Shown here: positions 1-64,000 of the stretch, piece after piece | How the letters are laid out: every line of letters begins with the position of its first letter | Numbering within the stretch: the first letter of the stretch is position 1 | Assembly: GCA_017513905.1 (NCBI GenBank) | Contig: JAFWMR010000010.1 | Span: 124,001-188,000 of the forward strand | Direction of reading: 5' to 3' | DNA length: 64,000 nucleotides | Origin: Candidatus Saccharimonadota bacterium | GTDB lineage: Bacteria > Patescibacteriota > Saccharimonadia > Saccharimonadales > Saccharimonadaceae | Notes under the pieces: model-generated | The model's input: only the letters and a program-made list of their open reading frames with translations | The model's database searches: none | Told to the model about the DNA's origin: nothing | Translations under genes and position numbers: made by a program

Positions 1-387
1 AGTAAATCATCCTGGGATTTTGACGGTGAAGTAGAAGAGGAAAATGCCATCGAACTGTTTGATCTCATACGTACCGAACTTGCTCGCGTACTAAACGGAG
101 AAATCGACGACAAAGATCTAGAGGCCGCCAAAAGCTACTGCCTGGGTCGTTTTCAGATGGCCGCTCAAACAGTCGGGCAGCTCGCTGATTTTTACGCCGA
201 GGAATTTTTTAAAGCCGACGAAGTGGAAAACTACTGGCTTGTACCAGATATAGTTCGCACTGTCGACAAAACCGAAATCATCGAGCTAGCGAGAGAACTA
301 ATATCTTCCAACATCTCATCTCTCGTCGCCGTAGGATCGTGCGATAAAACACTCATTACCGAACTTGCAGCTCGTCTTTATCTATAA
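1..387 (+). CDS. M16-family zinc peptidase, C-terminal fragment (5' end outside window)
   Basis: The frame is open from base 1 and ends with TAA. The 128 visible residues look like the C-terminal M16C half of a processing-peptidase-like protein: a helix with an ELxxVLNGEIDDKDLEAAK-type pattern, then LARELISSNISSLVAVGS near the end. M16C domains help clamp the substrate peptide; the catalytic HxxEH motif would lie upstream and cannot be seen. The family call rests on the helix pattern and is moderate. murD follows 87 bp later with its own promoter. Confidence 0.55.
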   Translation, partial: SKSSWDFDGEVEEENAIELFDLIRTELARVLNGEIDDKDLEAAKSYCLGRFQMAAQTVGQLADFYAEEFFKADEVENYWLVPDIVRTVDKTEIIELARELISSNISSLVAVGSCDKTLITELAARLYL

Positions 388-462
388 ACAATTAAACACT
401 TATCATTGCTACTGGATAATTCTAGAGAAAAAGGAGATAACATCGAGCTGTGCCAAGCATGG

Positions 463-474
463 TATAATAATCCC
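463..474 (+). promoter_or_regulatory. Leaderless promoter of murD (-10 box)
   Basis: TATAAT at 463-468 is followed 6 nt later by ATG. The expected RNA start falls at or next to the start codon, so murD mRNA is probably leaderless. No SD precedes this ATG. Confidence 0.7.
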
Positions 475-1821
475 ATGAATATCTTAATTTTAGGCTATGG
501 CGTCGAGGGAAAGTCTGTAGAGAGTTATTTCAAACACGCCTCATCCGATAATAAAATTGATATATTGGATAAATTCGAAAAAGAAGAATTGTTATTTAAG
601 GATTTCTCCAACTATGATTTAATTTTTCGCACTCCGTCAATTCCACCTAAATTTATAAACGCACCTGCAGAAAAAGTCACCAGTTGTACGAAATATTTCT
701 TTCATAACTGCAATTGCCCAATCATCGGCGTAACTGGAACTAAAGGTAAAGGAACAACTTGCACGCTAATACGCGATTTGATACAGGAAATTTTTAATTC
801 CAAAAGTCAAAACGTTGTCTTTGAATCTGAACGTCCAAAGACATATCTCGTCGGAAATATTGGGACTCCTTCTTTAGACGTACTACCAGACATTAAAAAA
901 AGTGATGTCGTTATTTATGAGCTATCTAGTTTTCAGCTATGGGACATGGATGTATCACCAACCATTTCAGTTGTTCTACGTATTGAACCAGACCATTTAG
1001 ATGTCCATGAAAACTTCGAAGAATACGTTTCCGCCAAACAGAACATTATCAATTATCAGAACAAACAAGATACTTGCGTATATTTCAAAAACAACGACAA
1101 TACGGCAAGGCTCATTAATCCAACAAAAGCTCAAAAACTTGAATATCCATACGAAGAACCAGCAATTTTAAACGAACTTCAGGTGCCTGGTGACCATAAT
1201 CGCGAAGACGCCGAAGCTGCACTCATGGCAGCTTTCGCATTTTTCAAACTCCACGACGATAGGCTCACATTCGAAAAATTCATAAAGTATAATGAAAAAG
1301 CACTGGGTAAGGCCCTACATAATTTCAAACCGCTTCCTCATCATATTGAATTTGTCCGTGAGGTTAATGGCGTCAAATACTATGATGATTCATTCTCAAC
1401 CGTTTCGCCAGCGCTCCGTGCTTGTCTTAATTCCTTCCCAGATACACCGTTCGTACTCATAGTTGGCGGCAAAGACAAAGGATTCGACATCTCAGAAATA
1501 AAACGCATAATTTTTGACAATCCACATCTTATCAAAGCTGTTCTTATAGGCGAGACAGCTGCAAAGCTCGCAGATGGCGAAGACCCAGAAAAATACATCA
1601 TCGCTGGGACAGATTTCGATCTAGCAATTAAGACAGCGAAAGAACTCGCCGAAAACAAACTCACACAGGAAGAAGAACTATCCGACACGTGTCTTGTCGA
1701 CAAAAAACCAGTCGTCAAAGAGCCAGTCGTATTGCTATCACCATGCGCCAGCTCGTTCGACATGTTCAAATCTTACAAAGACCGCGGCGATCAATTTAAA
1801 TCAATCGTAAACGCTCTATAG
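475..1821 (+). CDS. murD: UDP-N-acetylmuramoylalanine--D-glutamate ligase
   Basis: Cytoplasmic ATP-dependent ligase that adds D-Glu to UDP-MurNAc-L-Ala in peptidoglycan precursor synthesis. The 448-residue frame has an N-terminal Rossmann start (NILILGYGVEGKS), the Mur-ligase P-loop GVTGTKGKGTT, the EPDHLDVH motif and the MurD C-terminal LSPCASSFDMFKSY motif. A TTG at 406 would extend the frame by 23 residues, but ATG 475 fits the N-terminus of the family and lies 6 nt after a perfect -10, so it is preferred. Upstream is an M16 fragment; prfB follows after 2 nt, so the two are probably co-transcribed. Confidence 0.95.
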   Translation: MNILILGYGVEGKSVESYFKHASSDNKIDILDKFEKEELLFKDFSNYDLIFRTPSIPPKFINAPAEKVTSCTKYFFHNCNCPIIGVTGTKGKGTTCTLIRDLIQEIFNSKSQNVVFESERPKTYLVGNIGTPSLDVLPDIKKSDVVIYELSSFQLWDMDVSPTISVVLRIEPDHLDVHENFEEYVSAKQNIINYQNKQDTCVYFKNNDNTARLINPTKAQKLEYPYEEPAILNELQVPGDHNREDAEAALMAAFAFFKLHDDRLTFEKFIKYNEKALGKALHNFKPLPHHIEFVREVNGVKYYDDSFSTVSPALRACLNSFPDTPFVLIVGGKDKGFDISEIKRIIFDNPHLIKAVLIGETAAKLADGEDPEKYIIAGTDFDLAIKTAKELAENKLTQEEELSDTCLVDKKPVVKEPVVLLSPCASSFDMFKSYKDRGDQFKSIVNAL

Positions 1822-1823
1822 AT

Positions 1824-2894
1824 ATGGAAGATTTAAAGAAACAGCTCAAGAACCTCAGAGAAAATTTTTTCGATTCTTGGAATAAACTCAATATAAACGA
1901 AAAAATTCAGGAGCTTGATGCGCTCGAACAGGAAATTGCCAAGCCGGAATTGTGGAATAATCCAGACAATGCAAAAGCTAAAAATGAAGCATTCGCGCAT
2001 TTAAGCTCTGAAGTAGGGCCATGGTCACTTCTTAAAACCCAAATCGAAGACCTTACGAGCTTCATTGAAATCGGAGGGGAAGATCTCAAAGAAGAAATCA
2101 CCAACCAACTCACAGCAATGGAAAATGATTATACCGACCTTAAAAAAGCGCTCCGATTCACTGGGGAATTCGATCACTCAGATGCAATAATTCGCATAAC
2201 TGCTGGCGTCGGTGGCACAGAGGCCATGGATTGGGCGTCTATGCTTGAGCGTATGTATCTTCGTTTCTTTGAACGTAATGGATTCAAAGTTAATCTTATC
2301 GAACGAATTACTGGCGAAGAAGCCGGCATTAAAACCGCCGTCTACGAAGTAAGAGGCATCAATACTTATGGAATACTCAAATCTGAACACGGAGTTCATC
2401 GCCTTGTTCGCCTATCACCATTTAATGCAGATAATCTCCGCCAAACGTCCTTTTCGCTTGTCGAAATACTTCCCATCATCAAATCAGACACAGACATCAA
2501 AATTGATGAAAAAGACTTGCGTATAGACGTCTATCATTCAGGTGGCCATGGCGGGCAATCAGTCAACACGACAAACTCAGCAGTTCGCATTACGCACCTC
2601 CCGACAAATACAGTCGTAGCCATTCAAAATGAACGCTCGCAGCTACAAAATAAAGAGAAAGCCATGGAAATACTTCGTGGCAAACTCGTCCAGATGAAGA
2701 TAGAGCAACAAGCAGAGTCCATCGATAAATTACGTGCCGGCGAATCAGCTAAATGGGGGCAGCAAATCCGCAATTATGTGCTTCAGCCGTACAAGCTGGT
2801 CAAAGATACGCGCACGAAACACGAAGAGAGCGATGCTGACAAAGTGCTTGACGGAGACATTATGCCTTTCATCAATGCGTTTCTTGAATTATAA
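1824..2894 (+). CDS. prfB: Peptide chain release factor 2
   Basis: RF2 releases nascent chains at UAA and UGA. The 356-residue protein has the RF2 tripeptide SPF (in RLVRLSPFNADNLRQTSF) and the catalytic GGQ within SGGHGGQSVNTT. The usual residue before GGQ is Ala; here it is His. Many bacterial prfB genes carry an in-frame UGA and a programmed +1 frameshift near codon 25, but this copy reads straight through from ATG with no such site. Its presence fits a code in which UGA is a stop. It sits in the conserved prfB-ftsE-ftsX order. Confidence 0.95.
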   Translation: MEDLKKQLKNLRENFFDSWNKLNINEKIQELDALEQEIAKPELWNNPDNAKAKNEAFAHLSSEVGPWSLLKTQIEDLTSFIEIGGEDLKEEITNQLTAMENDYTDLKKALRFTGEFDHSDAIIRITAGVGGTEAMDWASMLERMYLRFFERNGFKVNLIERITGEEAGIKTAVYEVRGINTYGILKSEHGVHRLVRLSPFNADNLRQTSFSLVEILPIIKSDTDIKIDEKDLRIDVYHSGGHGGQSVNTTNSAVRITHLPTNTVVAIQNERSQLQNKEKAMEILRGKLVQMKIEQQAESIDKLRAGESAKWGQQIRNYVLQPYKLVKDTRTKHEESDADKVLDGDIMPFINAFLEL

Positions 2895-2906
2895 TCACGT
2901 TTATGC

Positions 2907-2918
2907 TATTGTAGTTTC
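2907..2918 (+). promoter_or_regulatory. Extended -10 of ftsE, leaderless
   Basis: TGC followed by TATTGT at 2907-2912, with ATG 6 nt later. It lies just after the prfB stop codon, so ftsE can be started independently of prfB. Confidence 0.5.
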
Positions 2919-3758
2919 ATGATATTGCTCGATCATGTCACCAAAATCTACCCAGGCGACAAGAAGCCTGCTCTTGATGATGTTTCGCTCCATATCGAGC
3001 CTAACGAATTCGTGTTTCTAATTGGTAAATCTGGTGCCGGCAAATCCACACTCATGAAAATGATCACTAAAGAGGAGGATCCAGACTCCGGCAAAATCAT
3101 CATTGGTGGCATAGACCTCGAATACATTCGCCGCCGTCACATTCCGCATTATCGGCGTCGTCTCGGTGTTGTTTTTCAGGATTTTAAGCTCCTACCTCGA
3201 CGCACCGTCTATGAGAATGTTGCTTTTGCATTAGAGATAGCTGGTATGTCTACGCGCGAAATTAAACATACGGTTCCAAAAGTCCTAGAGCTCGTTGGTC
3301 TTACAGACCAAGCAAACAAGTTCCCATCTCAGCTTTCCGGCGGCCAACAGCAACGCGTATCCATCGCTCGATCCGTCGCGCGGCAACCAAAAATCCTCAT
3401 CGCGGATGAGCCTACTGGCAACCTTGATAAACTTACCAGCGCCGAGATTATTTCGCTATTACAAAAAATCAATGACTTTGGAACCACCGTCCTAGTCACC
3501 ACTCATGAAGAAGCTATCGTCAACAACCTAGATAAACGCGTCATCACGCTCAAGAATGGGCGTGTTGTCGCCGACCAAAAGACACATGGCATTTATAAGC
3601 TCGATGGTGATCCAGAAGTCCTTATAGATAGTTCACCGAAAGCACCTGGCTTCGCTCTAAAGAATAACCAGGTCATCTCGTCAACACCCAAACAAAAAGC
3701 TAAACCATCCAGATCAGTATCGAAAAAAACACGCACTAGCAAAAAGAAAGTCATCTAA
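2919..3758 (+). CDS. ftsE: Cell-division ABC transporter ATP-binding protein FtsE
   Basis: ATPase half of FtsEX, which controls peptidoglycan hydrolysis at the septum. Walker A GKSGAGKS is at about residues 36-43, the ABC signature LSGGQQQR near 139 and Walker [10 protein letters not shown] near 160. The 279 residues exceed the usual 220-230 because of a basic tail rich in Lys, Ser and Thr (about 240-279). ftsX starts 2 nt after the stop codon and a PcsB-like hydrolase follows, the classical partner set. Confidence 0.95.
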
Positions 3759-3760
3759 TC

Positions 3761-4789
3761 ATGAACAACTCCGCTAATAAGAAAGCCACAAAAAAGAACC
3801 TTAAGACTCTGACCAAAAACGGACGCACGAGGAAGATTCGTTCCGTTCGTCGAGTTGCTAAATATGGCGCCATCAACTTTGGACGCAATATCTGGCTATC
3901 ATCGGCAGCAACTTTAGTAATGACAATCACGCTCATCATTTTATCAGTCACATTCGTAGCAAGCGTTGTACTCTCCGAAACAGCTACAGCTATGCGTGAT
4001 AAGATTGATATCACCCTCTTCTTTAAGCCAGGCACCGGCAAAGAAACCTTAGAAGTATTAAGACAGGTTATCACTAATGATCCCAACATCAAATCCGCTG
4101 AAACTCGCACCAGCGAAGAAGAGTACGAGAACTTTCTCAAAGAAAATGCCGACAACGAGCTGCTTATAGAAACGCTCGAAGATCCAAGCATGGACATGCG
4201 CTCGGTTATGATCTCTACAATGCAGGCTACAATGCGCTTAAAGGTCTATGACACAGACAATCTCGATTCAATTAAGAATATCGTAGCAAGCGATATCAAC
4301 TTTGTTAAAAATCTTGACGAAACCGAAGAACCAACTTATGACGTGAACCAAGCCGAGATAGCTACCATTACCCGATGGGCCAACATCGCAACCACTGGCG
4401 GTATAGCTCTATCTGCAGTCTTCATTATCATATCTATCTTGGTCATTTTCAACACTATCCGCATGGCTATCTTTTCTCGACGCGAAGAAATCTACATGGA
4501 AAAGCTCGTTGGCGCTGACAGCTATTTTATCCGTGGACCATTCCTAGTTGAAGCACAGCTCTCTGGGATAGTTTCTGGCGTACTCGCCTCCGCGATTTGC
4601 TATTTCGGTTTCCGTTTTATAGAACCGAAATTAGCCAATTACGGCATCAATGTCGCTACCGTTACCAACATCTTGAATTCTAACAAACTCGTCTTAGTAA
4701 TTGCAGCCATGATACTCGCCGGCAGCCTCATCGGCACACTCTCTGCCCGCCTAGCCCTTCATAAATATCTACGTAATCCTTCCAAATAA
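3761..4789 (+). CDS. ftsX: Cell-division permease FtsX
   Basis: Membrane half of FtsEX. A basic cytosolic N-terminus precedes TM1 (about residues 44-68). An extracellular domain follows (about 70-200), which in this family relays the signal to a peptidoglycan hydrolase. Three more TMs lie at about 203-226, 255-278 and 308-330. The RREEIYMEKLVGA segment between TM2 and TM3 is typical of the family. The gene directly downstream encodes a coiled-coil CHAP hydrolase, its likely effector. Confidence 0.95.
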   Translation: MNNSANKKATKKNLKTLTKNGRTRKIRSVRRVAKYGAINFGRNIWLSSAATLVMTITLIILSVTFVASVVLSETATAMRDKIDITLFFKPGTGKETLEVLRQVITNDPNIKSAETRTSEEEYENFLKENADNELLIETLEDPSMDMRSVMISTMQATMRLKVYDTDNLDSIKNIVASDINFVKNLDETEEPTYDVNQAEIATITRWANIATTGGIALSAVFIIISILVIFNTIRMAIFSRREEIYMEKLVGADSYFIRGPFLVEAQLSGIVSGVLASAICYFGFRFIEPKLANYGINVATVTNILNSNKLVLVIAAMILAGSLIGTLSARLALHKYLRNPSK

Positions 4790-4852
4790 TCTGTAATTAA
4801 TCTAGAAACTATTGCATCATTTAGCATAAAATGTTACGCTAAAAACATGGTA

Positions 4853-5983
4853 ATGCTTAGAAGATTTAAAATCATTCTCGTCGCTCTAATTATAGGTTTG
4901 GCATCCGTTGTCGCCGCTATACTCCGTAACCAAAACAACACCGCAAATGCTACAGATTATTGCACGTCAGACGCCTGTAAAGACGCCGCCGCACGCGAAG
5001 CAGAAGCACGCCAAAAAGCCAACGAAGCAGCAGCAGCCGCTAGAGATCTAGAGCAAGTCGTGCAAGGCCTAGAACTAGAAATTTACGCTCTAGAAGCAAA
5101 AATCAAGTCCAACGAAGCTATCGCCGCTGACCTCGCGGTAAAAATCCAAATCAACGAAGAAAAACTCAGCGCTCAGAAAAGTGCGCTCGCCTCACTTTTA
5201 GTCAGCAACTATTTTGACGCCGAACCAGAAACAATCATGATTCTCGCCGGGTCGAGCAGCATTTCGGATCTCACCGAACGTCAAGCTCGCGCCGAAACCG
5301 TCAAGCAACAAATAAACCTTTCAGCTAAAAACATTAAGGCTGTTAAGGAAGAACTGGAGAACGAAAAGGGCGAGGTAGATCGTCTTGTTGTCGATCAGAA
5401 CAATCAGAAAGAAGTTATTAAGCAAAAACGCGCTGAACGTAATAAGCTCATCACGCAATATCGTGACAATGCTGAAAGTTATACCGCGGAAGCTGAAGCC
5501 GCCCGTATCGAGAAGGCTCGCCTTATCGCCCAAGAAACTGCCGCCAACAACAGCAGCGGTTATGTCGGCAACGGCTCCAATACTTACCCATGGCAGGGCG
5601 AATGTCCCGCACATAATCTCTGGTGGCAAGACCAATGGGGATACGTCTGCCAATGCGTCCATTATGCCGGATATAAAGCATACGAATTCTGGGGTGCCGA
5701 CATCTCTTACTGGGGTAACGCATATTCGTGGGACGAATCAGCCGTCGCTCGCGGATATGTCGTCGATCGCAACCCAGCTCCGTTCACCGTCGCCGTCTCC
5801 AATTACGGCGCGTGGGGGCACGTCATGTGGGTAGAGAGCGTCAACAGCGATGGCTCTATCAATATTTCGGAATACAACAACCCATACTCTTCTGCCAGTG
5901 GCCTAGAAGGTGATTACGGCTTCCGTAGCGGAGTTTCTACAGCGGGACTAGTTTTCATTCATTTCGACCAACACACATGGTAA
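4853..5983 (+). CDS. PcsB-like secreted coiled-coil CHAP-domain peptidoglycan hydrolase
   Basis: Probable amidase or endopeptidase that splits septal peptidoglycan under FtsEX control. It has a signal segment (about residues 2-22), an Ala/Glu-rich coiled coil (about 40-220) and a C-terminal CHAP domain (about 240-374). The CHAP nucleophile is probably the Cys in QCVHYAG, the His lies in GHVMWVE and the third polar residue in SEYNN. ATG 4853 is chosen over ATG 4847 because it sits 7 nt after TAAAAA (4840-4845), the spacing seen at other leaderless genes here. Coiled coil plus CHAP is the PcsB layout known from streptococci. Confidence 0.85.
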   Translation: MLRRFKIILVALIIGLASVVAAILRNQNNTANATDYCTSDACKDAAAREAEARQKANEAAAAARDLEQVVQGLELEIYALEAKIKSNEAIAADLAVKIQINEEKLSAQKSALASLLVSNYFDAEPETIMILAGSSSISDLTERQARAETVKQQINLSAKNIKAVKEELENEKGEVDRLVVDQNNQKEVIKQKRAERNKLITQYRDNAESYTAEAEAARIEKARLIAQETAANNSSGYVGNGSNTYPWQGECPAHNLWWQDQWGYVCQCVHYAGYKAYEFWGADISYWGNAYSWDESAVARGYVVDRNPAPFTVAVSNYGAWGHVMWVESVNSDGSINISEYNNPYSSASGLEGDYGFRSGVSTAGLVFIHFDQHTW

Positions 5984-5989
5984 ATATGC

Positions 5990-6001
5990 TAAAATAGTTT
6001 C
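5990..6001 (+). promoter_or_regulatory. Leaderless promoter of the S41 protease gene
   Basis: TATGC then TAAAAT at 5990-5995, followed 6 nt later by ATG 6002. No SD is present. Confidence 0.6.
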
Positions 6002-7189
6002 ATGGCAAAAGTAGATTGGAAGGCAAAAAGAGTTAAGCTTGGTAGTGCCATAGTTGGCGCCACTATTACCCTAGTTATAGGGATAGCAATCGGAAATAAT
6101 TGGAGTACATTTGCTCCGTATCTAGGCGGAAAAATCTCGTCGAACGCAAATATTTCATGGAACGAGCTAAACGAAGTCTATAACACTCTAGTAAGCAACT
6201 ACGACGGTGACGTCGACAAAGAAGCCGTCATTGACGGAGCTAAGCATGGGCTAGTTAAGGCAATTGGTGATGTATACACGGAATACATGAATAAACAAGA
6301 AACTAGCGATTTTAACGATTATTTGCACGGTGATATTGGGGCAGGAGTAGGCATAGAAATGGGACTGCGCGACGGGTACACTCGTGTTTTGCGCACTCTT
6401 CCAGACAATCCGGCTAGAGAGGCGGGTGTTCTAGCTGGTGATATCATCTATAAAGTCGACGATAAAGAAGTTTATGACTGGTCTACCGAAGATATAGCAA
6501 AAGTTCTCCGCGGCGCAGCTGACACTACAGTTAAACTTACCGTAGTGCGTGATGGCAAAGAAAAATCGTTCGATCTTGTTCGTGAGACTATTAACAATGT
6601 ATCTGCATATGTCACTTATAAGAAAAATAACACCGCAGTTATCACCGTCACGCGCTTCGACAATGATACCGGAACATTAGTTCAAAGCTTTGCGGATGAG
6701 ATTTTGAATAAAAATACAAAGAAAATCATTCTCGATTTACGCGACAATGGCGGCGGCTATGTTAGCGCCGCACGTGATCTTCTAAGTCTTTGGCTTGATG
6801 GACAGAAAGTACTCATACAAAGAACGAAATTTTCCGCCGCGGACGATATAACTTACTCTCTATATAATAAAGCAGTTTTTTCCGACATTAAAACGGTCGT
6901 TTTAGTCAACGGGAACACCGCATCAGCATCAGAAATCGTTGCAGGGGCGCTTAAAGATTACAATAAAGCCACAATAGTCGGAGAGACTACTTATGGTAAA
7001 GGTGTAGTTCAAACTATGCTCAACCTCTCTAATAGTAGTACGCTCAAAGTCACGACGGCACACTGGTACACTCCACAAGGCAATACCATCAATGGGACTG
7101 GCATAGAACCGGATCACCAAATCACAAACACATACGACGATATCAATCATTCTCGCGATCCTCAAATGGACAAAGCGCTAGAAATTTAG
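6002..7189 (+). CDS. ctpA: S41-family C-terminal processing protease
   Basis: Membrane-anchored serine protease facing outward. One N-terminal TM lies at about residues 14-32, a PDZ domain at about 115-195 (GAGVGIEMGLRDGY, then PAREAGVLAGDIIYKVD) and the S41 catalytic domain at about 210-370. The catalytic Ser is in GNTASASEIVAG and the Lys in TTYGKGVVQT, the Ser-Lys dyad of CtpA proteases. In other bacteria CtpA-type enzymes mature or remove peptidoglycan hydrolases; its place after ftsEX and a CHAP hydrolase suggests the same here. The symbol follows the family, not a proven orthologue. Confidence 0.9.
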   Translation: MAKVDWKAKRVKLGSAIVGATITLVIGIAIGNNWSTFAPYLGGKISSNANISWNELNEVYNTLVSNYDGDVDKEAVIDGAKHGLVKAIGDVYTEYMNKQETSDFNDYLHGDIGAGVGIEMGLRDGYTRVLRTLPDNPAREAGVLAGDIIYKVDDKEVYDWSTEDIAKVLRGAADTTVKLTVVRDGKEKSFDLVRETINNVSAYVTYKKNNTAVITVTRFDNDTGTLVQSFADEILNKNTKKIILDLRDNGGGYVSAARDLLSLWLDGQKVLIQRTKFSAADDITYSLYNKAVFSDIKTVVLVNGNTASASEIVAGALKDYNKATIVGETTYGKGVVQTMLNLSNSSTLKVTTAHWYTPQGNTINGTGIEPDHQITNTYDDINHSRDPQMDKALEI

Positions 7190-7201
7190 TATAATATAGA
7201 C
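7190..7201 (+). promoter_or_regulatory. Leaderless promoter of the G5/3D-domain gene
   Basis: TATAAT at 7190-7195 overlaps the end of the preceding gene; ATG 7202 comes 6 nt later with no SD. Confidence 0.65.
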
Positions 7202-8275
7202 ATGCGGATTAAATCCGAAAAACTATTGTTTCTCCTTGGCTTTTTTATGATTGCTAGCTTTTTCATTCTAGGAATTAAACTTGCACCGACCGCATCCTTT
7301 GCGGAAGAAGATAATGAAGACACCGAATATATCAGCTCTGGGCCAAATCATTTTATTACAGTCTACGATGGCGAATCCAAAAAAACGATAAAAAGCGATG
7401 CTTTGACTGTCGCAGAAGTCTTAGAAAGACTAGATATCAAATTGGACACAACAGATACGATTTCGCCAAGCCTAAACACACCAATTGATGCCGATAATTA
7501 TTTTATCAATATTTATCGCTCTCATCCGGTTCTCATATATGACGGTATCTACTCCCGCGTCGCTCAAGTTACTAGTTACGAACCATATACGGCAGCTCGC
7601 GCAGCTGGTTTTACAATTTATGATGACGATTCAGTCTCGCTCGTCCCAACCACAAGTTTTCTAGAGTCCGGTATTTCTACAGCATATCAGATTTCGCGCG
7701 GGAACGGCGATACAGTTACGGTTGAGGAAGAAATCGAATTCGCCACAGAAACCATACGTGATTATAACATTCCGGTAGGATCAGAAGAAGTTCGGCAGCT
7801 TGGCGAACTCGGCAAAATCAAGAAAACTTATAGAGTTAAAACCATCGACGGCACCGAGGTGTCACGAGAATTAGTCAATGAAGAAGTAATCCGAAATCCA
7901 GTCACTCGAATAGTGGCAATCGGCACCAGCATCAAAAATGCTAACCCGCTCACTCCGTCTATGGGGCGAAACAGATATACCGCCAAAGACCTAAACGGTA
8001 ATTACGTCGAGCGTCAAGAAACTTATTATGATTTAAATATGTCCGGAGTCATGAGATTCTGCGGGAAATCTGGGTACTCTGTTCGCGAAGATGGCGCAAA
8101 AATTGATGATGAAGGGTATGTTATTATAGCTGCCAATCTTTCTCGCTACCCTCGATGTTCTATCGTAGAAACATCTCTTGGGCCTGGCCGCGTCTACGAC
8201 ACCGGCACATTCGCCACAACGAATCCAGAACAATTCGATCTCGCCACTGACTGGACCAGGAGAGACGGTATCTAA
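7202..8275 (+). CDS. Secreted YabE-like protein with DUF348, G5 and 3D domains
   Basis: Exported cell-wall protein of 357 residues. A signal or anchor segment at about 8-32 is followed by a DUF348-type repeat (ITVYDGESKKTIKSDALTVA pattern), then a G5 domain (about 170-240) that binds cell-wall glycans or peptides, and a C-terminal double-psi 3D domain. The last carries the conserved acidic pattern in YDTGTFA ... FDLATDW. The layout matches YabE-like and Rpf-like wall-remodelling factors. The next gene, rsmA, starts immediately after its stop, as yabE and ksgA are neighbours in Firmicutes. Confidence 0.85.
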   Translation: MRIKSEKLLFLLGFFMIASFFILGIKLAPTASFAEEDNEDTEYISSGPNHFITVYDGESKKTIKSDALTVAEVLERLDIKLDTTDTISPSLNTPIDADNYFINIYRSHPVLIYDGIYSRVAQVTSYEPYTAARAAGFTIYDDDSVSLVPTTSFLESGISTAYQISRGNGDTVTVEEEIEFATETIRDYNIPVGSEEVRQLGELGKIKKTYRVKTIDGTEVSRELVNEEVIRNPVTRIVAIGTSIKNANPLTPSMGRNRYTAKDLNGNYVERQETYYDLNMSGVMRFCGKSGYSVREDGAKIDDEGYVIIAANLSRYPRCSIVETSLGPGRVYDTGTFATTNPEQFDLATDWTRRDGI

Positions 8276-9064
8276 ATGAAAAATAAAAAATCTCTTGGCC
8301 AAAACTGGCTCAAAGACCGAGCAATACTTGATAGCATCGCTGACTTAGTTTTTGATTTACCTGGAAAAACCCTAGAAGAGAAAACCCCATTATGTGTAGA
8401 AATCGGACCAGGTTTAGGTACATTAACGTCCAGTCTACTTCGTCGGTTTGACAAAGTCGTAGCCATCGAATTCGACGAACAACTAGCCAAGAATCTCCCA
8501 AATTCTTTTCCTGGAAAAAACCTTGAAGTCGTAAACATAGATTTCCTCAAATACGATCTTAATACCATTAAAACTCCGTACGTTATAACCGGTAATATAC
8601 CTTACTACATTACCACGCCTATCATCGAAAAAATTCTCTCCACAAATAATAAACCAGAAAAAATAGTTTTACTAATACAAAAGGAAGTCGCTGACAAAAT
8701 CTGTCCAAAAGAATCGGGCCTTAACAACTCATCATTAAGTCTCTATATTGACAACTTCGCAAAAACCCATCTAGGCCCTATTATTACAAAGGAATATTTC
8801 ACTCCTTCTCCAAAAGTCGATTCAAGAATCATAATCTTCACACCCTACAAAACACCAATTGCCGACGATAGCGTACTCGATTTCGTTCATAAATCCTTTG
8901 CGAACCCCCGTAAGAAGCTCTCGGCAAATCTAACAAATATAGCTCACATTCCTAAAGCTGAAATCGAAATTATTCTGAAAAAACTAGGATTTAGCGCTAA
9001 CGCACGTCCAGCAGATCTAAGCTTACAAGACTACATAATGCTTGATAAATCTATTAAAAGATAA
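8276..9064 (+). CDS. rsmA: 16S rRNA dimethyladenosine transferase
   Basis: Dimethylates two adjacent adenines in helix 45 of 16S rRNA with SAM. Recognised by the N-terminal KKSLGQNWL, the SAM-binding VEIGPGLGTLTS and the catalytic NIPYYITTPI motif. At 262 residues it has normal length. The ATG directly follows the stop of the upstream gene, so translation is probably coupled. Confidence 0.95.
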   Translation: MKNKKSLGQNWLKDRAILDSIADLVFDLPGKTLEEKTPLCVEIGPGLGTLTSSLLRRFDKVVAIEFDEQLAKNLPNSFPGKNLEVVNIDFLKYDLNTIKTPYVITGNIPYYITTPIIEKILSTNNKPEKIVLLIQKEVADKICPKESGLNNSSLSLYIDNFAKTHLGPIITKEYFTPSPKVDSRIIIFTPYKTPIADDSVLDFVHKSFANPRKKLSANLTNIAHIPKAEIEIILKKLGFSANARPADLSLQDYIMLDKSIKR

Positions 9065-9108
9065 TACAATAATAATAAGTTTTTATAAAAAACCTAAGGG
9101 AGAGAAAA

Positions 9109-9693
9109 ATGAACCAAGATCCAAACAACCCAATCATGCCAAATTCGGCCGCGCCACAAATGCCAATCAACCCTACGGCTATGCCAAATCCAGCTGCCGC
9201 AGCCGCGCCATCTCTCGAACCAACACCTGCTCCCGCAGCTCCAGCCATGCCCGAAGCCCCTACTCTTGACGCTTCACTCCTCCAAGAAGCGATTGCTGAC
9301 GTACCAGAAGAAGCCGCCGCAACTACTCCAGATGTACCATCTGCCGTCTCCCTTGATAATATAGGCGCCACTTTCGAAACTACGACGACCGCTAGCAACC
9401 CAGCGGACGCCTCTCCATTTGCCACAGCGGCACCAGCAACTAATTTTGATACACCCGACGCAACTCAGGCTATTTCAACGGATCCTAACAACATGACCGC
9501 TGAAACGCCCAAAGCAACTCCATCGGTAGCTTTCAACGACCCTGCTCAACAACCAGATAATGGGAAGCATGGAAAAAGCATCAACTTTTCCGACATAGTC
9601 GAGAAGCTCAAGAAGCACCCTGCACTAGTCATTTTCGGTGGAGGCTTCCTTATCATCATCATACTCATTCTCATACTCGCCTTTGTAATCTAA
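9109..9693 (+). CDS. Pro/Ala-rich tail-anchored membrane protein, unknown function
   Basis: No family recognised. The 194 residues are mostly Ala, Pro, Thr and Asp (low complexity, about 1-150), then a basic amphipathic stretch (KHGKSINFSDIVEKLKKHP) and one strongly hydrophobic segment ending at the C-terminus (about 173-194). This predicts a cytosolic domain held by a C-terminal anchor. A good SD (AAGGGAGAG) precedes the ATG. metG begins 2 nt after the stop, so the two share a transcript. The only relation seen is to other low-complexity membrane proteins in this window. Confidence 0.75.
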   Translation: MNQDPNNPIMPNSAAPQMPINPTAMPNPAAAAAPSLEPTPAPAAPAMPEAPTLDASLLQEAIADVPEEAAATTPDVPSAVSLDNIGATFETTTTASNPADASPFATAAPATNFDTPDATQAISTDPNNMTAETPKATPSVAFNDPAQQPDNGKHGKSINFSDIVEKLKKHPALVIFGGGFLIIIILILILAFVI

Positions 9694-9695
9694 AA

Positions 9696-11123
9696 ATGTC
9701 CAAAAAAACATACATTACCACTGCCATACCATACGTCAACGGTACCCCGCATGTCGGGCATGCGGTCGACTATTTATTAGCTGACGTTTATTACAAATAC
9801 TGTATTGAACGGGGAATTGAAGTACGTTTTCAAGCTGGAACCGACGAACACGGCAACAAAATTTACGATAAAGCTACAAGCTTAGGCATCCCCGTCAAGC
9901 AATACGTTAAAGACAATTCTGAGCGCTTTCGTAACTTTATTACGAAGCTTGGTGTCGAACCGACCGACTTTATTCGGACTACCGACCCAAATCACGAACG
10001 CCGCGTACAGCTCATTTGGCAAAAAATAACTGGTCATATTTATCCATCGACTTATGAAGGCTGGTACTGCTCTGGATGCGAAAGCTTTATCACAGACAAA
10101 GAATATGAGGAGACAAACGGCGTTTGCCCAGATCACCAAAAACCGTATGAACGGTTATCAGAAAAAAATTATTATTTACGTATTTCCGATTTCAAACAGC
10201 AAATCAAATCCGCTATCGAATCCGGAGAAATGCAGATCCTGCCAGAATTTCGTAAACGCGAAGTTCTAAAATTGCTAGAAACATCACCAGATGTATCGGT
10301 CTCTAGACCAAAGAAAAATCTTTCCTGGGGAATTCCAGTGCCTGGAGACACAGAGCAAGTCATGTATGTCTGGGTTGATGCACTTGCTAACTATCTTACT
10401 GTTCTCGGCTATCCAGAAGAAGACATCTCAGATTTTTGGCCAGCCGACGTTCAATTCGTCGGCAAGGATATTCTGCGCTTTCACGCTATTATTTGGCCAT
10501 CCATTCTACTCGCATTAGGGTTACCACTTCCTAAACGTATCTTATCTCATGGCCATGTCCTCGCTAACGGTCAAAAAATGAGCAAAAGTATTGGTAATGT
10601 AGTTGATCCTACCGAAATAATTGACAAATACGGCCTCGATCCATTCCGTTATTTCTTCCTTCGTCATATCGACACGTTCGCCGATTCCGACTTCACCTGG
10701 GATAAATTCAATGCTGCTTATAGTGGCGAATTAGCCAATGATCTAGGCAATCTCGTTCAACGTCTCGCAGTATTAAGCAATAAAAACTCCGTGTCATTAA
10801 ACGACAATGACACCATGGAGGCAAAACAAATAGCATTAGACAATCCAGAGTACTCAAAACTCATGCAAAATCTCGAATTCTCCAAAGCTTTTGACTACAT
10901 TTGGAGTTTAGTTCAGGATCTTAATAAAGAGATAAATGATAAACAACCATGGGCAGTTGCCAAAACCAATCCAGAAACGGCTAAGAGTATCTTGCTGGAA
11001 TTAGACAAAAAACTTCTCACCGTTACTTGTCTTCTGGCCCCGTTTCTCCCAGAAACCACCAAGAAAATCTTCGCCATCTTCGGTCGAACAATTACAATAC
11101 CTTCACCACTATTCCCCAAATAA
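9696..11123 (+). CDS. metG: Methionyl-tRNA synthetase, compact form
   Basis: Class I synthetase charging tRNA-Met. HIGH-like motif HVGH in PYVNGTPHVGHAV, the GTDEHGNKI motif, a zinc-knuckle-like segment with three Cys and one His (WYCSGCESF ... GVCPDHQKP), and KMSKSIGN. At 475 residues it lacks the C-terminal EMAP/Trbp111 tRNA-binding domain found in many bacteria. It lies 2 nt downstream of the tail-anchored protein gene and ends at a bidirectional terminator. Confidence 0.95.
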   Translation: MSKKTYITTAIPYVNGTPHVGHAVDYLLADVYYKYCIERGIEVRFQAGTDEHGNKIYDKATSLGIPVKQYVKDNSERFRNFITKLGVEPTDFIRTTDPNHERRVQLIWQKITGHIYPSTYEGWYCSGCESFITDKEYEETNGVCPDHQKPYERLSEKNYYLRISDFKQQIKSAIESGEMQILPEFRKREVLKLLETSPDVSVSRPKKNLSWGIPVPGDTEQVMYVWVDALANYLTVLGYPEEDISDFWPADVQFVGKDILRFHAIIWPSILLALGLPLPKRILSHGHVLANGQKMSKSIGNVVDPTEIIDKYGLDPFRYFFLRHIDTFADSDFTWDKFNAAYSGELANDLGNLVQRLAVLSNKNSVSLNDNDTMEAKQIALDNPEYSKLMQNLEFSKAFDYIWSLVQDLNKEINDKQPWAVAKTNPETAKSILLELDKKLLTVTCLLAPFLPETTKKIFAIFGRTITIPSPLFPK

Positions 11124-11140
11124 TTGAATTCATCACCAAA

Positions 11141-11166
11141 AAAGGCTATCATCCGATAGCCTTTTT
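11141..11166. terminator. Bidirectional terminator between metG and the aquaporin gene
   Basis: Inverted repeat AAAGGCTATC / GATAGCCTTT with a 4-nt loop, A-rich on the left and T-rich on the right, so it can end both converging genes. Confidence 0.85.
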
Positions 11167-11183
11167 AAAAATACTATTATATT

Positions 11184-12137
11184 TTACTCTTCGACAAGCG
11201 TCTCAGCAACATCAGACAAATAGAAACCTATGACACCACCTACCATAGGGAACACAACGTATGTAGCCAATGCAATTCCAATTCCGCCGAGCAACTCTCC
11301 TACACCATTTGCAGTCTGCGGCAAAATCTGATACATCAAAGCAACCGCTGGGTTAAGAATAAAAGTACCATCAAGCGAGAAGTAGTTTGCAGTAATAATA
11401 TAGGCAAGAACTAACGCCAAAATTGTACCGCCAGATACAACCGCGGCAAAAGTAAGGGAACTATGACGATACTGCTGTGCGCGGCAAAAGAAAAAGCCAA
11501 TAATTGCAGCGCCAAAGAACTCAATCATTGAAACAGCCCAGAACATTCCATCTGGAGTTGCAGTCATGCCAGGAAGTTCCACCTCTGAACCGCTAGCACT
11601 TACAAATGCTTTAACAATCATGAGACCTAACCACGCACCAACTACCTGAGAAAGCAGATAAAGTACGCCGCGAATTACGGAAATCCTACGAGTCGCCATC
11701 ATACCAACTGTAGCAATTGGGTTCAAGTTCGCACCTGATAGTCTATGCACAGCCACAATAATAACGATAAAGATCAAAAGCAAATATAGCAATTGATAAA
11801 GGCCAAGAGTTAAAATCAACATCGTGATGAACATCGTACCGAAAATCTCACCAAGGAGCGCACCGTAAGTCTTTTTCTCTTTAAAAATTGTTAAGATATT
11901 TTCGTTCTCGGTGTATTTTTTCGCAAAGAACTTCTTCCAGAAGCCGGCTTTCTTTTCAACTTTCACCTCAGGTTTTGTTTCAACCTTCTCAGCTTTATCT
12001 TTTTCTACTTTGACAGTCTTTGCAGACTTCTTACCCACAGTTTTCTTGTCCACCTTTTTATCGTTATCAAGAAGTTTTTCTTCTTTTACGGATTGGTTCG
12101 TCTTAGGTTTCTTACCAGACTTTTTGGATTTAGCCAT
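11184..12137 (-). CDS. MIP-family channel (aquaporin/glycerol facilitator type) with basic N-terminal extension
   Basis: Membrane channel for water or small solutes. The 317 residues start with about 85 Lys-rich cytosolic residues, unusual for the family, followed by six TM segments. The two half-helix signatures are present: SGANLNPIAT (NPI instead of the usual NPA) and FILNPAVAL (second NPA). Substrate cannot be told from sequence alone. AGGAGG ends 3 nt before the ATG, a tight spacing, and TATAAT lies about 30 nt further upstream. It converges on metG. Confidence 0.85.
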   Translation of the reverse strand: MAKSKKSGKKPKTNQSVKEEKLLDNDKKVDKKTVGKKSAKTVKVEKDKAEKVETKPEVKVEKKAGFWKKFFAKKYTENENILTIFKEKKTYGALLGEIFGTMFITMLILTLGLYQLLYLLLIFIVIIVAVHRLSGANLNPIATVGMMATRRISVIRGVLYLLSQVVGAWLGLMIVKAFVSASGSEVELPGMTATPDGMFWAVSMIEFFGAAIIGFFFCRAQQYRHSSLTFAAVVSGGTILALVLAYIITANYFSLDGTFILNPAVALMYQILPQTANGVGELLGGIGIALATYVVFPMVGGVIGFYLSDVAETLVEE

Positions 12138-12242
12138 AAACCTCCTTAGTTGATATTTGTACGCATTATATCACACTTTTACCGAATATGATATAATAGA
12201 CTAACAAATTCGAAAAATTGAAGAAGAAAAAGGAGATAGAAT

Positions 12243-12476
12243 ATGGGCGTAATGGTCACTAAAGATGAAGACGACAACCGTGCCTTATCGCGTAGAATTA
12301 ATGCCGATCTCAAAGAGAAAGTTGAGCGTACACAATTAGCCGACGGTGAAGACCCAGATTTTATTGCCAATTCAGAATATTTCGAACAATACGAAAAAAC
12401 AGGCCGCTTCGGATGGGTATGGTTTGTTTTGGTCATCCTAGCCGTTGCCTCGCTCGTGTTTATTATTCTTCTCTAA
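12243..12476 (+). CDS. Small membrane protein, unknown function
   Basis: 77 residues: a charged N-terminus (about 1-55, including EDPDFIANSEYFEQYEKTGR) and one C-terminal TM helix (WVWFVLVILAVASLVFIILL). Function unknown. It has TATAAT near 12190, a leader of about 45 nt and the SD AAAAAGGAG 8 nt before the ATG. pheS starts 28 nt downstream from its own leaderless promoter. It is compact and well initiated, so probably real. Confidence 0.7.
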   Translation: MGVMVTKDEDDNRALSRRINADLKEKVERTQLADGEDPDFIANSEYFEQYEKTGRFGWVWFVLVILAVASLVFIILL

Positions 12477-12491
12477 TCTGTTTTCTAGTGA

Positions 12492-12504
12492 TATAATATA
12501 TATC
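12492..12504 (+). promoter_or_regulatory. Leaderless promoter of pheS
   Basis: TATAAT at 12492-12497, then 7 nt to ATG 12505; no SD. Confidence 0.7.
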
Positions 12505-13452
12505 ATGTCAAGTCTAGAAGAATTGAAACTCGAGTTGAAAAAACTCGGGCAAGAGTACGCCAAAATTAAAACCATGCCCGAAGCCGAACGCAAATCTTTC
12601 GGCGAAAAACTCAACGCCAGAAAAAGCGCTATCCTTACGGCCATCCATAAGCAAGAAGAGATTGCCGAATCTGTCAACATTGAACCAATCGATCTTACCG
12701 CTCCTTTTGGCGAAAACACTAAACCTTTTAAACCAACACGTGGGACCAAACATCCACTTACGACCGAACTTGATCGCGTTGCTGAAATATATCGACAAAT
12801 GGGCTTTAACGTCATTGAAGCGCGCCAACTCGATGATGAATTTCATATGTTTGATTCTCTAAACTTCCCAACCGGACATCCTGCTCGTGACGGATATGAT
12901 ACTTTCCGAACCAGCGAGGGCTTCATACCCCCAGCTCACACATCCACCATGCAATATCGTGCGCTCACTCGTTTTCGTGACCATCTGGATAAATACGGCC
13001 AAATTGCCGTTGTGGTACCAGGTCGCGTTTTTAGAAATGAAGACGTCGACGCCACCCATGAGCATACATTCTATCAATGCGAAGGCGTATTTGTATCTAG
13101 AGATGCCACGTTAGGACAACTCTTGGCTACCTGGCAGAATTTCTTCGAGACATATTACGGTCAAAAACTTCACATCAAAACCCAACCTGGATTCTTCCCG
13201 TTTACCGAACCAAGTTTAGAATTCCAAATTGAAAAACCAAAATCTCTCAGCGGCAAGGGTGATGGTTGGCTAGAGATGGGCGGCTGCGGCATGATTCATC
13301 CCAACGTACTAAGAACAGCCGGCATCAATCCAGAAGTCTACAAGGGCTTCGCGTGGGGCGGCGGCATTGATAGGCTCGTTATGCTGAAATTCGGGATCAA
13401 TGATGTCCGATACTTCGAATCAGGCAAACTAGAATTCTTGAAGGAGTTTTAA
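12505..13452 (+). CDS. pheS: Phenylalanyl-tRNA synthetase alpha subunit
   Basis: Class II catalytic subunit of the (alpha-beta)2 PheRS. N-terminal coiled coil (about 1-60), then motif-2-like GRVFRNEDVDATHEHTFYQ, FPFTEPSLEF and GFAWGGGIDRLVMLKFG (motif 3). At 315 residues it is slightly short. A longer frame begins at 12445, but ATG 12505 fits the family N-terminus and the -10 spacing. pheT follows 3 nt after the stop. Confidence 0.96.
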   Translation: MSSLEELKLELKKLGQEYAKIKTMPEAERKSFGEKLNARKSAILTAIHKQEEIAESVNIEPIDLTAPFGENTKPFKPTRGTKHPLTTELDRVAEIYRQMGFNVIEARQLDDEFHMFDSLNFPTGHPARDGYDTFRTSEGFIPPAHTSTMQYRALTRFRDHLDKYGQIAVVVPGRVFRNEDVDATHEHTFYQCEGVFVSRDATLGQLLATWQNFFETYYGQKLHIKTQPGFFPFTEPSLEFQIEKPKSLSGKGDGWLEMGGCGMIHPNVLRTAGINPEVYKGFAWGGGIDRLVMLKFGINDVRYFESGKLEFLKEF

Positions 13453-13455
13453 TCT

Positions 13456-15930
13456 ATGCTAATCTCACTAAATGAACTCAAAAAACTAGTCAAAATCACC
13501 GTCGCCGACGACGAGCTTTTTCGACTTATAGGATCTCGCCTCGTCGAAATCGAAAGAGTTGAAGACTTAGCTCCAAAGTACAAAAAAATCTACGCTGCAA
13601 AAGTCATAGATTGTGAAGATATCCCAGAAACGCATCTTCACCTTTGCAAAATTGACGCCGGCGACAAGTTAAATGCCGAAATTGATACAGAACACAATAA
13701 TTATATTCAAGTTGTATGCGGTGCGCCAAACGTCAAAAAAGGGATGATGGCAGCTTGGATCGCTCCTGGAGCAATCGTTCCTGCAACCTACGGAACTCCT
13801 GAACCGTTCGAAATATCCGCTCGCAAACTCCGCGGCTTCATGAGCTACGGTATGCTTGCTGCAGCCGATGAACTTGCTCTAGGTACAGATCACGACGGCA
13901 TCATTGAGCTCGACCCAAAAAATGCCAAACCAGGCGATGCTATCGTCGATATTTTAGATTTAAATGACAAAATCATCGAAGTCGAAAATAAATCTCTTAC
14001 TCACCGACCAGATTGCTTCGGACTTATTGGATTCGCACGCGAAGTTGCTGGCGTTTTAGGACAACCATTCGATATCAATTATGACGAAATAGAAAAAACG
14101 ATTTACGACAACACCGCAACATCAAAAAACGCCAACAAACTTATTGTCAAAATTTCCGATTACTCAATTTGTCCTCGTTACGCCGCTCGTGTATTTACTT
14201 TCAAATCTCTTCCAGAACGCTCGCCGTATCTAACTGCAGACGACATTTTTCTAATTAAAGCTGGCATGAAACCGATTTCACCAATCGTAGACGCTACAAA
14301 TCTAATAATGCTTCGTACTGGGCAACCCCTACATGCATTTGATTATGATAAGTTTGTCAAAATAGACGGGTCCAATAACCCAAAAATAGGCATACGCTTG
14401 GCTAGAAAAGGCGAAAAACTCCTTCTTCTCGATGGTGAAGAAGTCGAATTGATAGACACGGATATCGTAATCACTAGCGGAGATACGCCAGTCGCGCTAG
14501 CTGGAGCTATGGGCGGGGATTCAACTAAGATCGACAAAGATACAAAGAAAATCATTGTCGAAATCGCTTGCTTCTCACTGTACAATCTGCGCAAAACTCA
14601 GATGGCTCACGGTATATTTAGCGAGGCCATCACAAGGTTCACTAAAGGACGTCCAGCTTTCGATATCGAGCCGGCCATTGTCGAAGCGCTTGATGTATTT
14701 AAGAAGCTTGGCGGAGAAAATACAGGATCAGTCCTCGACGTGAACGCAAATATTTACGATGAAAAAGGTGAACCTAAGCATGCAATTGTCAACATTACGG
14801 CCGCAGAAATCAACGCGCTCCTTGGCTCTGATTATTCCGAAGAACTAATTATTAAAACCTTGACGAACACCGGTTTTAAAATTACAAGAAAAAACAGCGA
14901 GTTAGAAATTGTCGCTCCATTATGGCGTACTGATATCCACATAAAAGAAGACATTATAGAAGAAGTTGGGCGCCTTCTTGGTTTCGATAATCTCCCGATT
15001 AATTTCCCGCAACGCCCATTTGTATGCTCAGAGATCGATCCGATGCTAGCATTCAAAACAAAACTCCGTATCATACTCTCCGATCGTCTAAGTGCTAATG
15101 AGGTTTTAACTTATTCTTTTGTCAGTAAAACTCTTCAAGAAAAAGTCGGTGAAGACTCTCAAGATTCATACCAAATAGTTAATTCAATATCGCCAGAACT
15201 TGAATGTTTTCGTCAAAGCATAGTTCCGTCTCTTCTCGATAAAATACGAGATAACGAGAAAACAGGCTTCGAAGACTTTACGCTTTACGAACTTAATCAG
15301 GTCACTAAGAAAGCGTGGGGGCTAAACGACGAAAAAGTCCCAGTTATGAAAACGCAACTCGGACTTACAACTTTCGGTGATTACTATCAAGCCAAGTATT
15401 TCCTCAGTGAGCTTAGCCGCACTATGAATCTTAACTTTGAACTCCAGCCTATAGAAAAATCCTCTCTTCTCGAGCCGCTGCATGCAGCTGCCATCTATCT
15501 TAATGATACGCAAATTGGCGAGCTTGGTGAGATTAAATCATCCATTTTGAGACAGTTCAAGCTTACGTCTACTATATCCGCGCTCACCATCAATCTTGAT
15601 TCGTGCCTATCCGCCGATAAAAAACAGAAAACGTCTATAAAACTTTCTAAATTCCCGTCAGTTTCACGCGATTTAACTCTCCGTGTAGCAAACGAAGCAA
15701 AATATATCGACATCGAATCTGGTATCAAGGAAGTTTTAAGCAAAATTTCAGATATCATATATATAATCAAGCCAGTCTCTATATTTAGAAAACCGAAAGA
15801 AAATCATAAAAATCTATCCTTCCACTTAGAAATCGCAAGTAAAACAAAAACCCTCGATTCCAAAGAAATATCTGATATAATAGAGCAAGTAACAAATAGT
15901 CTCAAGACACTCGGTGCGGAAGTAGTCTAG
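13456..15930 (+). CDS. pheT: Phenylalanyl-tRNA synthetase beta subunit
   Basis: Structural and editing subunit of PheRS, 824 residues. In order: N-terminal OB-fold tRNA-binding domain (VVCGAPNVKKGM region, about 45-150), B3/B4 editing domain (about 200-400), B5 domain (about 410-490), catalytic-like module (about 500-700) and C-terminal ferredoxin-like anticodon-binding domain (KFPSVSRDLTLRV, about 725-824). Complete, with no frameshift. Operon with pheS. Confidence 0.96.
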   Translation: MLISLNELKKLVKITVADDELFRLIGSRLVEIERVEDLAPKYKKIYAAKVIDCEDIPETHLHLCKIDAGDKLNAEIDTEHNNYIQVVCGAPNVKKGMMAAWIAPGAIVPATYGTPEPFEISARKLRGFMSYGMLAAADELALGTDHDGIIELDPKNAKPGDAIVDILDLNDKIIEVENKSLTHRPDCFGLIGFAREVAGVLGQPFDINYDEIEKTIYDNTATSKNANKLIVKISDYSICPRYAARVFTFKSLPERSPYLTADDIFLIKAGMKPISPIVDATNLIMLRTGQPLHAFDYDKFVKIDGSNNPKIGIRLARKGEKLLLLDGEEVELIDTDIVITSGDTPVALAGAMGGDSTKIDKDTKKIIVEIACFSLYNLRKTQMAHGIFSEAITRFTKGRPAFDIEPAIVEALDVFKKLGGENTGSVLDVNANIYDEKGEPKHAIVNITAAEINALLGSDYSEELIIKTLTNTGFKITRKNSELEIVAPLWRTDIHIKEDIIEEVGRLLGFDNLPINFPQRPFVCSEIDPMLAFKTKLRIILSDRLSANEVLTYSFVSKTLQEKVGEDSQDSYQIVNSISPELECFRQSIVPSLLDKIRDNEKTGFEDFTLYELNQVTKKAWGLNDEKVPVMKTQLGLTTFGDYYQAKYFLSELSRTMNLNFELQPIEKSSLLEPLHAAAIYLNDTQIGELGEIKSSILRQFKLTSTISALTINLDSCLSADKKQKTSIKLSKFPSVSRDLTLRVANEAKYIDIESGIKEVLSKISDIIYIIKPVSIFRKPKENHKNLSFHLEIASKTKTLDSKEISDIIEQVTNSLKTLGAEVV

Positions 15931-15950
15931 ATAACCTAAGGAGGTATTAT

Positions 15951-16700
15951 ATGCAAGAAAAAGACTTAAAGCCATCTGCTAAGCAGCGCATAATTTTCGC
16001 ACTAGTAGCAATAGTTCTGCTCGGTTCATCCATCGCAGCTTACGCTCTGATTGTTATGGGGAAGGGAAATGTCAACTACTCCAAAATGAGCATGGATCAA
16101 TTACAGACAGCCTATAGTGAAAAAGCCGCCGAATTGGATATTGAAGCGGCCGAACTATCTAAGAAGTATTTTGAAGAGTTTAAATCCTACAAAAAGAATG
16201 TCAAAGCCTATAATTCCACCACGGCAAACAGTAATGGTATTCAATCCAAAGATCTTAAAGAAGGCGATGGCGCCGAAGTAGGCAACTCCAACTACTCCGC
16301 ATACTATATTGGTTGGTGTTCTGATGAGTCAATTTTCGACTCTTCATTCGATAGCTTTGAGGAACCAACCGCGCTCAAAGCTCCTCTTACCGTATCCGAA
16401 AATTCTCTTATCGAAGGGTGGTATCTTGGTACTGATGGGATGAAAATTGGCGGTATCCGTGAAATGACTATTCCAGGCTCACTTGCCTACGGTGACTCGC
16501 AAGAAATCTGCGGATCCACAAACTCTCCACTTAAATTCATTGTTATGGCCGTTGAAACCAGCGAACGTCTAAAAGAGCTTAATGCTGAGATGGACAAAAT
16601 ATACACCGCGCTCTCTAACGCATATATGCAGTCATACTCTTCCGATTACGATAATTACGATGAAGGTTCTTACGAAGAGGACGCTACCATCGAGGAATAA
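15951..16700 (+). CDS. Membrane-anchored FKBP-type peptidyl-prolyl isomerase
   Basis: Folding helper for exported proteins. N-terminal anchor (about residues 14-36), a helical linker (about 45-95), then an FKBP fold (about 100-205) with the order DLKEGDGAEV, YYIGW, SLIEGWYLGTDGMKIGG and REMTIPGSLAYGD, followed by SPLKFIVMAVE. An acidic Tyr-rich tail ends the 249-residue protein. The aromatic pocket is only partly conserved, so activity is uncertain. A perfect SD (AAGGAGG) lies 7 nt before the ATG. It follows pheT closely. Confidence 0.8.
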   Translation: MQEKDLKPSAKQRIIFALVAIVLLGSSIAAYALIVMGKGNVNYSKMSMDQLQTAYSEKAAELDIEAAELSKKYFEEFKSYKKNVKAYNSTTANSNGIQSKDLKEGDGAEVGNSNYSAYYIGWCSDESIFDSSFDSFEEPTALKAPLTVSENSLIEGWYLGTDGMKIGGIREMTIPGSLAYGDSQEICGSTNSPLKFIVMAVETSERLKELNAEMDKIYTALSNAYMQSYSSDYDNYDEGSYEEDATIEE

Positions 16701-16705
16701 ACCCC

Positions 16706-18133
16706 GTGAGCGCACCCACATTCTTTTTCTATGACCTCGAAACATCCGGCTTGTCCGGTAGCGATGACCGCATCATGCAGTTTGCTGGGCGCCGCACAAA
16801 TCTTAATTTAGAACCGACGGGTGAACCGGTTAATATATTAGTCAAGCTAGATGACGACACTCTGCCATCACCATCCGCCATCCTCACGACAAAAATCACA
16901 CCACAAAAAACACTGGAAGACGGAATATCGGAACGTGAACTCGCCAGAACGCTAAGTCAAGAAATCTTCACCCCCGATACAATTATTTTGGGCTTCAACT
17001 CCGTACGTTTCGATGACAAGTTCATTCAGCATCTTTTCTGGCGCAATTTCTATGATCCATACGAATGGCAATGGAAAGATGGACGTAGTCGCTGGGACAT
17101 GTTAGATGTCGTTCGCCTCACTCGCGCACTCCGCCCCGAAAACATTAATTGGCCAGTCGCGGAAGATGGTAAGCCAACTAATCGTCTCGAATTAATAACC
17201 AAAGCAAACGGCATATCTCATGAATCAGCACACGACGCCCTATCAGACGTCAACGCCCTCATCGACGTCACGCGCCTTATTCGCGACAATCAACCAAGGC
17301 TCTTCGGCTATCTATTCAAGCTGCGTGACAAAAGAGAAGTTAAAACCATTGTCAATCTCGATAATCCTGAACCTTTTGTTTATGCGTCCGGCAGATATGG
17401 TTCAGCACACAATTTCACTACCGTTTGTATTCCTGTTCTCCCAGGGAAAAACGGCAATTGTCTAGTTTATGACTTACGCTATAATCTAGACGAGCTTCTC
17501 GATGAGCTCAAAAAACAAGCGCCCGACTATCTTGCGAATCAAACCATCAAGCTACGCGATTACCTGTTTCCAAAATTCAAAGAACTAGCCTATAATCGTT
17601 GCCCAGCTGTTGCGCCAATCAATGTTCTTGATAGCGGAGACGGCTGGAACAAAATCAACTTATCTAAAAAACTAATCAAAACAAATCTAGAATCTCTTCA
17701 AAACCATCCTGAGATTCTAGATCGAATCAAGTCCGAGCATCTTGCAGACAAATATGATAAACCTCCAGTTGATGCCGAAACTGCCTTATACGATGGGTTC
17801 ACTCCGGACAATGATCGTGTCCACCTTACGGCAATACGCTCCATGGATGAAAAAAACTTGGCCGACTTTCACCCGAATTTCACAGACGAGCGACTGCCAG
17901 AATTGTTGCTACATTATAAAGCCAAAAACTTTCCTAACTCTCTATCTGAAGATGAAACAGCCAAATGGCAGGCTTATCGTGCTGCTCGCCTTAATAGGCA
18001 GGCTCCAGCTTTCCTCGCTGAGCTCCAAAAATACCAGAAGGACCCAGAAGTTACAAAAAATAAAGACAAATCATTTCTACTTGACGAGCTTATGCTCTGG
18101 TATCAAAGTCTACAAGATAACGATTATCAATAA
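16706..18133 (+). CDS. sbcB: Exodeoxyribonuclease I (ExoI, SbcB-type)
   Basis: 3'-5' single-strand DNA exonuclease used in recombination and mismatch repair. The N-terminal DEDD domain shows FYDLETSG (Asp/Glu), GFNSVRFDDKFI, RNFYDPYEWQW, SRWDMLDVVRLTRALRPE and HDALSDVNALIDV. The ExoI-specific SH3-like and helical regions follow. 475 residues is the normal length. Starts at GTG 16706, 5 nt after the FKBP stop. ExoI of this type is best known from gammaproteobacteria, so its presence here is worth a phylogeny. Confidence 0.9.
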   Translation: MSAPTFFFYDLETSGLSGSDDRIMQFAGRRTNLNLEPTGEPVNILVKLDDDTLPSPSAILTTKITPQKTLEDGISERELARTLSQEIFTPDTIILGFNSVRFDDKFIQHLFWRNFYDPYEWQWKDGRSRWDMLDVVRLTRALRPENINWPVAEDGKPTNRLELITKANGISHESAHDALSDVNALIDVTRLIRDNQPRLFGYLFKLRDKREVKTIVNLDNPEPFVYASGRYGSAHNFTTVCIPVLPGKNGNCLVYDLRYNLDELLDELKKQAPDYLANQTIKLRDYLFPKFKELAYNRCPAVAPINVLDSGDGWNKINLSKKLIKTNLESLQNHPEILDRIKSEHLADKYDKPPVDAETALYDGFTPDNDRVHLTAIRSMDEKNLADFHPNFTDERLPELLLHYKAKNFPNSLSEDETAKWQAYRAARLNRQAPAFLAELQKYQKDPEVTKNKDKSFLLDELMLWYQSLQDNDYQ

Positions 18134-18135
18134 GA

Positions 18136-18160
18136 AAAGCCCCTTTTAAAGGGGCTTCGT
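18136..18160. terminator. Bidirectional terminator between sbcB and the NTPase-CYTH gene
   Basis: Inverted repeat AAGCCCCTTT / AAAGGGGCTT between two converging genes. Confidence 0.8.
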
Positions 18161-18172
18161 TAATGTTATAGA

Positions 18173-19306
18173 TCAGATTTTCATCGGCAACCGGCCACCA
18201 GTCCGCGCAATCTCACGACTGCTAAAGCGCTGATCGTAGGTCACTTCATCGACGACTTCAATCCACGGAGGCAGAGTCACTTTTTCAAGTTTGTCGCGTA
18301 CATCCACATCAAGCAGTGCATAGTTCCTCGGTTCAGGAAAGATATCGATCTCAAAATAGTGATGGTTAGCCTGGTCCAGGAAACAATACCTTGTCTTATG
18401 AATCGGTGTCATATCGGGATCAGCGTTAATCAACAGCTTCACATAATCGTCCCTCTCCAAGCGGCTCTCCAGTTCAATAGGATGAGCTGGATCGCCCGCG
18501 TCATGTTTGACAACCTTCGTAAAGCTGAAATCTCCATTGATTCCACGCTGACGCACATACACCTCTTCATTCCTACCAGACATTAAATACGTCTGCAGAA
18601 TTTCAACCTTACGGCAGCTTGTATCGGTCCCAAGATAATCCTCGTTCGGATAATTGATCAGGAACCTCCGCCTAGTCTCCAGCGGTTCAGATTCACCAAG
18701 AACTTCTGCAATTTTAGCCATCAGCAACTGAAGTTTCTTCTTGAACGTAAGACCATCATTGGAAATCACATAGAAATTCTTGTGTCCAGCCCACGCCTCC
18801 TGCGTAGCGATATCCAGCAGAATAGCCTCCCTAGGAGTCTCCTTCCGCGCTGCGTTGCTCACCAACGAATAATACTTTTCAGCTCCGTCAGCAGCCGTGA
18901 CGAGATGGAAAACCGCATCATAACGGTCAAACGCCTGCTGCAAAGTAATGCCGGCTTCCTTAAGCAAGCTATGGAATGTCTTCTCAGGCACATAAGCACG
19001 GCCATCACAGGCGCCACGATCACACACGAACAGAATTTTCTGTTCAGGTGGAAGAATGGTGTTCTGAGCAGCCCATTCCAAACGATTCTCGTCATCGAGC
19101 TGCTTCAAGAGAATCATTTTCTGGAAATTGTACAGGGAAACAAAATCATTGGGACGAATGCCAGACATAATCAGCTGAGTCGCAACTTCATTGACGACAA
19201 TCACCTTCCAACCCAACTTTTCAAAGTTACTCACGGTCCAACTCAAAGCAGTAGTTTTGCCAGCACAGGGACCACCAGTCAAGACTATCTTTTTAACGAT
19301 AGCCAC
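18173..19306 (-). CDS. P-loop NTPase (AAA_28-like) fused to a CYTH-like domain
   Basis: The N-terminal half (about residues 1-185) has the P-loop GGPCAGKTT and a CDRGACDGRAYV stretch, resembling NadR-like or AAA_28 kinase domains. The C-terminal half (about 190-377) resembles CYTH triphosphate-tunnel domains (ETRRRFLINYP, KVEILQTYLM, EVYVRQRG, HPIELESRL). CYTH enzymes hydrolyse inorganic or nucleoside triphosphates; the EXEXK motif is degenerate here. The start is taken as GTG 19306, not TTG 19324, because AAGGAGG lies 8 nt before that GTG. It has the cassette layout. Substrate unknown. Confidence 0.7.
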   Translation of the reverse strand: MAIVKKIVLTGGPCAGKTTALSWTVSNFEKLGWKVIVVNEVATQLIMSGIRPNDFVSLYNFQKMILLKQLDDENRLEWAAQNTILPPEQKILFVCDRGACDGRAYVPEKTFHSLLKEAGITLQQAFDRYDAVFHLVTAADGAEKYYSLVSNAARKETPREAILLDIATQEAWAGHKNFYVISNDGLTFKKKLQLLMAKIAEVLGESEPLETRRRFLINYPNEDYLGTDTSCRKVEILQTYLMSGRNEEVYVRQRGINGDFSFTKVVKHDAGDPAHPIELESRLERDDYVKLLINADPDMTPIHKTRYCFLDQANHHYFEIDIFPEPRNYALLDVDVRDKLEKVTLPPWIEVVDEVTYDQRFSSREIARTGGRLPMKI

Positions 19307-19338
19307 CCAAATCGCCTCCTTCAATCATATTAAAGAAC

Positions 19339-19399
19339 TCTCCCGTCAACCAACGGTAGTATTATTATACCATATATCGTAAAATAATCAATCTAGACC
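19339..19399 (-). promoter_or_regulatory. Cassette promoter and 5' stem-loop of the NTPase-CYTH gene
   Basis: On the minus strand TTGATT is followed by 16 nt and TATAAT. A small stem CCGT/ACGG with a 6-nt loop lies near the predicted RNA start, then the SD AAGGAGG. This is the same order as in the other accessory cassettes. Confidence 0.55.
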
Positions 19400-19454
19400 T
19401 CTGGACATTTCCAGAAAAAACCGTTATAATAAATAAGTTTAAACGGATTTTTTT

Positions 19455-22334
19455 ATGGAAGAGAATTATATCAAAGTTCGCGGCGCCAGACAACACAATC
19501 TTAAAAACATCGATGTTGACATTCCGCGCGATAAGCTTGTAGTAATAACCGGACTATCCGGCTCCGGTAAATCAAGCTTAGCTTTTGATACCATTTACGC
19601 CGAAGGGCAACGTCGCTATGTCGAATCTCTATCGTCATACGCTCGCATGTTTCTTGGCGTCATGGATAAACCCGACGTGGACTCTATTACTGGTTTGTCT
19701 CCAGCCATATCCATCGATCAAAAATCCACTTCCCGCAATCCCCGTTCGACCGTGGCAACCGTCACGGAAGTTTACGATTATTTACGTCTTCTATTCGCTC
19801 GTATCGGTATACCACACTGTCCAATTTGTCACCGCGAAGTATCTAGACGCTCAGTAGAAGACATAGTAACAGAAGTTATGAAACTTCCACTCGGCTCCAA
19901 GCTCATGCTCCTAGCCCCTATCGTTCAACGTAAAAAAGGCGAATTTGCCCACATCCCTGAGCAATACGCGTCTAAAGGATTTTCTAGAGTACGCGTAGAT
20001 GGTATCGTTTATGCACTTGACGAATTTCCTACGCTAGAAAAACAAGAATACCATGACATCGAGCTCATAGTGGATCGCTTCATTTTATCGCCAGACTTAC
20101 AAACTCGTATTGCTGGCTCCATAGAGCAAGCACTCGACCTAGGACAAGGAATTATTAAACTCCTCAAAATCAATGACAATTCTAGTTCTATAGAAGATCG
20201 TGGCGCTAAAGACAGCGAAGTCATCACTTTCTCTCAACGCTACGCCTGTCCTAATCACCCAGATGAGCTCATACCAGAACTTGAACCACGTCTTTTTTCA
20301 TTCAATGCACCCGAAGGCGCATGTCCCACTTGTACCGGCCTAGGTATTCGCATGGAAATTGATCCCAAACTCGTCCTCAATCCCAACCTCACCATTGCCG
20401 AAGGTGGCATTCGGCCATTCAATCGCATTAGCTACGATTCTTACTGGCTCAAGCGTCTCGCTTCCGTCGGCGAACGTCATGGCTTCTCCATACATGTTCC
20501 TATTAGAGATCTTCCACCTGAAGTTATCGAAAAAGTCCTTTACGGAACCGGAGCTGATAAATACAAAGTAACTGTCAGCGGAAAGGGCAAATTCTCTGCC
20601 GGGACTATCTACGAAACCACCTACGAAGGTGTCATTCCTAATCTTGAACGACGTTATAATAACCCGGATGTTTCCGAATTTGTCAAACACGATATCGAGC
20701 GTTTTATGCGCGTACGCGAATGTCAAACTTGTCACGGAGCTAGATTAAAACCGGCCGTCCTCGCAGTTACTATCAATGGCCTTAATATTGTTGATATGTG
20801 CAGTCTCGACGTCGACTCTACTTTGAGAGTCCTCAGTCAAGACCTTAAATTCACAGAATCCGAACACCTTATCGCCGACCCAATTCTCAAAGAAATCAAA
20901 GAGCGTGTCAAATTCATGCAAGACGTCGGACTTGGATATCTTGAACTTGGCCGTTCGGCTAATACCTTATCAGGTGGAGAAGCGCAACGTATACGTCTTG
21001 CTACTCAAATCGGTTCCGGCCTTCAAGGAGTGCTTTACGTACTCGATGAGCCATCCATTGGCCTACACCAATGCGACAACGATAAACTGATCTCCACTCT
21101 AAAGCATCTTCGAGACCTCAAGAATACCGTTCTTGTCGTCGAACACGATGAAGATACTATGCTCCAAAGCGACTATATCATCGATATTGGTCCACGCGCA
21201 GGGGCACAAGGCGGACGACTTGTTGCCGCAGGCACTCCAAAAGAAATCATGAAAAACGAAAGCTCTATCACTGGCAAGTATCTATCCGGCGAACTCAAAA
21301 TCGACACTCCTAAATCTCGTCGCAAGCCTAAAAAGGACAAATATTTAACCGTAATTGGCGCACGCGAAAACAACCTCAAAAATATCACTGTCAAGTTCCC
21401 GCTCGGCGTCATGATTGTTGTGTCTGGCGTCTCCGGATCAGGCAAATCTACACTTGTTAATGAAATCCTGGCCAAAGAGCTTCAAGCTCGTCTTAATCAC
21501 GCTCAGACCGTTCCTGGGCTTCACGAACGCATTGACGGTATCGAAAATCTAGACAAAGTTGTTATAGTAGATCAAAGTCCAATCGGCCGTACCCCGCGCA
21601 GTAATCCAGCAACTTACACCGGTGTATTTACAGCTATTCGCGACCTCTTCGCCGCTCAACCAGAAGCAGAAGTTCGTGGCTATAAATCCGGTCGCTTTTC
21701 CTTTAATGTTAAAGGCGGACGCTGTGAAGCTTGTCAAGGTGATGGTGTCAATAAAATCGAAATGCATTTTCTGCCGGACGTCTACGTCACATGTCCCGCC
21801 TGTCATGGTCGACGCTATAACCGCGAAGCTCTAGAAATCAAATATAAAGATAAAGACATTTCCGATGTTCTAGAAATGACCATCGATGAAGCTGTCGAAT
21901 TCTTTAAAAATATTCCTGCCATTCACAACAAGCTCAAGACATTACAGGAAGTCGGCCTAGGCTATATCCGCCTCGGCCAGCCTGCCACAACATTCTCTGG
22001 CGGCGAAGCTCAACGTATCAAACTCGCTACCGAACTCTCTCGCCGCAGTACCGGAAAGACTCTTTACATCCTTGATGAGCCGACTACCGGCCTCCATACA
22101 GATGATGTCAAACGGCTCCTCGAAATCCTTAACAAACTCGTTTCAGGCGGCAACTCCATGATTATCATCGAGCACAACCTACATGTCATCAAATCCGCCG
22201 ACTGGATTATCGATATGGGTCCAGAAGGCGGCCAAGGCGGCGGTACTGTCGTCGCCGAAGGCACTCCAGAAGATCTCGCAAAATCAGCCAAGACGCCAAC
22301 TGGCCAATATCTCAATAAATATCTCAAAGCATAA
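19455..22334 (+). CDS. uvrA: Excinuclease ABC subunit A
   Basis: DNA damage-recognition ATPase of nucleotide excision repair, 959 residues. Two ABC modules: Walker [13 protein letters not shown] (about 31) and [12 protein letters not shown] (about 655), signatures [14 protein letters not shown] and [13 protein letters not shown], Walker [14 protein letters not shown] and [12 protein letters not shown]. Zinc modules with CPIC, CPTC, CEAC and CPAC pairs are intact. A -10 (TATAAT near 19425) lies about 25 nt upstream; no strong SD is seen. Confidence 0.97.
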
Positions 22335-22339
22335 ACATC

Positions 22340-22388
22340 TTGCAATTATAAGAGTTTTATGATATAATAAAAGAAGAGCTGTTGCTCT
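22340..22388 (+). promoter_or_regulatory. Cassette promoter with 5' stem-loop
   Basis: TTGCAA 22340-22345, 17 nt, TATAAT 22363-22368, then the stem AGAGC/GCTCT (22375-22379 and 22384-22388, loop TGTT), which begins where transcription should start. Confidence 0.7.
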
Positions 22389-22415
22389 GCACTTTTTTAC
22401 GAAAGGAAGATGATT

Positions 22416-22703
22416 ATGGCGCCATATTTGACCGAAGCAACCATTTGTGCACCAGGTTTCAAAACTCGTCGACAGCTACTGAAAATGCTCCACGGAACCC
22501 CCATTAAGATCCAAAGCACCGAAAACCTAGAGCTTACGCTTACAGGAATCATCCACGACGACGCCTGGTTTGAACCAGGCAAAATCAAGATTGAGAACAT
22601 CCGCGCGATTGAACTCGCAGGCGAACAAGAAATCAAGATTGAAGACAAATGGGATCTCACATACTATATCAGCACAAAGGAGTTGTCCGTCGTCGGCGCA
22701 TAA
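22416..22703 (+). CDS. Small protein of unknown function
   Basis: 95 residues, soluble, no TM and no recognised motif; contains TPIKIQSTENLELTLTG and IKIENIRAIELAGEQEIK, which look like beta strands. ATG 22416 is chosen over ATG 22410 because the SD AAAGGAAG touches 22410 but is well spaced from 22416. It has its own promoter, 5' stem-loop and terminator, so it is a monocistronic cassette. Confidence 0.65.
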   Translation: MAPYLTEATICAPGFKTRRQLLKMLHGTPIKIQSTENLELTLTGIIHDDAWFEPGKIKIENIRAIELAGEQEIKIEDKWDLTYYISTKELSVVGA

Positions 22704-22720
22704 CCATTTACCATATTCAT

Positions 22721-22743
22721 GGCGCCCCACCAGGGGCGCTTTT
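22721..22743 (+). terminator. Terminator of the 22416 cassette
   Basis: GCGCCCC/GGGGCGC stem with ACCA loop followed by TTTT. Confidence 0.85.
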
Positions 22744-22768
22744 CCATTGCGCGCTTTAATAACCGTGT

Positions 22769-22780
22769 TATAATATAACC
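22769..22780 (+). promoter_or_regulatory. Leaderless promoter of the PfkB-aldolase gene
   Basis: TATAAT at 22769-22774 followed 6 nt later by ATG 22781; no SD. Confidence 0.7.
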
Positions 22781-24589
22781 ATGAGCAAGATTCTCATTGT
22801 TGGCAACGTCCTCAAAGATACTTATCTTCGGCTGAACGAACACCATGAAGACTTTGAGACAGACGCAAACGGCATCAAGTGGATCAACTGGGGTTTCGAC
22901 GACAGCGATCATGAGTTTTTTAGTCGCGAAAGTGTCTTTTCTGGCGCAGTCGTCACTCTTGAAGTATTAAAGAGATTCGGCCTCGACGCTCATATCTACA
23001 ACGAATCCCAGTCCGACATCCCTAGTGGCACCATCAAGGCCGTTAACTTCCGTTATATCTTATGTGCGGGTGACCAAATCTCATACCTAGTTCCAAGCGA
23101 AAAACATCCAACCAAATTCACCGCCACTAGCATCAGCAATGACTATAGCTGGATTTTTGTCGACCGCTCGGCCATCATTTCGAGAGAACTCGTAACTAAC
23201 CTGCTCCAAGCTATAGAATTACAAAAGAATACCAAGCTCGCTGTTTACGCGCCCAAACGCATTAATAAATCCATCGAGCCACTTTTCGAGCGAGCGAATC
23301 TTATCTTTACCGACCACCCAATCAGCATCACGAACACTAAAGCAGAGATTTGCGAAATTTCCGAAACCGGAGCAAAAATGGCAGGCAAATCCGTCAAATT
23401 CCGAGGCTTAAGAAAAACTGCGCTCTTTACCCACTTGACCACCTATTCCATTATCTCCGCCACCATTTTAGGTAGTAAAATCATAAATAAATCAAAGGAG
23501 GACCAACTCTTAATGGCCAAAATGAATATAGAAAACACTAAACTTGACCAGTCTCTACCAGTCGAAAAGCTCGAAGAACTCGCCGCCGAAGAAAAAGCCA
23601 GCGCTGTAAACCTCAGTCAAATGGCCAAAGAACTTGTCGGGAATGGCAAAGGTATCCTTGCTGCCGACGAATCGGGTGGATCCATCCATAAGAAGTTCGA
23701 AAGCATGAATATCCCAGACGATTTTGATCATCGCCGCGATTATCGTAATCTCTTCTTTACTACAGAGGGGTTAGAAAAATACGTCAACGGCGTAATTTTA
23801 TTCGATGAAACCGCCCGCCAACTTTCTGACGACGGACGTGACTTCGCCACCTATCTAACCAGCAAGGGAATCATCCCTGGAATCAAAGTCGATAAAGGCC
23901 TCGCTAACATGCCAGGCAGCACCGAGAAATACACTCTTGGCTTAAATGGTCTCGACGAACGGCTTGAAGAATACTACGACATGGGCCTCCGCTTCGCTAA
24001 ATGGCGCGCCGCTTTCGAAATCACTGAGTCTACCCCAACGAAAAACACTGTTTACAAGAATGTCGAAATCTTAGCCGATTACGCTCTAAAGTGTCAACAA
24101 GCCCACATCGTCCCCATCGTCGAACCGGAAGTTGTCTTCGACGGCGATTTCCCAATCGAACACTGCGCCAGCATCACCGGCATCATCCTGAAAGAGCTAT
24201 TCGCTGAACTCAAGCGCAAGGAAATTGACCTCACTGCTACCATCCTTAAGGTCAACATGGTCCTCGCCGGCAAGAAATATGTCACTCAATCCACACCTAA
24301 GGAAGTTGCAGAATGGACCGCTAAGACACTCAAACGCTACGTCCCAGAAGAACTTGCGGGCGTCGTTTTCCTATCAGGCGGACAAACTCCAGAACAGGCT
24401 ACCGAGAATCTCCAAGAAATCACCAACCTTGGTCCCTATCCTTGGCCAGTCACTTTCTCTTATGCTCGTGCTCTCCAAGGTCCAGCTCTAGAAGCTTGGA
24501 AAGGCGACAACGCAAACTATCCGGAAGCCCAGAAAGCCTTCCTTGAGAGACTGAAAGCCAACTGCGCTGCCCTCAAAAAATCTATCTAA
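22781..24589 (+). CDS. PfkB-like domain fused in frame to class I fructose-bisphosphate aldolase
   Basis: 602 residues in one uninterrupted frame. Residues about 1-200 resemble a PfkB sugar-kinase fold (ILIVGNVLKDTYLRLNE, FSGAVVTLEVLKRFGLDA) but lack the GAGD catalytic motif. Residues about 265-602 are a class I aldolase: GKGILAADESGGSIHKKF, PGIKVDKGL, RFAKWRAAFEI, PIVEPEVV, the Schiff-base Lys region ILKVNMVLAGKK, LSGGQ and SYARALQ. The aldolase splits fructose-1,6-bisphosphate in glycolysis. A strong internal SD (AAAGGAGG, 23494-23501) lies 11 nt before ATG 23513, so the aldolase may also be made alone (358 residues). Confidence 0.85.
   Translation: MSKILIVGNVLKDTYLRLNEHHEDFETDANGIKWINWGFDDSDHEFFSRESVFSGAVVTLEVLKRFGLDAHIYNESQSDIPSGTIKAVNFRYILCAGDQISYLVPSEKHPTKFTATSISNDYSWIFVDRSAIISRELVTNLLQAIELQKNTKLAVYAPKRINKSIEPLFERANLIFTDHPISITNTKAEICEISETGAKMAGKSVKFRGLRKTALFTHLTTYSIISATILGSKIINKSKEDQLLMAKMNIENTKLDQSLPVEKLEELAAEEKASAVNLSQMAKELVGNGKGILAADESGGSIHKKFESMNIPDDFDHRRDYRNLFFTTEGLEKYVNGVILFDETARQLSDDGRDFATYLTSKGIIPGIKVDKGLANMPGSTEKYTLGLNGLDERLEEYYDMGLRFAKWRAAFEITESTPTKNTVYKNVEILADYALKCQQAHIVPIVEPEVVFDGDFPIEHCASITGIILKELFAELKRKEIDLTATILKVNMVLAGKKYVTQSTPKEVAEWTAKTLKRYVPEELAGVVFLSGGQTPEQATENLQEITNLGPYPWPVTFSYARALQGPALEAWKGDNANYPEAQKAFLERLKANCAALKKSI
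23494..23515 (+). promoter_or_regulatory. Internal SD and start codon for a stand-alone aldolase
   Basis: AAAGGAGG followed after 11 nt by ATG, in frame with the long gene, between the PfkB-like and aldolase parts. The spacing is slightly long for an SD, so use is uncertain. Confidence 0.45.
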
Positions 24590-24594
24590 CCTCT

Positions 24595-24622
24595 TGCATT
24601 TATCTCTATTATAGTCTATAAT
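24595..24622 (+). promoter_or_regulatory. Promoter of rplY
   Basis: TTGCAT, 17 nt, TATAAT (24617-24622), then a short leader with the SD AAGGAG before ATG 24648. Confidence 0.65.
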
Positions 24623-24647
24623 AGTTACCAAATTTTAAGGAGTAAAA

Positions 24648-25337
24648 ATGTCCGATTATAATTTAAGTTTGAGCGTCCGCACTGAGACTGGTAAAAAGGC
24701 CCTCGCACTTCGCGAAAATGGCCTTGTCCCCTCTGTCATCTATGGCGGAAAGACCGAGATTCTCGCCAAATCTCCATATAACGAAACCGAAAAGGTTCTA
24801 AAGCTCGCCGGCTATCACAGCCCAATCGATCTCATCGTTGACGACAAGAAGACCATGGCTATCGTTAAAAGCGTCCAGCTCGACCCTGTATCTCGCCGCA
24901 TTATCGCTGTTTCTTTCCAAGCTGTTTCTGCTGACAAGCTAGTCGAAGCTACTACCCCAATCGTCCTCGTAAACTTCGAAGCATCTGATGCTAATAAGGC
25001 TCATCTCACTCTTGACCAAGTTATGGAAGAGATTGACGTCAAAGCCAAGCCGGCAGATTTGCCGAAGGAACTCATAATCGACGCATCCAAGCTTGCTACA
25101 ACCGAAGACAAGATCTTCATCAAAGACATCGCTCTGCCTTCCGGTGTAGAATTTGCCGATAAAGAGCTCAGCCCAGAAACAGTCATCGCTAACGTTTACG
25201 ACGCTGCCGCCGAAGCTGCCGCACGCGAAGAGGCCGACAAAGCCGCCGCCGAAGCTCAAGTTGATGCTGCCGATGTTCCATCTGACAATGGCGCCAAACC
25301 CGAAGATACACCAGCAGAAGAAGCAAAAGCCGAATAA
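24648..25337 (+). CDS. rplY: 50S ribosomal protein bL25 (CTC form)
   Basis: 5S rRNA-binding ribosomal protein with the longer CTC-type C-terminal domain. N-terminal L25 fold (RTETGKKALALRENGLVPSVIYGG, about 9-95), then the beta-rich domain (VNFEASDANKAHLTLDQVMEEIDV, about 100-185) and an Ala/Glu-rich acidic tail (about 186-229). A clear SD precedes the start and a terminator follows at 25356-25383. Expressed alone. Confidence 0.92.
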   Translation: MSDYNLSLSVRTETGKKALALRENGLVPSVIYGGKTEILAKSPYNETEKVLKLAGYHSPIDLIVDDKKTMAIVKSVQLDPVSRRIIAVSFQAVSADKLVEATTPIVLVNFEASDANKAHLTLDQVMEEIDVKAKPADLPKELIIDASKLATTEDKIFIKDIALPSGVEFADKELSPETVIANVYDAAAEAAAREEADKAAAEAQVDAADVPSDNGAKPEDTPAEEAKAE

Positions 25338-25355
25338 TAACCAATTACACTTTTT

Positions 25356-25383
25356 AAAAGCCCTCGTAGTTGAGGGCTTTTTT
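25356..25383 (+). terminator. Terminator of rplY
   Basis: AAAAGCCCTC/GAGGGCTTTT stem with a 6-nt loop and a long T run. Confidence 0.9.
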
Positions 25384-25449
25384 ATATCATTTCACTTCGC
25401 CTACTTGCCCTCTTTATGTAAATTACTTTATAAAACAAGCATTTTATGG

Positions 25450-25479
25450 TATAATATTCTGGCCTAGTTCAGACACTAG
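25450..25479 (+). promoter_or_regulatory. Cassette -10 and 5' stem-loop, first unknown-gene operon
   Basis: TATGG then TATAAT 25450-25455; the -35 is weak. The stem CTAGT/ACTAG (25464-25468 and 25475-25479) starts about 9 nt downstream, followed by the SD AGGAGGGG. Confidence 0.55.
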
Positions 25480-25508
25480 CGAATCTTACAAATTAGGAGG
25501 GGAACAAA

Positions 25509-25745
25509 GTGATTAGCCTAGCCATTGTAGTTGTCCTAAGCACTTCTACAGGAGCGTATTTTATCAAGGCGATCCGTCAAGGTGGAATACTTACTTGGTT
25601 AACCTTCTTTCTCTTAGTGATTGCCGTATGTGTCTATATGACGCTAGCTATTCAAGACATCACACTCAAACAAAGAACTATTAGTAGGCTTGCAAAAAGA
25701 ATCTATGTCCCAAATTCAACTACCGATAGTTCTATGAAGCAATGA
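25509..25745 (+). CDS. Small two-helix membrane protein, unknown
   Basis: 78 residues starting at GTG 25509, placed 7-8 nt after AGGAGGGG. Two hydrophobic helices (about 3-22 and 29-50) are followed by a basic cytosolic tail. No family recognised. Its TGA overlaps the ATG of a 23-codon gene (ATGA at 25742-25745), so translation of the next gene is probably coupled. Confidence 0.65.
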   Translation: MISLAIVVVLSTSTGAYFIKAIRQGGILTWLTFFLLVIAVCVYMTLAIQDITLKQRTISRLAKRIYVPNSTTDSSMKQ

Positions 25746-25813
25746 CATACTCTTTTGACATCGAAGATATTACACCTCCAAAAGACGCGTTAGAAAGAAG
25801 GATGTTCATATGA
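25742..25813 (+). CDS. 23-codon micro-gene linked to both neighbours by ATGA overlaps
   Basis: ATG 25742 overlaps the upstream TGA and its own TGA (25811-25813) overlaps the ATG of the next gene at 25810. The product begins MTYSFDIEDITPP and ends ALERRMFI. Two exact ATGA junctions in a row are what translational coupling looks like and leave no spare bases. The peptide has no recognised family; it may instead serve only to carry ribosomes across the gap. Confidence 0.5.
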   Translation: MTYSFDIEDITPPKDALERRMFI

Positions 25814-26133
25814 TCAATATTTTTAAATCGCTGGCCGAAGCAAGAAGGCGCAAAAAACAACTCAGAGCAGCCCTGTCTCAAAATGATGCTAGATTCAAAG
25901 CCGCACTAGAACAAATCGAAAGGGAATACCGCGCAAGAACAGACAGAATTATGAACGCATTCATCCATGAGTTAACGAACGCCGGCGGTCTAGATTGCCC
26001 GGAAGAAGAAGCGATAACAGCAAAAGCCGAACGCAGGACAGAACAAGCCAGAGCACTTGCAGATCAGAAAATCAGAGAATTAGAAAGTGCCAATGAAAGA
26101 AGAATCAAGCAAATCTATGCTTGTTACCACTAA
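25810..26133 (+). CDS. Charged coiled-coil protein, unknown
   Basis: 107 residues, almost entirely helical and rich in Arg, Glu and Ala (about 8-103), with a coiled-coil-like heptad pattern (KSLAEARRRKKQLRAAL, RFKAALEQIEREYRARTDR). No TM and no recognised domain. Last gene of a three-gene coupled cassette; the terminator follows at 26154. Confidence 0.65.
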   Translation: MINIFKSLAEARRRKKQLRAALSQNDARFKAALEQIEREYRARTDRIMNAFIHELTNAGGLDCPEEEAITAKAERRTEQARALADQKIRELESANERRIKQIYACYH

Positions 26134-26153
26134 CCCGTCGTTCCTTTTTCCCA

Positions 26154-26178
26154 CCCCGCTGCCGAAGCGGGGTATTTT
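26154..26178 (+). terminator. Terminator of the 25509-26133 operon
   Basis: CCCCGCT/AGCGGGG stem with a 5-nt loop, then TATTTTG. Confidence 0.85.
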
Positions 26179-26185
26179 GTATTTG

Positions 26186-26244
26186 TTGCAAAATAAAATA
26201 ATTATGTTATAATAACAAGAACGTGCTATTAGAACGATAGCATG
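26186..26244 (+). promoter_or_regulatory. Cassette promoter with 5' stem-loop
   Basis: TTGCAA 26186-26191, 16 nt, TATAAT 26208-26213, then the stem CGTGCTAT/ATAGCATG (26222-26229 and 26237-26244; one G-U pair, loop 7 nt). Confidence 0.7.
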
Positions 26245-26273
26245 CTCGTATTTTAATAGGAGGTGTTTTTCAG

Positions 26274-27071
26274 ATGTTCATCCACAACGCGTCTCCCAAG
26301 TGTACTCTCAGTCCCCAAGATGCTAAACGATGGCCCGAACTCGTCAATGAGCATACCGAACCGAATCTCATAATCCGCACAAACGACATAGCCAAAATCA
26401 GCAATCCGTTCAACAGATCACATCAACAGCTCGAAATCTTCCTTTCGTCCGACAGAGGAAATCTGCTTCCGCTGGAGCCACTTTATACCGACTATCTCGA
26501 TAGCTTACCAAATAGCGAAGAAGAGGAAGAAGAACTCGAGGATGAAGAAGAGCTCGAAGAATGGCCCATCGAAGAAAAACTCTTCATGCTGCCTGGTGAC
26601 GAAGGATGCATCATTTTCGAAGACAACGCAGATATCGACGAGCTCTTCGAGAGCTTAACGGCGCACGAATCACTCGTCAAACCCGAAGATTACAAACTCG
26701 TTGGTATCGATTTCCGCAAAGATACATTCTCCCTTGTCTATCATGCGACTGCAAAACTCCCGGATGCAACAACCATTTCTTTATGGCGATACTCATTTGT
26801 TCCATATACAGCATTCTTTGACCCGCTCCTGCCCGATAACACCCTGGAATTCTACATCAACATCTACGAAGGTGTCGATCCGAACGACTCGACGACCGTC
26901 GAGGATTACATCGTCACAATCGGACTCGAAGAGGGCAACGGAATTGCCTATGTCGAATTTGAAGGCGCACAGATTAAACCCGACGAAGAAGATTCCAAGA
27001 CCAATTTCGAGCCCTTGACCAGCGAAGGTAGTTTTGAGTTCGAAGTCGAACTGGACACGGACGAATGTTGA
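26274..27071 (+). CDS. Acidic soluble protein, unknown
   Basis: 265 residues, no signal or TM. A very acidic Glu run lies at about 82-105, flanked by regions with beta-strand character (about 145-230, including GIDFRKDTFSLVYHATAKL and EFYINIYEGVD). The C-terminus is also acidic. The start is well supported by AGGAGG upstream. Monocistronic cassette between two GC-rich terminators. No family recognised. Confidence 0.65.
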   Translation: MFIHNASPKCTLSPQDAKRWPELVNEHTEPNLIIRTNDIAKISNPFNRSHQQLEIFLSSDRGNLLPLEPLYTDYLDSLPNSEEEEEELEDEEELEEWPIEEKLFMLPGDEGCIIFEDNADIDELFESLTAHESLVKPEDYKLVGIDFRKDTFSLVYHATAKLPDATTISLWRYSFVPYTAFFDPLLPDNTLEFYINIYEGVDPNDSTTVEDYIVTIGLEEGNGIAYVEFEGAQIKPDEEDSKTNFEPLTSEGSFEFEVELDTDEC

Positions 27072-27117
27072 TACGCCCAATTATCATGACGCTGAATCAC
27101 CTCCAAACAACCAACCA

Positions 27118-27142
27118 GCCCCGCCCTAAAAGCGGGGCCTTT
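27118..27142 (+). terminator. Terminator of the 26274 cassette
   Basis: CCCCGC/GCGGGG stem followed by CCTTTTC. Confidence 0.8.
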
Positions 27143-27157
27143 TCATCTCTCATAACA

Positions 27158-27218
27158 TTGACAAAACATAAGAAGTATGATATAATGAAAGCATAGACGA
27201 TTCATAGCCGATGAATCG
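27158..27218 (+). promoter_or_regulatory. Cassette promoter with perfect 8-bp 5' stem-loop
   Basis: TTGACA 27158-27163, 17 nt, TATAAT 27181-27186, then the stem CGATTCAT/ATGAATCG (27198-27205 and 27211-27218, loop 5 nt). Confidence 0.75.
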
Positions 27219-27244
27219 CACATTAAAAATGGGAGGGTATCACC

Positions 27245-27853
27245 ATGACGCTGACACTGAACGAATTTTTCATCCGTAGCAAGCCGGAGCTCTTCGCAAT
27301 TCTGGCTGCAATCTACCTCTGCTTCATTCTATTGCTGGTGCTGAGCATCAAAGTCTCCAGGAGGAGAGAAGAGGAATCACTGCCCGAAGGATCAAGACGC
27401 AGGGCAAGGAAAAGGTTCATCTTCAGGAAAATCCTCATCACGCTGTTTGTCATCCTACTCATCGTCGCAATTGCCTGCACGATCTTTTCATTCATAGCGC
27501 GCAACGGCAAGATAGTTAAGATGACGACAACCGAACCTGAGCTGGCCTCGGTCCACTACCTCTACTCAATAGATGGTAAGACACTGGTCATCGCTACTCT
27601 AACGAACTACCATTGCTACTACTACGCTGACGACGGAAGAATCAAAACATCCAATACTCCAGCAAATAACACATCGATCGAATTCATCTCGGACGGAACA
27701 GCACCCCGCATTGCGGAATACAAAGAAACGCCGATCAGGTACGAACTATACGACAATCAGGTATTGGAGGCTAAGCGCCTCGACAACGAAACCAAAGTCT
27801 ACTATGTTCTCTATGTGCCGCAAGCGCAAGGTACCATCTCATTCGGGAATTAA
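27245..27853 (+). CDS. Two-TM membrane protein with extracytoplasmic domain, unknown
   Basis: 202 residues: TM1 about 15-35, a very basic cytosolic loop (SRRREEESLPEGSRRRARKR), TM2 about 58-82, then about 120 residues with beta-strand character facing the other side. SD GGGAGGG is placed 7-9 nt before the ATG. Promoter and terminator are its own. No family recognised. Confidence 0.65.
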   Translation: MTLTLNEFFIRSKPELFAILAAIYLCFILLLVLSIKVSRRREEESLPEGSRRRARKRFIFRKILITLFVILLIVAIACTIFSFIARNGKIVKMTTTEPELASVHYLYSIDGKTLVIATLTNYHCYYYADDGRIKTSNTPANNTSIEFISDGTAPRIAEYKETPIRYELYDNQVLEAKRLDNETKVYYVLYVPQAQGTISFGN

Positions 27854-27866
27854 GTCCCACGCAAAG

Positions 27867-27893
27867 CCCCGCCACACCAGGCGGGGTCTTCCA
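27867..27893 (+). terminator. Terminator of the 27245 cassette
   Basis: CCCCGCC/GGCGGGG stem with a 6-nt loop followed by TCTTCC. Confidence 0.8.
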
Positions 27894-27910
27894 TTTCAAA
27901 TAATAACCAA

Positions 27911-27939
27911 AAAGAAACCCCCTCACTTGGAGGGGGGGG
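27911..27939 (-). terminator. Terminator of the minus-strand coiled-coil cassette
   Basis: Read on the minus strand: CCCCCTC, short loop, GAGGGGG, then TTTCTTTTT. Confidence 0.8.
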
Positions 27940-27976
27940 TAGTTTGCAGAGAAAACATTGGAGTGGCAACTCGTCA

Positions 27977-28345
27977 TCAGGAAGGATATCCCATCTTACT
28001 GTACACATTCCTTTTCAGGATAGCCTCGTGAACGGCAGCGACTTCTCCGACAAGTCGCTCCTGAAGAGTAAACATGTCGTCCAATTCCGTGAAGGTTTCG
28101 CTGGTGCGATGCCTAAGGACCCAACCACGACACCGGAGTGCTAAAGTGTGGCGCTCTTCGACCAAGGCGACGAGCGCCTGTTCCGCGCGAGAAAGTTCAT
28201 CCATCGTAGCACTAGCCTTGTACCGAAGCGTATCAAGGTCCTTCTCGACAGCGAGGAACTTCTCCTTCAAGAACCGAACATCTCGCAACAGATCAGACAG
28301 CTCAGAATTGAACACATTAGAATCAGCAACCGTCTCAGTCGTCAT
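27977..28345 (-). CDS. Coiled-coil protein, unknown
   Basis: 122 residues, nearly all helical with heptads (LSDLLRDVRFLKEKFLAVEKDL, ELSRAEQALVALVEERHTLAL), no TM. The start follows AAAGGAG by 8 nt. It is a cassette on the opposite strand to its neighbours, closing the 25.4-28.4 kb island. No family recognised. Confidence 0.6.
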   Translation of the reverse strand: MTTETVADSNVFNSELSDLLRDVRFLKEKFLAVEKDLDTLRYKASATMDELSRAEQALVALVEERHTLALRCRGWVLRHRTSETFTELDDMFTLQERLVGEVAAVHEAILKRNVYSKMGYPS

Positions 28346-28359
28346 TTTTCGTCTTCTCC

Positions 28360-28430
28360 TTTCAAAGTACGAGCTTCTCCACGCTCATCTATATTATACA
28401 TCAATTCACTATATTTGTCAAATATAACCA
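28360..28430 (-). promoter_or_regulatory. Cassette promoter on the minus strand
   Basis: On the minus strand TTGACA, 17 nt, TATAAT, then a small GAGC/GCTC stem and the SD AAAGGAG before ATG 28345. Confidence 0.65.
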
Positions 28431-28453
28431 CCTATCACTCCTCATGAGCGCAT

Positions 28454-28481
28454 CAAAAAACTCCTCTTGTGAGGAGCTTTT
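28454..28481 (-). terminator. Terminator of rpmA
   Basis: CTCCTC/GAGGAG stem with TTGT loop; the minus strand reads into a run of T. Confidence 0.85.
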
Positions 28482-28490
28482 AATTCTTAT

Positions 28491-28763
28491 TTATCTAACT
28501 TCAACTCTTACGCGCGGCACGGACTTACCCGAAAAATGGCTCTTTTTTGTCTTTACAAAGGTAACTACGCCATCTTTTGCAGCATGAATCGTGAAGTTAC
28601 GAGCCATGTAAGTGCCTTCGCCGGCAAGCTTAGTCGAACCAGTTTGGCGAACGAGGACTTCACCAGCCTTAACTTTTTGGCCGCCAAAGCGCTTGACACC
28701 AAGACGTTGGCCGGCATTGTTGTGGACGTTCTTAGCGGTTCCACCCGCTTTGACATGTGACAT
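28491..28763 (-). CDS. rpmA: 50S ribosomal protein bL27
   Basis: Ribosomal protein at the peptidyl-transferase centre. 90 residues with SHVKAGG, QRLGVKRFGGQKVKAGEVLVRQ and KDGVVTFVKTKK, all typical. The N-terminus starts directly at the mature-type sequence, without the cleaved extension of some Firmicutes. It has TATAAT (28784-28789, inside the 3' end of the upstream methylase gene) and the SD AAGGAAG. It is not next to rplU or obg here. Confidence 0.95.
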   Translation of the reverse strand: MSHVKAGGTAKNVHNNAGQRLGVKRFGGQKVKAGEVLVRQTGSTKLAGEGTYMARNFTIHAAKDGVVTFVKTKKSHFSGKSVPRVRVEVR

Positions 28764-28764
28764 T

Positions 28765-29868
28765 TTATTTCTTCCTTAATACTATTATATCTCGAGCCAC
28801 GACTTGCCCCTCTCTGAAATAAAGAAGGCTACTCCGGCCCAAGTTAATAAACTTTTTCACATTATACCCCATATCTTCCACCTCGTCAAGGATATTCAGC
28901 CTAGAATAATCACCGTTCGGCCTCAACCATGCAGGTATCGCGAGCACGACCGGCGTGCCACTTTCTATCTGCTCAGAAAGATTCTTCAAGAAACCACTAA
29001 TTATGTCTTTGCAACGCATTTTTTCTTGTTTTAGCTTAATATCTGCTGGAGGTTGACTCATCGGTTGGCCTAAGAAGGCCTCAGCTACTACAGCATCAAT
29101 CGGCTTCACCCATTCAAACTTCGTAGCATCGCCAGTTTCAGCTATATAGTTTTTACAACCAATCCAATCAAGATTGCGTTTAGTGTATTCAACCATCCGT
29201 TCGGACAAATCTGTGCCATACGGCCTATAGCCCATCAAAAACGCCTCCTGAAGCACTACTCCAGTTCCACAGAATGGATCCAAAACCACTGCGCTGTCAG
29301 GCAACATGCCAGACAAGTTGATTAATATTTGCGCCAGCTTCGGTGGTAACATGCCTACCTTTGCATCTCTAGCCGGACGAGCCTGATCTCTTTTCGCATA
29401 TTCGGAAATATTCTGTACGCCAATCAAGTTGAAATTCCCAAAATCTGTCATTATAATTTCAACATGATTTTTCTTTTCCGCAAGCTGATTATGATGTGAA
29501 GTTGCCGTTGACAAAACTGGAAGTTTATTTTCAAGAACCCGAACAGAACGTCCACGCCTCTGTAAAATCTTCTTGATTTTCAATGCTTCACCTTGCGCCT
29601 TACGCGCTGATGTTTTGCGGCGATAATCTGAAACGCCTAAAGTAATCTTACCTTCTGGCAAATCCGTCAGTGCATCAATTAAATAATTGAAGCCTTCTGG
29701 CAGCTCCTCTGCAAGTTTCATCGTTCCACCCAGCCTGTCGATCTCGGGCTTTTCTACACTATCAAAAACCGCCAATTCTTTTCCTTGCAGCTCGACGTCA
29801 TCATACAAACTCATCAATTCCGCTAGCGATAGCTCCGGAAGTCTCCCTAACACTGCCAAATATTTCAT
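28765..29868 (-). CDS. Trm11/TrmG10-like RNA N2-guanine methyltransferase
   Basis: SAM-dependent methylase of the UPF0020 group, probably acting on tRNA. N-terminal THUMP-like region (about 1-165), then RPARDAKVGMLPPKLAQILINL, the SAM-binding motif VLDPFCGTGVVLQEAFLMG (about 190-215) and GTDLSERMVEYTKRNL. The usual DPPYG motif IV is replaced by AEAFLGQP, as in some relatives, so substrate and activity need checking. The start lies 7 nt after a -10 (29876-29881), so it is probably leaderless, divergent from xseA. Confidence 0.8.
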   Translation of the reverse strand: MKYLAVLGRLPELSLAELMSLYDDVELQGKELAVFDSVEKPEIDRLGGTMKLAEELPEGFNYLIDALTDLPEGKITLGVSDYRRKTSARKAQGEALKIKKILQRRGRSVRVLENKLPVLSTATSHHNQLAEKKNHVEIIMTDFGNFNLIGVQNISEYAKRDQARPARDAKVGMLPPKLAQILINLSGMLPDSAVVLDPFCGTGVVLQEAFLMGYRPYGTDLSERMVEYTKRNLDWIGCKNYIAETGDATKFEWVKPIDAVVAEAFLGQPMSQPPADIKLKQEKMRCKDIISGFLKNLSEQIESGTPVVLAIPAWLRPNGDYSRLNILDEVEDMGYNVKKFINLGRSSLLYFREGQVVARDIIVLRKK

Positions 29869-29903
29869 AATCTAAATTATACCACATATGTTATTATAAT
29901 TAC
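29869..29903. promoter_or_regulatory. Divergent leaderless promoters in a 35-bp gap (methylase / xseA)
   Basis: Minus strand: TATAAT at 29876-29881, 7 nt from ATG 29868. Plus strand: extended -10 TG-T-TATTAT (29892-29897), 6 nt from ATG 29904. The whole gap is promoter. Confidence 0.65.
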
Positions 29904-30995
29904 ATGGATCTCACTCCTCGTTTCTCTGTATCGGAATTCCTCGAAGTAGCAAATCAAACCCTAGACTACGCCTTCCCAGCCGTCGAAATCGAGGGTGAAG
30001 TTTCTGGATTCAAAATCAGCAAGAATCGCTGGGTTTTCTTTGATTTAAAAGACGAGACTAGCACCGTTAACTGTTTCACTACTATCTATCAATTGCACGT
30101 CCCGCTAGAAGACGGTATGCAGGTCATAGTTCGTGGTACACCTCACCTTACTAAGGCCGGTCGTTTTTCTATCACTATCCAGAAAATCTTGCCAAAAGGC
30201 GAGGGCAGCATTAAAAAAGCCTTCGAGCTCCTTAAGGAGAAGTTTGCAAAAGAAGGCCTCTTCGACCCAGCCAAGAAACGCCCAATTCCCGAAAACCTCC
30301 AAACTATCGGTGTCGTTTCTTCTATTACTTCCGCCGGCTATGCTGATTTTTGCAAAATTCTCAATAATCGTTGGGGCGGGCTCACACTCAAAGTCGCAAA
30401 TTGCGGCGTCCAAGGCCTTGGAGTCTCTGAAGAAATCTGTCGCGCTATCGACTATTTCAACGAACAGGGAAATGTCCAAATTGTAGCTATTCTCCGTGGC
30501 GGTGGCTCCAAAGACGATTTGGCAGTCTTCAACGACGAGACTCTCGCCCGCAAAATCGCAAGTTCTCGTATTCCAATTATCACCGGCATCGGCCACGAAA
30601 TCGACGAATCCCTAGCCGACCTTGTCGCTGATATTCGTGCCAGCACGCCCACTAACGCTGCCGAGCTACTTTCTCGCGATAAAACCGTAGAAGTTGCCAG
30701 AATCCAGGACAATTTGACGCATACCTTACAGTTCGTCGCTCATTATATTGACACCATCAAAAATACAAATCTAACCACGATTACCTCTGTTAGTGAAGCT
30801 ATTAGAGCGCGTATCGAAAATGCGAAAGATGAAGCCAAAAATCAGCAAAAAATCCTTGCTTCGCTTAGCCCCGAGCATATCCTCAAGCAAGGCTACGCCA
30901 TCCTTTCGGGTAATCTATCCCCTGGAAATATTGTAAAAATCACAACGCACGATAAATTAATAACTGCGAGGATCGAACATGTCGATAAACGATAA
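29904..30995 (+). CDS. xseA: Exodeoxyribonuclease VII large subunit
   Basis: Catalytic subunit of ExoVII, a metal-independent single-strand exonuclease. N-terminal OB fold (about 1-95: FSVSEFLEVANQTL, VEIEGEVSGFKIS), then the conserved core (VVSSITSAGYADF, ILRGGGSKDDLAVFND, PIITGIGHEIDESLADLVADIRASTPTNAAE) and a helical tail. 363 residues, shorter than E. coli (456) because of a reduced coiled coil. Overlaps xseB by 17 nt. Confidence 0.93.
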   Translation: MDLTPRFSVSEFLEVANQTLDYAFPAVEIEGEVSGFKISKNRWVFFDLKDETSTVNCFTTIYQLHVPLEDGMQVIVRGTPHLTKAGRFSITIQKILPKGEGSIKKAFELLKEKFAKEGLFDPAKKRPIPENLQTIGVVSSITSAGYADFCKILNNRWGGLTLKVANCGVQGLGVSEEICRAIDYFNEQGNVQIVAILRGGGSKDDLAVFNDETLARKIASSRIPIITGIGHEIDESLADLVADIRASTPTNAAELLSRDKTVEVARIQDNLTHTLQFVAHYIDTIKNTNLTTITSVSEAIRARIENAKDEAKNQQKILASLSPEHILKQGYAILSGNLSPGNIVKITTHDKLITARIEHVDKR

Positions 30996-31167
30996 AATTA
31001 CCAAACTAAACACCGAAGTCCAATGGTTCTACTCTGACGATTTCAGTCTCGACGAAGCCGAGGCTAGGTACAAGGATGCCGTTAAGCTTGCCAAAGAAAT
31101 CGAAAAGGACCTAGACACACTAAAAAACAACATTAAAGTTATCAACAAGGATTTTGCCAAATCCTAA
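30979..31167 (+). CDS. xseB: Exodeoxyribonuclease VII small subunit
   Basis: 62-residue helical subunit that binds XseA in multiple copies. The pattern WFYSDDFSLDEAEARYKDAVKLAKEIEKDL matches the family (helix-turn-helix with FSLDEA). Overlap of 17 nt with xseA indicates coupling. Confidence 0.85.
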   Translation: MSINDKITKLNTEVQWFYSDDFSLDEAEARYKDAVKLAKEIEKDLDTLKNNIKVINKDFAKS

Positions 31168-31191
31168 CTTTACATTTTTAACCGCTAATGT

Positions 31192-31203
31192 TAATATTAA
31201 AAT
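31192..31203 (+). promoter_or_regulatory. Leaderless promoter of the 31204 gene
   Basis: TG-T-TAATAT (31192-31197), then 6 nt to ATG 31204. Confidence 0.5.
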
Positions 31204-31989
31204 ATGTTTAACCAACCTGTTTCTGCTATGCCACCAATTGCACCGCCAACAGCTGCCGCACCAGGTACTAACCCCAACAACCCAAACGCCGCCCATGCTT
31301 CCGTCGCTCCGTCTGGAGTCGATAAGCTCAATCGCAGCATCAAAAATTCACTCATCAAAACCATTGTCATCATCCTTTTAGTCCTACTTCTTGTCGGCGC
31401 TCTACTTCTGGCAGTCTATTTTTACAACGAATATCAAATCGCTAAAACCGATGTAGACGGCCAAGTCGCCGCCGCACTCGTCGCAAAAGAAAAAGAAATC
31501 ACCGACAGCCTCGAGGCTAAATTTGCCGAACGCGAAAAGATCCCATATAGTACCTTTACTGGTCCAGACGATTACGGTCGTTTGAGCTTCAAATATCCGA
31601 AGACCTGGAATTCCTACATCGCTAAGGATGCCACTAAAGGCGGCGACTACGAAGCCTATCTTGATTCAGATCCTAACGGTGTTCCTCCTGTCAGCCAAAA
31701 TCAGCCATACAATGTACGCGTACTCATCAGGTCCGAATCTTTCGAGACCGCCAACAACCGCTACGGCTCTTTGGTCACCTCAGGCAAACTCAAACTTTCA
31801 ATCATCCAACTTCCTGATACTAGTATCACTGCCAATCGTTACGATGGTCAGCTACCTAACAATCTCACTGGCACCATCGTTATCTTCAAGATACGCGACA
31901 AAGTCGTCACTCTAGAGTGCGACAAGACAACACCAGAAGCCGCTCAAGATTTTGACAACATCTTACAGTCCATCAAATTTAACGAATAA
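31204..31989 (+). CDS. Type II membrane protein with PsbP-like outer domain
   Basis: 261 residues. Pro/Ala/Asn-rich cytosolic N-terminus (about 1-50), one TM (about 55-78), a short helical stalk, then a domain of about 150 residues beginning YGRLSFKYPKTWNSYIA, a strand-Pro-x-x-Trp start like PsbP/DUF1795-type domains, and ending with DNILQSIKF. No signal peptidase site. Function unknown. Upstream is xseB; an HdeD-like gene follows 11 nt after the stop. Confidence 0.7.
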   Translation: MFNQPVSAMPPIAPPTAAAPGTNPNNPNAAHASVAPSGVDKLNRSIKNSLIKTIVIILLVLLLVGALLLAVYFYNEYQIAKTDVDGQVAAALVAKEKEITDSLEAKFAEREKIPYSTFTGPDDYGRLSFKYPKTWNSYIAKDATKGGDYEAYLDSDPNGVPPVSQNQPYNVRVLIRSESFETANNRYGSLVTSGKLKLSIIQLPDTSITANRYDGQLPNNLTGTIVIFKIRDKVVTLECDKTTPEAAQDFDNILQSIKFNE

Positions 31990-32000
31990 GGAAAACACAC

Positions 32001-32645
32001 ATGGCACACATCAACCGTAAATATATCGATAGCCACTGGCTACTCTTCATTACTAAGGGCCTCGTTGCGCTCGCTTTTGGCGCAATCTCTCTCTTTAACA
32101 TGAGACGAGATATACCATACATGATTACCCTCGTCGGTATCTTCCTTCTTTCGTTCTCCATCCTAGAGTTCATTAACGCACTTTATCGCGCACGCCAGAA
32201 AACGGGTTGGGCTATTTCCGTATCGCTTGCTATTATTGATGCCGTAGTCGCCCTCGCTCTCCTTTTCACTATTACTCAGGATAGCACCTGGCACCTCTAT
32301 ATTATTGCCGGTTACACCTTCCTTCGCGGCTTCTTTGAAATTATCGCTGGCTTCCGTGCCACCATCGATCCGACCGATCGCTTTACATGGGTCTTCGGGG
32401 GCATGTTTGGCGCCATTATGGGCATCATTGTCTTCAACTCTGGCGACTTCTTCGTCCGCTTCTTCGGTGTCTATCTCCTAATCATCGGTACTTGTAGCCT
32501 CTTCTACGGCGTCCACAACCGCGCTCAAAAGATCGAAGATCGCGCCGCTCGCCGTGAATCTGCTAGCTTGGCCGCCAAAACGCGTAAACGTCGCGAAAAG
32601 GCCGCCAAAGCCAAGGGCAAGAAAATTGTCAAACGTTCTAAATAA
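32001..32645 (+). CDS. HdeD/DUF308-like membrane protein
   Basis: 214 residues with six hydrophobic helices in pairs, typical of HdeD: GLVALAFGAISLF, PYMITLVGIFLLSFSILE, SVSLAIIDAVVALALLF, FLRGFFEIIAGF, FGAIMGIIVFNSG and FGVYLLIIGTCSLFYG. A strongly basic cytosolic tail (about 175-214) is added. HdeD helps acid resistance in E. coli; its role here is unknown. SD AAGGA precedes the ATG. Confidence 0.75.
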   Translation: MAHINRKYIDSHWLLFITKGLVALAFGAISLFNMRRDIPYMITLVGIFLLSFSILEFINALYRARQKTGWAISVSLAIIDAVVALALLFTITQDSTWHLYIIAGYTFLRGFFEIIAGFRATIDPTDRFTWVFGGMFGAIMGIIVFNSGDFFVRFFGVYLLIIGTCSLFYGVHNRAQKIEDRAARRESASLAAKTRKRREKAAKAKGKKIVKRSK

Positions 32646-32678
32646 TGCTAGAATAAAGGCTCAAGGAGTTATTACTAT

Positions 32679-33554
32679 ATGAAATACAAACGCCCAACCA
32701 AGGCCGTTATCACTGACGCCGGATTCGCTAGTCGCTTCCTGCCAATAACCAAAACTGTACCTAAAGGCATGCTACCGATCGGTAACCGTCCAGTCATTCA
32801 ACTAGTCATTGAAGAATGCCTCGCCGCAGGTATCAAAGAAATCATCCTCGTCGTCACTCCAGAAGGAAAAAGCATCTACGAAGATTATTTCAATAACCCC
32901 GCCGAGAAAGCCAAAAAACAGCTTTATTCACAGGGCAAGCAAGATCGTTTCGCAAGCGTCGAAGAAGTTCTTGCTTTCCCCAAAATCACCATCATTGTTC
33001 AAGACCCAACTCTACCATATGGTAATGGTTCACCAATCGCAAGCGCACGCGGTCTTATCGATCATGACGAAGCATTCATCGCCATTTATTCCGATGATGT
33101 CGTCTATGGCCCTTCAGCCGTAAAAGATCTTATGGATTCTTTTGAAAAACACCCAGACGCCCTTGCTATTATTGGCTGTCAACTTGTCCCGCACGAAGAA
33201 ATCAAGAAATATGCCTCAGTAGATTATGACGAAAAGACCGAGATGCTTCATGGTCTCGTCGAAAAGCCAGCACCAGAAGAAGCCGCATCCGACTTAGCCT
33301 CCTACGGCCGTTATCTTCTTACTCCAGAAATTTTCGCTCACCTTATCCCTGAGAATACCGGCAAAGATGACGAACTCTGGCTTGCTGAAGCCATTGCTAA
33401 GCTTATCCCATCTAAGCACGTCTACGCAAAGCAAACCAATGGTCTATGGATGACTACGGGTGACCCGCAAAACTACTCTCTGGCTCAACTTAAGTATACC
33501 TTGGATAACGAACCATACGCAGACGAACTTCGCGAGTTCATCAAAAACAACTAA
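32679..33554 (+). CDS. galU: UTP--glucose-1-phosphate uridylyltransferase
   Basis: Makes UDP-glucose for glycans. 291 residues with FLPITKTVPKGMLPIGNRPVIQLVIEECLAAGI, IIVQDPTLPYGNGSPI, YSDDVVYGPS, GLVEKPAPEEAASDLASYGRYLLTPEIF and the end-domain pattern ETGKDDELWLAEAI-like. The nucleotide-binding signature near the start reads ITDAGFASRFLP; most GalU proteins have an AAGxGTRxLP form, so the loop is altered while the later motifs are kept. SD AAGGAG and an extended -10 (TAGAAT) precede it. Confidence 0.88.
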   Translation: MKYKRPTKAVITDAGFASRFLPITKTVPKGMLPIGNRPVIQLVIEECLAAGIKEIILVVTPEGKSIYEDYFNNPAEKAKKQLYSQGKQDRFASVEEVLAFPKITIIVQDPTLPYGNGSPIASARGLIDHDEAFIAIYSDDVVYGPSAVKDLMDSFEKHPDALAIIGCQLVPHEEIKKYASVDYDEKTEMLHGLVEKPAPEEAASDLASYGRYLLTPEIFAHLIPENTGKDDELWLAEAIAKLIPSKHVYAKQTNGLWMTTGDPQNYSLAQLKYTLDNEPYADELREFIKNN

Positions 33555-33579
33555 TCTCAATTAAGGAGGCAAAATCAAC

Positions 33580-33924
33580 ATGAACACAGCAGAATGGATT
33601 ATCGTATCAATCCTATCTCTAACGCTTTTTGTGTTCCTAGTATTAGGGATTTTGCTTCTCACGAAGCTTCTTGACCTTTCCAGAGATGCAAAACACATCA
33701 TGAAACAAGTCGAGCGTATGGCTAAGAAGGGAAACAACATAGTCAACAAGGCGTCTGACACTGTCGACGACATCTCTAAAACCGCCACTTCCACCGCCAA
33801 ATCCATCAAGAAAGACGCCACTACCACCACAGGCGCAGTCAAAGATGCTGTCGTCTCCGTTGTCGCTAAAAAATTCGGTTTAAATGATGAAAAAGATACA
33901 TCTAAAACTAAATCTAAAGACTAA
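33580..33924 (+). CDS. Single-pass membrane protein, unknown
   Basis: 114 residues: one N-terminal TM (about 5-29), an amphipathic helix (LDLSRDAKHIMKQVERMAKKG), a Thr/Lys-rich segment and a charged tail. Somewhat like DUF948 or general stress protein YtxH-type proteins, but not firmly assignable. AAGGAGG lies upstream of the ATG. Probably co-transcribed with galU (25-bp gap). Confidence 0.6.
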   Translation: MNTAEWIIVSILSLTLFVFLVLGILLLTKLLDLSRDAKHIMKQVERMAKKGNNIVNKASDTVDDISKTATSTAKSIKKDATTTTGAVKDAVVSVVAKKFGLNDEKDTSKTKSKD

Positions 33925-34037
33925 GTTCGGCCATCTCTTTGGCTCCATCTGCGGTTTTTTTGCAGGTGTGTTTCGCGCACCAAGATAAAACACCTTTTCA
34001 GGCTCAAGTCCATCAACAGATTAGAACACCCGTATCT
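33925..34037. other. Intergenic stretch with a weak terminator-like hairpin
   Basis: Contains AGGTGT ... ACACCT followed by TTTT (about 33963-33996) that may end the galU transcript. No gene seen. Confidence 0.35.
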
Positions 34038-34103
34038 ATTGACTTTTTATACCGTTTATGCTATAATTAAGGTGTATCCTCTCGATAGAGAAGGATACGC
34101 ACC
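34038..34103 (+). promoter_or_regulatory. Cassette promoter with strong 5' stem-loop (shares 34 identical nt with 61902)
   Basis: TTGACT 34039-34044, 17 nt, TGC-TATAAT 34062-34067. A hairpin fills 34071-34103: outer GGTG/CACC, TATCCT/AGGATA and inner TCTC/GAGA around GATA. The stretch 34038-34071 is identical to 61902-61935. Confidence 0.8.
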
Positions 34104-34153
34104 TTAAATCAAGTTAAGGATTAAAAACCACGAATATTAGGGAGGGTAATATC

Positions 34154-35173
34154 ATGGAAAACAAGGAATTCTTCTGCCCCTGCGAGATCTACACCAGCCA
34201 CAAACCCTACGGGCACTGGCTGAACGACACCAAAAAGCAGGAAAGGAAACAGGATGTCAAAAAACTGGCCAAGGCCCTGATCGAAGTCGCGATAATCATC
34301 GCCATCATCATCGGGATCTTCGGCCTGCTGTCCTCGTTTAGCGTTGCCAAAGCCGAAAGCTACCTCGATGAGTACACCGTCGGTTTCCCGTCCTTCTGGC
34401 AGCACGATGCCACCGTCGTCACATCACTCCAGGAATCCCTGGTACTGTACGGCGAAAACGTTGAGATTGACGGCAAGTTCGGTCCCAAAACCGGACAGGC
34501 AGTCAAAAACCTCCAGAAAAAGTACGGCCTCAATCCGAACGGTATCGTCGACGATACGTTCGCCTGGATGTTCCAAGTGCAGGGTTGGCCCTTCAATACC
34601 GGCTACACCATGTATTACATGGCCAACCTGGAGCTGATTTACCAAAACAGTGACTACGAGGATCTAATCTACATCACCCTCGGTGGTCGCGGATATGATC
34701 CGAGTAATCCAGAGGCAACAGGCTCCCACCTGTGGCTTTTCCGAGATGGAAAGTTAATTGCCGACTCCGCCTGCATCACGGGCAACGAGTCGAAAGGCTA
34801 TTTCACGCCTCTCGGTACACGCCACATCACCGGCCGTAAAGACGAAGAAGTCGGGAAATATTCCACCTACTACTATCTGTTGCATCTGAACGAAAAGATC
34901 TACATACACAGTTTGCTCGAATACTTTGAACCCGAAAAAAGAGACCACCAAGTCCTTGGCGCTCACATGAGCGACGGAAGCATCCGGGTTCCCAAAGACT
35001 TCGCCGAATGGCTGTACGAAAATATGCCTGACGGCGTAACAGTGGTCATCGATGACCGGGCTTTCAGCCCATACGGCGCCCCTGGCTATGAACACCTCCT
35101 CGAAGAAGAAAGTCCTTTCGCCGAATATGTAGATTGGGAACACCAATTCATCCGTTACGGCGAAGAACTTTAA
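34154..35173 (+). CDS. L,D-transpeptidase (YkuD)-like protein with PG-binding domain; catalytic Cys replaced by Ser
   Basis: 339 residues: cytosolic start, one TM (about 40-62), peptidoglycan-binding domain (about 85-145: VTSLQESLVLYG, GKFGPKTGQAVKNLQKKYGL), then a YkuD-like domain (about 165-315: GSHLWLFRDGKLIADSAC, FTPLGTRHITGRK, YIHSLLEYF, LGAHMSDGSIRVPKDFAEWLYE). The family signature is SHGC(I/V)R with Cys as nucleophile; here it reads SDGSIR, Ser codon AGC at 34979-34981. It may be inactive or use another mechanism. SD GGGAGGG, own terminator; CTG-rich codon use unlike neighbouring core genes. Confidence 0.8.
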   Translation: MENKEFFCPCEIYTSHKPYGHWLNDTKKQERKQDVKKLAKALIEVAIIIAIIIGIFGLLSSFSVAKAESYLDEYTVGFPSFWQHDATVVTSLQESLVLYGENVEIDGKFGPKTGQAVKNLQKKYGLNPNGIVDDTFAWMFQVQGWPFNTGYTMYYMANLELIYQNSDYEDLIYITLGGRGYDPSNPEATGSHLWLFRDGKLIADSACITGNESKGYFTPLGTRHITGRKDEEVGKYSTYYYLLHLNEKIYIHSLLEYFEPEKRDHQVLGAHMSDGSIRVPKDFAEWLYENMPDGVTVVIDDRAFSPYGAPGYEHLLEEESPFAEYVDWEHQFIRYGEEL

Positions 35174-35189
35174 TCCTAATAACAACATT

Positions 35190-35217
35190 CACCCCGACCC
35201 CGTCGGGGTGTTTTTTT
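35190..35217. terminator. Bidirectional terminator (Ldt-like gene / dnaE)
   Basis: CACCCCGAC/GTCGGGGTG stem, then a T run on the plus strand; dnaE ends at its edge on the minus strand. Confidence 0.85.
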
Positions 35218-38200
35218 ATTTAATCTTTACGCAATCTTCTCCGACAAGCTTCGTCATATCAGCCACGAAATTCTCATTAGACTCCACCCTAAACGGCATC
35301 TTAAGAGCTTTTTTCTCTCCACCGTCTTGTAAAACCAAAATTATATCCTGCATCCCAAGGTTGTTATCACATATCCTCTTTATATCTGAAAGCAAATCGA
35401 CATTGTTTGGTTCTTTTACAAGCACATATACCTTCTCTTTCCGCGTATCCTTCGGCGCCTCGACAACTCGATGTACTTCCGTTAGTGGAGCACTCTCCTT
35501 AAACCGCCCCTTACTAGATACGCGCTCCGCCGTTGTTTGACTACGACGTCGTCCGCCAAATCCCGACACATCTTTCGGTGGCGGAAGAGTAGTTCCAGTC
35601 TCTTTATAATTCGCTAATGTATCATCAGAAATTACTTCACAGGAATCCATCAACACCTTCACATCTGGTACAATATTGCCGCTCTTATCCCTCGCATTTA
35701 CTTTTCCAGTAATTTTTACAACATTATCTTGCACCAGCTTCCCCCCATATTCCTCAAACACATTCGGGAACACAATCACTTCCTGCTCGCCAGTTTTATT
35801 TTCTATCTTTACAAACGCCATTTTAGTATTACTCTTAGTCAAAATCGTCCGCACGCTCGTAATAATCCCACCAATCACAACACCTTTCCCATCATTTTCT
35901 TGGTTCACAAGGGAATATGAATGCGTCTGTTCGTCAAAATATTTATCGTATTTATCCAAAGGATGCGCAGAAATATAAAGCCCCATAAGGTCACGTTCCC
36001 ACAACAACTGTTCCTTCTCACTTGCCTGTGTCGGCGATGGTTTGATCTCGACTTCTGGAATTTCAGCCGCCACACCAAACGCACCAAATAGATCAGTCTG
36101 GCCAGATGCTGCATCTTTTTGCATTTTTGCGCCATACGCTTGAATATTCTCAAGATTAAACAACAAATCACTTCGTGTTGCAAATCTGTCAAAACCACCA
36201 GTCTTAATAGTCGATTCCCACGCTTTCTTGTTGAATTTCGTCGAATCTACACGTTTTGCAAAATCACACACACTCTTGAAAGGCCCATTCAATTTTCGCT
36301 CTGGAATTACTTTTTCTTCAACCAACGCTTTTCCTACGCCTTTGATGCCAGAAAGACCAAAGCGAATCGTTTTCTCACCTTTTACGATACCAAAATCACC
36401 AAAGCTTTCATTGATATCTGGGCCTAAAACTTTAAGACCCATCTTCTTGCATTCGGCTATCTCAATAGCCAAACGGTCTGTCCAACGCATATCCGACGTC
36501 ATCAATGCCGCCATATATGCATCAGGATAGTGCGCCTTGAGATATGCCGTCCAATAAGCCACTAGAGCATAACATGCAGCGTGGCTCTTATTAAAACAAT
36601 AGTTAGCGAAGTCCAAAAGCTCACGCCAAAACTCCTCCGCAATCTCCTCGGTTGCTCCGCCGACTTTTATTGCGCCTTCAATAAACTGTGGCTTGACCTT
36701 GTTCATAAGATCGACTTTCTTCTTACCGACGGCCTTTCTAAGCGTATCTGCCTGGCCACCGGTAAAGCCACACCACTCACGGCTAATCTGCATGAATTGC
36801 TCTTGATAAATCAGAATCCCGTAGGTATTTTTAAGCGAATTCTCAAGCCCAGGATGTAAATATGTAATCTTTTCCTCGCCATGTTTTCGCCGAATAAACG
36901 AATCAATAAACTGCATCGGTCCGGGACGATAAAGTGCCACCATAGCGATAATATCTTCGAAATGGTCAGCCTTCAAATCCTTCAGATATCGCTTCATGCC
37001 CGCCGACTCGAGCTGGAATACGCCAGTCGTATCAGCCCTTTGGAACAACTCATATGTAAGCTTATCGTCAAGAGGAACCGAGTACATATCCACGTCATCA
37101 CCGTACACCTTATGAATCATTCTAAGCGCATTATTGATTACCGAAAGGTTCGACAGCCCAAGGAAGTCCATTTTGAGAAGTCCCAGCTCTTCGATCGTTC
37201 CCATCGGGAATTGCGCAGCAATCGGCCCCTTAGCTGAAACCTCTAACGGGACAAACTTTACAAGATCGTCCGGCGCGATTACTACACCACACGCATGCAC
37301 GCCATGACCGCGAATCGTACCTTCTAGCCTGCTCGCAAAATCTAGGACTTCCTTCGATGTCGGATTGGTCTCATACTCATTCTTAAGATCTGGCACATCG
37401 CGAATTGCATCCGACAGATGCACATGATGTCCCATCACTGGATCCGGCACAAGTTTGGCTAGCCTATCCGCCTCCGCATAAGGCACTTCCAACACACGCG
37501 CTACATCCCTTACGGCGTTCTTCGCCATCATTTTGCCGAAGGTCGCAATATTTGATACGCGGCCTTTACCGTATTTCTCAGTGCAATATTCAATTACTTC
37601 ATCACGACGTGTATCCTGAATATCGGTATCAATATCTGGCATTGAAATACGGTCTGGGTTCAAAAACCGCTCGAACAGAAGATCATATCTCATCGGATCT
37701 AGCTCCGTAATCCTCAACGCATACGCAAGTAGCGCACCAGCCGCCGAACCACGCCCAGGACCATAAACGATCCCTTTCTTCTTACCCCAGTTAATAAAAT
37801 CCCAAACGATCAAGAAATACCCGTTATAACCCATTTTATCAACCACTGAAAGCTCGTAATCAATCCTTGGCAGCAATTTATGTGTCTCGTCTCGCTCTTC
37901 GTCTATCTTTTCCAATATCTTGCGACATTCTGAAATCGACAATTTTGCCGCATCGTCTTCAGTTTTTCCGCCGTATCTAAATACCAAACCAGAAAACACC
38001 AACTTGTCAAGATAGCTCTTATCTGTCTCGCCCTCTGGAACGGGGAATTTAGGAATCAAGATACGCCCGAGTTGTAACTCTACGTTACACCGATCCGCAA
38101 TCCTTTTAGTATTCAAAACTGCTTCAGGACAAGTCTTTCCCCAACGTTTTATTATGTCTTCAGGCGGAATCACATGAAGCTCAAACTCCTTTAGACTCAT

Positions 38201-38959
38201 TCTGTTTGTGTCTGACAAATTCGAACCCGTCCCCACACACAGCAACACCTCATGTGCTTCCTGGTCTTCGTGCCTCAGATAGTGCGCATCGCACGTCACT
38301 ACTAATGGTACGCCAAGCTCCTTCGCATGCGCCATGTGCCAATTATTAATCTTTTCTTGTTCTTTCCAATGCGTCGGCGAATCTGGATGCCCATGGTCTT
38401 GCATTTCGAGATAAAACCGATCACCGTAGACTTTTTTGTGCCATTCAATCAGTTCAATTGCTCGTTTCTCGTCTCCCGCCCGCAATGCTTCGCTAATCTC
38501 CGATCCTGCGCATCCCGAAAGACAAATCACACCTTCGCTATACTTCTCCATATCTTTATGGTCAGTGCGTGGTCTATAGTATTTTCCGTTTATCTCGGCA
38601 TTGCTCATTAACCGGCAAAGATTCTCGAAACCTTTGTCGTTCATCGCAAGAAGAGTGATATGAAAACGTTGTTTATCATACGCCGGGTCTCGATCTTCAA
38701 GATTACGCGCCGCAACATATGCTTCCAAACCTAAAATCGGTTTAATACCATTATCTTTGCAAGTTTTATATAGTTCTACTAACCCAGACATTGTGCCGTG
38801 ATCCGTCACTGCCACCGCTTCCATACCGTGCGTCTTAACAAAGTCGACTAATTCCGGAATCTTTGTGAGACCATCCAATAAACTGTAGTGCGTATGGTTA
38901 TGCAAATGCACAAAATCACTAGGCTTCAGAACGACACTTTCCTCCTCCACACTTTTCAT
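35216..38959 (-). CDS. dnaE: DNA polymerase III alpha subunit
   Basis: Replicative polymerase, 1247 residues. PHP domain ([22 protein letters not shown]), polymerase core with [16 protein letters not shown], the active-site PDIDTDI and [24 protein letters not shown], an internal beta-clamp motif QTDLF near residue 950, and a C-terminal OB fold ([20 protein letters not shown]). The PHP metal residues look kept, so proofreading by this domain is possible. ATG 38959 (MKSVEEE) is preferred to ATG 38968, which overlaps the -10; it lies 7 nt after it. Confidence 0.96.
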   Translation of the reverse strand: [1247 protein letters not shown]

Positions 38960-39009
38960 AAAAAACATTATACCACTTCCAAAGTTTTTATGCTAAAATT
39001 GATATAACC
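38960..39009. promoter_or_regulatory. Divergent promoters of dnaE and the 39010 gene
   Basis: Minus: TATAAT at 38967-38972, 7 nt from the dnaE ATG (leaderless). Plus: TGC-TAAAAT at 38994-38999, 10 nt from ATG 39010, so a leader of only a few nt. Confidence 0.65.
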
Positions 39010-40215
39010 ATGGAAGAAAAATTACGTAATTTATCTCAAAATATCGCGAACAATACCGGCCCTCGCGAAGCCGACGAGCCAGAGAACAATCGAGAAAACG
39101 AACGCTTTTCTGACGAAGAAACAAACAACAGGGGAGGTGACGAAAGAATTGACACAATAGAACAATCTGACGCCACGAAAGACGAAAATGACCTCCGCGA
39201 AGAAATTGATGAGGAAGTCTCCGATTACGCTCCAGAACCAGTCGAAGATTTTGATGGTCCGGAAGAAGAATCAGTCGTCGAAGAAGAACCTGCGGACGAT
39301 GGTTCAGTCGAGGAACATGAAAGTACTCAAGAAGTAGACGAACGCTACGAAGACGGACCCGAAGAGCCCATAGCAGAATCAGACGAAGCACCAGAAACCG
39401 AACCTAAAAGTGAGGATCTTCAAGCAGAGGAACATCAGGAAGAAGCCGTAGACGAAAAATCAGTCGAAAAACACGAAGATCATCATGAAGAACAACCCGT
39501 CAAGGCCGTCATTCTCACTATGGAGTCCGATGATGAGCCAAAAGAATCATCCACGAGAACGCAAAAATATTCTCCGGAAGTTGAAGCTGCTCTAAGCCGC
39601 CTCGGCTCCGACGAAGAATCTTCCGCTGACATCTCAGAGCCATTATCTACTGAACCGCACAAAAAACATCACGGTACCCAAATCTTCCTGTTTATCTTAT
39701 TCATACTCGCTTTAGCAGCAATATGCACCTGCATACTAGTTGAGCAAGGAATCATCGAGAACCCATTCCCGAGCTTATTCGTGAAAGACGAACCGGTGGT
39801 CGTAGAACCAGAGCCAGAGCCCGAACCAGAGCCAGAGCCCGAACCAGAGCCAGAAACTCAGAATTACTTAGATATCTCCGAATGGGAGGTTAAAGTCGTC
39901 AAACCAAACAATGTAAACAAATTCTGGTACGACTTTGCTCCTGACGACGAAAACATTGCTTACATCTACGGTACCGATAGTGCCCATGTTGGCGATGAAA
40001 CCGCACCATACCAAGGCGCAAACGCCGTAATGAGCATCATACGCTCAACTCAAAACTCACTACAGTATTCCGAACAAGTCACGCTCTCTCCGGTCGCTGC
40101 AATCAACAACTATTACTATTATCTCGTGCTTATTTACGGACAACCTGAAGACGAAATTGTCGCAACATTCCAAAATGAACTTATAAGTAACAAAGAATCC
40201 GTACTCGCACGTTAA
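39010..40215 (+). CDS. Very acidic single-pass membrane protein, unknown
   Basis: 401 residues. Residues 1-215 are a Glu/Asp-rich low-complexity cytosolic region, one TM lies at about 222-246, an EPEP repeat follows (about 266-283), then a domain of about 115 residues starting LDISEWEVKVVKP. The EW(E/G)(V/I)xxxxP start recurs in the next gene (IQEWGIQLKYPP), so the two outer domains may be related. No enzyme motif seen. Likely an operon with 40228. Confidence 0.7.
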   Translation: MEEKLRNLSQNIANNTGPREADEPENNRENERFSDEETNNRGGDERIDTIEQSDATKDENDLREEIDEEVSDYAPEPVEDFDGPEEESVVEEEPADDGSVEEHESTQEVDERYEDGPEEPIAESDEAPETEPKSEDLQAEEHQEEAVDEKSVEKHEDHHEEQPVKAVILTMESDDEPKESSTRTQKYSPEVEAALSRLGSDEESSADISEPLSTEPHKKHHGTQIFLFILFILALAAICTCILVEQGIIENPFPSLFVKDEPVVVEPEPEPEPEPEPEPEPETQNYLDISEWEVKVVKPNNVNKFWYDFAPDDENIAYIYGTDSAHVGDETAPYQGANAVMSIIRSTQNSLQYSEQVTLSPVAAINNYYYYLVLIYGQPEDEIVATFQNELISNKESVLAR

Positions 40216-40227
40216 GAAAGGATTTTT

Positions 40228-41436
40228 ATGGAACCAAATAACCCGACTCCGCAAACTCCACCCTTAGCGCCAGCGACACCAGCAGGCCCAAATCCAGATC
40301 CAGCAGCCACACCGACCCCAGCTACTCCAGCAGCACCAGTTGAACCAGCTCCGGCGCCCACTCCTATGCCAGAGCCTGCACCAGCTGCCCCAGTACCAGA
40401 ACCAATCGCCCCAGAACCAGCTTCAGCACCTATGCCTGAAGCTGCACCCGCCCTGACTTCAGTACCAACAACCGCTCCGATGTCTGAAGCTCCAGTAGCA
40501 CCAATTGAACCAGCTCCGGCGCCCACTCCTATGCCAGAGCCTGCACCAGCAGCCCCAGTACCAGAACCAATCGCCCCAGAACCATCTCCAGCACCTATGC
40601 CTGAAGCTGCACCCGCCCTGGCTTCAGTACCAACAACTGCTCCGATGCCTGAAGCTCCAGCAGCACCAGTTGAACCAGCTCCGGCGCCCACTCCTATGCC
40701 AGAGCCTGCACCGGCCCCAACTGCTCCAATAACAGCACCTGCACCGGTCGCCCAATCATCAATCGCTATCGACACACCATTCGCCGATCCAGCTTTGGTT
40801 TCAAAAGATAAACCAGAAGGGGCGCCAATAGGCAACAGCCACGATATTATCGGCATTGCCGCCACCGAACCGGCTATTTCTATGCCAAAAAGCGCTTTTG
40901 CGGAAGCCAAACCAGAAAAAAAGCAATCTAAACTCCCGCTTATTCTCGTCATAGCGCTTGTTGCGGTAATCGCACTTGGCGTAGCTATTTACTTCCTATT
41001 CTTCAACAAACCAGCATCATCCGCATCGCCTAATCCAGAATCATCAGAAGAAGGTCAAGAAGAAGAGCCAGAGGAAGAGCCGGAAGAAGCCCATATATTC
41101 ATCCAAGAATGGGGCATTCAGCTCAAATATCCCCCTAAGTATGGTACGGCTTTCAGCATTACAAAATCAGACGATCATACACACGATATCATAATCGGTG
41201 ATTACCAAGTTGGAGTCAACCTTGTCAAGAAAACATCCAGTGACCAAGCTATTTCTGGCACCACTATTGCTACCTTTGAAATCGATAGTGAGGTATTCGT
41301 CATTACGACTACTGCAACAGAACGCCTAATTTCAAAGGGAATCATTAAAGAAGAAGACGAGGAGAAAGTTAAAGAGATTCAAGACGAACTCGTCGAATTC
41401 TATAAAGCATCCCCAGACGCCATCTCGTCACTATAA
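40228..41436 (+). CDS. Pro/Ala-repeat single-pass membrane protein, unknown
   Basis: 402 residues. About 1-190 is Pro/Ala/Glu-rich with a 55-residue tandem repeat (units VEPAPAPTPMPEPAPA...), TM about 232-254, an acidic linker, then an outer domain of about 110 residues starting IQEWGIQLKYPPKYG. Topology N-in/C-out. The Pro-rich part may span or stiffen near the membrane; this is inference. SD GAAAGGA. Follows the acidic protein gene by 12 nt. Confidence 0.7.
   Translation: MEPNNPTPQTPPLAPATPAGPNPDPAATPTPATPAAPVEPAPAPTPMPEPAPAAPVPEPIAPEPASAPMPEAAPALTSVPTTAPMSEAPVAPIEPAPAPTPMPEPAPAAPVPEPIAPEPSPAPMPEAAPALASVPTTAPMPEAPAAPVEPAPAPTPMPEPAPAPTAPITAPAPVAQSSIAIDTPFADPALVSKDKPEGAPIGNSHDIIGIAATEPAISMPKSAFAEAKPEKKQSKLPLILVIALVAVIALGVAIYFLFFNKPASSASPNPESSEEGQEEEPEEEPEEAHIFIQEWGIQLKYPPKYGTAFSITKSDDHTHDIIIGDYQVGVNLVKKTSSDQAISGTTIATFEIDSEVFVITTTATERLISKGIIKEEDEEKVKEIQDELVEFYKASPDAISSL
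40339..40730 (+). repeat. 165-bp in-gene tandem repeat (55 codons)
   Basis: The GAA codon of the VEPAPAP start occurs at 40342, 40507 and 40672, a period of exactly 165 bp: two full units and a partial third, with few substitutions. Copy number may vary between strains. Confidence 0.85.
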
Positions 41437-41949
41437 ACCGCAAATCACGTAACAGGCAATACTAGTAGCAATCGACACATTAAAAGATTCTTTGCGTCCT
41501 ACCATAGGGATTTCTAAGAACACATCAATTATATCATAGAGCGTTTTTTTAATGCCATCAACCTCTTCGCCCAACACCAATACCACGTTTGATTTGAGCG
41601 CGGAACGAATTTGCGAAAAGTTTTCAATTTTCATCTGTAAAACAGGCTTCCTTGTCTCGAGATTATTTTCAAGTCCAGCAATCGTATAGCCTTTATCTCT
41701 CAAACGAGATAGCTCCAATTCTATATCATCTACTGCATATTGTTCTACATATCTCTCTGCGCCGAGAGCAGTCTTTGCGATTTGTTTATTTAATTTCTCT
41801 CTAAGATGTGGCAATTCACGCATATCGTCAACCCGCGGCGTATACCCAGAAAAAACTACTTTAGACACGCCCAAGCCATCGGCTGTTCTAAGAATCGAAC
41901 CCACATTGTGCGCTGAACGTATATTATGCAAAACTAAAATTAAATTCAT
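41431..41949 (-). CDS. SpoU/TrmH-family RNA 2'-O-methyltransferase
   Basis: Methylates a ribose in tRNA or rRNA using a trefoil-knot SAM site. Motif 1 NIRSAHNVGSILRTADGLG, motif 2 NVVLVLGEEVDGI and motif 3 EIPMVGRKESFNVSIATSIACY are all present in 172 residues. ATG 41949 (MNLILVLHNIRS) is chosen over the upstream 41991 start because it fits the family and lies 6 nt after TATCAT. It overlaps the end of the 40228 gene by 6 nt, tail to tail. Confidence 0.88.
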   Translation of the reverse strand: MNLILVLHNIRSAHNVGSILRTADGLGVSKVVFSGYTPRVDDMRELPHLREKLNKQIAKTALGAERYVEQYAVDDIELELSRLRDKGYTIAGLENNLETRKPVLQMKIENFSQIRSALKSNVVLVLGEEVDGIKKTLYDIIDVFLEIPMVGRKESFNVSIATSIACYVICGL

Positions 41950-41975
41950 AAAAATATGATACAATAGATGAGAAT
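41950..41975. promoter_or_regulatory. Divergent promoters with overlapping -10 boxes (SpoU methylase / tsaC)
   Basis: Minus -10 TATCAT occupies 41956-41961; plus -10 TACAAT occupies 41960-41965. They share two bases, so RNA polymerase cannot hold both at once. Confidence 0.55.
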
Positions 41976-42557
41976 ATGATTCAAACATCACCAGAACATG
42001 TATCTGATATCATTAAAAGCCTAAAGAAGGGCGAGGTAGTTGCACTTCCAACCGAAACCGTTTACGGTTTAGCTATTTCACTCAATTCCGCCAAAGCACT
42101 CGAGAAGCTAATCTATCTCAAACGTCGCGACCTTAACTCCGGCAAAATCTTTACCCTTGTCCCAGAGTCCAAAGAAGCTATCTCTCACTATGCTACGCTT
42201 AATAAAATCGCTCGCGAATACATAGCAAAACATATACCAGGCGAGCTTACCCTCATTCTAAACAAAAACCCAGATTTTTCTCACCCATACTTTGATCATT
42301 TTACCACTATTGGCATTCGCATCCCAGCCTCACCACTCTTCGCGCAAATCTTACCAGAAACTGGACCACTCCTCCTCACATCTGCCAACCCTCGCGGAGG
42401 TCAACCAGCCATCTCATCTGACGAAATCGTTAAGACTTTGCCAAAGGTCGATCTCATCGTCGAAGGTCGCACTAGAGAAGGGAAGCTTCCGTCCACTGTA
42501 CTTGACATCACTGGCAAGAAACCAGTCATTATTCGTCAAGGCGATCTAATAATCTAG
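41976..42557 (+). CDS. tsaC: L-threonylcarbamoyladenylate synthase (YrdC/Sua5)
   Basis: Makes the TC-AMP intermediate for tRNA t6A. 193 residues with GEVVALPTETVYGLAISL, KIFTLVPES, the PGELTLILNKNP strand, IGIRIPASPL and LTSANPRGGQPA, typical of YrdC. It lacks the C-terminal Sua5 domain. Preceded by a promoter overlapping that of the divergent methylase. Confidence 0.9.
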   Translation: MIQTSPEHVSDIIKSLKKGEVVALPTETVYGLAISLNSAKALEKLIYLKRRDLNSGKIFTLVPESKEAISHYATLNKIAREYIAKHIPGELTLILNKNPDFSHPYFDHFTTIGIRIPASPLFAQILPETGPLLLTSANPRGGQPAISSDEIVKTLPKVDLIVEGRTREGKLPSTVLDITGKKPVIIRQGDLII

Positions 42558-42603
42558 CCAACATCACACATCCCGACAATTCGCTGCAATCCCAGTTTTA
42601 TGG

Positions 42604-42616
42604 TATAATCTTTTTT
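42604..42616 (+). promoter_or_regulatory. Leaderless promoter of leuS
   Basis: TATAAT at 42604-42609, 7 nt, ATG 42617; no SD. Confidence 0.7.
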
Positions 42617-44872
42617 ATGAATCGTTATAATCCTTTAGCAATCGAATCGAAATGGCAAAAAATCTGGGAAGACTCCGAGGCTTTCAAGGCCGACGATAAG
42701 AGCGATAAACCGAAAAAATTTCTCGCTGAAATGTTCCCATACCCATCAGGTGCCGGCCTTCATGTCGGCCACGTTCGCAACTTTACTATTGTAGATGTAC
42801 TAGCCAGATATTATTCACAAAAAGGTTATAACGTACTTCGACCATTTGGATACGACACCTTTGGCCTACCCGCCGAAAATTATGCTATCAAGACGGGCGT
42901 TTCTCCCCAATCTGCTACAGCCACCAATGTTGCCAACTTCCGCAACCAGCTTAAAAAACTTGGCTACGCCATTGACTGGAGTCGAGAGATTAACACGTCT
43001 TCACCGGAATATTACAAATGGACTCAATGGTGCTTCCTTCAGCTCTACAAGAAAGGACTTGCCTATCAGAAAGAATCTTACCAATGGTGGTGTCCAGTTG
43101 ATCAAACCGTCCTTGCTAATGAACAAGTGGAAAACGGTCACTGTTGGCGTTGCGGTTCCGAAGTTGAAAAGAAGAAGCTCAAACAATGGTTCTTCAAAAT
43201 CACCGACTATGCCGATGAGCTTTTAGACGACATTGATACGCTCGACTGGCCAGACAAGATCAAAATCATGCAAAAGAACTGGATCGGCAAAAGTACCGGT
43301 GCGGAGATCAATTTCGAAACGGAAGACAAAAAGGCTATTCGTGTATTCACAACTCGTCCAGATACTATCTACGGTGCCACTTTCCTCGTTTTAGCTCCTG
43401 AGCACCCGTTAATTAAAGATCTCATCAACGATAATACAAGAAAAGAAGTTGAAGATTATTGTCGTAACGCCATTAAAAAGTCCGAAATTGAACGTCAAGA
43501 AAACAAAGAAAAGACCGGCGTTTTCACTGGCTCCTATGCCATTAATCCAGCTACTAAAGAAAAAATCCCAATCTGGGTTGCCGACTATGTCCTGATTGGT
43601 TACGGTACCGGCGCTATTATGGCAGTACCAGCCGGTGACGATCGCGATCGCGAATTTGCCGAAAAATTCAATCTACCTATCGTGGAAATCACTCAGGTTC
43701 CGAAGAAACCATTCGGTACCGAAAAGACCACCTATCGCATGCGCGATTGGCTAATTTCTCGCCAACGCTACTGGGGCTGCCCAATCCCAATCGCTTATGA
43801 TAAAGATGGCAATGCCCACCCAATCCCAGAAGACCAACTTCCAGTCATGATCCCAGAAGTCGCAGATTACAAGCCAGATAATTCTGGTCATTCTGCCCTT
43901 GCGAAAGCTACCGACTGGCTAAAAGTCACTATTAGTGGGAAAGAAATGATTCGCGAGACCGACACGCTCGATGGCTACGCATGCTCAAGTTGGTATCTCT
44001 GGCGTTACGCTTCACCGCACGACACTGCGAATGCTTGGGATCCTGCTAAGATTTCTTACTGGTCTCCACTCGACGTCTATGTTGGTGGCGATCACGCCGT
44101 CGCTCACCTTCTATATATCCGCTTCTGGTGCAAATTCTTCGCTGACGAAGGCAAGCTGCCATTCCGCGAGCCAATTATCAAGCTTCTTTACAACGGCTAT
44201 ATAAATGCGCCAGACGGTAAGAAAATGAGCAAGAGTAAGGGTAATGTTATAGACCCACTTGATGTCATTAATGATGGCTACGGAGCCGATACTCTTCGCA
44301 CGTACGAAATGTTCATTGGTCCGTATGACCAAGACGCCGCCTGGAATCCACGCAGCGTCGGCGGTGTATATCGCTTCCTGAATAGATGTTGGACTCTATG
44401 TTTCGAAGCAAAACTACAAAACGTTAAAAACGAAAACATTCGCCATAAAACCATCAAAAAGGTCACCGAAGATATCGAGCGAGCTGCTTTTAATACCGCA
44501 ATTTCAACCCTTATGGAATACGTCAACGAACTCTATAAAGTCGGAGCAAATGAAGAAGATCTTATCACTCTGGCTAAACTTTTGAAGCCTTTTGCGCCAC
44601 ATCTAGCCTCCGAAATGCTTGAGCAACTCTCCGCCGATGATTCTTGGCCAGAGTACAACGAGAAATACCTTGTTACCGACATGGCCGAAGTAGTAATTCA
44701 AGTCAATGGCAAACTTCGCGCAAAACTTCAAATCCCAGTAGAAGATCTCGACAATCAAACCAAAATCGAACAGCTTGCCCTTGCCGATCCTAACGTCCAA
44801 AAATTCACCAACAATAACATCAAAAAGACCATCTACATCAAGAAAGCTAAATTGCTGAATATAGTCTGCTAA
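42617..44872 (+). CDS. leuS: Leucyl-tRNA synthetase
   Basis: Class I synthetase, 751 residues, shorter than the usual 800-870. HIGH-like HVGHVRNF in YPSGAGLHVGHVRNF, Cys-containing zinc-like segment (WWCPVDQTV ... GHCWRCGSEV), CP1 editing domain (TGVFTGSYAINPATKEKIPIW, GTGAIMAVPAGDDRD), KKMSKSKGNVIDP and an anticodon-binding domain with VQVNGKLRAK-like end (VIQVNGKLRAKLQI). The shortening seems spread over several loops. Single gene. Confidence 0.96.
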   Translation: MNRYNPLAIESKWQKIWEDSEAFKADDKSDKPKKFLAEMFPYPSGAGLHVGHVRNFTIVDVLARYYSQKGYNVLRPFGYDTFGLPAENYAIKTGVSPQSATATNVANFRNQLKKLGYAIDWSREINTSSPEYYKWTQWCFLQLYKKGLAYQKESYQWWCPVDQTVLANEQVENGHCWRCGSEVEKKKLKQWFFKITDYADELLDDIDTLDWPDKIKIMQKNWIGKSTGAEINFETEDKKAIRVFTTRPDTIYGATFLVLAPEHPLIKDLINDNTRKEVEDYCRNAIKKSEIERQENKEKTGVFTGSYAINPATKEKIPIWVADYVLIGYGTGAIMAVPAGDDRDREFAEKFNLPIVEITQVPKKPFGTEKTTYRMRDWLISRQRYWGCPIPIAYDKDGNAHPIPEDQLPVMIPEVADYKPDNSGHSALAKATDWLKVTISGKEMIRETDTLDGYACSSWYLWRYASPHDTANAWDPAKISYWSPLDVYVGGDHAVAHLLYIRFWCKFFADEGKLPFREPIIKLLYNGYINAPDGKKMSKSKGNVIDPLDVINDGYGADTLRTYEMFIGPYDQDAAWNPRSVGGVYRFLNRCWTLCFEAKLQNVKNENIRHKTIKKVTEDIERAAFNTAISTLMEYVNELYKVGANEEDLITLAKLLKPFAPHLASEMLEQLSADDSWPEYNEKYLVTDMAEVVIQVNGKLRAKLQIPVEDLDNQTKIEQLALADPNVQKFTNNNIKKTIYIKKAKLLNIVC

Positions 44873-45000
44873 TGACTATTGGCCAATAAGACAAACAACG
44901 GCTATCTATGGCAATAATTTCTGTTGAAATATAAACTTTTATCAATATCCGCGCTCTTATTCGTCAGTTTTGCAATTTACATACATTTAAGCTCAGACGC

Positions 45001-45029
45001 TTGAAACATTCCGAAAAACGTGCTATTAT
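45001..45029 (+). promoter_or_regulatory. Promoter of the rpmF-nusB-nudix-rnc block
   Basis: TTGAAA, 17 nt, TGC-TATTAT (45024-45029), then a leader of about 30 nt with AAAGGAG. The 128 bp between leuS and this promoter hold no visible gene. Confidence 0.65.
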
Positions 45030-45060
45030 AGCCCAAAGTATCTATTATTAAAGGAGCATC

Positions 45061-45300
45061 ATGCCTGAACCTAAAAAACAGAGCAGCCCGCGTAAAACCG
45101 GTTTGAGAAGGAGCCACATCCGCCTCGACCTGGCAAGGGCTGTCAATAAAGTTTCCCCTGTCAAAGCTTTTGAGACCAAGAAACAAACCCCACGTGCCAA
45201 AATTAAGACCGTAAAGCCAGCCAGAACAACTTCTGTCAAATCAGCAAAAAGAGCTGCGACTAAAGCAAAACTAGCTAAGAAATCTAAGGCAAAGAAATAA
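45061..45300 (+). CDS. rpmF: Probable bL32-like ribosomal protein without zinc cysteines
   Basis: 79 residues. The start [22 protein letters not shown] resembles bL32 (MAVPKxxTSxSRxxxRRxH), but the zinc ribbon cysteines are absent and a Lys/Ala-rich basic tail follows (about 45-79). SD AAAGGAG and a good promoter support high expression. rpmF near rnc is known in many bacteria, though normally with plsX and fab genes between, absent here. It could alternatively be another basic RNA-binding protein. Confidence 0.6.
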
Positions 45301-45301
45301 T

Positions 45302-45850
45302 ATGGCTTCTAATCGGCATCTAGGCAGAATCATATCGCTTCAGAGCTTATATGAGTATGAGTTCAGAAGTAAGGCGGGCGACGCCACAGCCGACATCGAC
45401 CATATCGTCGCAAAAAACATCATTCCGTACGAAAAAGCGCTCGGAGACACTGAGTTTGTCTATGCACTTTCTCGTGGAATAGTCGAAAAGACTGAAGAGC
45501 TTGACAGCGACCTCACGCCTCTTGCGCCAGAATGGCCTATCTCTAGCATTGCTGCTATTGATCGCAACGTCCTTCGCATCGGTCTGTACGAACTCAAGTT
45601 TTGCCACGACAGTGTCCCCCCGAAAGTTGCCATCAATGAAGCCGTTGAGCTCGCTAAAGCTTTCGGCTCAGAAAACTCATCAAAATTCATCAACGGAGTC
45701 CTCGGCACAGCCTTTAAACAGCTAGGATTGAGTTCCGACGATTCCTCGGATAATAACCATGGAAACACCAAGAAACCAGCAGAGGCCGACGCAACAGCGT
45801 CCAAAGAGCCAGCCGGCGAAAAGGACGACAGTCACACGGAAGGGAAGTAA
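45302..45850 (+). CDS. nusB: Transcription antitermination factor NusB with acidic tail
   Basis: rRNA antitermination factor that binds boxA RNA with NusE. The 182 residues start with [18 protein letters not shown] and contain [34 protein letters not shown] and [27 protein letters not shown], the NusB core (1-about 142). A low-complexity tail ([19 protein letters not shown]...) is not part of the family, and the gene for the next protein starts inside it in another frame. Confidence 0.92.
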
Positions 45851-46379
45851 CCTCAAAGTCCCAGAGGCTCTTCCAAAACAATACAAACCATCCGCAATCG
45901 ATAAGTTCAAGGAGACCGTCTTTAGAAAGAAACCGGTCATCCAAGAAATAGTTCGTGAGCCAACCGCTGGCGGCATTGTCTTCCGTTTGTCACGCGATCG
46001 CAAAGATATCGAGATCCTTCTAATTCAAGATTCCAAGAATCGCTGGACCATCCCAAAAGGCCATATCGAGCCAGGAGAAACAGCCAAACAGACCGCTATT
46101 CGCGAAATCGGAGAAGAAGCCGGGCTTTTCCATATCAACACATTGTGCTGGCTTGGAAAAATTCACTTCAAATATCGCCGCCTTGACAAACTCGTCCTCA
46201 TGACTACTCAAATCTACCTCGTTCATTCTTTAGACCCCCGCGAAACCCCAACTAAAGAGAAATGGATGAACGGCATTCGTTGGTTCAAGTTTGCTGACGC
46301 TCTCGATGCCATAGAATACGAAGACATCGAAAAGCTCATGCTCATAGCAAAGAAAAAGATTCGCTCAGGAGAGTATTAA
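45759..46379 (+). CDS. NUDIX hydrolase overlapping nusB out of frame
   Basis: 206 residues. Basic, Gln/Arg/Lys-rich N-terminus (about 1-55), then a Nudix fold with the complete box [23 protein letters not shown]-type pattern (GX5EX7REUXEEXGU), so it should hydrolyse a nucleoside diphosphate linked to another group; substrate unknown. ATG 45759 is 92 nt before the nusB stop; no ATG, GTG or TTG is found in frame between the nusB stop and the Nudix fold, so the overlap looks real. Confidence 0.85.
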
Positions 46380-46420
46380 ACTCCATCATTGTAAAAAACA
46401 AAAATCACAGGAAAGGCATC

Positions 46421-47155
46421 ATGAATACAAATCAATATCAAGATTTTGCCAGGAAAAAACTTGGCTTTGAGTTTCACGACATCAATCTGCTGGTTGTTGC
46501 CTTGACACATCGTAGCTATGTCAATGAACACAAGAACTCAGTTAGTGACCACAATGAGCGTCTTGAATATCTAGGTGACGCCGTGCTAGAACTAGTTACT
46601 TCTGATTTTCTATATCGTAATTTCAACGAACCTGAAGGAGTCATGACCGCTTGGCGTTCTGCTCTAGTGCGCACCGAATCCATTGGCGATGCTGGTATGA
46701 AACTAGGCTATGCTCCGCTTGTCCGTCTCTCTCACGGAGAAAAAATGGGATTAGAGCGCGCCCACGCCGTCATCATGGCTGACTGTTTTGAAGCTGTTAT
46801 CGGCGCTATTTATCTAGATCAAGGCTATGATACTGCCAAAGCGTTCATCGAGAAGCACATCCTCGTAAAAATTGATGAGATCATCGAGAGCGACTCATGG
46901 CGTGACGCCAAATCTTACTTCCAAGAGCTAGCCCAGAAAGTATCCGGGAAAACTCCAGTTTATCGCACCATAAAAGACGAAGGACCAGATCACGATAAGA
47001 CCTTTACGGTCGCGGTATACGTCGACAAAAAAGTCTATGGAACCGGCATCGGCCACTCTAAACAAGACGCTCAAACCGCGGCTGCACGTGAAGGTATCAA
47101 AAAAATCAAAGCCGACCATCCAGAATTAGCTAAAAAACCTTCAAAAACATCTTGA
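46421..47155 (+). CDS. rnc: Ribonuclease III
   Basis: Double-strand RNA endonuclease for rRNA and mRNA processing. Catalytic domain with the signature NERLEYLGDAVLEL (about 46-59) and DCFEAVIGAIYLDQG, then a double-strand RNA-binding domain (about 165-235: DAKSYFQELAQKVSGKTPVY ... GIGHSKQDAQTAAAREGI). 244 residues, normal length. Its TGA stop overlaps the -35 box of the next promoter. Confidence 0.95.
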   Translation: MNTNQYQDFARKKLGFEFHDINLLVVALTHRSYVNEHKNSVSDHNERLEYLGDAVLELVTSDFLYRNFNEPEGVMTAWRSALVRTESIGDAGMKLGYAPLVRLSHGEKMGLERAHAVIMADCFEAVIGAIYLDQGYDTAKAFIEKHILVKIDEIIESDSWRDAKSYFQELAQKVSGKTPVYRTIKDEGPDHDKTFTVAVYVDKKVYGTGIGHSKQDAQTAAAREGIKKIKADHPELAKKPSKTS

Positions 47156-47180
47156 CAGTCACCCGCATTTAGCTTATACT
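47152..47180 (+). promoter_or_regulatory. Promoter of a small RNA
   Basis: TTGACA 47152-47157 (inside the rnc stop codon), 17 nt, TATACT 47175-47180. Confidence 0.7.
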
Positions 47181-47186
47181 TATTAC

Positions 47187-47282
47187 AGTTCTTTTGAACT
47201 ATGGCTAACTGCGAGCCAACTTACACATAACAAGTTGAGAGCTTATATGTTCAAAAATCCACGCCTACAGGGGTGGTTTTTT
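47187..47282 (+). ncRNA. Candidate small non-coding RNA, about 96 nt
   Basis: Between a good promoter and a terminator with no coding frame of note. It starts with the stem AGTTC/GAACT (47187-47200), then a second stem CAACTT/AAGTTG (47217-47222 and 47232-47237) extended by AGC/GCT, and ends in CCAC..GTGG plus TTTTTT (47259-47282). A 9-codon frame from ATG 47201 lacks an SD and lies in the structured part. It does not match tRNA, tmRNA, SRP RNA or RNase P as far as can be seen. Confidence 0.55.
47259..47282 (+). terminator. Terminator of the small RNA
   Basis: CCACGCC TACA GGGGTGG-type stem followed by six T. Confidence 0.75.
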
Positions 47283-47303
47283 GGTTATACTCCTGTCTGT
47301 ATC

Positions 47304-47360
47304 TTGACTTCATAAGCATTTTGTGCTATAATTAAGGTATACACTATTCGACAGCAATAG
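47304..47360 (+). promoter_or_regulatory. Cassette promoter with 5' stem-loop
   Basis: TTGACT 47304-47309, 17 nt, TGC-TATAAT 47327-47332, stem CTATT/AATAG (47344-47348 and 47356-47360) directly before the SD GGGAGGG. Confidence 0.75.
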
Positions 47361-47373
47361 GGAGGGATTGCAA

Positions 47374-47988
47374 ATGTCGTATACATCGAACCTTTTCACC
47401 GAACTGCAGGAAGCTCACGATCGACTCGACCACGCTATGGCAGAAAAACCCGGAGAAACACTCGGCAGATTCGTCTTCAACAATGAAGGCCCCATGGCAG
47501 AGGTATCCGAAATAGCAGATAAAATCGATAGGGAAATAGCATCTTCTCAGCCGCAGCCTGAAGCTCATCAGCCCGACACTCACCCCAGCAGCACCTGGAG
47601 AAACTACTGGGACCTCTGCATGGCTGTCGTCTACGCCGCTGGCGAAGTAGCCGCCAAAGACAAGTTGCTGATGTCTTTCCGTGATCCAGAGACCAGCCAC
47701 AAGGTCCAGCATGTCATCAAAAGGCACTTCAAGGGAAAAGTTGAGTGCCTCAAGGATGCTCGCGCCGACCGCATTGCGGATTTCTTCAGAGCCGTCGATA
47801 TGGTCAACTGGTATGCCCGTCAGCACGATCTGTCACAAGTCAGCGCCATGAAACTCATGGGTATGCTCGAAGACAAGAACATGCGGAAAAGATTCCGCCA
47901 CCACATTCAGAGACATATCGATGGCGATCATCCACCTTTTGAGATGGATGAAATACCCGACCGCGACTTCCACAAAAAGCCCTGCTAA
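47374..47988 (+). CDS. Soluble protein of unknown function
   Basis: 204 residues, helical, no TM. Contains GETLGRFVFNNEGP, a Gln/Pro/His linker near 75-90 and a longer helical part with RDPETSHKVQHVIKRHF and VDMVNWYARQHDLSQVSAMKLMG. ATG 47374 is chosen because GGGAGGG lies 7 nt upstream; a TTG 6 nt earlier is unlikely. Stand-alone cassette between a small RNA and the 48057 gene. No family recognised. Confidence 0.65.
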   Translation: MSYTSNLFTELQEAHDRLDHAMAEKPGETLGRFVFNNEGPMAEVSEIADKIDREIASSQPQPEAHQPDTHPSSTWRNYWDLCMAVVYAAGEVAAKDKLLMSFRDPETSHKVQHVIKRHFKGKVECLKDARADRIADFFRAVDMVNWYARQHDLSQVSAMKLMGMLEDKNMRKRFRHHIQRHIDGDHPPFEMDEIPDRDFHKKPC

Positions 47989-48004
47989 CCCCAGGGCTTT
48001 TTTT
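47976..48004 (+). terminator. Terminator of the 47374 cassette
   Basis: AAAGCCCTG/CAGGGCTTT stem followed by TTTTT; it overlaps the last codons of the gene. Confidence 0.85.
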
Positions 48005-48056
48005 ATTCTATCCATAATGTTACAATTAAGCTAAAGCATTTTACATAAGGAATAAT

Positions 48057-49178
48057 ATGGACGAAACTCCACCCATCAACGACGAAATCAAACAAACACC
48101 ACCAGCGGAAGAAAACAATCTTGCCGCCCAAGCAGCAGCTGAGACTCCCGCCGAAACGGCATCGGCTTTTCCGCCAGAATCAGCAAAACCGCAAAAATCC
48201 AACAAACCACTCATCGCTATAGTAGCAATAATGCTCGTGGCTCTCATTGGCGTCGGCGCTTGGGCCGTTCTATCTAATAAACAAAGTGAACCTATCCCAC
48301 GCGGTGAACCAACACCAGAAGCACCAGTCGACGAGCCAGAAGAAGAGGAGACAGAAATCACCGACGAAGCCATAATCTCCTCGCTCTTTGAAAAGCTTCT
48401 CATCCTTCACCAGCCAAACGTGAACAATTATCTCTCCTACGCCGGCGATAATTATGTCAAAAACCAACGCCTTTCTTTCGGAAGCGTATATACAGTCAGC
48501 GGTGATCTCTATACCGATGGTCTAACTGAAAATGATAAATTCTTTATTATCACTCAATATATGTCAGACAATGGCGATGCAAAACTCGCCTCCGAGCTCA
48601 GTGTTCCGTCAGACTTTTACGCTTCAAAATTTGCTAACTATTGTGCGACAACCCCAGAAGACACCATGTGCTCCAAGAACGAAGGAAAGGCCATTTCGGA
48701 AGAAGCTATAGCTGAAGTCTACGAAAAAATCTTCGGTGAAGCTCCAGCTACATTTGAACAACCTACTGGAATTTGCGGCGCCTACGCATATGATAGCGCC
48801 TATCACATTTACTATGACGGCATTCACGGTTGTGGCGGCGCTGACGGCCCAGAACATCAAGTCTATATAGACCGCTACACGGAAAGCGAAAGCTACACCT
48901 ATGCCTATCTCCGAGTTGCTACGATTAATCTGTATGATAGCGAAAATGTCCCCGTCTACAAAACATACTTTGGGATGGACGACTTATACGATCGGAAAAC
49001 AAACCAATATCTAACGCCAGATGAATCATTAATCTATACGCGCCTAGGTAACGGTGGTATGGGTATGGATCTTCCGCAAATAATCAACGCCAATAACGCT
49101 TCCGAATTCGACCAATATCGTTTCGTATTCAAGAAGGACGGAGAAAACTACTACTTTAATACCGTAGAGAAATTATAA
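48057..49178 (+). CDS. Type II membrane protein with large outer domain, unknown
   Basis: 373 residues. Acidic/Ala-rich cytosolic start (about 1-45), TM (about 50-73), Pro/Glu linker, then about 270 outer residues with Cys (ANYCATTPEDTMCSK, TGICGAYAY, GIHGCGGADG) that could form disulfides. Tyr-rich. No family recognised. Extended -10 TG-T-TACAAT (48021-48026) and the SD AAGGA give a short leader. rpsP follows with its own promoter. Confidence 0.7.
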   Translation: MDETPPINDEIKQTPPAEENNLAAQAAAETPAETASAFPPESAKPQKSNKPLIAIVAIMLVALIGVGAWAVLSNKQSEPIPRGEPTPEAPVDEPEEEETEITDEAIISSLFEKLLILHQPNVNNYLSYAGDNYVKNQRLSFGSVYTVSGDLYTDGLTENDKFFIITQYMSDNGDAKLASELSVPSDFYASKFANYCATTPEDTMCSKNEGKAISEEAIAEVYEKIFGEAPATFEQPTGICGAYAYDSAYHIYYDGIHGCGGADGPEHQVYIDRYTESESYTYAYLRVATINLYDSENVPVYKTYFGMDDLYDRKTNQYLTPDESLIYTRLGNGGMGMDLPQIINANNASEFDQYRFVFKKDGENYYFNTVEKL

Positions 49179-49184
49179 TATCCC

Positions 49185-49213
49185 TTGCAAAAAGCTATAA
49201 GATAGTGTAAAAT
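49185..49213 (+). promoter_or_regulatory. Promoter of rpsP
   Basis: TTGCAA, 17 nt, TAAAAT (49208-49213), then a leader with the SD AAGGAG (49230-49235) 8 nt from the ATG. Confidence 0.7.
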
Positions 49214-49243
49214 ATCTTCATTAAAATTTAAGGAGAATATCCA

Positions 49244-49606
49244 ATGCTCGCGATTCGCATGCAGCGTAATGGCCGAACACATACACCTGTGTATCGGATA
49301 GTCGTCCAAGAATCACAGCGTCACCCTCTTTCTGGACGCGTTGTGGCCGAGGTCGGCTCTTTCAACCCAGATACTAAAAAACTTGTCCTCGACAAAGCAA
49401 AGGTCGAGTTCTACCTCAAAAATGGCGCTCAACCTTCTAGCCGTGTCGCTCTCATTCTAGAGAAGAATGGCGTCAAGCTTCCATCTTGGTACAAGAAGGC
49501 ACCAGCCAAATCTGCCAAGGCTAAGCACGCCGACAAGCTTCGTAAGAATCAACCAAAAGAAGCTCCCGCCGAGGAAGCTCCTGCGGAAGAAACACCTGCT
49601 GAATAA
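49244..49606 (+). CDS. rpsP: 30S ribosomal protein bS16
   Basis: 120 residues; core MLAIRMQRNGRTHTPVYRIVV ... GRVVAEVGSFNPDTKKL ... KNGAQPSSRVALIL (shown in parts) is typical of S16. A Lys-rich then Glu/Ala/Pro tail (about 85-120) extends it. rpsP normally leads khpA-rimM-trmD; here a terminator, a serpin gene and a coiled-coil gene come before khpA, and rimM/trmD are not seen. Confidence 0.95.
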   Translation: MLAIRMQRNGRTHTPVYRIVVQESQRHPLSGRVVAEVGSFNPDTKKLVLDKAKVEFYLKNGAQPSSRVALILEKNGVKLPSWYKKAPAKSAKAKHADKLRKNQPKEAPAEEAPAEETPAE

Positions 49607-49613
49607 CAGAAAA

Positions 49614-49641
49614 AATAAGCCCTTTCCGGGCTTATTTTTTT
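49614..49641 (+). terminator. Terminator of rpsP
   Basis: AATAAGCCC/GGGCTTATT stem with a 5-nt loop followed by a T run. Confidence 0.9.
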
Positions 49642-49685
49642 ATGGTACAATTAAGCAAAAGCACTATAAACAAGGTCATATTTTT

Positions 49686-51752
49686 ATGGATGATAAAAAA
49701 CTAAACACTCCGCCCGTTCCGGAAGAACCGATCGACGAGCCAATCGACGAACCAGAAGAAGCGCCCGTCAACGAAGAGCTGGTTGACGAACCCGCTGAAA
49801 AGGAACCGGTCGAAGGGCCCATAGAGGACGGCCCCATCGATGACGAGCCAATCGACGAACCAGAAGAAGCGCCCGTCAACGAAGAGCTGGTTGACGAACC
49901 CGCTGAAAAGGAACCGGTCGAAGAATCCGTGGAAGAAGACCAAGTTATAGTAAAGCCAGAGCCAATTGATGACGAATCCGCAGATGGCAAAGAGCATGAA
50001 ACTACAGAAGCGGATCCAAAAGAGTTATCCGGAGAACCAACCGAACCAACTGGACCGCTCAACCAAGACCTCATTGCCTCCGCAGAGGCAGAAGCCCCAG
50101 CCGAACAGTCCCCAGTATTTCCAACCGATACAAATCAGAAGCCTAAGTCCAAAAATCCACTTATGTTCGCCATGATTGCACTCCTTGTTCTCGCTATTGG
50201 CGGTACTGGTGTTTGGTACTTTTTGTTCCGCGATAAAGGACAAGTTTCTCAAAGCCAACAACCAGTTAAACCGGCCGAGAATGAGCCTGCAGAGAATCTA
50301 ATTCGTGTCGACGACAAACTATCCGACTTCGACCTATCATTCTTACGCTTAGAAAATAATCAAGATAACCTTATTTATAGCCCACTTTCCATAAAATACG
50401 CACTAGCTATGCTGTCAGACGCCTCTGTAGGGGAAACAAAAGAACAGATCGATGCTGTCATCGGCGATTATACGCCTAAAGCCTACCTCAACAGCACCAA
50501 TCGCTCACTCGCTAATGGCATGTTTATCCGTACCGACTTCGCCGATAGCGTCAAATCCTCTTATATAGATACACTTCAGAATAAATACTATGCTGAGGTT
50601 ATCCATGATACGTTCGACACTCCAGACAACGCCAATAAATGGGTCGAAGACAAGACTCTCGGTATCATAAAAAACACCTTTAGCGCAAACGAAATAAACA
50701 ATCAAACTGATTATGTTCTTATCAATGCGCTTGCTATTGATATGAAATGGAAAAACAAACTCCAATGCGCAGACGACTACGACGTAGCTGAAGGGCAAAG
50801 AGTCCCTTGTATTTCTTACGAAGCATACTATCCACACACCAACTATTTTGACTACGTAACCAGGGTTTTCGATGAAAATAGTTTTCCTAAAATATCTTTC
50901 AACGGCAAAGAAAATACCAACTCGGCTAAAGTTGCAGCCACTTACTTTAAATATGACCTAATCGCAGAAAATGGTGGCGAAGAAGCCGTTAGAAATACAG
51001 TTCAACAAAAATACAACGAATGGTTGGCCGACGTTCAAAACAATCCTAGCGAACATCCTTACGCAGACACAAACTTTAATCTCGATATGTACATGGAAGA
51101 AATTTCAAAGAATTACAACAACAACGCGGTGTCCTCTGACTTTTATTTCCTTAATACGGATGCGGAAAAAGTATTCGCTAAAGATCTTCAAGAATACGAT
51201 AGTTCTACATTTCAATACGTTGGTATCATGCCGACATCGTCTACTCTTGTCGACTACATAAATAATCTTACTGCCGAAAAGATATCCTCACTTATCTCTA
51301 ATCTTAAAGACGTTTCCGAAACAACTAACTTCAAAGAAGGTGTAGTTACTAAACTCAACGGTTATATACCATTCTTTAAGTTTGACTTTACCATGGAAAA
51401 ATTCATGAGCAACCTCGAGAGTCTCGGCATAACCAACGTCTTCTCTGGTGAGCATGCAGATCTTTCCAACATGATTACATTCAGCGACACTCTTCCAGTC
51501 AAACCGCATATTAGCATTGCTATTCATAAAGCCGACATTGATTTCTCAAACGACGGTATCAAAGCCGCTGCCGTCACTGCATTTGGCGGTATGGGTGCTG
51601 GCGGAGGAGAATATTTCGATTATAAATGGGATGTCCCAGTCGAAGAAATCGACCTCACCTTTGACAAACCATTCCTCTTCCTCATCCGTGACAAGGGAAC
51701 TGGGGAGGTCTGGTTCGTAGGTACCGTCTACGAAGGTAACGTCGCTGAGTAA
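49686..51752 (+). CDS. Membrane-anchored serpin (serine protease inhibitor family)
   Basis: 688 residues. Acidic Pro/Glu cytosolic N-terminus (about 1-150) with a 36-residue duplication, one TM (about 156-181), then a serpin fold outside (about 208-685). Serpin marks: NLIYSPLSIKYALAMLSDAS, PFFKFDFTMEKFMSNLESLGI, VFSGEHADLSNM, the hinge DGIKAAAVTAFGG at about 622, and FDKPFLFLIRDKGTGEVWFVGTV. The small-residue hinge suggests an inhibitory serpin, but the loop between hinge and FDKPF is about 13 residues longer than in alpha-1-antitrypsin, so P1 cannot be placed. ATG 49686 is the first codon after the rpsP terminator. Confidence 0.9.
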   Translation: MDDKKLNTPPVPEEPIDEPIDEPEEAPVNEELVDEPAEKEPVEGPIEDGPIDDEPIDEPEEAPVNEELVDEPAEKEPVEESVEEDQVIVKPEPIDDESADGKEHETTEADPKELSGEPTEPTGPLNQDLIASAEAEAPAEQSPVFPTDTNQKPKSKNPLMFAMIALLVLAIGGTGVWYFLFRDKGQVSQSQQPVKPAENEPAENLIRVDDKLSDFDLSFLRLENNQDNLIYSPLSIKYALAMLSDASVGETKEQIDAVIGDYTPKAYLNSTNRSLANGMFIRTDFADSVKSSYIDTLQNKYYAEVIHDTFDTPDNANKWVEDKTLGIIKNTFSANEINNQTDYVLINALAIDMKWKNKLQCADDYDVAEGQRVPCISYEAYYPHTNYFDYVTRVFDENSFPKISFNGKENTNSAKVAATYFKYDLIAENGGEEAVRNTVQQKYNEWLADVQNNPSEHPYADTNFNLDMYMEEISKNYNNNAVSSDFYFLNTDAEKVFAKDLQEYDSSTFQYVGIMPTSSTLVDYINNLTAEKISSLISNLKDVSETTNFKEGVVTKLNGYIPFFKFDFTMEKFMSNLESLGITNVFSGEHADLSNMITFSDTLPVKPHISIAIHKADIDFSNDGIKAAAVTAFGGMGAGGGEYFDYKWDVPVEEIDLTFDKPFLFLIRDKGTGEVWFVGTVYEGNVAE
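49734..49924 (+). repeat. 108-bp in-gene tandem duplication (36 codons) in the serpin N-terminus
   Basis: The segment from GACGAGCCAATCGACGAACC at 49734 recurs at 49842 and the copies stay nearly identical for about 80 bp, so the duplication is recent or kept uniform. Confidence 0.85.
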
Positions 51753-51753
51753 C

Positions 51754-51823
51754 TTGCTAAAGTAAGCAGATTATTATATAATCCCCCTCATAGGTTATTC
51801 CAAATCTAGTAAAGAGGGGGATT
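51754..51823 (+). promoter_or_regulatory. Promoter and inverted repeat around the SD of the 51828 gene
   Basis: TTGCTA 51754-51759, 17 nt, TATAAT 51777-51782. A perfect 10-bp inverted repeat AATCCCCCTC (51780-51789) / GAGGGGGATT (51814-51823) contains the SD GAGGGGG. The left arm overlaps the -10, so only its last bases should be transcribed from this promoter. From a transcript starting further upstream (serpin read-through) the full stem would form. Confidence 0.5.
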
Positions 51824-51827
51824 TTAC

Positions 51828-52310
51828 ATGTCAAACGGTTCCGAAAATGGCAACAAACCAGCTATTCAGCCTGACGTTTCGCCGAAACGAAAAACCAAAT
51901 TTAATTATCGTGAAGTAGCTGTAGCCATCACTATCCTTATTATTGTGGTTGTTGCAGCGGTTCTACTCGCAGTTGGCTTCAGGAACAATTATGAACTTGA
52001 TCTCGAAAGAGCCACAGCTGAAGCCGAAAACCTCAAAGCAGAATACTCTAGTAAACTTGTCGAGCTAACTGACGTCGTTAAGAAAATAGACGAGCGAGAA
52101 AAAGAAGTCACTGCGCGCGAAACAAAAGTCAGTGCTCGCGAAAAAGCCGTCAAAGAAGCTGAAGAGAGCCTTGAAACAGAAAGATCACTTTTGGATTCTG
52201 ACCGTACCAATTTCACTATCGAAGAAGAAGAATTCTTTGACAGGCAAATACGTGTCAGAGAGCTCTGTGAGGCTCTGCTTCTCGAGCTGACGCCAAAAGA
52301 CGACGAATAA
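51828..52310 (+). CDS. Membrane-anchored coiled-coil protein, unknown
   Basis: 160 residues: polar start, TM (about 30-54), then a long outer coiled coil with repeated E-K-E-V/A-K patterns (EREKEVTARETKVSAREKAVKEAEE in parts) up to about 130, ending RELCEALLLEL. No recognised domain. Lies between the serpin and khpA; expressed from its own promoter. It may act with the serpin at the cell surface (position only). Confidence 0.65.
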   Translation: MSNGSENGNKPAIQPDVSPKRKTKFNYREVAVAITILIIVVVAAVLLAVGFRNNYELDLERATAEAENLKAEYSSKLVELTDVVKKIDEREKEVTARETKVSAREKAVKEAEESLETERSLLDSDRTNFTIEEEEFFDRQIRVRELCEALLLELTPKDDE

Positions 52311-52317
52311 CCTACCA

Positions 52318-52341
52318 CCCCGCTTCCTAGCGGGGCTTTTT
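52318..52341 (+). terminator. Terminator of the 51828 gene
   Basis: CCCCGCT/AGCGGGG stem with TCCT loop followed by CTTTTT. Confidence 0.85.
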
Positions 52342-52432
52342 CATATAACGCACAAAACATATCCGATCACAGTCTCCAACAACACGTCAATTCCAATAAG
52401 AAAAAGCATTATTTTTTTAAAACCAAGTGTGC

Positions 52433-52461
52433 TATAATATACGCATAACCTTAATATGGAG
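52433..52461 (+). promoter_or_regulatory. -10 and SD of khpA
   Basis: TGC-TATAAT 52433-52438, leader of about 25 nt, GGAG 52458-52461, 6 nt before ATG 52468. Confidence 0.6.
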
Positions 52462-52467
52462 AATACA

Positions 52468-52875
52468 ATGGCTACCATTGACCAACAATTTGTCGAATAC
52501 ATCGTCAAAACCCTCGTAAATAGTCCCGAAAAAGTCGAAGTCGAACGCAAGATCGACGAAAAAGGCGTCCTTCTATCCCTCTCAGTAGACCCAGAAGATG
52601 TTGGTCGCGTCATCGGCAAACGCGGTGCCACCGCTCAGAGCATTAGGACTCTCCTTCGTGCTCTCGGAACCAAAAACGATGCCCGCTACAATCTGAAAAT
52701 TGTCAACACTGACGCCCCCGAAGGTTCACCAGAACATCACGAACCAGCTACTAAGCCGACCGACGAAACTGCTACTTCAGAAGATCCAGAAGATGCTGAA
52801 GTAGAAGAAGAAAAGTCCGATTTAGCCGAAAAAACTCGCCAAGAACTCGAAGATCTTGACGACCTCGACATCTAA
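52468..52875 (+). CDS. khpA: KH-domain RNA-binding protein KhpA
   Basis: 135 residues. One KH domain (about 1-80) with the GxxG loop in GRVIGKRGATAQSIRTLL, as in KhpA/YlqC, which binds RNA together with KhpB in other bacteria. A long acidic tail (about 90-135) is unusual. ATG 52468 is preferred to ATG 52456 because GGAG is then correctly placed. In most bacteria it sits directly after rpsP; here two genes lie between. Confidence 0.88.
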   Translation: MATIDQQFVEYIVKTLVNSPEKVEVERKIDEKGVLLSLSVDPEDVGRVIGKRGATAQSIRTLLRALGTKNDARYNLKIVNTDAPEGSPEHHEPATKPTDETATSEDPEDAEVEEEKSDLAEKTRQELEDLDDLDI

Positions 52876-52888
52876 AAGCAAAAATAAA

Positions 52889-52918
52889 ACCCCGAGACTC
52901 GTCTCGGGGTTATTTTTT
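52889..52918. terminator. Bidirectional terminator (khpA / 52961 gene)
   Basis: AACCCCGAGAC/GTCTCGGGGTT nearly perfect palindrome flanked by A and T runs, between converging genes. Confidence 0.9.
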
Positions 52919-52960
52919 TGTCGCAGATTCTTGGATAAAACCTGAAGGCGATGATGGTAG

Positions 52961-53506
52961 TTAAATCCTGACGGACATTCCCCTCAGCTTGTTTGCCTTA
53001 ACAACACGTTCACGCGGCTTAATAGCACTGTCGATTAGCAAGTGCACTGAAAACGCAGGGTAATTCTCCACGATGAGCCCCTTTATAAGCGACAGCAACG
53101 TACTAGCATCCTTAAAGTCAGCGGTACGAAGCATTTGCGCCATCAGGATGGCAAAGTTCGTCGGCTGGACCGACATTTCTGCTCCTTTTACATTCAGGGC
53201 TCTTTCTTTGTCTACAATCAACTTCATGAACCCAGACTTTGCCGTAGCCAAACCATGTTCATTACCACTAACCCTCGACAGCAAGTAACGTTCATCAGGC
53301 GTCAGCTTCTCACGCTCATAAAGCAGCTTGTTGCCTATTCTCTCGTACAGCAAGAACCAGCGCATCAGACAAATCAGGTTGTATGCCATCATCCAATACT
53401 CCTGACAAGGAGTCTCGCACGAGAGTTCACTAACCGCATTGTCTTCTTCGTCAATTCTGTTAAAGAGTTTCGAACTCGTCTTGTGCTTTTTTACCAATTC
53501 ACTCAT
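52961..53506 (-). CDS. Helical protein of unknown function
   Basis: 181 residues, mostly helical, with a hydrophobic stretch MMAYNLICLMRWFLLYE (about 39-55) and the segment LTPDERYLLSRVSGNEHGLA. The C-terminal half has FAILMAQMLRTADFKDASTLLSLIKGLIVENYP. AAGGAGG lies 5 nt before the ATG. Own promoter and shared terminator, so it resembles the accessory cassettes. No family recognised. Confidence 0.6.
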   Translation of the reverse strand: MSELVKKHKTSSKLFNRIDEEDNAVSELSCETPCQEYWMMAYNLICLMRWFLLYERIGNKLLYEREKLTPDERYLLSRVSGNEHGLATAKSGFMKLIVDKERALNVKGAEMSVQPTNFAILMAQMLRTADFKDASTLLSLIKGLIVENYPAFSVHLLIDSAIKPRERVVKANKLRGMSVRI

Positions 53507-53559
53507 AACATCCTCCTTGCTATCAGTTTATGCGACGTTAAGCTACTACTCGACACCAC

Positions 53560-53635
53560 AATCCCCCTTTCAGTCGAATCATCTTCTTATAATAACATAA
53601 AAATGCTAAAAAATCAAATAAACCGTTTATTTTAG
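53560..53635 (-). promoter_or_regulatory. Promoter of the 52961-53506 gene
   Basis: On the minus strand TTGATT, 17 nt, TATTAT. The leader of about 70 nt has only a weak TCGAC/GTCGA pairing. Confidence 0.5.
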
Positions 53636-53638
53636 CTC

Positions 53639-53667
53639 TTGATATTCTTCCATATTTTTTGTATAAT
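53639..53667 (+). promoter_or_regulatory. Promoter of rpoB-rpoC
   Basis: TTGATA 53639-53644, 17 nt, TATAAT 53662-53667, giving a leader of about 118 nt. Confidence 0.7.
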
Positions 53668-53702
53668 GAGCCATAAGAAGCAGTTTGCTGATTTTTTGCG
53701 AG

Positions 53703-53795
53703 ATAGTCAAAGGCTGGCGACCAAAGACTATGAAATTCAGCAGTAATCTTCGGCGCTAAAGATTACTAAACTTAATGAAAAAAGGAATTTTGTGA
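53703..53795 (+). promoter_or_regulatory. rpoB leader with two stem-loops and a 6-codon upstream frame
   Basis: Stem 1 pairs ATAGTC with GACTAT (about 53704-53731). Stem 2 is a perfect 9-bp AGTAATCTT/AAGATTACT (53742-53750 and 53759-53767, loop 8 nt), with no T run after it. ATG 53775 opens a frame for MKKGIL whose TGA (53793-53795) overlaps the rpoB GTG as GTGA and spans the rpoB SD. This could couple or regulate rpoB translation. Confidence 0.45.
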
Positions 53796-56700
53796 AATCG
53801 AAAACCGATTCCGGTCGTATCTTCTTTACTGAAGGCGACCAAGCTCTTCCTATTCCTGATTTGATCGCGCATCAAAAGGATTCATGGGAAGATTTCGTCA
53901 AATCCGGTCTTCGCGAAGTTTTTACTGAGCTCAATCCTATTGAGGATTACACTCGCCAAAAACTCGCTCTCCGGTTCAAAGATTATTACTTTAAAGAACC
54001 ATCCGAGACGGTTGCTGAGGCTAAGTATAACTTAACCACCTATGATGCACCTCTTCATGTCATCGTCGAGCTAGAAAACAAAGTCACCGGCGAGAAGAAA
54101 GAGCAAGATATCTTCTTTGGAGACTATCCGTGGATGACCGATCGCGCTACCTTTATTATTAACGGTACAGAGCGCGTCATTGTTTCCCAGCTTATTCGTT
54201 CCGCAGGTGTTTTCTTTACCGCTGACCACATTGGCGAAAGAAACTACTACGGAGCTAAGGTTATCCCTGGCCGTGGTGCATGGCTCGAATTCGAGACTAG
54301 CGCAACCGGCGCTATTTATGTCAAAATCGACCGCCGACGTAAAATCCCAGTCACCACTCTTCTTCGTGCCCTTGGCGTTTCTAAGAACAGCGATATCAAA
54401 GCCAAGTTCGAACAACTTGGTGAAGACGGGCTCTCTTACATCGATGCAACCCTAGAAAAAGACACTTCTCGTGGACAATCGGAAGCTCTCATTGAGGTTT
54501 ACCGCCGTCTCCGTCCAGGCGACCTAGCTACTGTAGAAAACGCAAAAGACATGATCGAGCGCACCTTCTTTGATTACAAACGCTACGATTACTCTCGCGT
54601 TGGTCGCTTCAAGATTAACCAACGCCTTGGCTTCGATACACCAAATGATTCCGAACATCGCACATTGCAGATGCAGGATCTCATCGCTATCATTTCTGAG
54701 ATTATTCGTTTGAACGTCACCCAAGAGCCAGCCGATGACATCGACTCTCTTGCAAATCGCCGCATCAAACTCGTCGGCGAGCTCGTTCAACGCCAATTCC
54801 GCCTCGGCATGCTCCGTTTGCAAAGAAACATTCTGGATCGTATGTCTATGGCCAACCCAGAAGAAGTCACTCCTTCTCAGCTCCTCAACTCTCGCCCAGT
54901 TGTCGCTGCAGTTAAGGAGTTCTTCGCTTCTTCTCAGCTTTCCCAGCTAATGGACGAAACCAACCCATTTGCCGAGCTTTCACACAAGCGCCGCTTAAGC
55001 TCTATGGGTCCTGGTGGTCTTACTCGTGAACGCGCTGGCTTCGACGTCCGCGATGCTCACCCAACTCACTACGGCCGCATCTGTACCGTCGAAACACCAG
55101 AAGGTGGTAACGTCGGCCTTGTACTTAACCTTGCCACTTACGCACGAATTAACGAATACGGCTTCATCGAAGCGCCATATCGCGTAGTTAAAGACGGTAA
55201 AGTCACGAATAAAGTCGTTTACGTCGACGCTAGCGCAGAAGACGGTATGATTATTGCCGACGCCTCCGTCAAAATCGACAAGAACGGCAAGTTCGTCGAC
55301 ACTTATGTCTCTGCTCGCGTTCATGGTACACCTGCCCAGGTTGAGTCATCTCGTGTTACTCACGTTGATGCTGCCCATAAAGAAATTCTTGGTGTATCTG
55401 CCAGCCTTATTCCATTCGTAGAAAAGAACCGCGTCGACCGCTCCCTCATGGCCTGCGCCATGCAGAAACAGGCTGTTCCTCTACTTCGTACTAACGCTCC
55501 AGTCGTAGGCACTGGTATCGAAGGCGAAGTAGCCAAAAACCTCTCTCAAATTGTCTTTGCCGAAGGTGATGGAGAGGTCAAAAAAGCTGATGGCGTTTCC
55601 GTTATCGTCAAATACGCCGATAAATCTGAAAAAGAATACAAACTCACCCACTTCGAAAAGAACAACGACGACCGCTGCTACAATATGCGCGTCAAAGTCG
55701 TCCGCGGTCAAAAAGTCAAGAAGGGTGACGTACTCATAGAAGGCGCATCCGTCGAAAACGGCGAACTCGCTCTCGGTAAAGATTTGCTCGTAGCCTTCAT
55801 GCCATGGCGCGGCTACAACATGGATGACGCTATCGTCATTTCATCCCGCCTTGTCGAAGACGACGAACTTACCTCCATCAACATCAAAGATTACGATGTT
55901 GAAGTACGCGAGACTAAGCTCGGTCCAGAGCAAATCACTCGCGATATTCCAAATGTTAGCGAACACTCTCTCCGCCACCTCGGCGAAGACGGTATCGTCA
56001 CTGTTGGCTCTGAAGTTTCTACCGGTGATATTCTCGTTGGTAAAATCACTCCTAAAGGTGAGCAAGAGCTCTCCTCCGAAGAGCGCCTACTCCGCGCTAT
56101 CTTTGGCGAAAAAGCCAAAGATGTCCGCGATACTTCCGTCCGTATGAACGGTGGCACTGGTAAAGTTATCGGAGTTCGCATCTACACTCGCGAACAAGGT
56201 CACGAGCTCAAAGCTGGCGTCCTTATGCAAATCAAGATTTACGTAGCAGAAATGCGCAAGATCGACGTCGGCGATAAGCTTGCTGGTCGCCACGGTAACA
56301 AAGGCGTCGTCTCTCGTATCTTACCGGTCGAAGACATGCCGTTCATGGAAGACGGTACTCCAGTCGATATCCTATTGTCTCCAATGGGCGTACCAAGCCG
56401 TATGAACCTCGGTCAGCTCTTCGAAACCCACCTTGGTATGGCTGCTCGCGCACTTGGTTACAAAGTCGCCACCCCATCCTTCAACGGTGTTCCTGGCGAT
56501 ACAATCTCCAAGGAACTCAAGAAAGCCGGGTTTGCAGAAGATGGCCGCGTCCAACTTTATGATGGCCTCACTGGCGAACCATTCAATGAACGCACATCGG
56601 TAGGCGTCATGCATATGATTAAGCTTCATCACATGGTTGAAGACAAAATCCATGCGCGTTCCACTGGTCCATACACAATGGTTACCCAACAGCCACTCGG

Positions 56701-57214
56701 TGGTAAAGCTCAAAACGGTGGTCAGCGCTTCGGAGAAATGGAGGTCTGGGCACTCGAAGCTTATGGTGCTGCAACTACACTTCAGGAAATGCTTACCATC
56801 AAATCCGATGACGTTTACGGCCGTGCTAAAGCCTACGAAGCAATCATCAAGCACGAACCAATTGAAGGTCCGAAGCTTCCAGAAGGTTTCAACGTCCTAG
56901 TTAAAGAACTTCAAGGTCTCGGCCTTAAGGTTGATCTCCTTGATCACGGTGAAATGACCGACGCTTCCGACGTTATTGAAGAAACCTCACGTGAAATCGA
57001 AAAAGAAAAAGACGATCAACAAATCTACGCTCAACATAAAGAAGACACTGAACCTTCTATCACCGATCTAGACTCGGACGAAGGTGAAGAGACTCTTGAC
57101 GAAGAGGGTATGCAAATAACAGAGGGTGACGAATCCATGTCTGACGAAAGCGTCCTTGAGGACGAAAGCTTATCCGAAGACGATGGCGCCGTCGACCTCG
57201 GAGAGGAGTTCTAA
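53792..57214 (+). CDS. rpoB: RNA polymerase beta subunit
   Basis: 1140 residues starting at GTG with AAAAAAGGAA 6 nt upstream. Contains SSQLSQLMDETNPFAELSHKRR (rifampicin region, in parts), GPGGLTRERAGFDVRD, HPTHYGRICTVETPEGGNVGL, GRNVLVAFMPW-like DLLVAFMPWRGYNMDDA, and GDKLAGRHGNKGVVS. The tail after about 1060 is a long acidic extension. rpoC begins 1 nt after the stop. Confidence 0.97.
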   Translation: MKSKTDSGRIFFTEGDQALPIPDLIAHQKDSWEDFVKSGLREVFTELNPIEDYTRQKLALRFKDYYFKEPSETVAEAKYNLTTYDAPLHVIVELENKVTGEKKEQDIFFGDYPWMTDRATFIINGTERVIVSQLIRSAGVFFTADHIGERNYYGAKVIPGRGAWLEFETSATGAIYVKIDRRRKIPVTTLLRALGVSKNSDIKAKFEQLGEDGLSYIDATLEKDTSRGQSEALIEVYRRLRPGDLATVENAKDMIERTFFDYKRYDYSRVGRFKINQRLGFDTPNDSEHRTLQMQDLIAIISEIIRLNVTQEPADDIDSLANRRIKLVGELVQRQFRLGMLRLQRNILDRMSMANPEEVTPSQLLNSRPVVAAVKEFFASSQLSQLMDETNPFAELSHKRRLSSMGPGGLTRERAGFDVRDAHPTHYGRICTVETPEGGNVGLVLNLATYARINEYGFIEAPYRVVKDGKVTNKVVYVDASAEDGMIIADASVKIDKNGKFVDTYVSARVHGTPAQVESSRVTHVDAAHKEILGVSASLIPFVEKNRVDRSLMACAMQKQAVPLLRTNAPVVGTGIEGEVAKNLSQIVFAEGDGEVKKADGVSVIVKYADKSEKEYKLTHFEKNNDDRCYNMRVKVVRGQKVKKGDVLIEGASVENGELALGKDLLVAFMPWRGYNMDDAIVISSRLVEDDELTSINIKDYDVEVRETKLGPEQITRDIPNVSEHSLRHLGEDGIVTVGSEVSTGDILVGKITPKGEQELSSEERLLRAIFGEKAKDVRDTSVRMNGGTGKVIGVRIYTREQGHELKAGVLMQIKIYVAEMRKIDVGDKLAGRHGNKGVVSRILPVEDMPFMEDGTPVDILLSPMGVPSRMNLGQLFETHLGMAARALGYKVATPSFNGVPGDTISKELKKAGFAEDGRVQLYDGLTGEPFNERTSVGVMHMIKLHHMVEDKIHARSTGPYTMVTQQPLGGKAQNGGQRFGEMEVWALEAYGAATTLQEMLTIKSDDVYGRAKAYEAIIKHEPIEGPKLPEGFNVLVKELQGLGLKVDLLDHGEMTDASDVIEETSREIEKEKDDQQIYAQHKEDTEPSITDLDSDEGEETLDEEGMQITEGDESMSDESVLEDESLSEDDGAVDLGEEF

Positions 57215-57215
57215 T

Positions 57216-60200
57216 ATGGCTTGGGCAGATAATTACATTAGCGCCAGCGATTTCGACTCGATTCGCTTAAGCGTAGCTTCCGCCGCCGACATCTTGAACT
57301 GGTCTTACGGCGAAGTCACCAAACCAGAAACCATCAACTACCGCACCCAAAAACCTGAACGCGACGGCTTGTTCTGCGAAAGGATTTTCGGTCCGGTTAA
57401 AGATATTAATCCGCACGACGCTAAACTCAAAGGTGTTCGCTCTCGCGAAGCTGCCGTCGATAAAGAAGGCAACCTAGTCACTAAGAGCATCACTCGTCGT
57501 GAACGTATGGGGCATATCACCCTCGCTGCACCAGTTACACATATCTGGTTCATGCGCGGCACCCCATCCGCTCTTTCGATTCTTCTCGACCTAACCGTCA
57601 AGAATATCGAGAAAGTCATTTACTTCGCAACTTATCTTATCACTAGTGCTAAAGACGAAGAAATTGAAAAAGTTCTCTCTGATCTCGAAGCTCAAACTGA
57701 CGCTGCGCGCCAAGCCATCAAGATCCGCTACGAAAAAGAAAGCTCCGTCGAAGGTGCTGATGTCCGCGCCCTCGCTGAAGCTCAGACTAAAGAGCTCGAG
57801 GACCTAGAAAGCGACTACATCAAGCGCAAGACTATCCTCGAAAACTTCCATAAGGGTGCTGTCATCACCGAAATTGATTATCGTAACCTCCCAGAAGGTT
57901 ATGAAGATTTAATCGAAGTCGGTATGGGCGCTACTGCTATCAAGAAACTTCTTGATGAAATCGATCTCGATTTACTTATCAATACCTTAAAAGAGGAATC
58001 TGAAAACGCTAAGGGTCAGAAAGCCAAACGTATCATTAAGCGTCTTAAAACTCTCGAAGGTATGCAAGCTGCCGGCATTAAGCCAAATGATCTCGTCCTT
58101 ACTGTTATCCCAGTTATTCCTCCAGATTTACGCCCGATGATCAGTCTTCCTGGCGGACGCTTTGCAACTTCTGATCTTAACGATCTCTATCGCCGCGTTA
58201 TTAACCGTAATAATCGCTTGAAGAAACTTCTTGATCTCAACGCTCCAGAAGTCATCTGCCGCAACGAAATGCGTATGCTCCAGGAAGCCGTCGACGCACT
58301 CATCGATAACTCCGCTGCACACGGTAATCGCACTGCTGCTACCCAAAATGGTCGCCGCAAGCTCAAATCCCTTTCTGACCTCCTCAAAGGTAAGCAAGGA
58401 CGCTTCCGCCAGAACCTTCTCGGTAAACGCGTCGACTACTCTGGTCGTTCCGTTATCGTCGTTGGCCCAGAGCTAGAGCTCAATGAATGTGGTCTTCCAA
58501 AGCAAATGGCTCTTGAACTATTCAAGCCGTTCGTCATCTCCTGGCTCATTGGTCACGATCACGCCAACAATATCCGCTCCGCTGCTCGTATGATTGAAGC
58601 CGGCGAGGCAGTAGTCTGGGACGCACTTGACGAAGTCATTCAAGGTCGCTACGTCCTCTTGAACCGCGCTCCATCTCTACACCGTCTCTCCGTCCAAGCT
58701 TTCCAGCCAAAACTCATCGATGGTAAAGCTATCCAGCTCCATCCACTCGTAGCTTCCGGCTTCAACGCCGATTACGATGGTGACCAAATGGCCGTCCATC
58801 TACCACTCTCTGAAGCTGCTCAAACTGAGGCTCGCGAACTTATGTCCGCTACTAAGAACCTCTTGAAGCCAGCTGATGGCGCACCAGTTCTTGCTATTTA
58901 TCAGGACGTCGTGCTTGGTATTTACTACCTAACTTACAACAAGCCTGGTACTGAAGCTGAAAAAGTCCACGCATTCTCTTCAATTTACGAAGCCGAAATG
59001 GCTTATGACAAGGGCCTTATCGCCCTTCAAACGCCAATTCGCGTCTTCACTAAGAAGGAAATTAGAAATACTACCTTAGGCCGCGTTATCTTCAACGAAG
59101 TCCTTCCAAAGGATTATCCATACGATAATAATGTTCAGACTTCCAAGCAGCTTAAGAAGGTCATGGCCGATATCTTCGATATCTACGGTCCAGAAGTCAC
59201 TGTCAAGACCGCCGATGCTGTTAAGAATCTAGCATTCGAATATGAGACAATCGCGTCTGTTTCTACAGCTAAGGACGACTATCCAACCTATCCAGAAATA
59301 GCCGACTTTATCGCAGAAGGCGACGCTACTACCGCTCAGATTCAAGATCAATTCAACCAAGGCATGCTTACCGAGGAAGAACGCAAGAACCTCACGGTAA
59401 AAACTTGGAGAGGTATCGATGATCGCATCTCTACCTTCCTCAAGGAAAAACTTGCCGACCTCGACACCGATATTGCCGTCATGGTCAACTCTGGTGCTCG
59501 TGGCTCCGTCTCTAACATTAAGCTCGCCTCCGCCGAAATTGGTATCATGGTCGATATCAACAACAACGAAATCGAGCTCCCAGTTAAGAGCTCTTACAAG
59601 GAAGGCTTAAACACACTCGAATCCTTCATCGCAACCCGAGGTGCACGTCAGGGCCAGGTCTCTACGGCCCTCCGTACCGCCGACTCCGGTTACCTCACTC
59701 GCCGCTTGGTCGATGTCGCTCAAGACGTCTTCACTACCGACGAAGAAGCGTACGACCCCGGATTCACGGTTTACAAATCTGAAACTGAGCAAACTGGAAT
59801 TGGTTTCAAGTTCCGCATTTCCGGTCGCTACACTGCTGAAGCAGTCCCTGGCTACATTGAAGCTGATCAACTTATCACTCCAGAAATCGCTGCTCAAATC
59901 GAAGACGATGACAAGATCGAATCCGTCAAGATTCAATCCGTCCTCACCACCACAGCTGTCAATGGTGTTCCTCGCAAGGCTTACGGTGTTGATATGGCTA
60001 CTCGTGAGCTCGTCGAAGCCAACCAACCAGTTGGCGTCATCGCCGCTCAATCTCTTGGTGAGCCAGGCACGCAGCTAACCCTCGATACGAAACACGGCTC
60101 CGGTGTTGCCGGTTCCGGTGCTATCGCTCGTGGTCTTCCACGCGTCGAAGAGCTTCTCGAAGCCCGTACTCCTAAAGGCCAAGCATGGGTCGCTCCTATC

Positions 60201-61043
60201 GATGGCGTAATCGAAGCACATGAAGATGGCAACCACTTCATCGTCACTATTACTCCGGATAAAGGCGAAACCGTTCGCATTGAAATCGAAGACAGAAAAG
60301 CTAAGGTAAAAGATGGCGCCAACGTCAAAGCTGGCGATGTCATCGCTTCCAAAGCTAAAGGCGCAGAGCCAATCGTCGCCCCATTTGATGGTAACGCTCA
60401 ACTCGTTGACGGTGCCATCATCCTCGTCGGTGACGCCGGCGCTCCTGTCCGCGTCGAGATCCCGAACAGCGCCGAGCTAATCGTCAAGACCGATGATGTT
60501 GTCACCGCAGGCGATCGTCTCACCACCGGTTCCTTGAACCTCCAAGACCTCTTGCGCTACAAGGGAACAGAAGCAACTCAACGCTACATCATGAACGATG
60601 TTATGTCCGTCTACGCTGCTCAAGGTCACGAGATTTCTTCTAAGCACTTCGAAGTCATCATTCGCCAAATGTTCAATCGTGTCATGATTACGGACTCTGG
60701 CGATTCCACCTTCGTAGCTGGCGACATCATTGGCCGTGCCGCTGTAGAGAACGAGAACAAAGAACTCGAAGCGCTTGGTAAGACCCCAGCTACCTGTGAG
60801 CACTTGCTCCTCGGTATCACCAAGGTTTCCATCTGGTCCGACTCCTTCCTCTCTGCCGCATCCTTCCAGGATACAACCCGCGTGCTTATCAACGCCGCCA
60901 TCAACGGTCGCGTCGATCATCTCCACGGTCTCAAGGAAAATGTCATCATTGGTCGTAAAATCCCAGTCGGTACTGGCGTCAAACCACTTGATCACGCCTC
61001 GGAAGAACAAACTCCAACCGAAGCCGATCTCGAAGGCATGTAA
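57216..61043 (+). CDS. rpoC: RNA polymerase beta' subunit lacking both zinc sites
   Basis: 1275 residues. [20 protein letters not shown] (about 41-60), the active-site loop NADYDGDQ (about 516-523; usual form NADFDGDQ), [12 protein letters not shown] (trigger region) and [11 protein letters not shown] are present. The N-terminal zinc ribbon (normally four Cys after the FGP motif) is replaced by a Cys-free segment (about 63-100). At the second site the usual CxTxxGVCxKCYG reads [14 protein letters not shown] (about 910) and the upstream Cys is missing too ([11 protein letters not shown]). Start ATG 57216 follows GGAGAGGAG; a longer frame from 57126 overlaps rpoB and is rejected. Confidence 0.97.
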
Positions 61044-61052
61044 AAAACCTCA

Positions 61053-61079
61053 AAAAGAAGCCCTGCAGGGCTTCTTTTT
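61053..61079 (+). terminator. Terminator of rpoBC
   Basis: AAAAAGAAGCCCTGCAGGGC-type perfect palindrome continuing to TTCTTTTT. Confidence 0.9.
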
Positions 61080-61105
61080 GTTGGCCGATTTAAGCATAAG
61101 ATATA

Positions 61106-61154
61106 TTGACTAGATCAGTCATATATGCTATAATATAAACCGCAGTTAACTGCG
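61106..61154 (+). promoter_or_regulatory. Cassette promoter with palindromic 5' stem-loop
   Basis: TTGACT 61106-61111, 17 nt, TGC-TATAAT 61129-61134, then CGCAG TTAA CTGCG (61141-61154) at the expected RNA start. Confidence 0.75.
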
Positions 61155-61180
61155 ATCTTTAAAATGGGGGTGGAATCAAC

Positions 61181-61828
61181 ATGAAGAACTGGGAAAAGTA
61201 TCTGAAACTGGCAAAAGAACGGCCCGACCTGTTCACATCCGAAGGACTCGAAGTTATCCTGGACGAAGAAACTATCAAGAAGTACGAAGAGGAAACTGGC
61301 CGGGAAATCGGCATCGTCTACGAAAGCAAGTGGCGGTACCTGCTGGTGGATCTGGTACGGTGTTCTACGGGCAAGCTGTTTGCCTACGAGAGGGTGGTAC
61401 CGACGAAAACTGGCGGCGTAGCCGTGTTGCCGGTATATCATGGCAGCATCGTGCTGATCCGCGAATATCGCCATCCCATCCAGAAGTGGTGCTTGGAAAT
61501 CCCGAGGGGATTTGGCACACCCGGAGCTTCCGCGCTCCAGAACGCCGCCAAAGAGCTCTACGAAGAAACCGGCATCGAAGAGTGCAAGCTGGTTCACCTT
61601 GGACAGCTCAATACAGATACTGGACTGACTTCCGACCAAGTAGACCTGTTCCTGGCTGACGTCAAGGAACTCAGCATCTCCCTCACCGGGAAAGAAGAGA
61701 CCGAGGCTATCTCTCATATCCAGATCATTCCCTTCGAAAAAGTTCAGCAGATGATCGCCGATGGCGAAATCACTGACGGCTTTACGCTGTCTGCGCTCGG
61801 CATCTGGCAGGTCACTTACAATAACTAA
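61181..61828 (+). CDS. NUDIX hydrolase, ADP-ribose pyrophosphatase-like, with altered box
   Basis: 215 residues. N-terminal part (about 1-70) unlike any recognised domain, then a Nudix fold: GGVAVLPVYHGSIVLIREYRHP, the box GFGTPGASALQNAAKELYEETGI and QVDLFLAD. In the box the first Glu is Ala and the Arg is Lys, while the metal-binding ELYEE is kept. ADP-ribose hydrolysis is plausible but unproven. SD GGGGGTGG, own terminator, and about half of leucines are CTG (hand count), unlike rpoC next door. Confidence 0.75.
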   Translation: MKNWEKYLKLAKERPDLFTSEGLEVILDEETIKKYEEETGREIGIVYESKWRYLLVDLVRCSTGKLFAYERVVPTKTGGVAVLPVYHGSIVLIREYRHPIQKWCLEIPRGFGTPGASALQNAAKELYEETGIEECKLVHLGQLNTDTGLTSDQVDLFLADVKELSISLTGKEETEAISHIQIIPFEKVQQMIADGEITDGFTLSALGIWQVTYNN

Positions 61829-61842
61829 CACGCACATTGACG

Positions 61843-61866
61843 GCTCCCGCTACGGCGGGAGCTTTT
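61843..61866 (+). terminator. Terminator of the Nudix cassette
   Basis: GCTCCCGC/GCGGGAGC stem with TACG loop followed by TTTTT. Confidence 0.9.
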
Positions 61867-61901
61867 TACATCATATGATTCGGCGACAACCAGAGGTAAA
61901 C

Positions 61902-61977
61902 ATTGACTTTTTATACCGTTTATGCTATAATTAAGATGTAGTTTGATCGCGGCCTAGCCGTAAAACACAGATCAAGC
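61902..61977 (+). promoter_or_regulatory. Cassette promoter with nested 5' stem-loop
   Basis: TTGACT 61903-61908, 17 nt, TATAAT 61926-61931; outer stem GTTTGATC/GATCAAGC (61941-61948 and 61970-61977) enclosing CGGC/GCCG. The promoter part equals 34038-34071; the leader end (CACAGATCAAGCTCGA) matches the leader at 63702. Confidence 0.8.
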
Positions 61978-61996
61978 TCGAAAGGGAGGGTTTAAT

Positions 61997-62254
61997 ATGT
62001 TCGATCAGCTCAAGGAGACCGTAAAAAAGACCGTAGCCAACAATAAGGTCTACAAGGCCACCATGACCATCATCCCTGCGCGCGCTAGCGTCGAGGAAAT
62101 CGCCCAGGCCATTCTCCTGGCCGATGATTATCAGTGTAGCGTCTTTTATAGCAAAGCCAACCTGTTCTACCCCATCAAAAAAGCCATCTTGAATCGCCGT
62201 ATTGGCCACCTGAACTTCTGGACGGCCTGCGCCACCCATGCTATCGACATCTAA
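61997..62254 (+). CDS. Small soluble protein, unknown
   Basis: 85 residues, basic, with TMTIIPARASVEEIAQAILLADDYQ (in parts) giving a strand-helix pattern, and FYPIKKAILNRRIGHLNFW. No TM or known motif. SD AAAGGGAGGG placed 6 nt before the ATG. Own promoter and terminator. Confidence 0.6.
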   Translation: MFDQLKETVKKTVANNKVYKATMTIIPARASVEEIAQAILLADDYQCSVFYSKANLFYPIKKAILNRRIGHLNFWTACATHAIDI

Positions 62255-62275
62255 ATCACCATCTTAGAACCTTTC

Positions 62276-62304
62276 GCCCCGCTCCCCGAGCGGGGCTCTT
62301 TCTT
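62276..62304 (+). terminator. Terminator of the 61997 cassette
   Basis: GCCCCGCTC/GAGCGGGGC stem with CCC loop followed by TCTTTCTTTT; almost the same as the one at 62879. Confidence 0.9.
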
Positions 62305-62357
62305 TTACCTACATACCACATAAGTAATTTAAATTGTCAATCATTACAAAATACTTA

Positions 62358-62423
62358 TTGACATTTTACAAAAAGTATGCTAAAATACAAAAACAATGTC
62401 CTTAATGCTTCACGGCATCAGGA
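62358..62423 (+). promoter_or_regulatory. Promoter and 5' stem-loop of the micro-frame RNA
   Basis: TTGACA 62358-62363, 17 nt, TAAAAT 62381-62386 preceded by TATGC. Stem TCCT/AGGA and ATGC/GCAT (62399-62408 and 62415-62423) with a small internal loop. Confidence 0.7.
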
Positions 62424-62455
62424 GATTGAGTACATATGAGGGAGGAAAGTGAACC

Positions 62456-62482
62456 ATGCGTTTCACATCTGGTTTTATGTAG
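62456..62482 (+). CDS. Micro-frame 1, peptide MRFTSGFM
   Basis: Eight codons, ATG to TAG, with GGGAGG about 10 nt upstream. The codons for F, S, G and F match the second micro-frame at the amino-acid level while third positions differ (TTC/TTT, TCT/TCA, TTT/TTC). A short hairpin AGCG/CGCT overlaps the stop codon and continues past it. Very short, so translation is a hypothesis. Confidence 0.4.
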   Translation: MRFTSGFM

Positions 62483-62547
62483 CGTAACAACGCTTACCAA
62501 ACCTTAATCCACAACGCCTGATCTGGCGCCCTGCAAGGAGGAAAAAG

Positions 62548-62571
62548 ATGTTTGTGTCAGGTTTCACTTAG
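62548..62571 (+). CDS. Micro-frame 2, peptide MFVSGFT
   Basis: Seven codons, ATG to TAG, with a perfect AAGGAGG 6 nt upstream. Similar to micro-frame 1 (F-x-S-G-F-x-stop), and TAGCG followed by a GC(G/A)-type hairpin again comes right after. The perfect SD with no longer frame is hard to explain unless the short frame is read. Confidence 0.45.
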   Translation: MFVSGFT

Positions 62572-62878
62572 CGCATTATCTGCGTAACCCCTCTAGTTAA
62601 GAGGTGTGGGTTAGTAATTCAGTAAATTCAGGCGGCCACAATCGACCAGCCAGATGGCTCTTAGCATAGAGCTTGCCGGGGCTCGTCGTAGGCCCAATGC
62701 CGAATACTGTTTTACTCCTCTACGAATTTACGGCTGCCAGCCAAAACGCCGTGCGTCACCTTATCCACCGCCACATAGAGCCAGCATATTATAGACTGGA
62801 CATATCCGGCAAGGAAAGGTAAAAAAAGACGTCGTCCACAAGAGACGAAATCCAAAAACACCCACTTCCCATTTTTCA

Positions 62879-62904
62879 GCCCCGCTCCCTGAGCGGGGCT
62901 TTTC
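62879..62904 (+). terminator. Terminator of the micro-frame RNA
   Basis: GCCCCGCTC/GAGCGGGGC stem with CCT loop followed by TTTTCC. Confidence 0.9.
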
Positions 62905-62913
62905 CTTAATGTA

Positions 62914-62981
62914 TTGACTTTTTAACACACTTATGCTATAATATAAGTAACTTTAGCAACCCGTGGGAGGGGACCTAAAGT
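62914..62981 (+). promoter_or_regulatory. Cassette promoter with 5' stem-loop
   Basis: TTGACT 62914-62919, 17 nt, TGC-TATAAT 62937-62942, stem ACTTTAG/CTAAAGT (62950-62956 and 62975-62981) whose loop holds GGGAGGGG; a second SD AAGGAGG stands before the start. Confidence 0.75.
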
Positions 62982-63006
62982 ACATTTAAAAAGGAGGCGC
63001 ATCAGA

Positions 63007-63564
63007 ATGCGTACAACCCTCGGAACGCTCACCGTGAACCCCTCAACCAGCAAAGTAGAACTCTCCATCTACGGTGAAAGCGAAATCAGAAACGTCGGCG
63101 TGATCATGGGAATCAAAGAAGCATGTTCCGCAAGCGATCTGACTTTCTTCACCAGCAATTCCGGAAGGATCATCTGGCACATTGACATCAATTCTGATCA
63201 GATGAACCGGCAGTGGCTCATCCCTGCAAGCTCGGTAATCGGCGGCGGAGACGATACCAACGTTTCCGTCTATGCAACCGAAGACCCCAACGTTATCCTT
63301 ATGGATCTGCGTGACTTCGAATCCAGGTATATCGCAATCAATAATCCAAACTGCGACGACAACTACATTATCATCGATCTGTGCGACGACACATTCTACG
63401 TGTTCAAAGATCTTACCAAGTACGACATTTTCCTCTGCAGCTACCCACAGGCAACGTGCCACCTGCCCGTCCCAATCTGGGATAACAAGACTGGCACCTA
63501 CTCCTTCGAGGATGACGCGTGGGTCAAACCCACAATCAAATCGCCCAAACCCGAAGAAATCTGA
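63007..63564 (+). CDS. Soluble beta-rich protein, unknown
   Basis: 185 residues without TM or signal. Many alternating strands (LGTLTVNPSTSKVELSIYG, SGRIIWHIDINS, NVSVYATEDPNVILMDLRDF, NYIIIDLCDDTFYVFKDL) suggest a beta sandwich or barrel; five Cys. AAGGAGG lies 9 nt before the ATG. Own promoter and terminator. No family recognised. Confidence 0.65.
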   Translation: MRTTLGTLTVNPSTSKVELSIYGESEIRNVGVIMGIKEACSASDLTFFTSNSGRIIWHIDINSDQMNRQWLIPASSVIGGGDDTNVSVYATEDPNVILMDLRDFESRYIAINNPNCDDNYIIIDLCDDTFYVFKDLTKYDIFLCSYPQATCHLPVPIWDNKTGTYSFEDDAWVKPTIKSPKPEEI

Positions 63565-63588
63565 CCCGATGCACTTTTCTCAACCCAA

Positions 63589-63612
63589 CCCCGCCCCCAG
63601 GCGGGGTTTTCC
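63589..63612 (+). terminator. Terminator of the 63007 cassette
   Basis: CCCCGCC/GGCGGGG stem with a 4-nt loop followed by TTTTCC. Confidence 0.85.
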
Positions 63613-63637
63613 TTATCGCTAGCCGCCCCGTGCCTAA

Positions 63638-63714
63638 TTGACTGATAAAGGTGTTTATGCTATAATAGAACGCATAGCTTGAATACGGTACTTCCGTAAA
63701 TCACAGATCAAGCT
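63638..63714 (+). promoter_or_regulatory. Cassette promoter with nested 5' stem-loop
   Basis: TTGACT 63638-63643, 17 nt, TGC-TATAAT 63661-63666; outer stem AGCTTGA/TCAAGCT (63676-63682 and 63708-63714) enclosing TACGG/CCGTA. Same nested design and same 3' leader sequence as at 61941-61977. Confidence 0.8.
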
Positions 63715-63729
63715 CGACGGAGGGTTAAC

Positions 63730-64000
63730 ATGGGTAGTCTTATCGAAGAAACCAAACAGGAGCTGACCGACTTGTCCGACGAACGCTCCTGGGCGCATAC
63801 GCTCAGGAAACGCTATCGCACCATCATGAAGCAAAAACCTGAATACGCCGACGAATTTGATGTCGCTGACGCTCAGGAAATATTAGCAGAATATCTGTTC
63901 CCAATTCAGCCCAGCATACATGTCAACTGGCCCGTAAAAGTCCTTTCTGCTGTCGTATTAATTCTCATCGAACTGGTCGCATCATTCTTCGCCGCTAGTT
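63730..64000 (+). CDS. Membrane protein of unknown function (3' end outside window)
   Basis: The frame from ATG 63730, 6 nt after GGAGGG, is open to the window end (90 residues). A charged helical start (IEETKQELTDLSDERSW, LRKRYRTIMKQKPEYADEF) is followed by a hydrophobic helix (about 69-88) that looks like a TM segment. No family recognised. Fifth unit of the cassette row after rpoC. Confidence 0.6.
   Translation, partial: MGSLIEETKQELTDLSDERSWAHTLRKRYRTIMKQKPEYADEFDVADAQEILAEYLFPIQPSIHVNWPVKVLSAVVLILIELVASFFAAS

Follow-up and report, generated by a model that had tools for sequence, protein, structure and literature searches.

A candidate orphan structured RNA gene, possibly dual-function, in the rpoC-to-Clp-protease interval of a very small Saccharimonadota genome

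What might a short stretch of DNA specify when it is bounded by its own promoter and terminator and holds no ordinary gene? The question is raised by a unit of about 510 nt that lies between rpoC and a Clp-protease gene in the very small genome of a Candidatus Saccharimonadota bacterium (0.92 Mb in 23 contigs, 99% complete, with a size and gene content suggestive of Patescibacteria), analyzed here within a 64,000-nt stretch of that genome, termed the window below. An earlier sequence-only reading had described a promoter, a 5' stem-loop and a terminator, two micro-frames each led by a strong Shine-Dalgarno (SD) sequence, the second of them a perfect AAGGAGG, a GC hairpin at each stop codon, and no clear long gene. 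All of these elements were recovered, the two stop-codon hairpins as parts of the predicted fold (Table 1), and the promoter and terminator signals support a separate transcript unit devoid of an ordinary gene. Our best reading, to which we assign a probability of roughly 0.5, is that the unit is an orphan structured RNA gene in an array of variable cassettes; a dual-function RNA, one of the options raised by the sequence-only reading, is kept as a possible form of it.

Table 1. Signals, frames and predicted structural elements of the unit (window coordinates)
Feature	Position	Strand	Remarks
Sigma-70 type promoter, TTGACA-17-TGcTAAAAT	62358-62386	+	11/12 consensus positions, extended -10
5' hairpin of transcript	62394-62428	+	Helices CAAT/ATTG, TCCT/AGGA and ATGCT/GGCAT, each P >0.9
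AGTACATA leader element	62429-62436	+	Common to mRNA leaders genus-wide
Shine-Dalgarno 1, GGGAGG	62440-62445	+	
Micro-frame 1, MRFTSGFM	62456-62482	+	Stop TAG
Multibranch fold closed by AAGTGAACC/GGTTTCACTT	62447-62569	+	Predicted; 62447-62455 with 62560-62569
Helix linking the center of micro-frame 1 with the micro-frame 2 start codon	62465-62470 with 62546-62551	+	Predicted
Hairpin AGCGT/ACGCT	62481-62494	+	Predicted; begins at stop 1
Shine-Dalgarno 2, AAGGAGG	62535-62541	+	
Micro-frame 2, MFVSGFT	62548-62571	+	Stop TAG
Hairpin GCGCA/TGCGT	62571-62585	+	Predicted; begins at stop 2
Long irregular stem, eight short helices	62613-62716	+	Predicted; P 0.91-1.0
41-codon frame, MPNTVLLLYEF...GKER	62697-62822	+	No good SD, no relative; probably not a gene
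Second irregular stem	62754-62831	+	Predicted
Intrinsic terminator, 10-bp stem and T-rich tail	62878-62907 (also delimited as 62878-62900)	+	

The unit is the second of four in tandem, being preceded by an 85-aa gene and followed by a 185-aa gene and a 152-aa gene. All four begin with a promoter of the form TTGACN-17-TGcTAWAAT and a 5' hairpin leader, and G+C-rich terminators lie behind them. Across 61101-63670 there are five extended -10 promoters of one type within 2.6 kb, out of eight in the whole window. The genes adjoining the unit are orphans too, having few relatives or none; they had no match in PADLOC and no convincing family in PHROG. In the best syntenic relative (G031; RpoC C-terminus 89% identical, YebC 95% identical) the RNA is absent, and another gene, of 451 codons, separates rpoC from the Clp-protease gene, which marks this interval as a variable spot; a protein related to the 185-aa one at 27% identity is encoded elsewhere in that genome, between yebC and the aminopeptidase gene. 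Synteny by way of the closest NUDIX relative (G029, 60%) gave no lead, the surroundings being different there. A mobile or phage origin was rejected, given the absence of matches in phages, plasmids or IMG/VR and the want of PADLOC or convincing PHROG families among the neighbors. A search for possible RNA targets in the neighborhood gave, apart from terminator stems, no long inverted matches between the unit and its neighbors. Elsewhere in the window, a 761-aa protein with a serpin domain (49467-51752; Pfam E 2.8e-43) seems unusual for a genome so small.

By codon usage the unit is non-coding, unlike its neighbors. With log-odds trained on the genes of the window, all six frames of 62440-62880 score negative (-0.07 to -0.27), as against in-frame values of 0.34-0.37 for the neighboring 85-aa, 185-aa and 152-aa genes and a gene mean of 0.45. 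There is no sense frame of at least 50 codons in the unit, and the longest frame after the micro-frames comprises 41 codons. A long gene hidden by a frameshift was rejected, as no frame carries a coding signal, and a minus-strand gene was likewise dismissed: its 55-codon frame (62761-62928) lies on a strand lacking coding signal and crosses the terminator. The minus strand also has a TATAAT-like match, found again in congeners, which was set aside because in the one congener inspected (L016) it stands away from any promoter-like context.

The predicted fold, in turn, is unusually stable. The 516-nt transcript has a minimum free energy of -172.3 kcal/mol, compared with -137.7 +/- 6.2 for its shuffles (z -5.5); upon exclusion of the terminator z is -3.75 (62393-62865) or -4.5 (62436-62865), and for the 274-nt core alone (62447-62720) it is -3.84, with 0/200 shuffles as stable. 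When the rest of the window was cut into 146 tiles of 430 nt, only one fell lower against its own shuffles than the unit does, namely 34401-34830 (z -5.06), which lies inside an L,D-transpeptidase/peptidoglycan-binding gene; given that a coding tile folds better in this sense, the fold is not by itself proof of an RNA gene. Most helices have P >0.9, including a multibranch domain spanning both micro-frames, both stop-codon hairpins and an irregular 104-nt stem. In this model, the second ATG is paired with internal positions of micro-frame 1, and the nucleotides between the first SD and the first ATG are paired with the end of micro-frame 2. Short nascent transcripts are modeled with the first SD (0.73) and the first ATG (0.93) open, and the complete transcript with the first SD (0.08) and the second ATG (0.01) closed. 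The start sites of the real neighboring genes are also largely closed in the model; hence, accessibility neither discriminates between the readings nor argues against translation.

Analysis of the 5' end points to a kinship with mRNAs. The entire genome has four sites at which AGTACAT stands ahead of an SD; three of them fall within 3 kb at this locus, where they precede micro-frame 1, the 185-aa gene and the SH3 gene. Across the genus, AGTACAT-SD-ATG is present in 89 of 170 genomes, at about 140 sites versus 17 for a reversed control pattern. A -10 box lies upstream in 88 of the 116 distinct cases, and in 71 of these 88 AGTACAT is followed by a T; further, for 104 of the 116, the frame that begins at the best start codon is longer than 60 codons. 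By these counts, the arrangement of hairpin, AGTACATW, SD and ATG is a genus-wide mRNA leader, a new fact from this analysis. The element AGTACATT, situated between transcription start and SD, was located at 62429-62436, 62979-62986, L023:3125-3139 and L034:1501-1519. A second leader class, consisting of a TTGATC stem, an inner hairpin and ACAGATCAAGCTCGA, is seen at the 85-aa and 152-aa genes (61939-61981 and 63675-63717; 43 nt, 77% identical), and a leader similar to this class precedes the relative of the 185-aa gene in G031 (L026:1336-1380). The leader of the unit is one of the few exceptions in the genus in that it opens only eight codons. In one other promoter-bearing exception (L089), a 24-codon frame comes after the same leader, with a 114-codon gene behind it.

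As this leader is shared with mRNAs, the 5' end of the unit is of the mRNA type, and micro-frame 1 stands where a protein normally starts. Such a leader, complete with SD and start codon, hints at an mRNA ancestry and counts against the RNA-gene reading. It also opens the way to the main rival, which we regard as unlikely, namely that the unit is a decayed orphan protein gene that has kept its promoter, leader, SD, start codon and terminator while losing its frame. The leader would have set the start codon of such a gene at 62456, just as it precedes long frames in most other cases in the genus, and both the orphan status of the adjoining genes and the variability of the spot would accord with such a history. 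However, no residual coding signal is left in any frame even as promoter, leader and terminator are intact, and the fold is unusually stable for a neutral sequence.

The place of micro-frame 1 in the genus-wide leader, at its start-codon position, makes translation of this frame plausible and brings up the micro-frames themselves. When both strands of the window were scanned for frames of 4-20 codons with an SD match of at least 5 and a spacing within 200 nt, the pair proved to be the only one of its kind, and when the region was shuffled, 0.8% of the shuffles had at least two SD-led micro-frames, with nested starts counted. The pattern FxSGFx is indeed common to both peptides, with synonymous codon differences. 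Among random pairs of equally long peptides, about 6 per 10,000 share four or more residues, a nominal p of ~6e-4 that is suggestive only, as it refers to a pair picked by eye. At the DNA level, 88 of 2000 shuffles align as well as the two SD-frame units do, and the best alignment is out of register with the frames; tandem duplication of an SD-frame-hairpin unit was rejected on both counts. A combined search for the shared motif and SD yielded one match in the genomes of 84,980 species, in an unrelated Polaromonas contig, and one viral contig in IMG/VR, which is about the chance expectation.

These results bear on the possibility that the unit is a short-peptide mRNA, whose micro-frames encode functional peptides of 7-8 residues with a stalling or signaling role. 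The sequence-only reading had taken the synonymous differences as a mark of selection on the peptides. That claim is not supported: it draws on three codons in one hand-aligned pair, neither the ~170 congeners nor the 393 genomes from the order yielded an orthologue, and the motif with its SD was matched only in the Polaromonas contig and the viral contig. The strong SD at both frames, the shared residues and the location of the first SD and ATG in a leader used for translation elsewhere would all be expected of such an mRNA. Against this, the pair was selected after the fact, an ordinary export signal needs more than seven or eight residues, and more than 300 nt of structured RNA 3' of the frames would be left unexplained, all of which renders this account improbable.

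Still less probable is a leader-regulated mRNA for a 41-residue protein, in which the micro-frames and stems would constitute a translational attenuator. The 41-codon frame ends upstream of the terminator and has the best 40-codon score of the six frames (0.24, as against 0.45 for genes and an off-frame 95th percentile of 0.15), and the L089 case provides a precedent for a leader followed by a short frame and then a gene. However, as a best-of-six value this score is not significant, the sequence upstream of the start is mostly paired in the model, and the frame has no good SD, no PHROG family and no relative in 170 congeners.

Known systems offer partial parallels. Leader-peptide attenuators of the erm, cat and tna type resemble the unit in their SD-led micro-frames, in helices over start sites and in the predicted opening of the second start by the first frame. 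In the unit, by contrast, a terminator precedes the next promoter, at 62914, and no regulated coding sequence was found inside the transcript other than the 41-codon frame without relatives. The GGGAGGAAAG of the unit is superficially like the conserved GAGGAAAGTC of bacterial RNase P RNA; the genome has its true RNase P RNA on a different contig (G000:C12, E 9e-75), with no match at the unit. The dual-function small RNAs SgrS/SgrT and VcdRP (PMC4021124, PMC8672173) are short transcripts, each running from a dedicated promoter to a dedicated terminator, in which one or more short frames are set in a good deal of non-coding sequence, a layout that the signals of the unit would match. They differ in encoding proteins of tens of residues, VcdP being described as 29 residues long (PMC8672173), and in pairing with known target mRNAs, whereas the unit has frames of 8 and 7 codons and no relative. 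Short peptides encoded by bacterial small RNAs are well documented (PMC5521070); hence, a dual-function reading would also fit a known kind. GOLLD, ROOL and OLE (PMC12286853) are, similarly, RNAs of several hundred nucleotides with stable multi-helix predicted folds and no protein, but form families with many members, unlike the unit, which was found in a single genome.

The search against RNA families suggested earlier as a check was run on 4227 Rfam families and gave no match at the gathering threshold and none at E 10, i.e., no known family was found that would account for the unit. ARAGORN reported no tmRNA or tRNA in the window. BLASTN with the unit detected no relatives, whether in ~170 congeners, in 393 genomes from the order or among phages and plasmids, and a covariance model of the 274-nt core had no match in the 170 congeners, single-sequence models being of limited reach. 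Searches of the literature for non-coding RNAs of this group turned up nothing of relevance. Against the RNA-gene reading, then, no relative was found and hence no covariation backs selection on the fold.

The reading of the unit as an orphan RNA gene accordingly draws on its promoter, leader and terminator, its non-coding composition, its unusually stable predicted fold and its lack of detectable relatives. From these we infer that the unit gives rise to a transcript that functions as an RNA, in all likelihood a regulatory one, and probably specific to the species. Given the genus mRNA leader at its 5' end, ribosomes may initiate at 62456 and terminate after only eight codons. Since the second ATG is modeled as paired with the inside of micro-frame 1, translation of that frame would open the start of micro-frame 2, and frames coupled in this way could make for a dual-function or ribosome-sensing RNA. 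The fullest version of this idea, which we consider a long shot, is a species-specific dual-function RNA with no downstream gene in cis, whose two coupled, matching micro-frames serve as a ribosome sensor: the translation of each would unmask the start region of the other, and the state of the ribosomes would set the fold of the structured tail.

If the unit is an RNA gene, these reduced genomes would retain structured RNAs of orphan type among arrayed protein genes that are orphans as well. Such RNAs would use the same promoters and mRNA leaders as the protein genes and be missed by both gene callers and Rfam. The occurrence of AGTACATT between the 5' hairpin and the SD is a genus-wide and testable feature, and it offers a way of listing transcripts of this kind.
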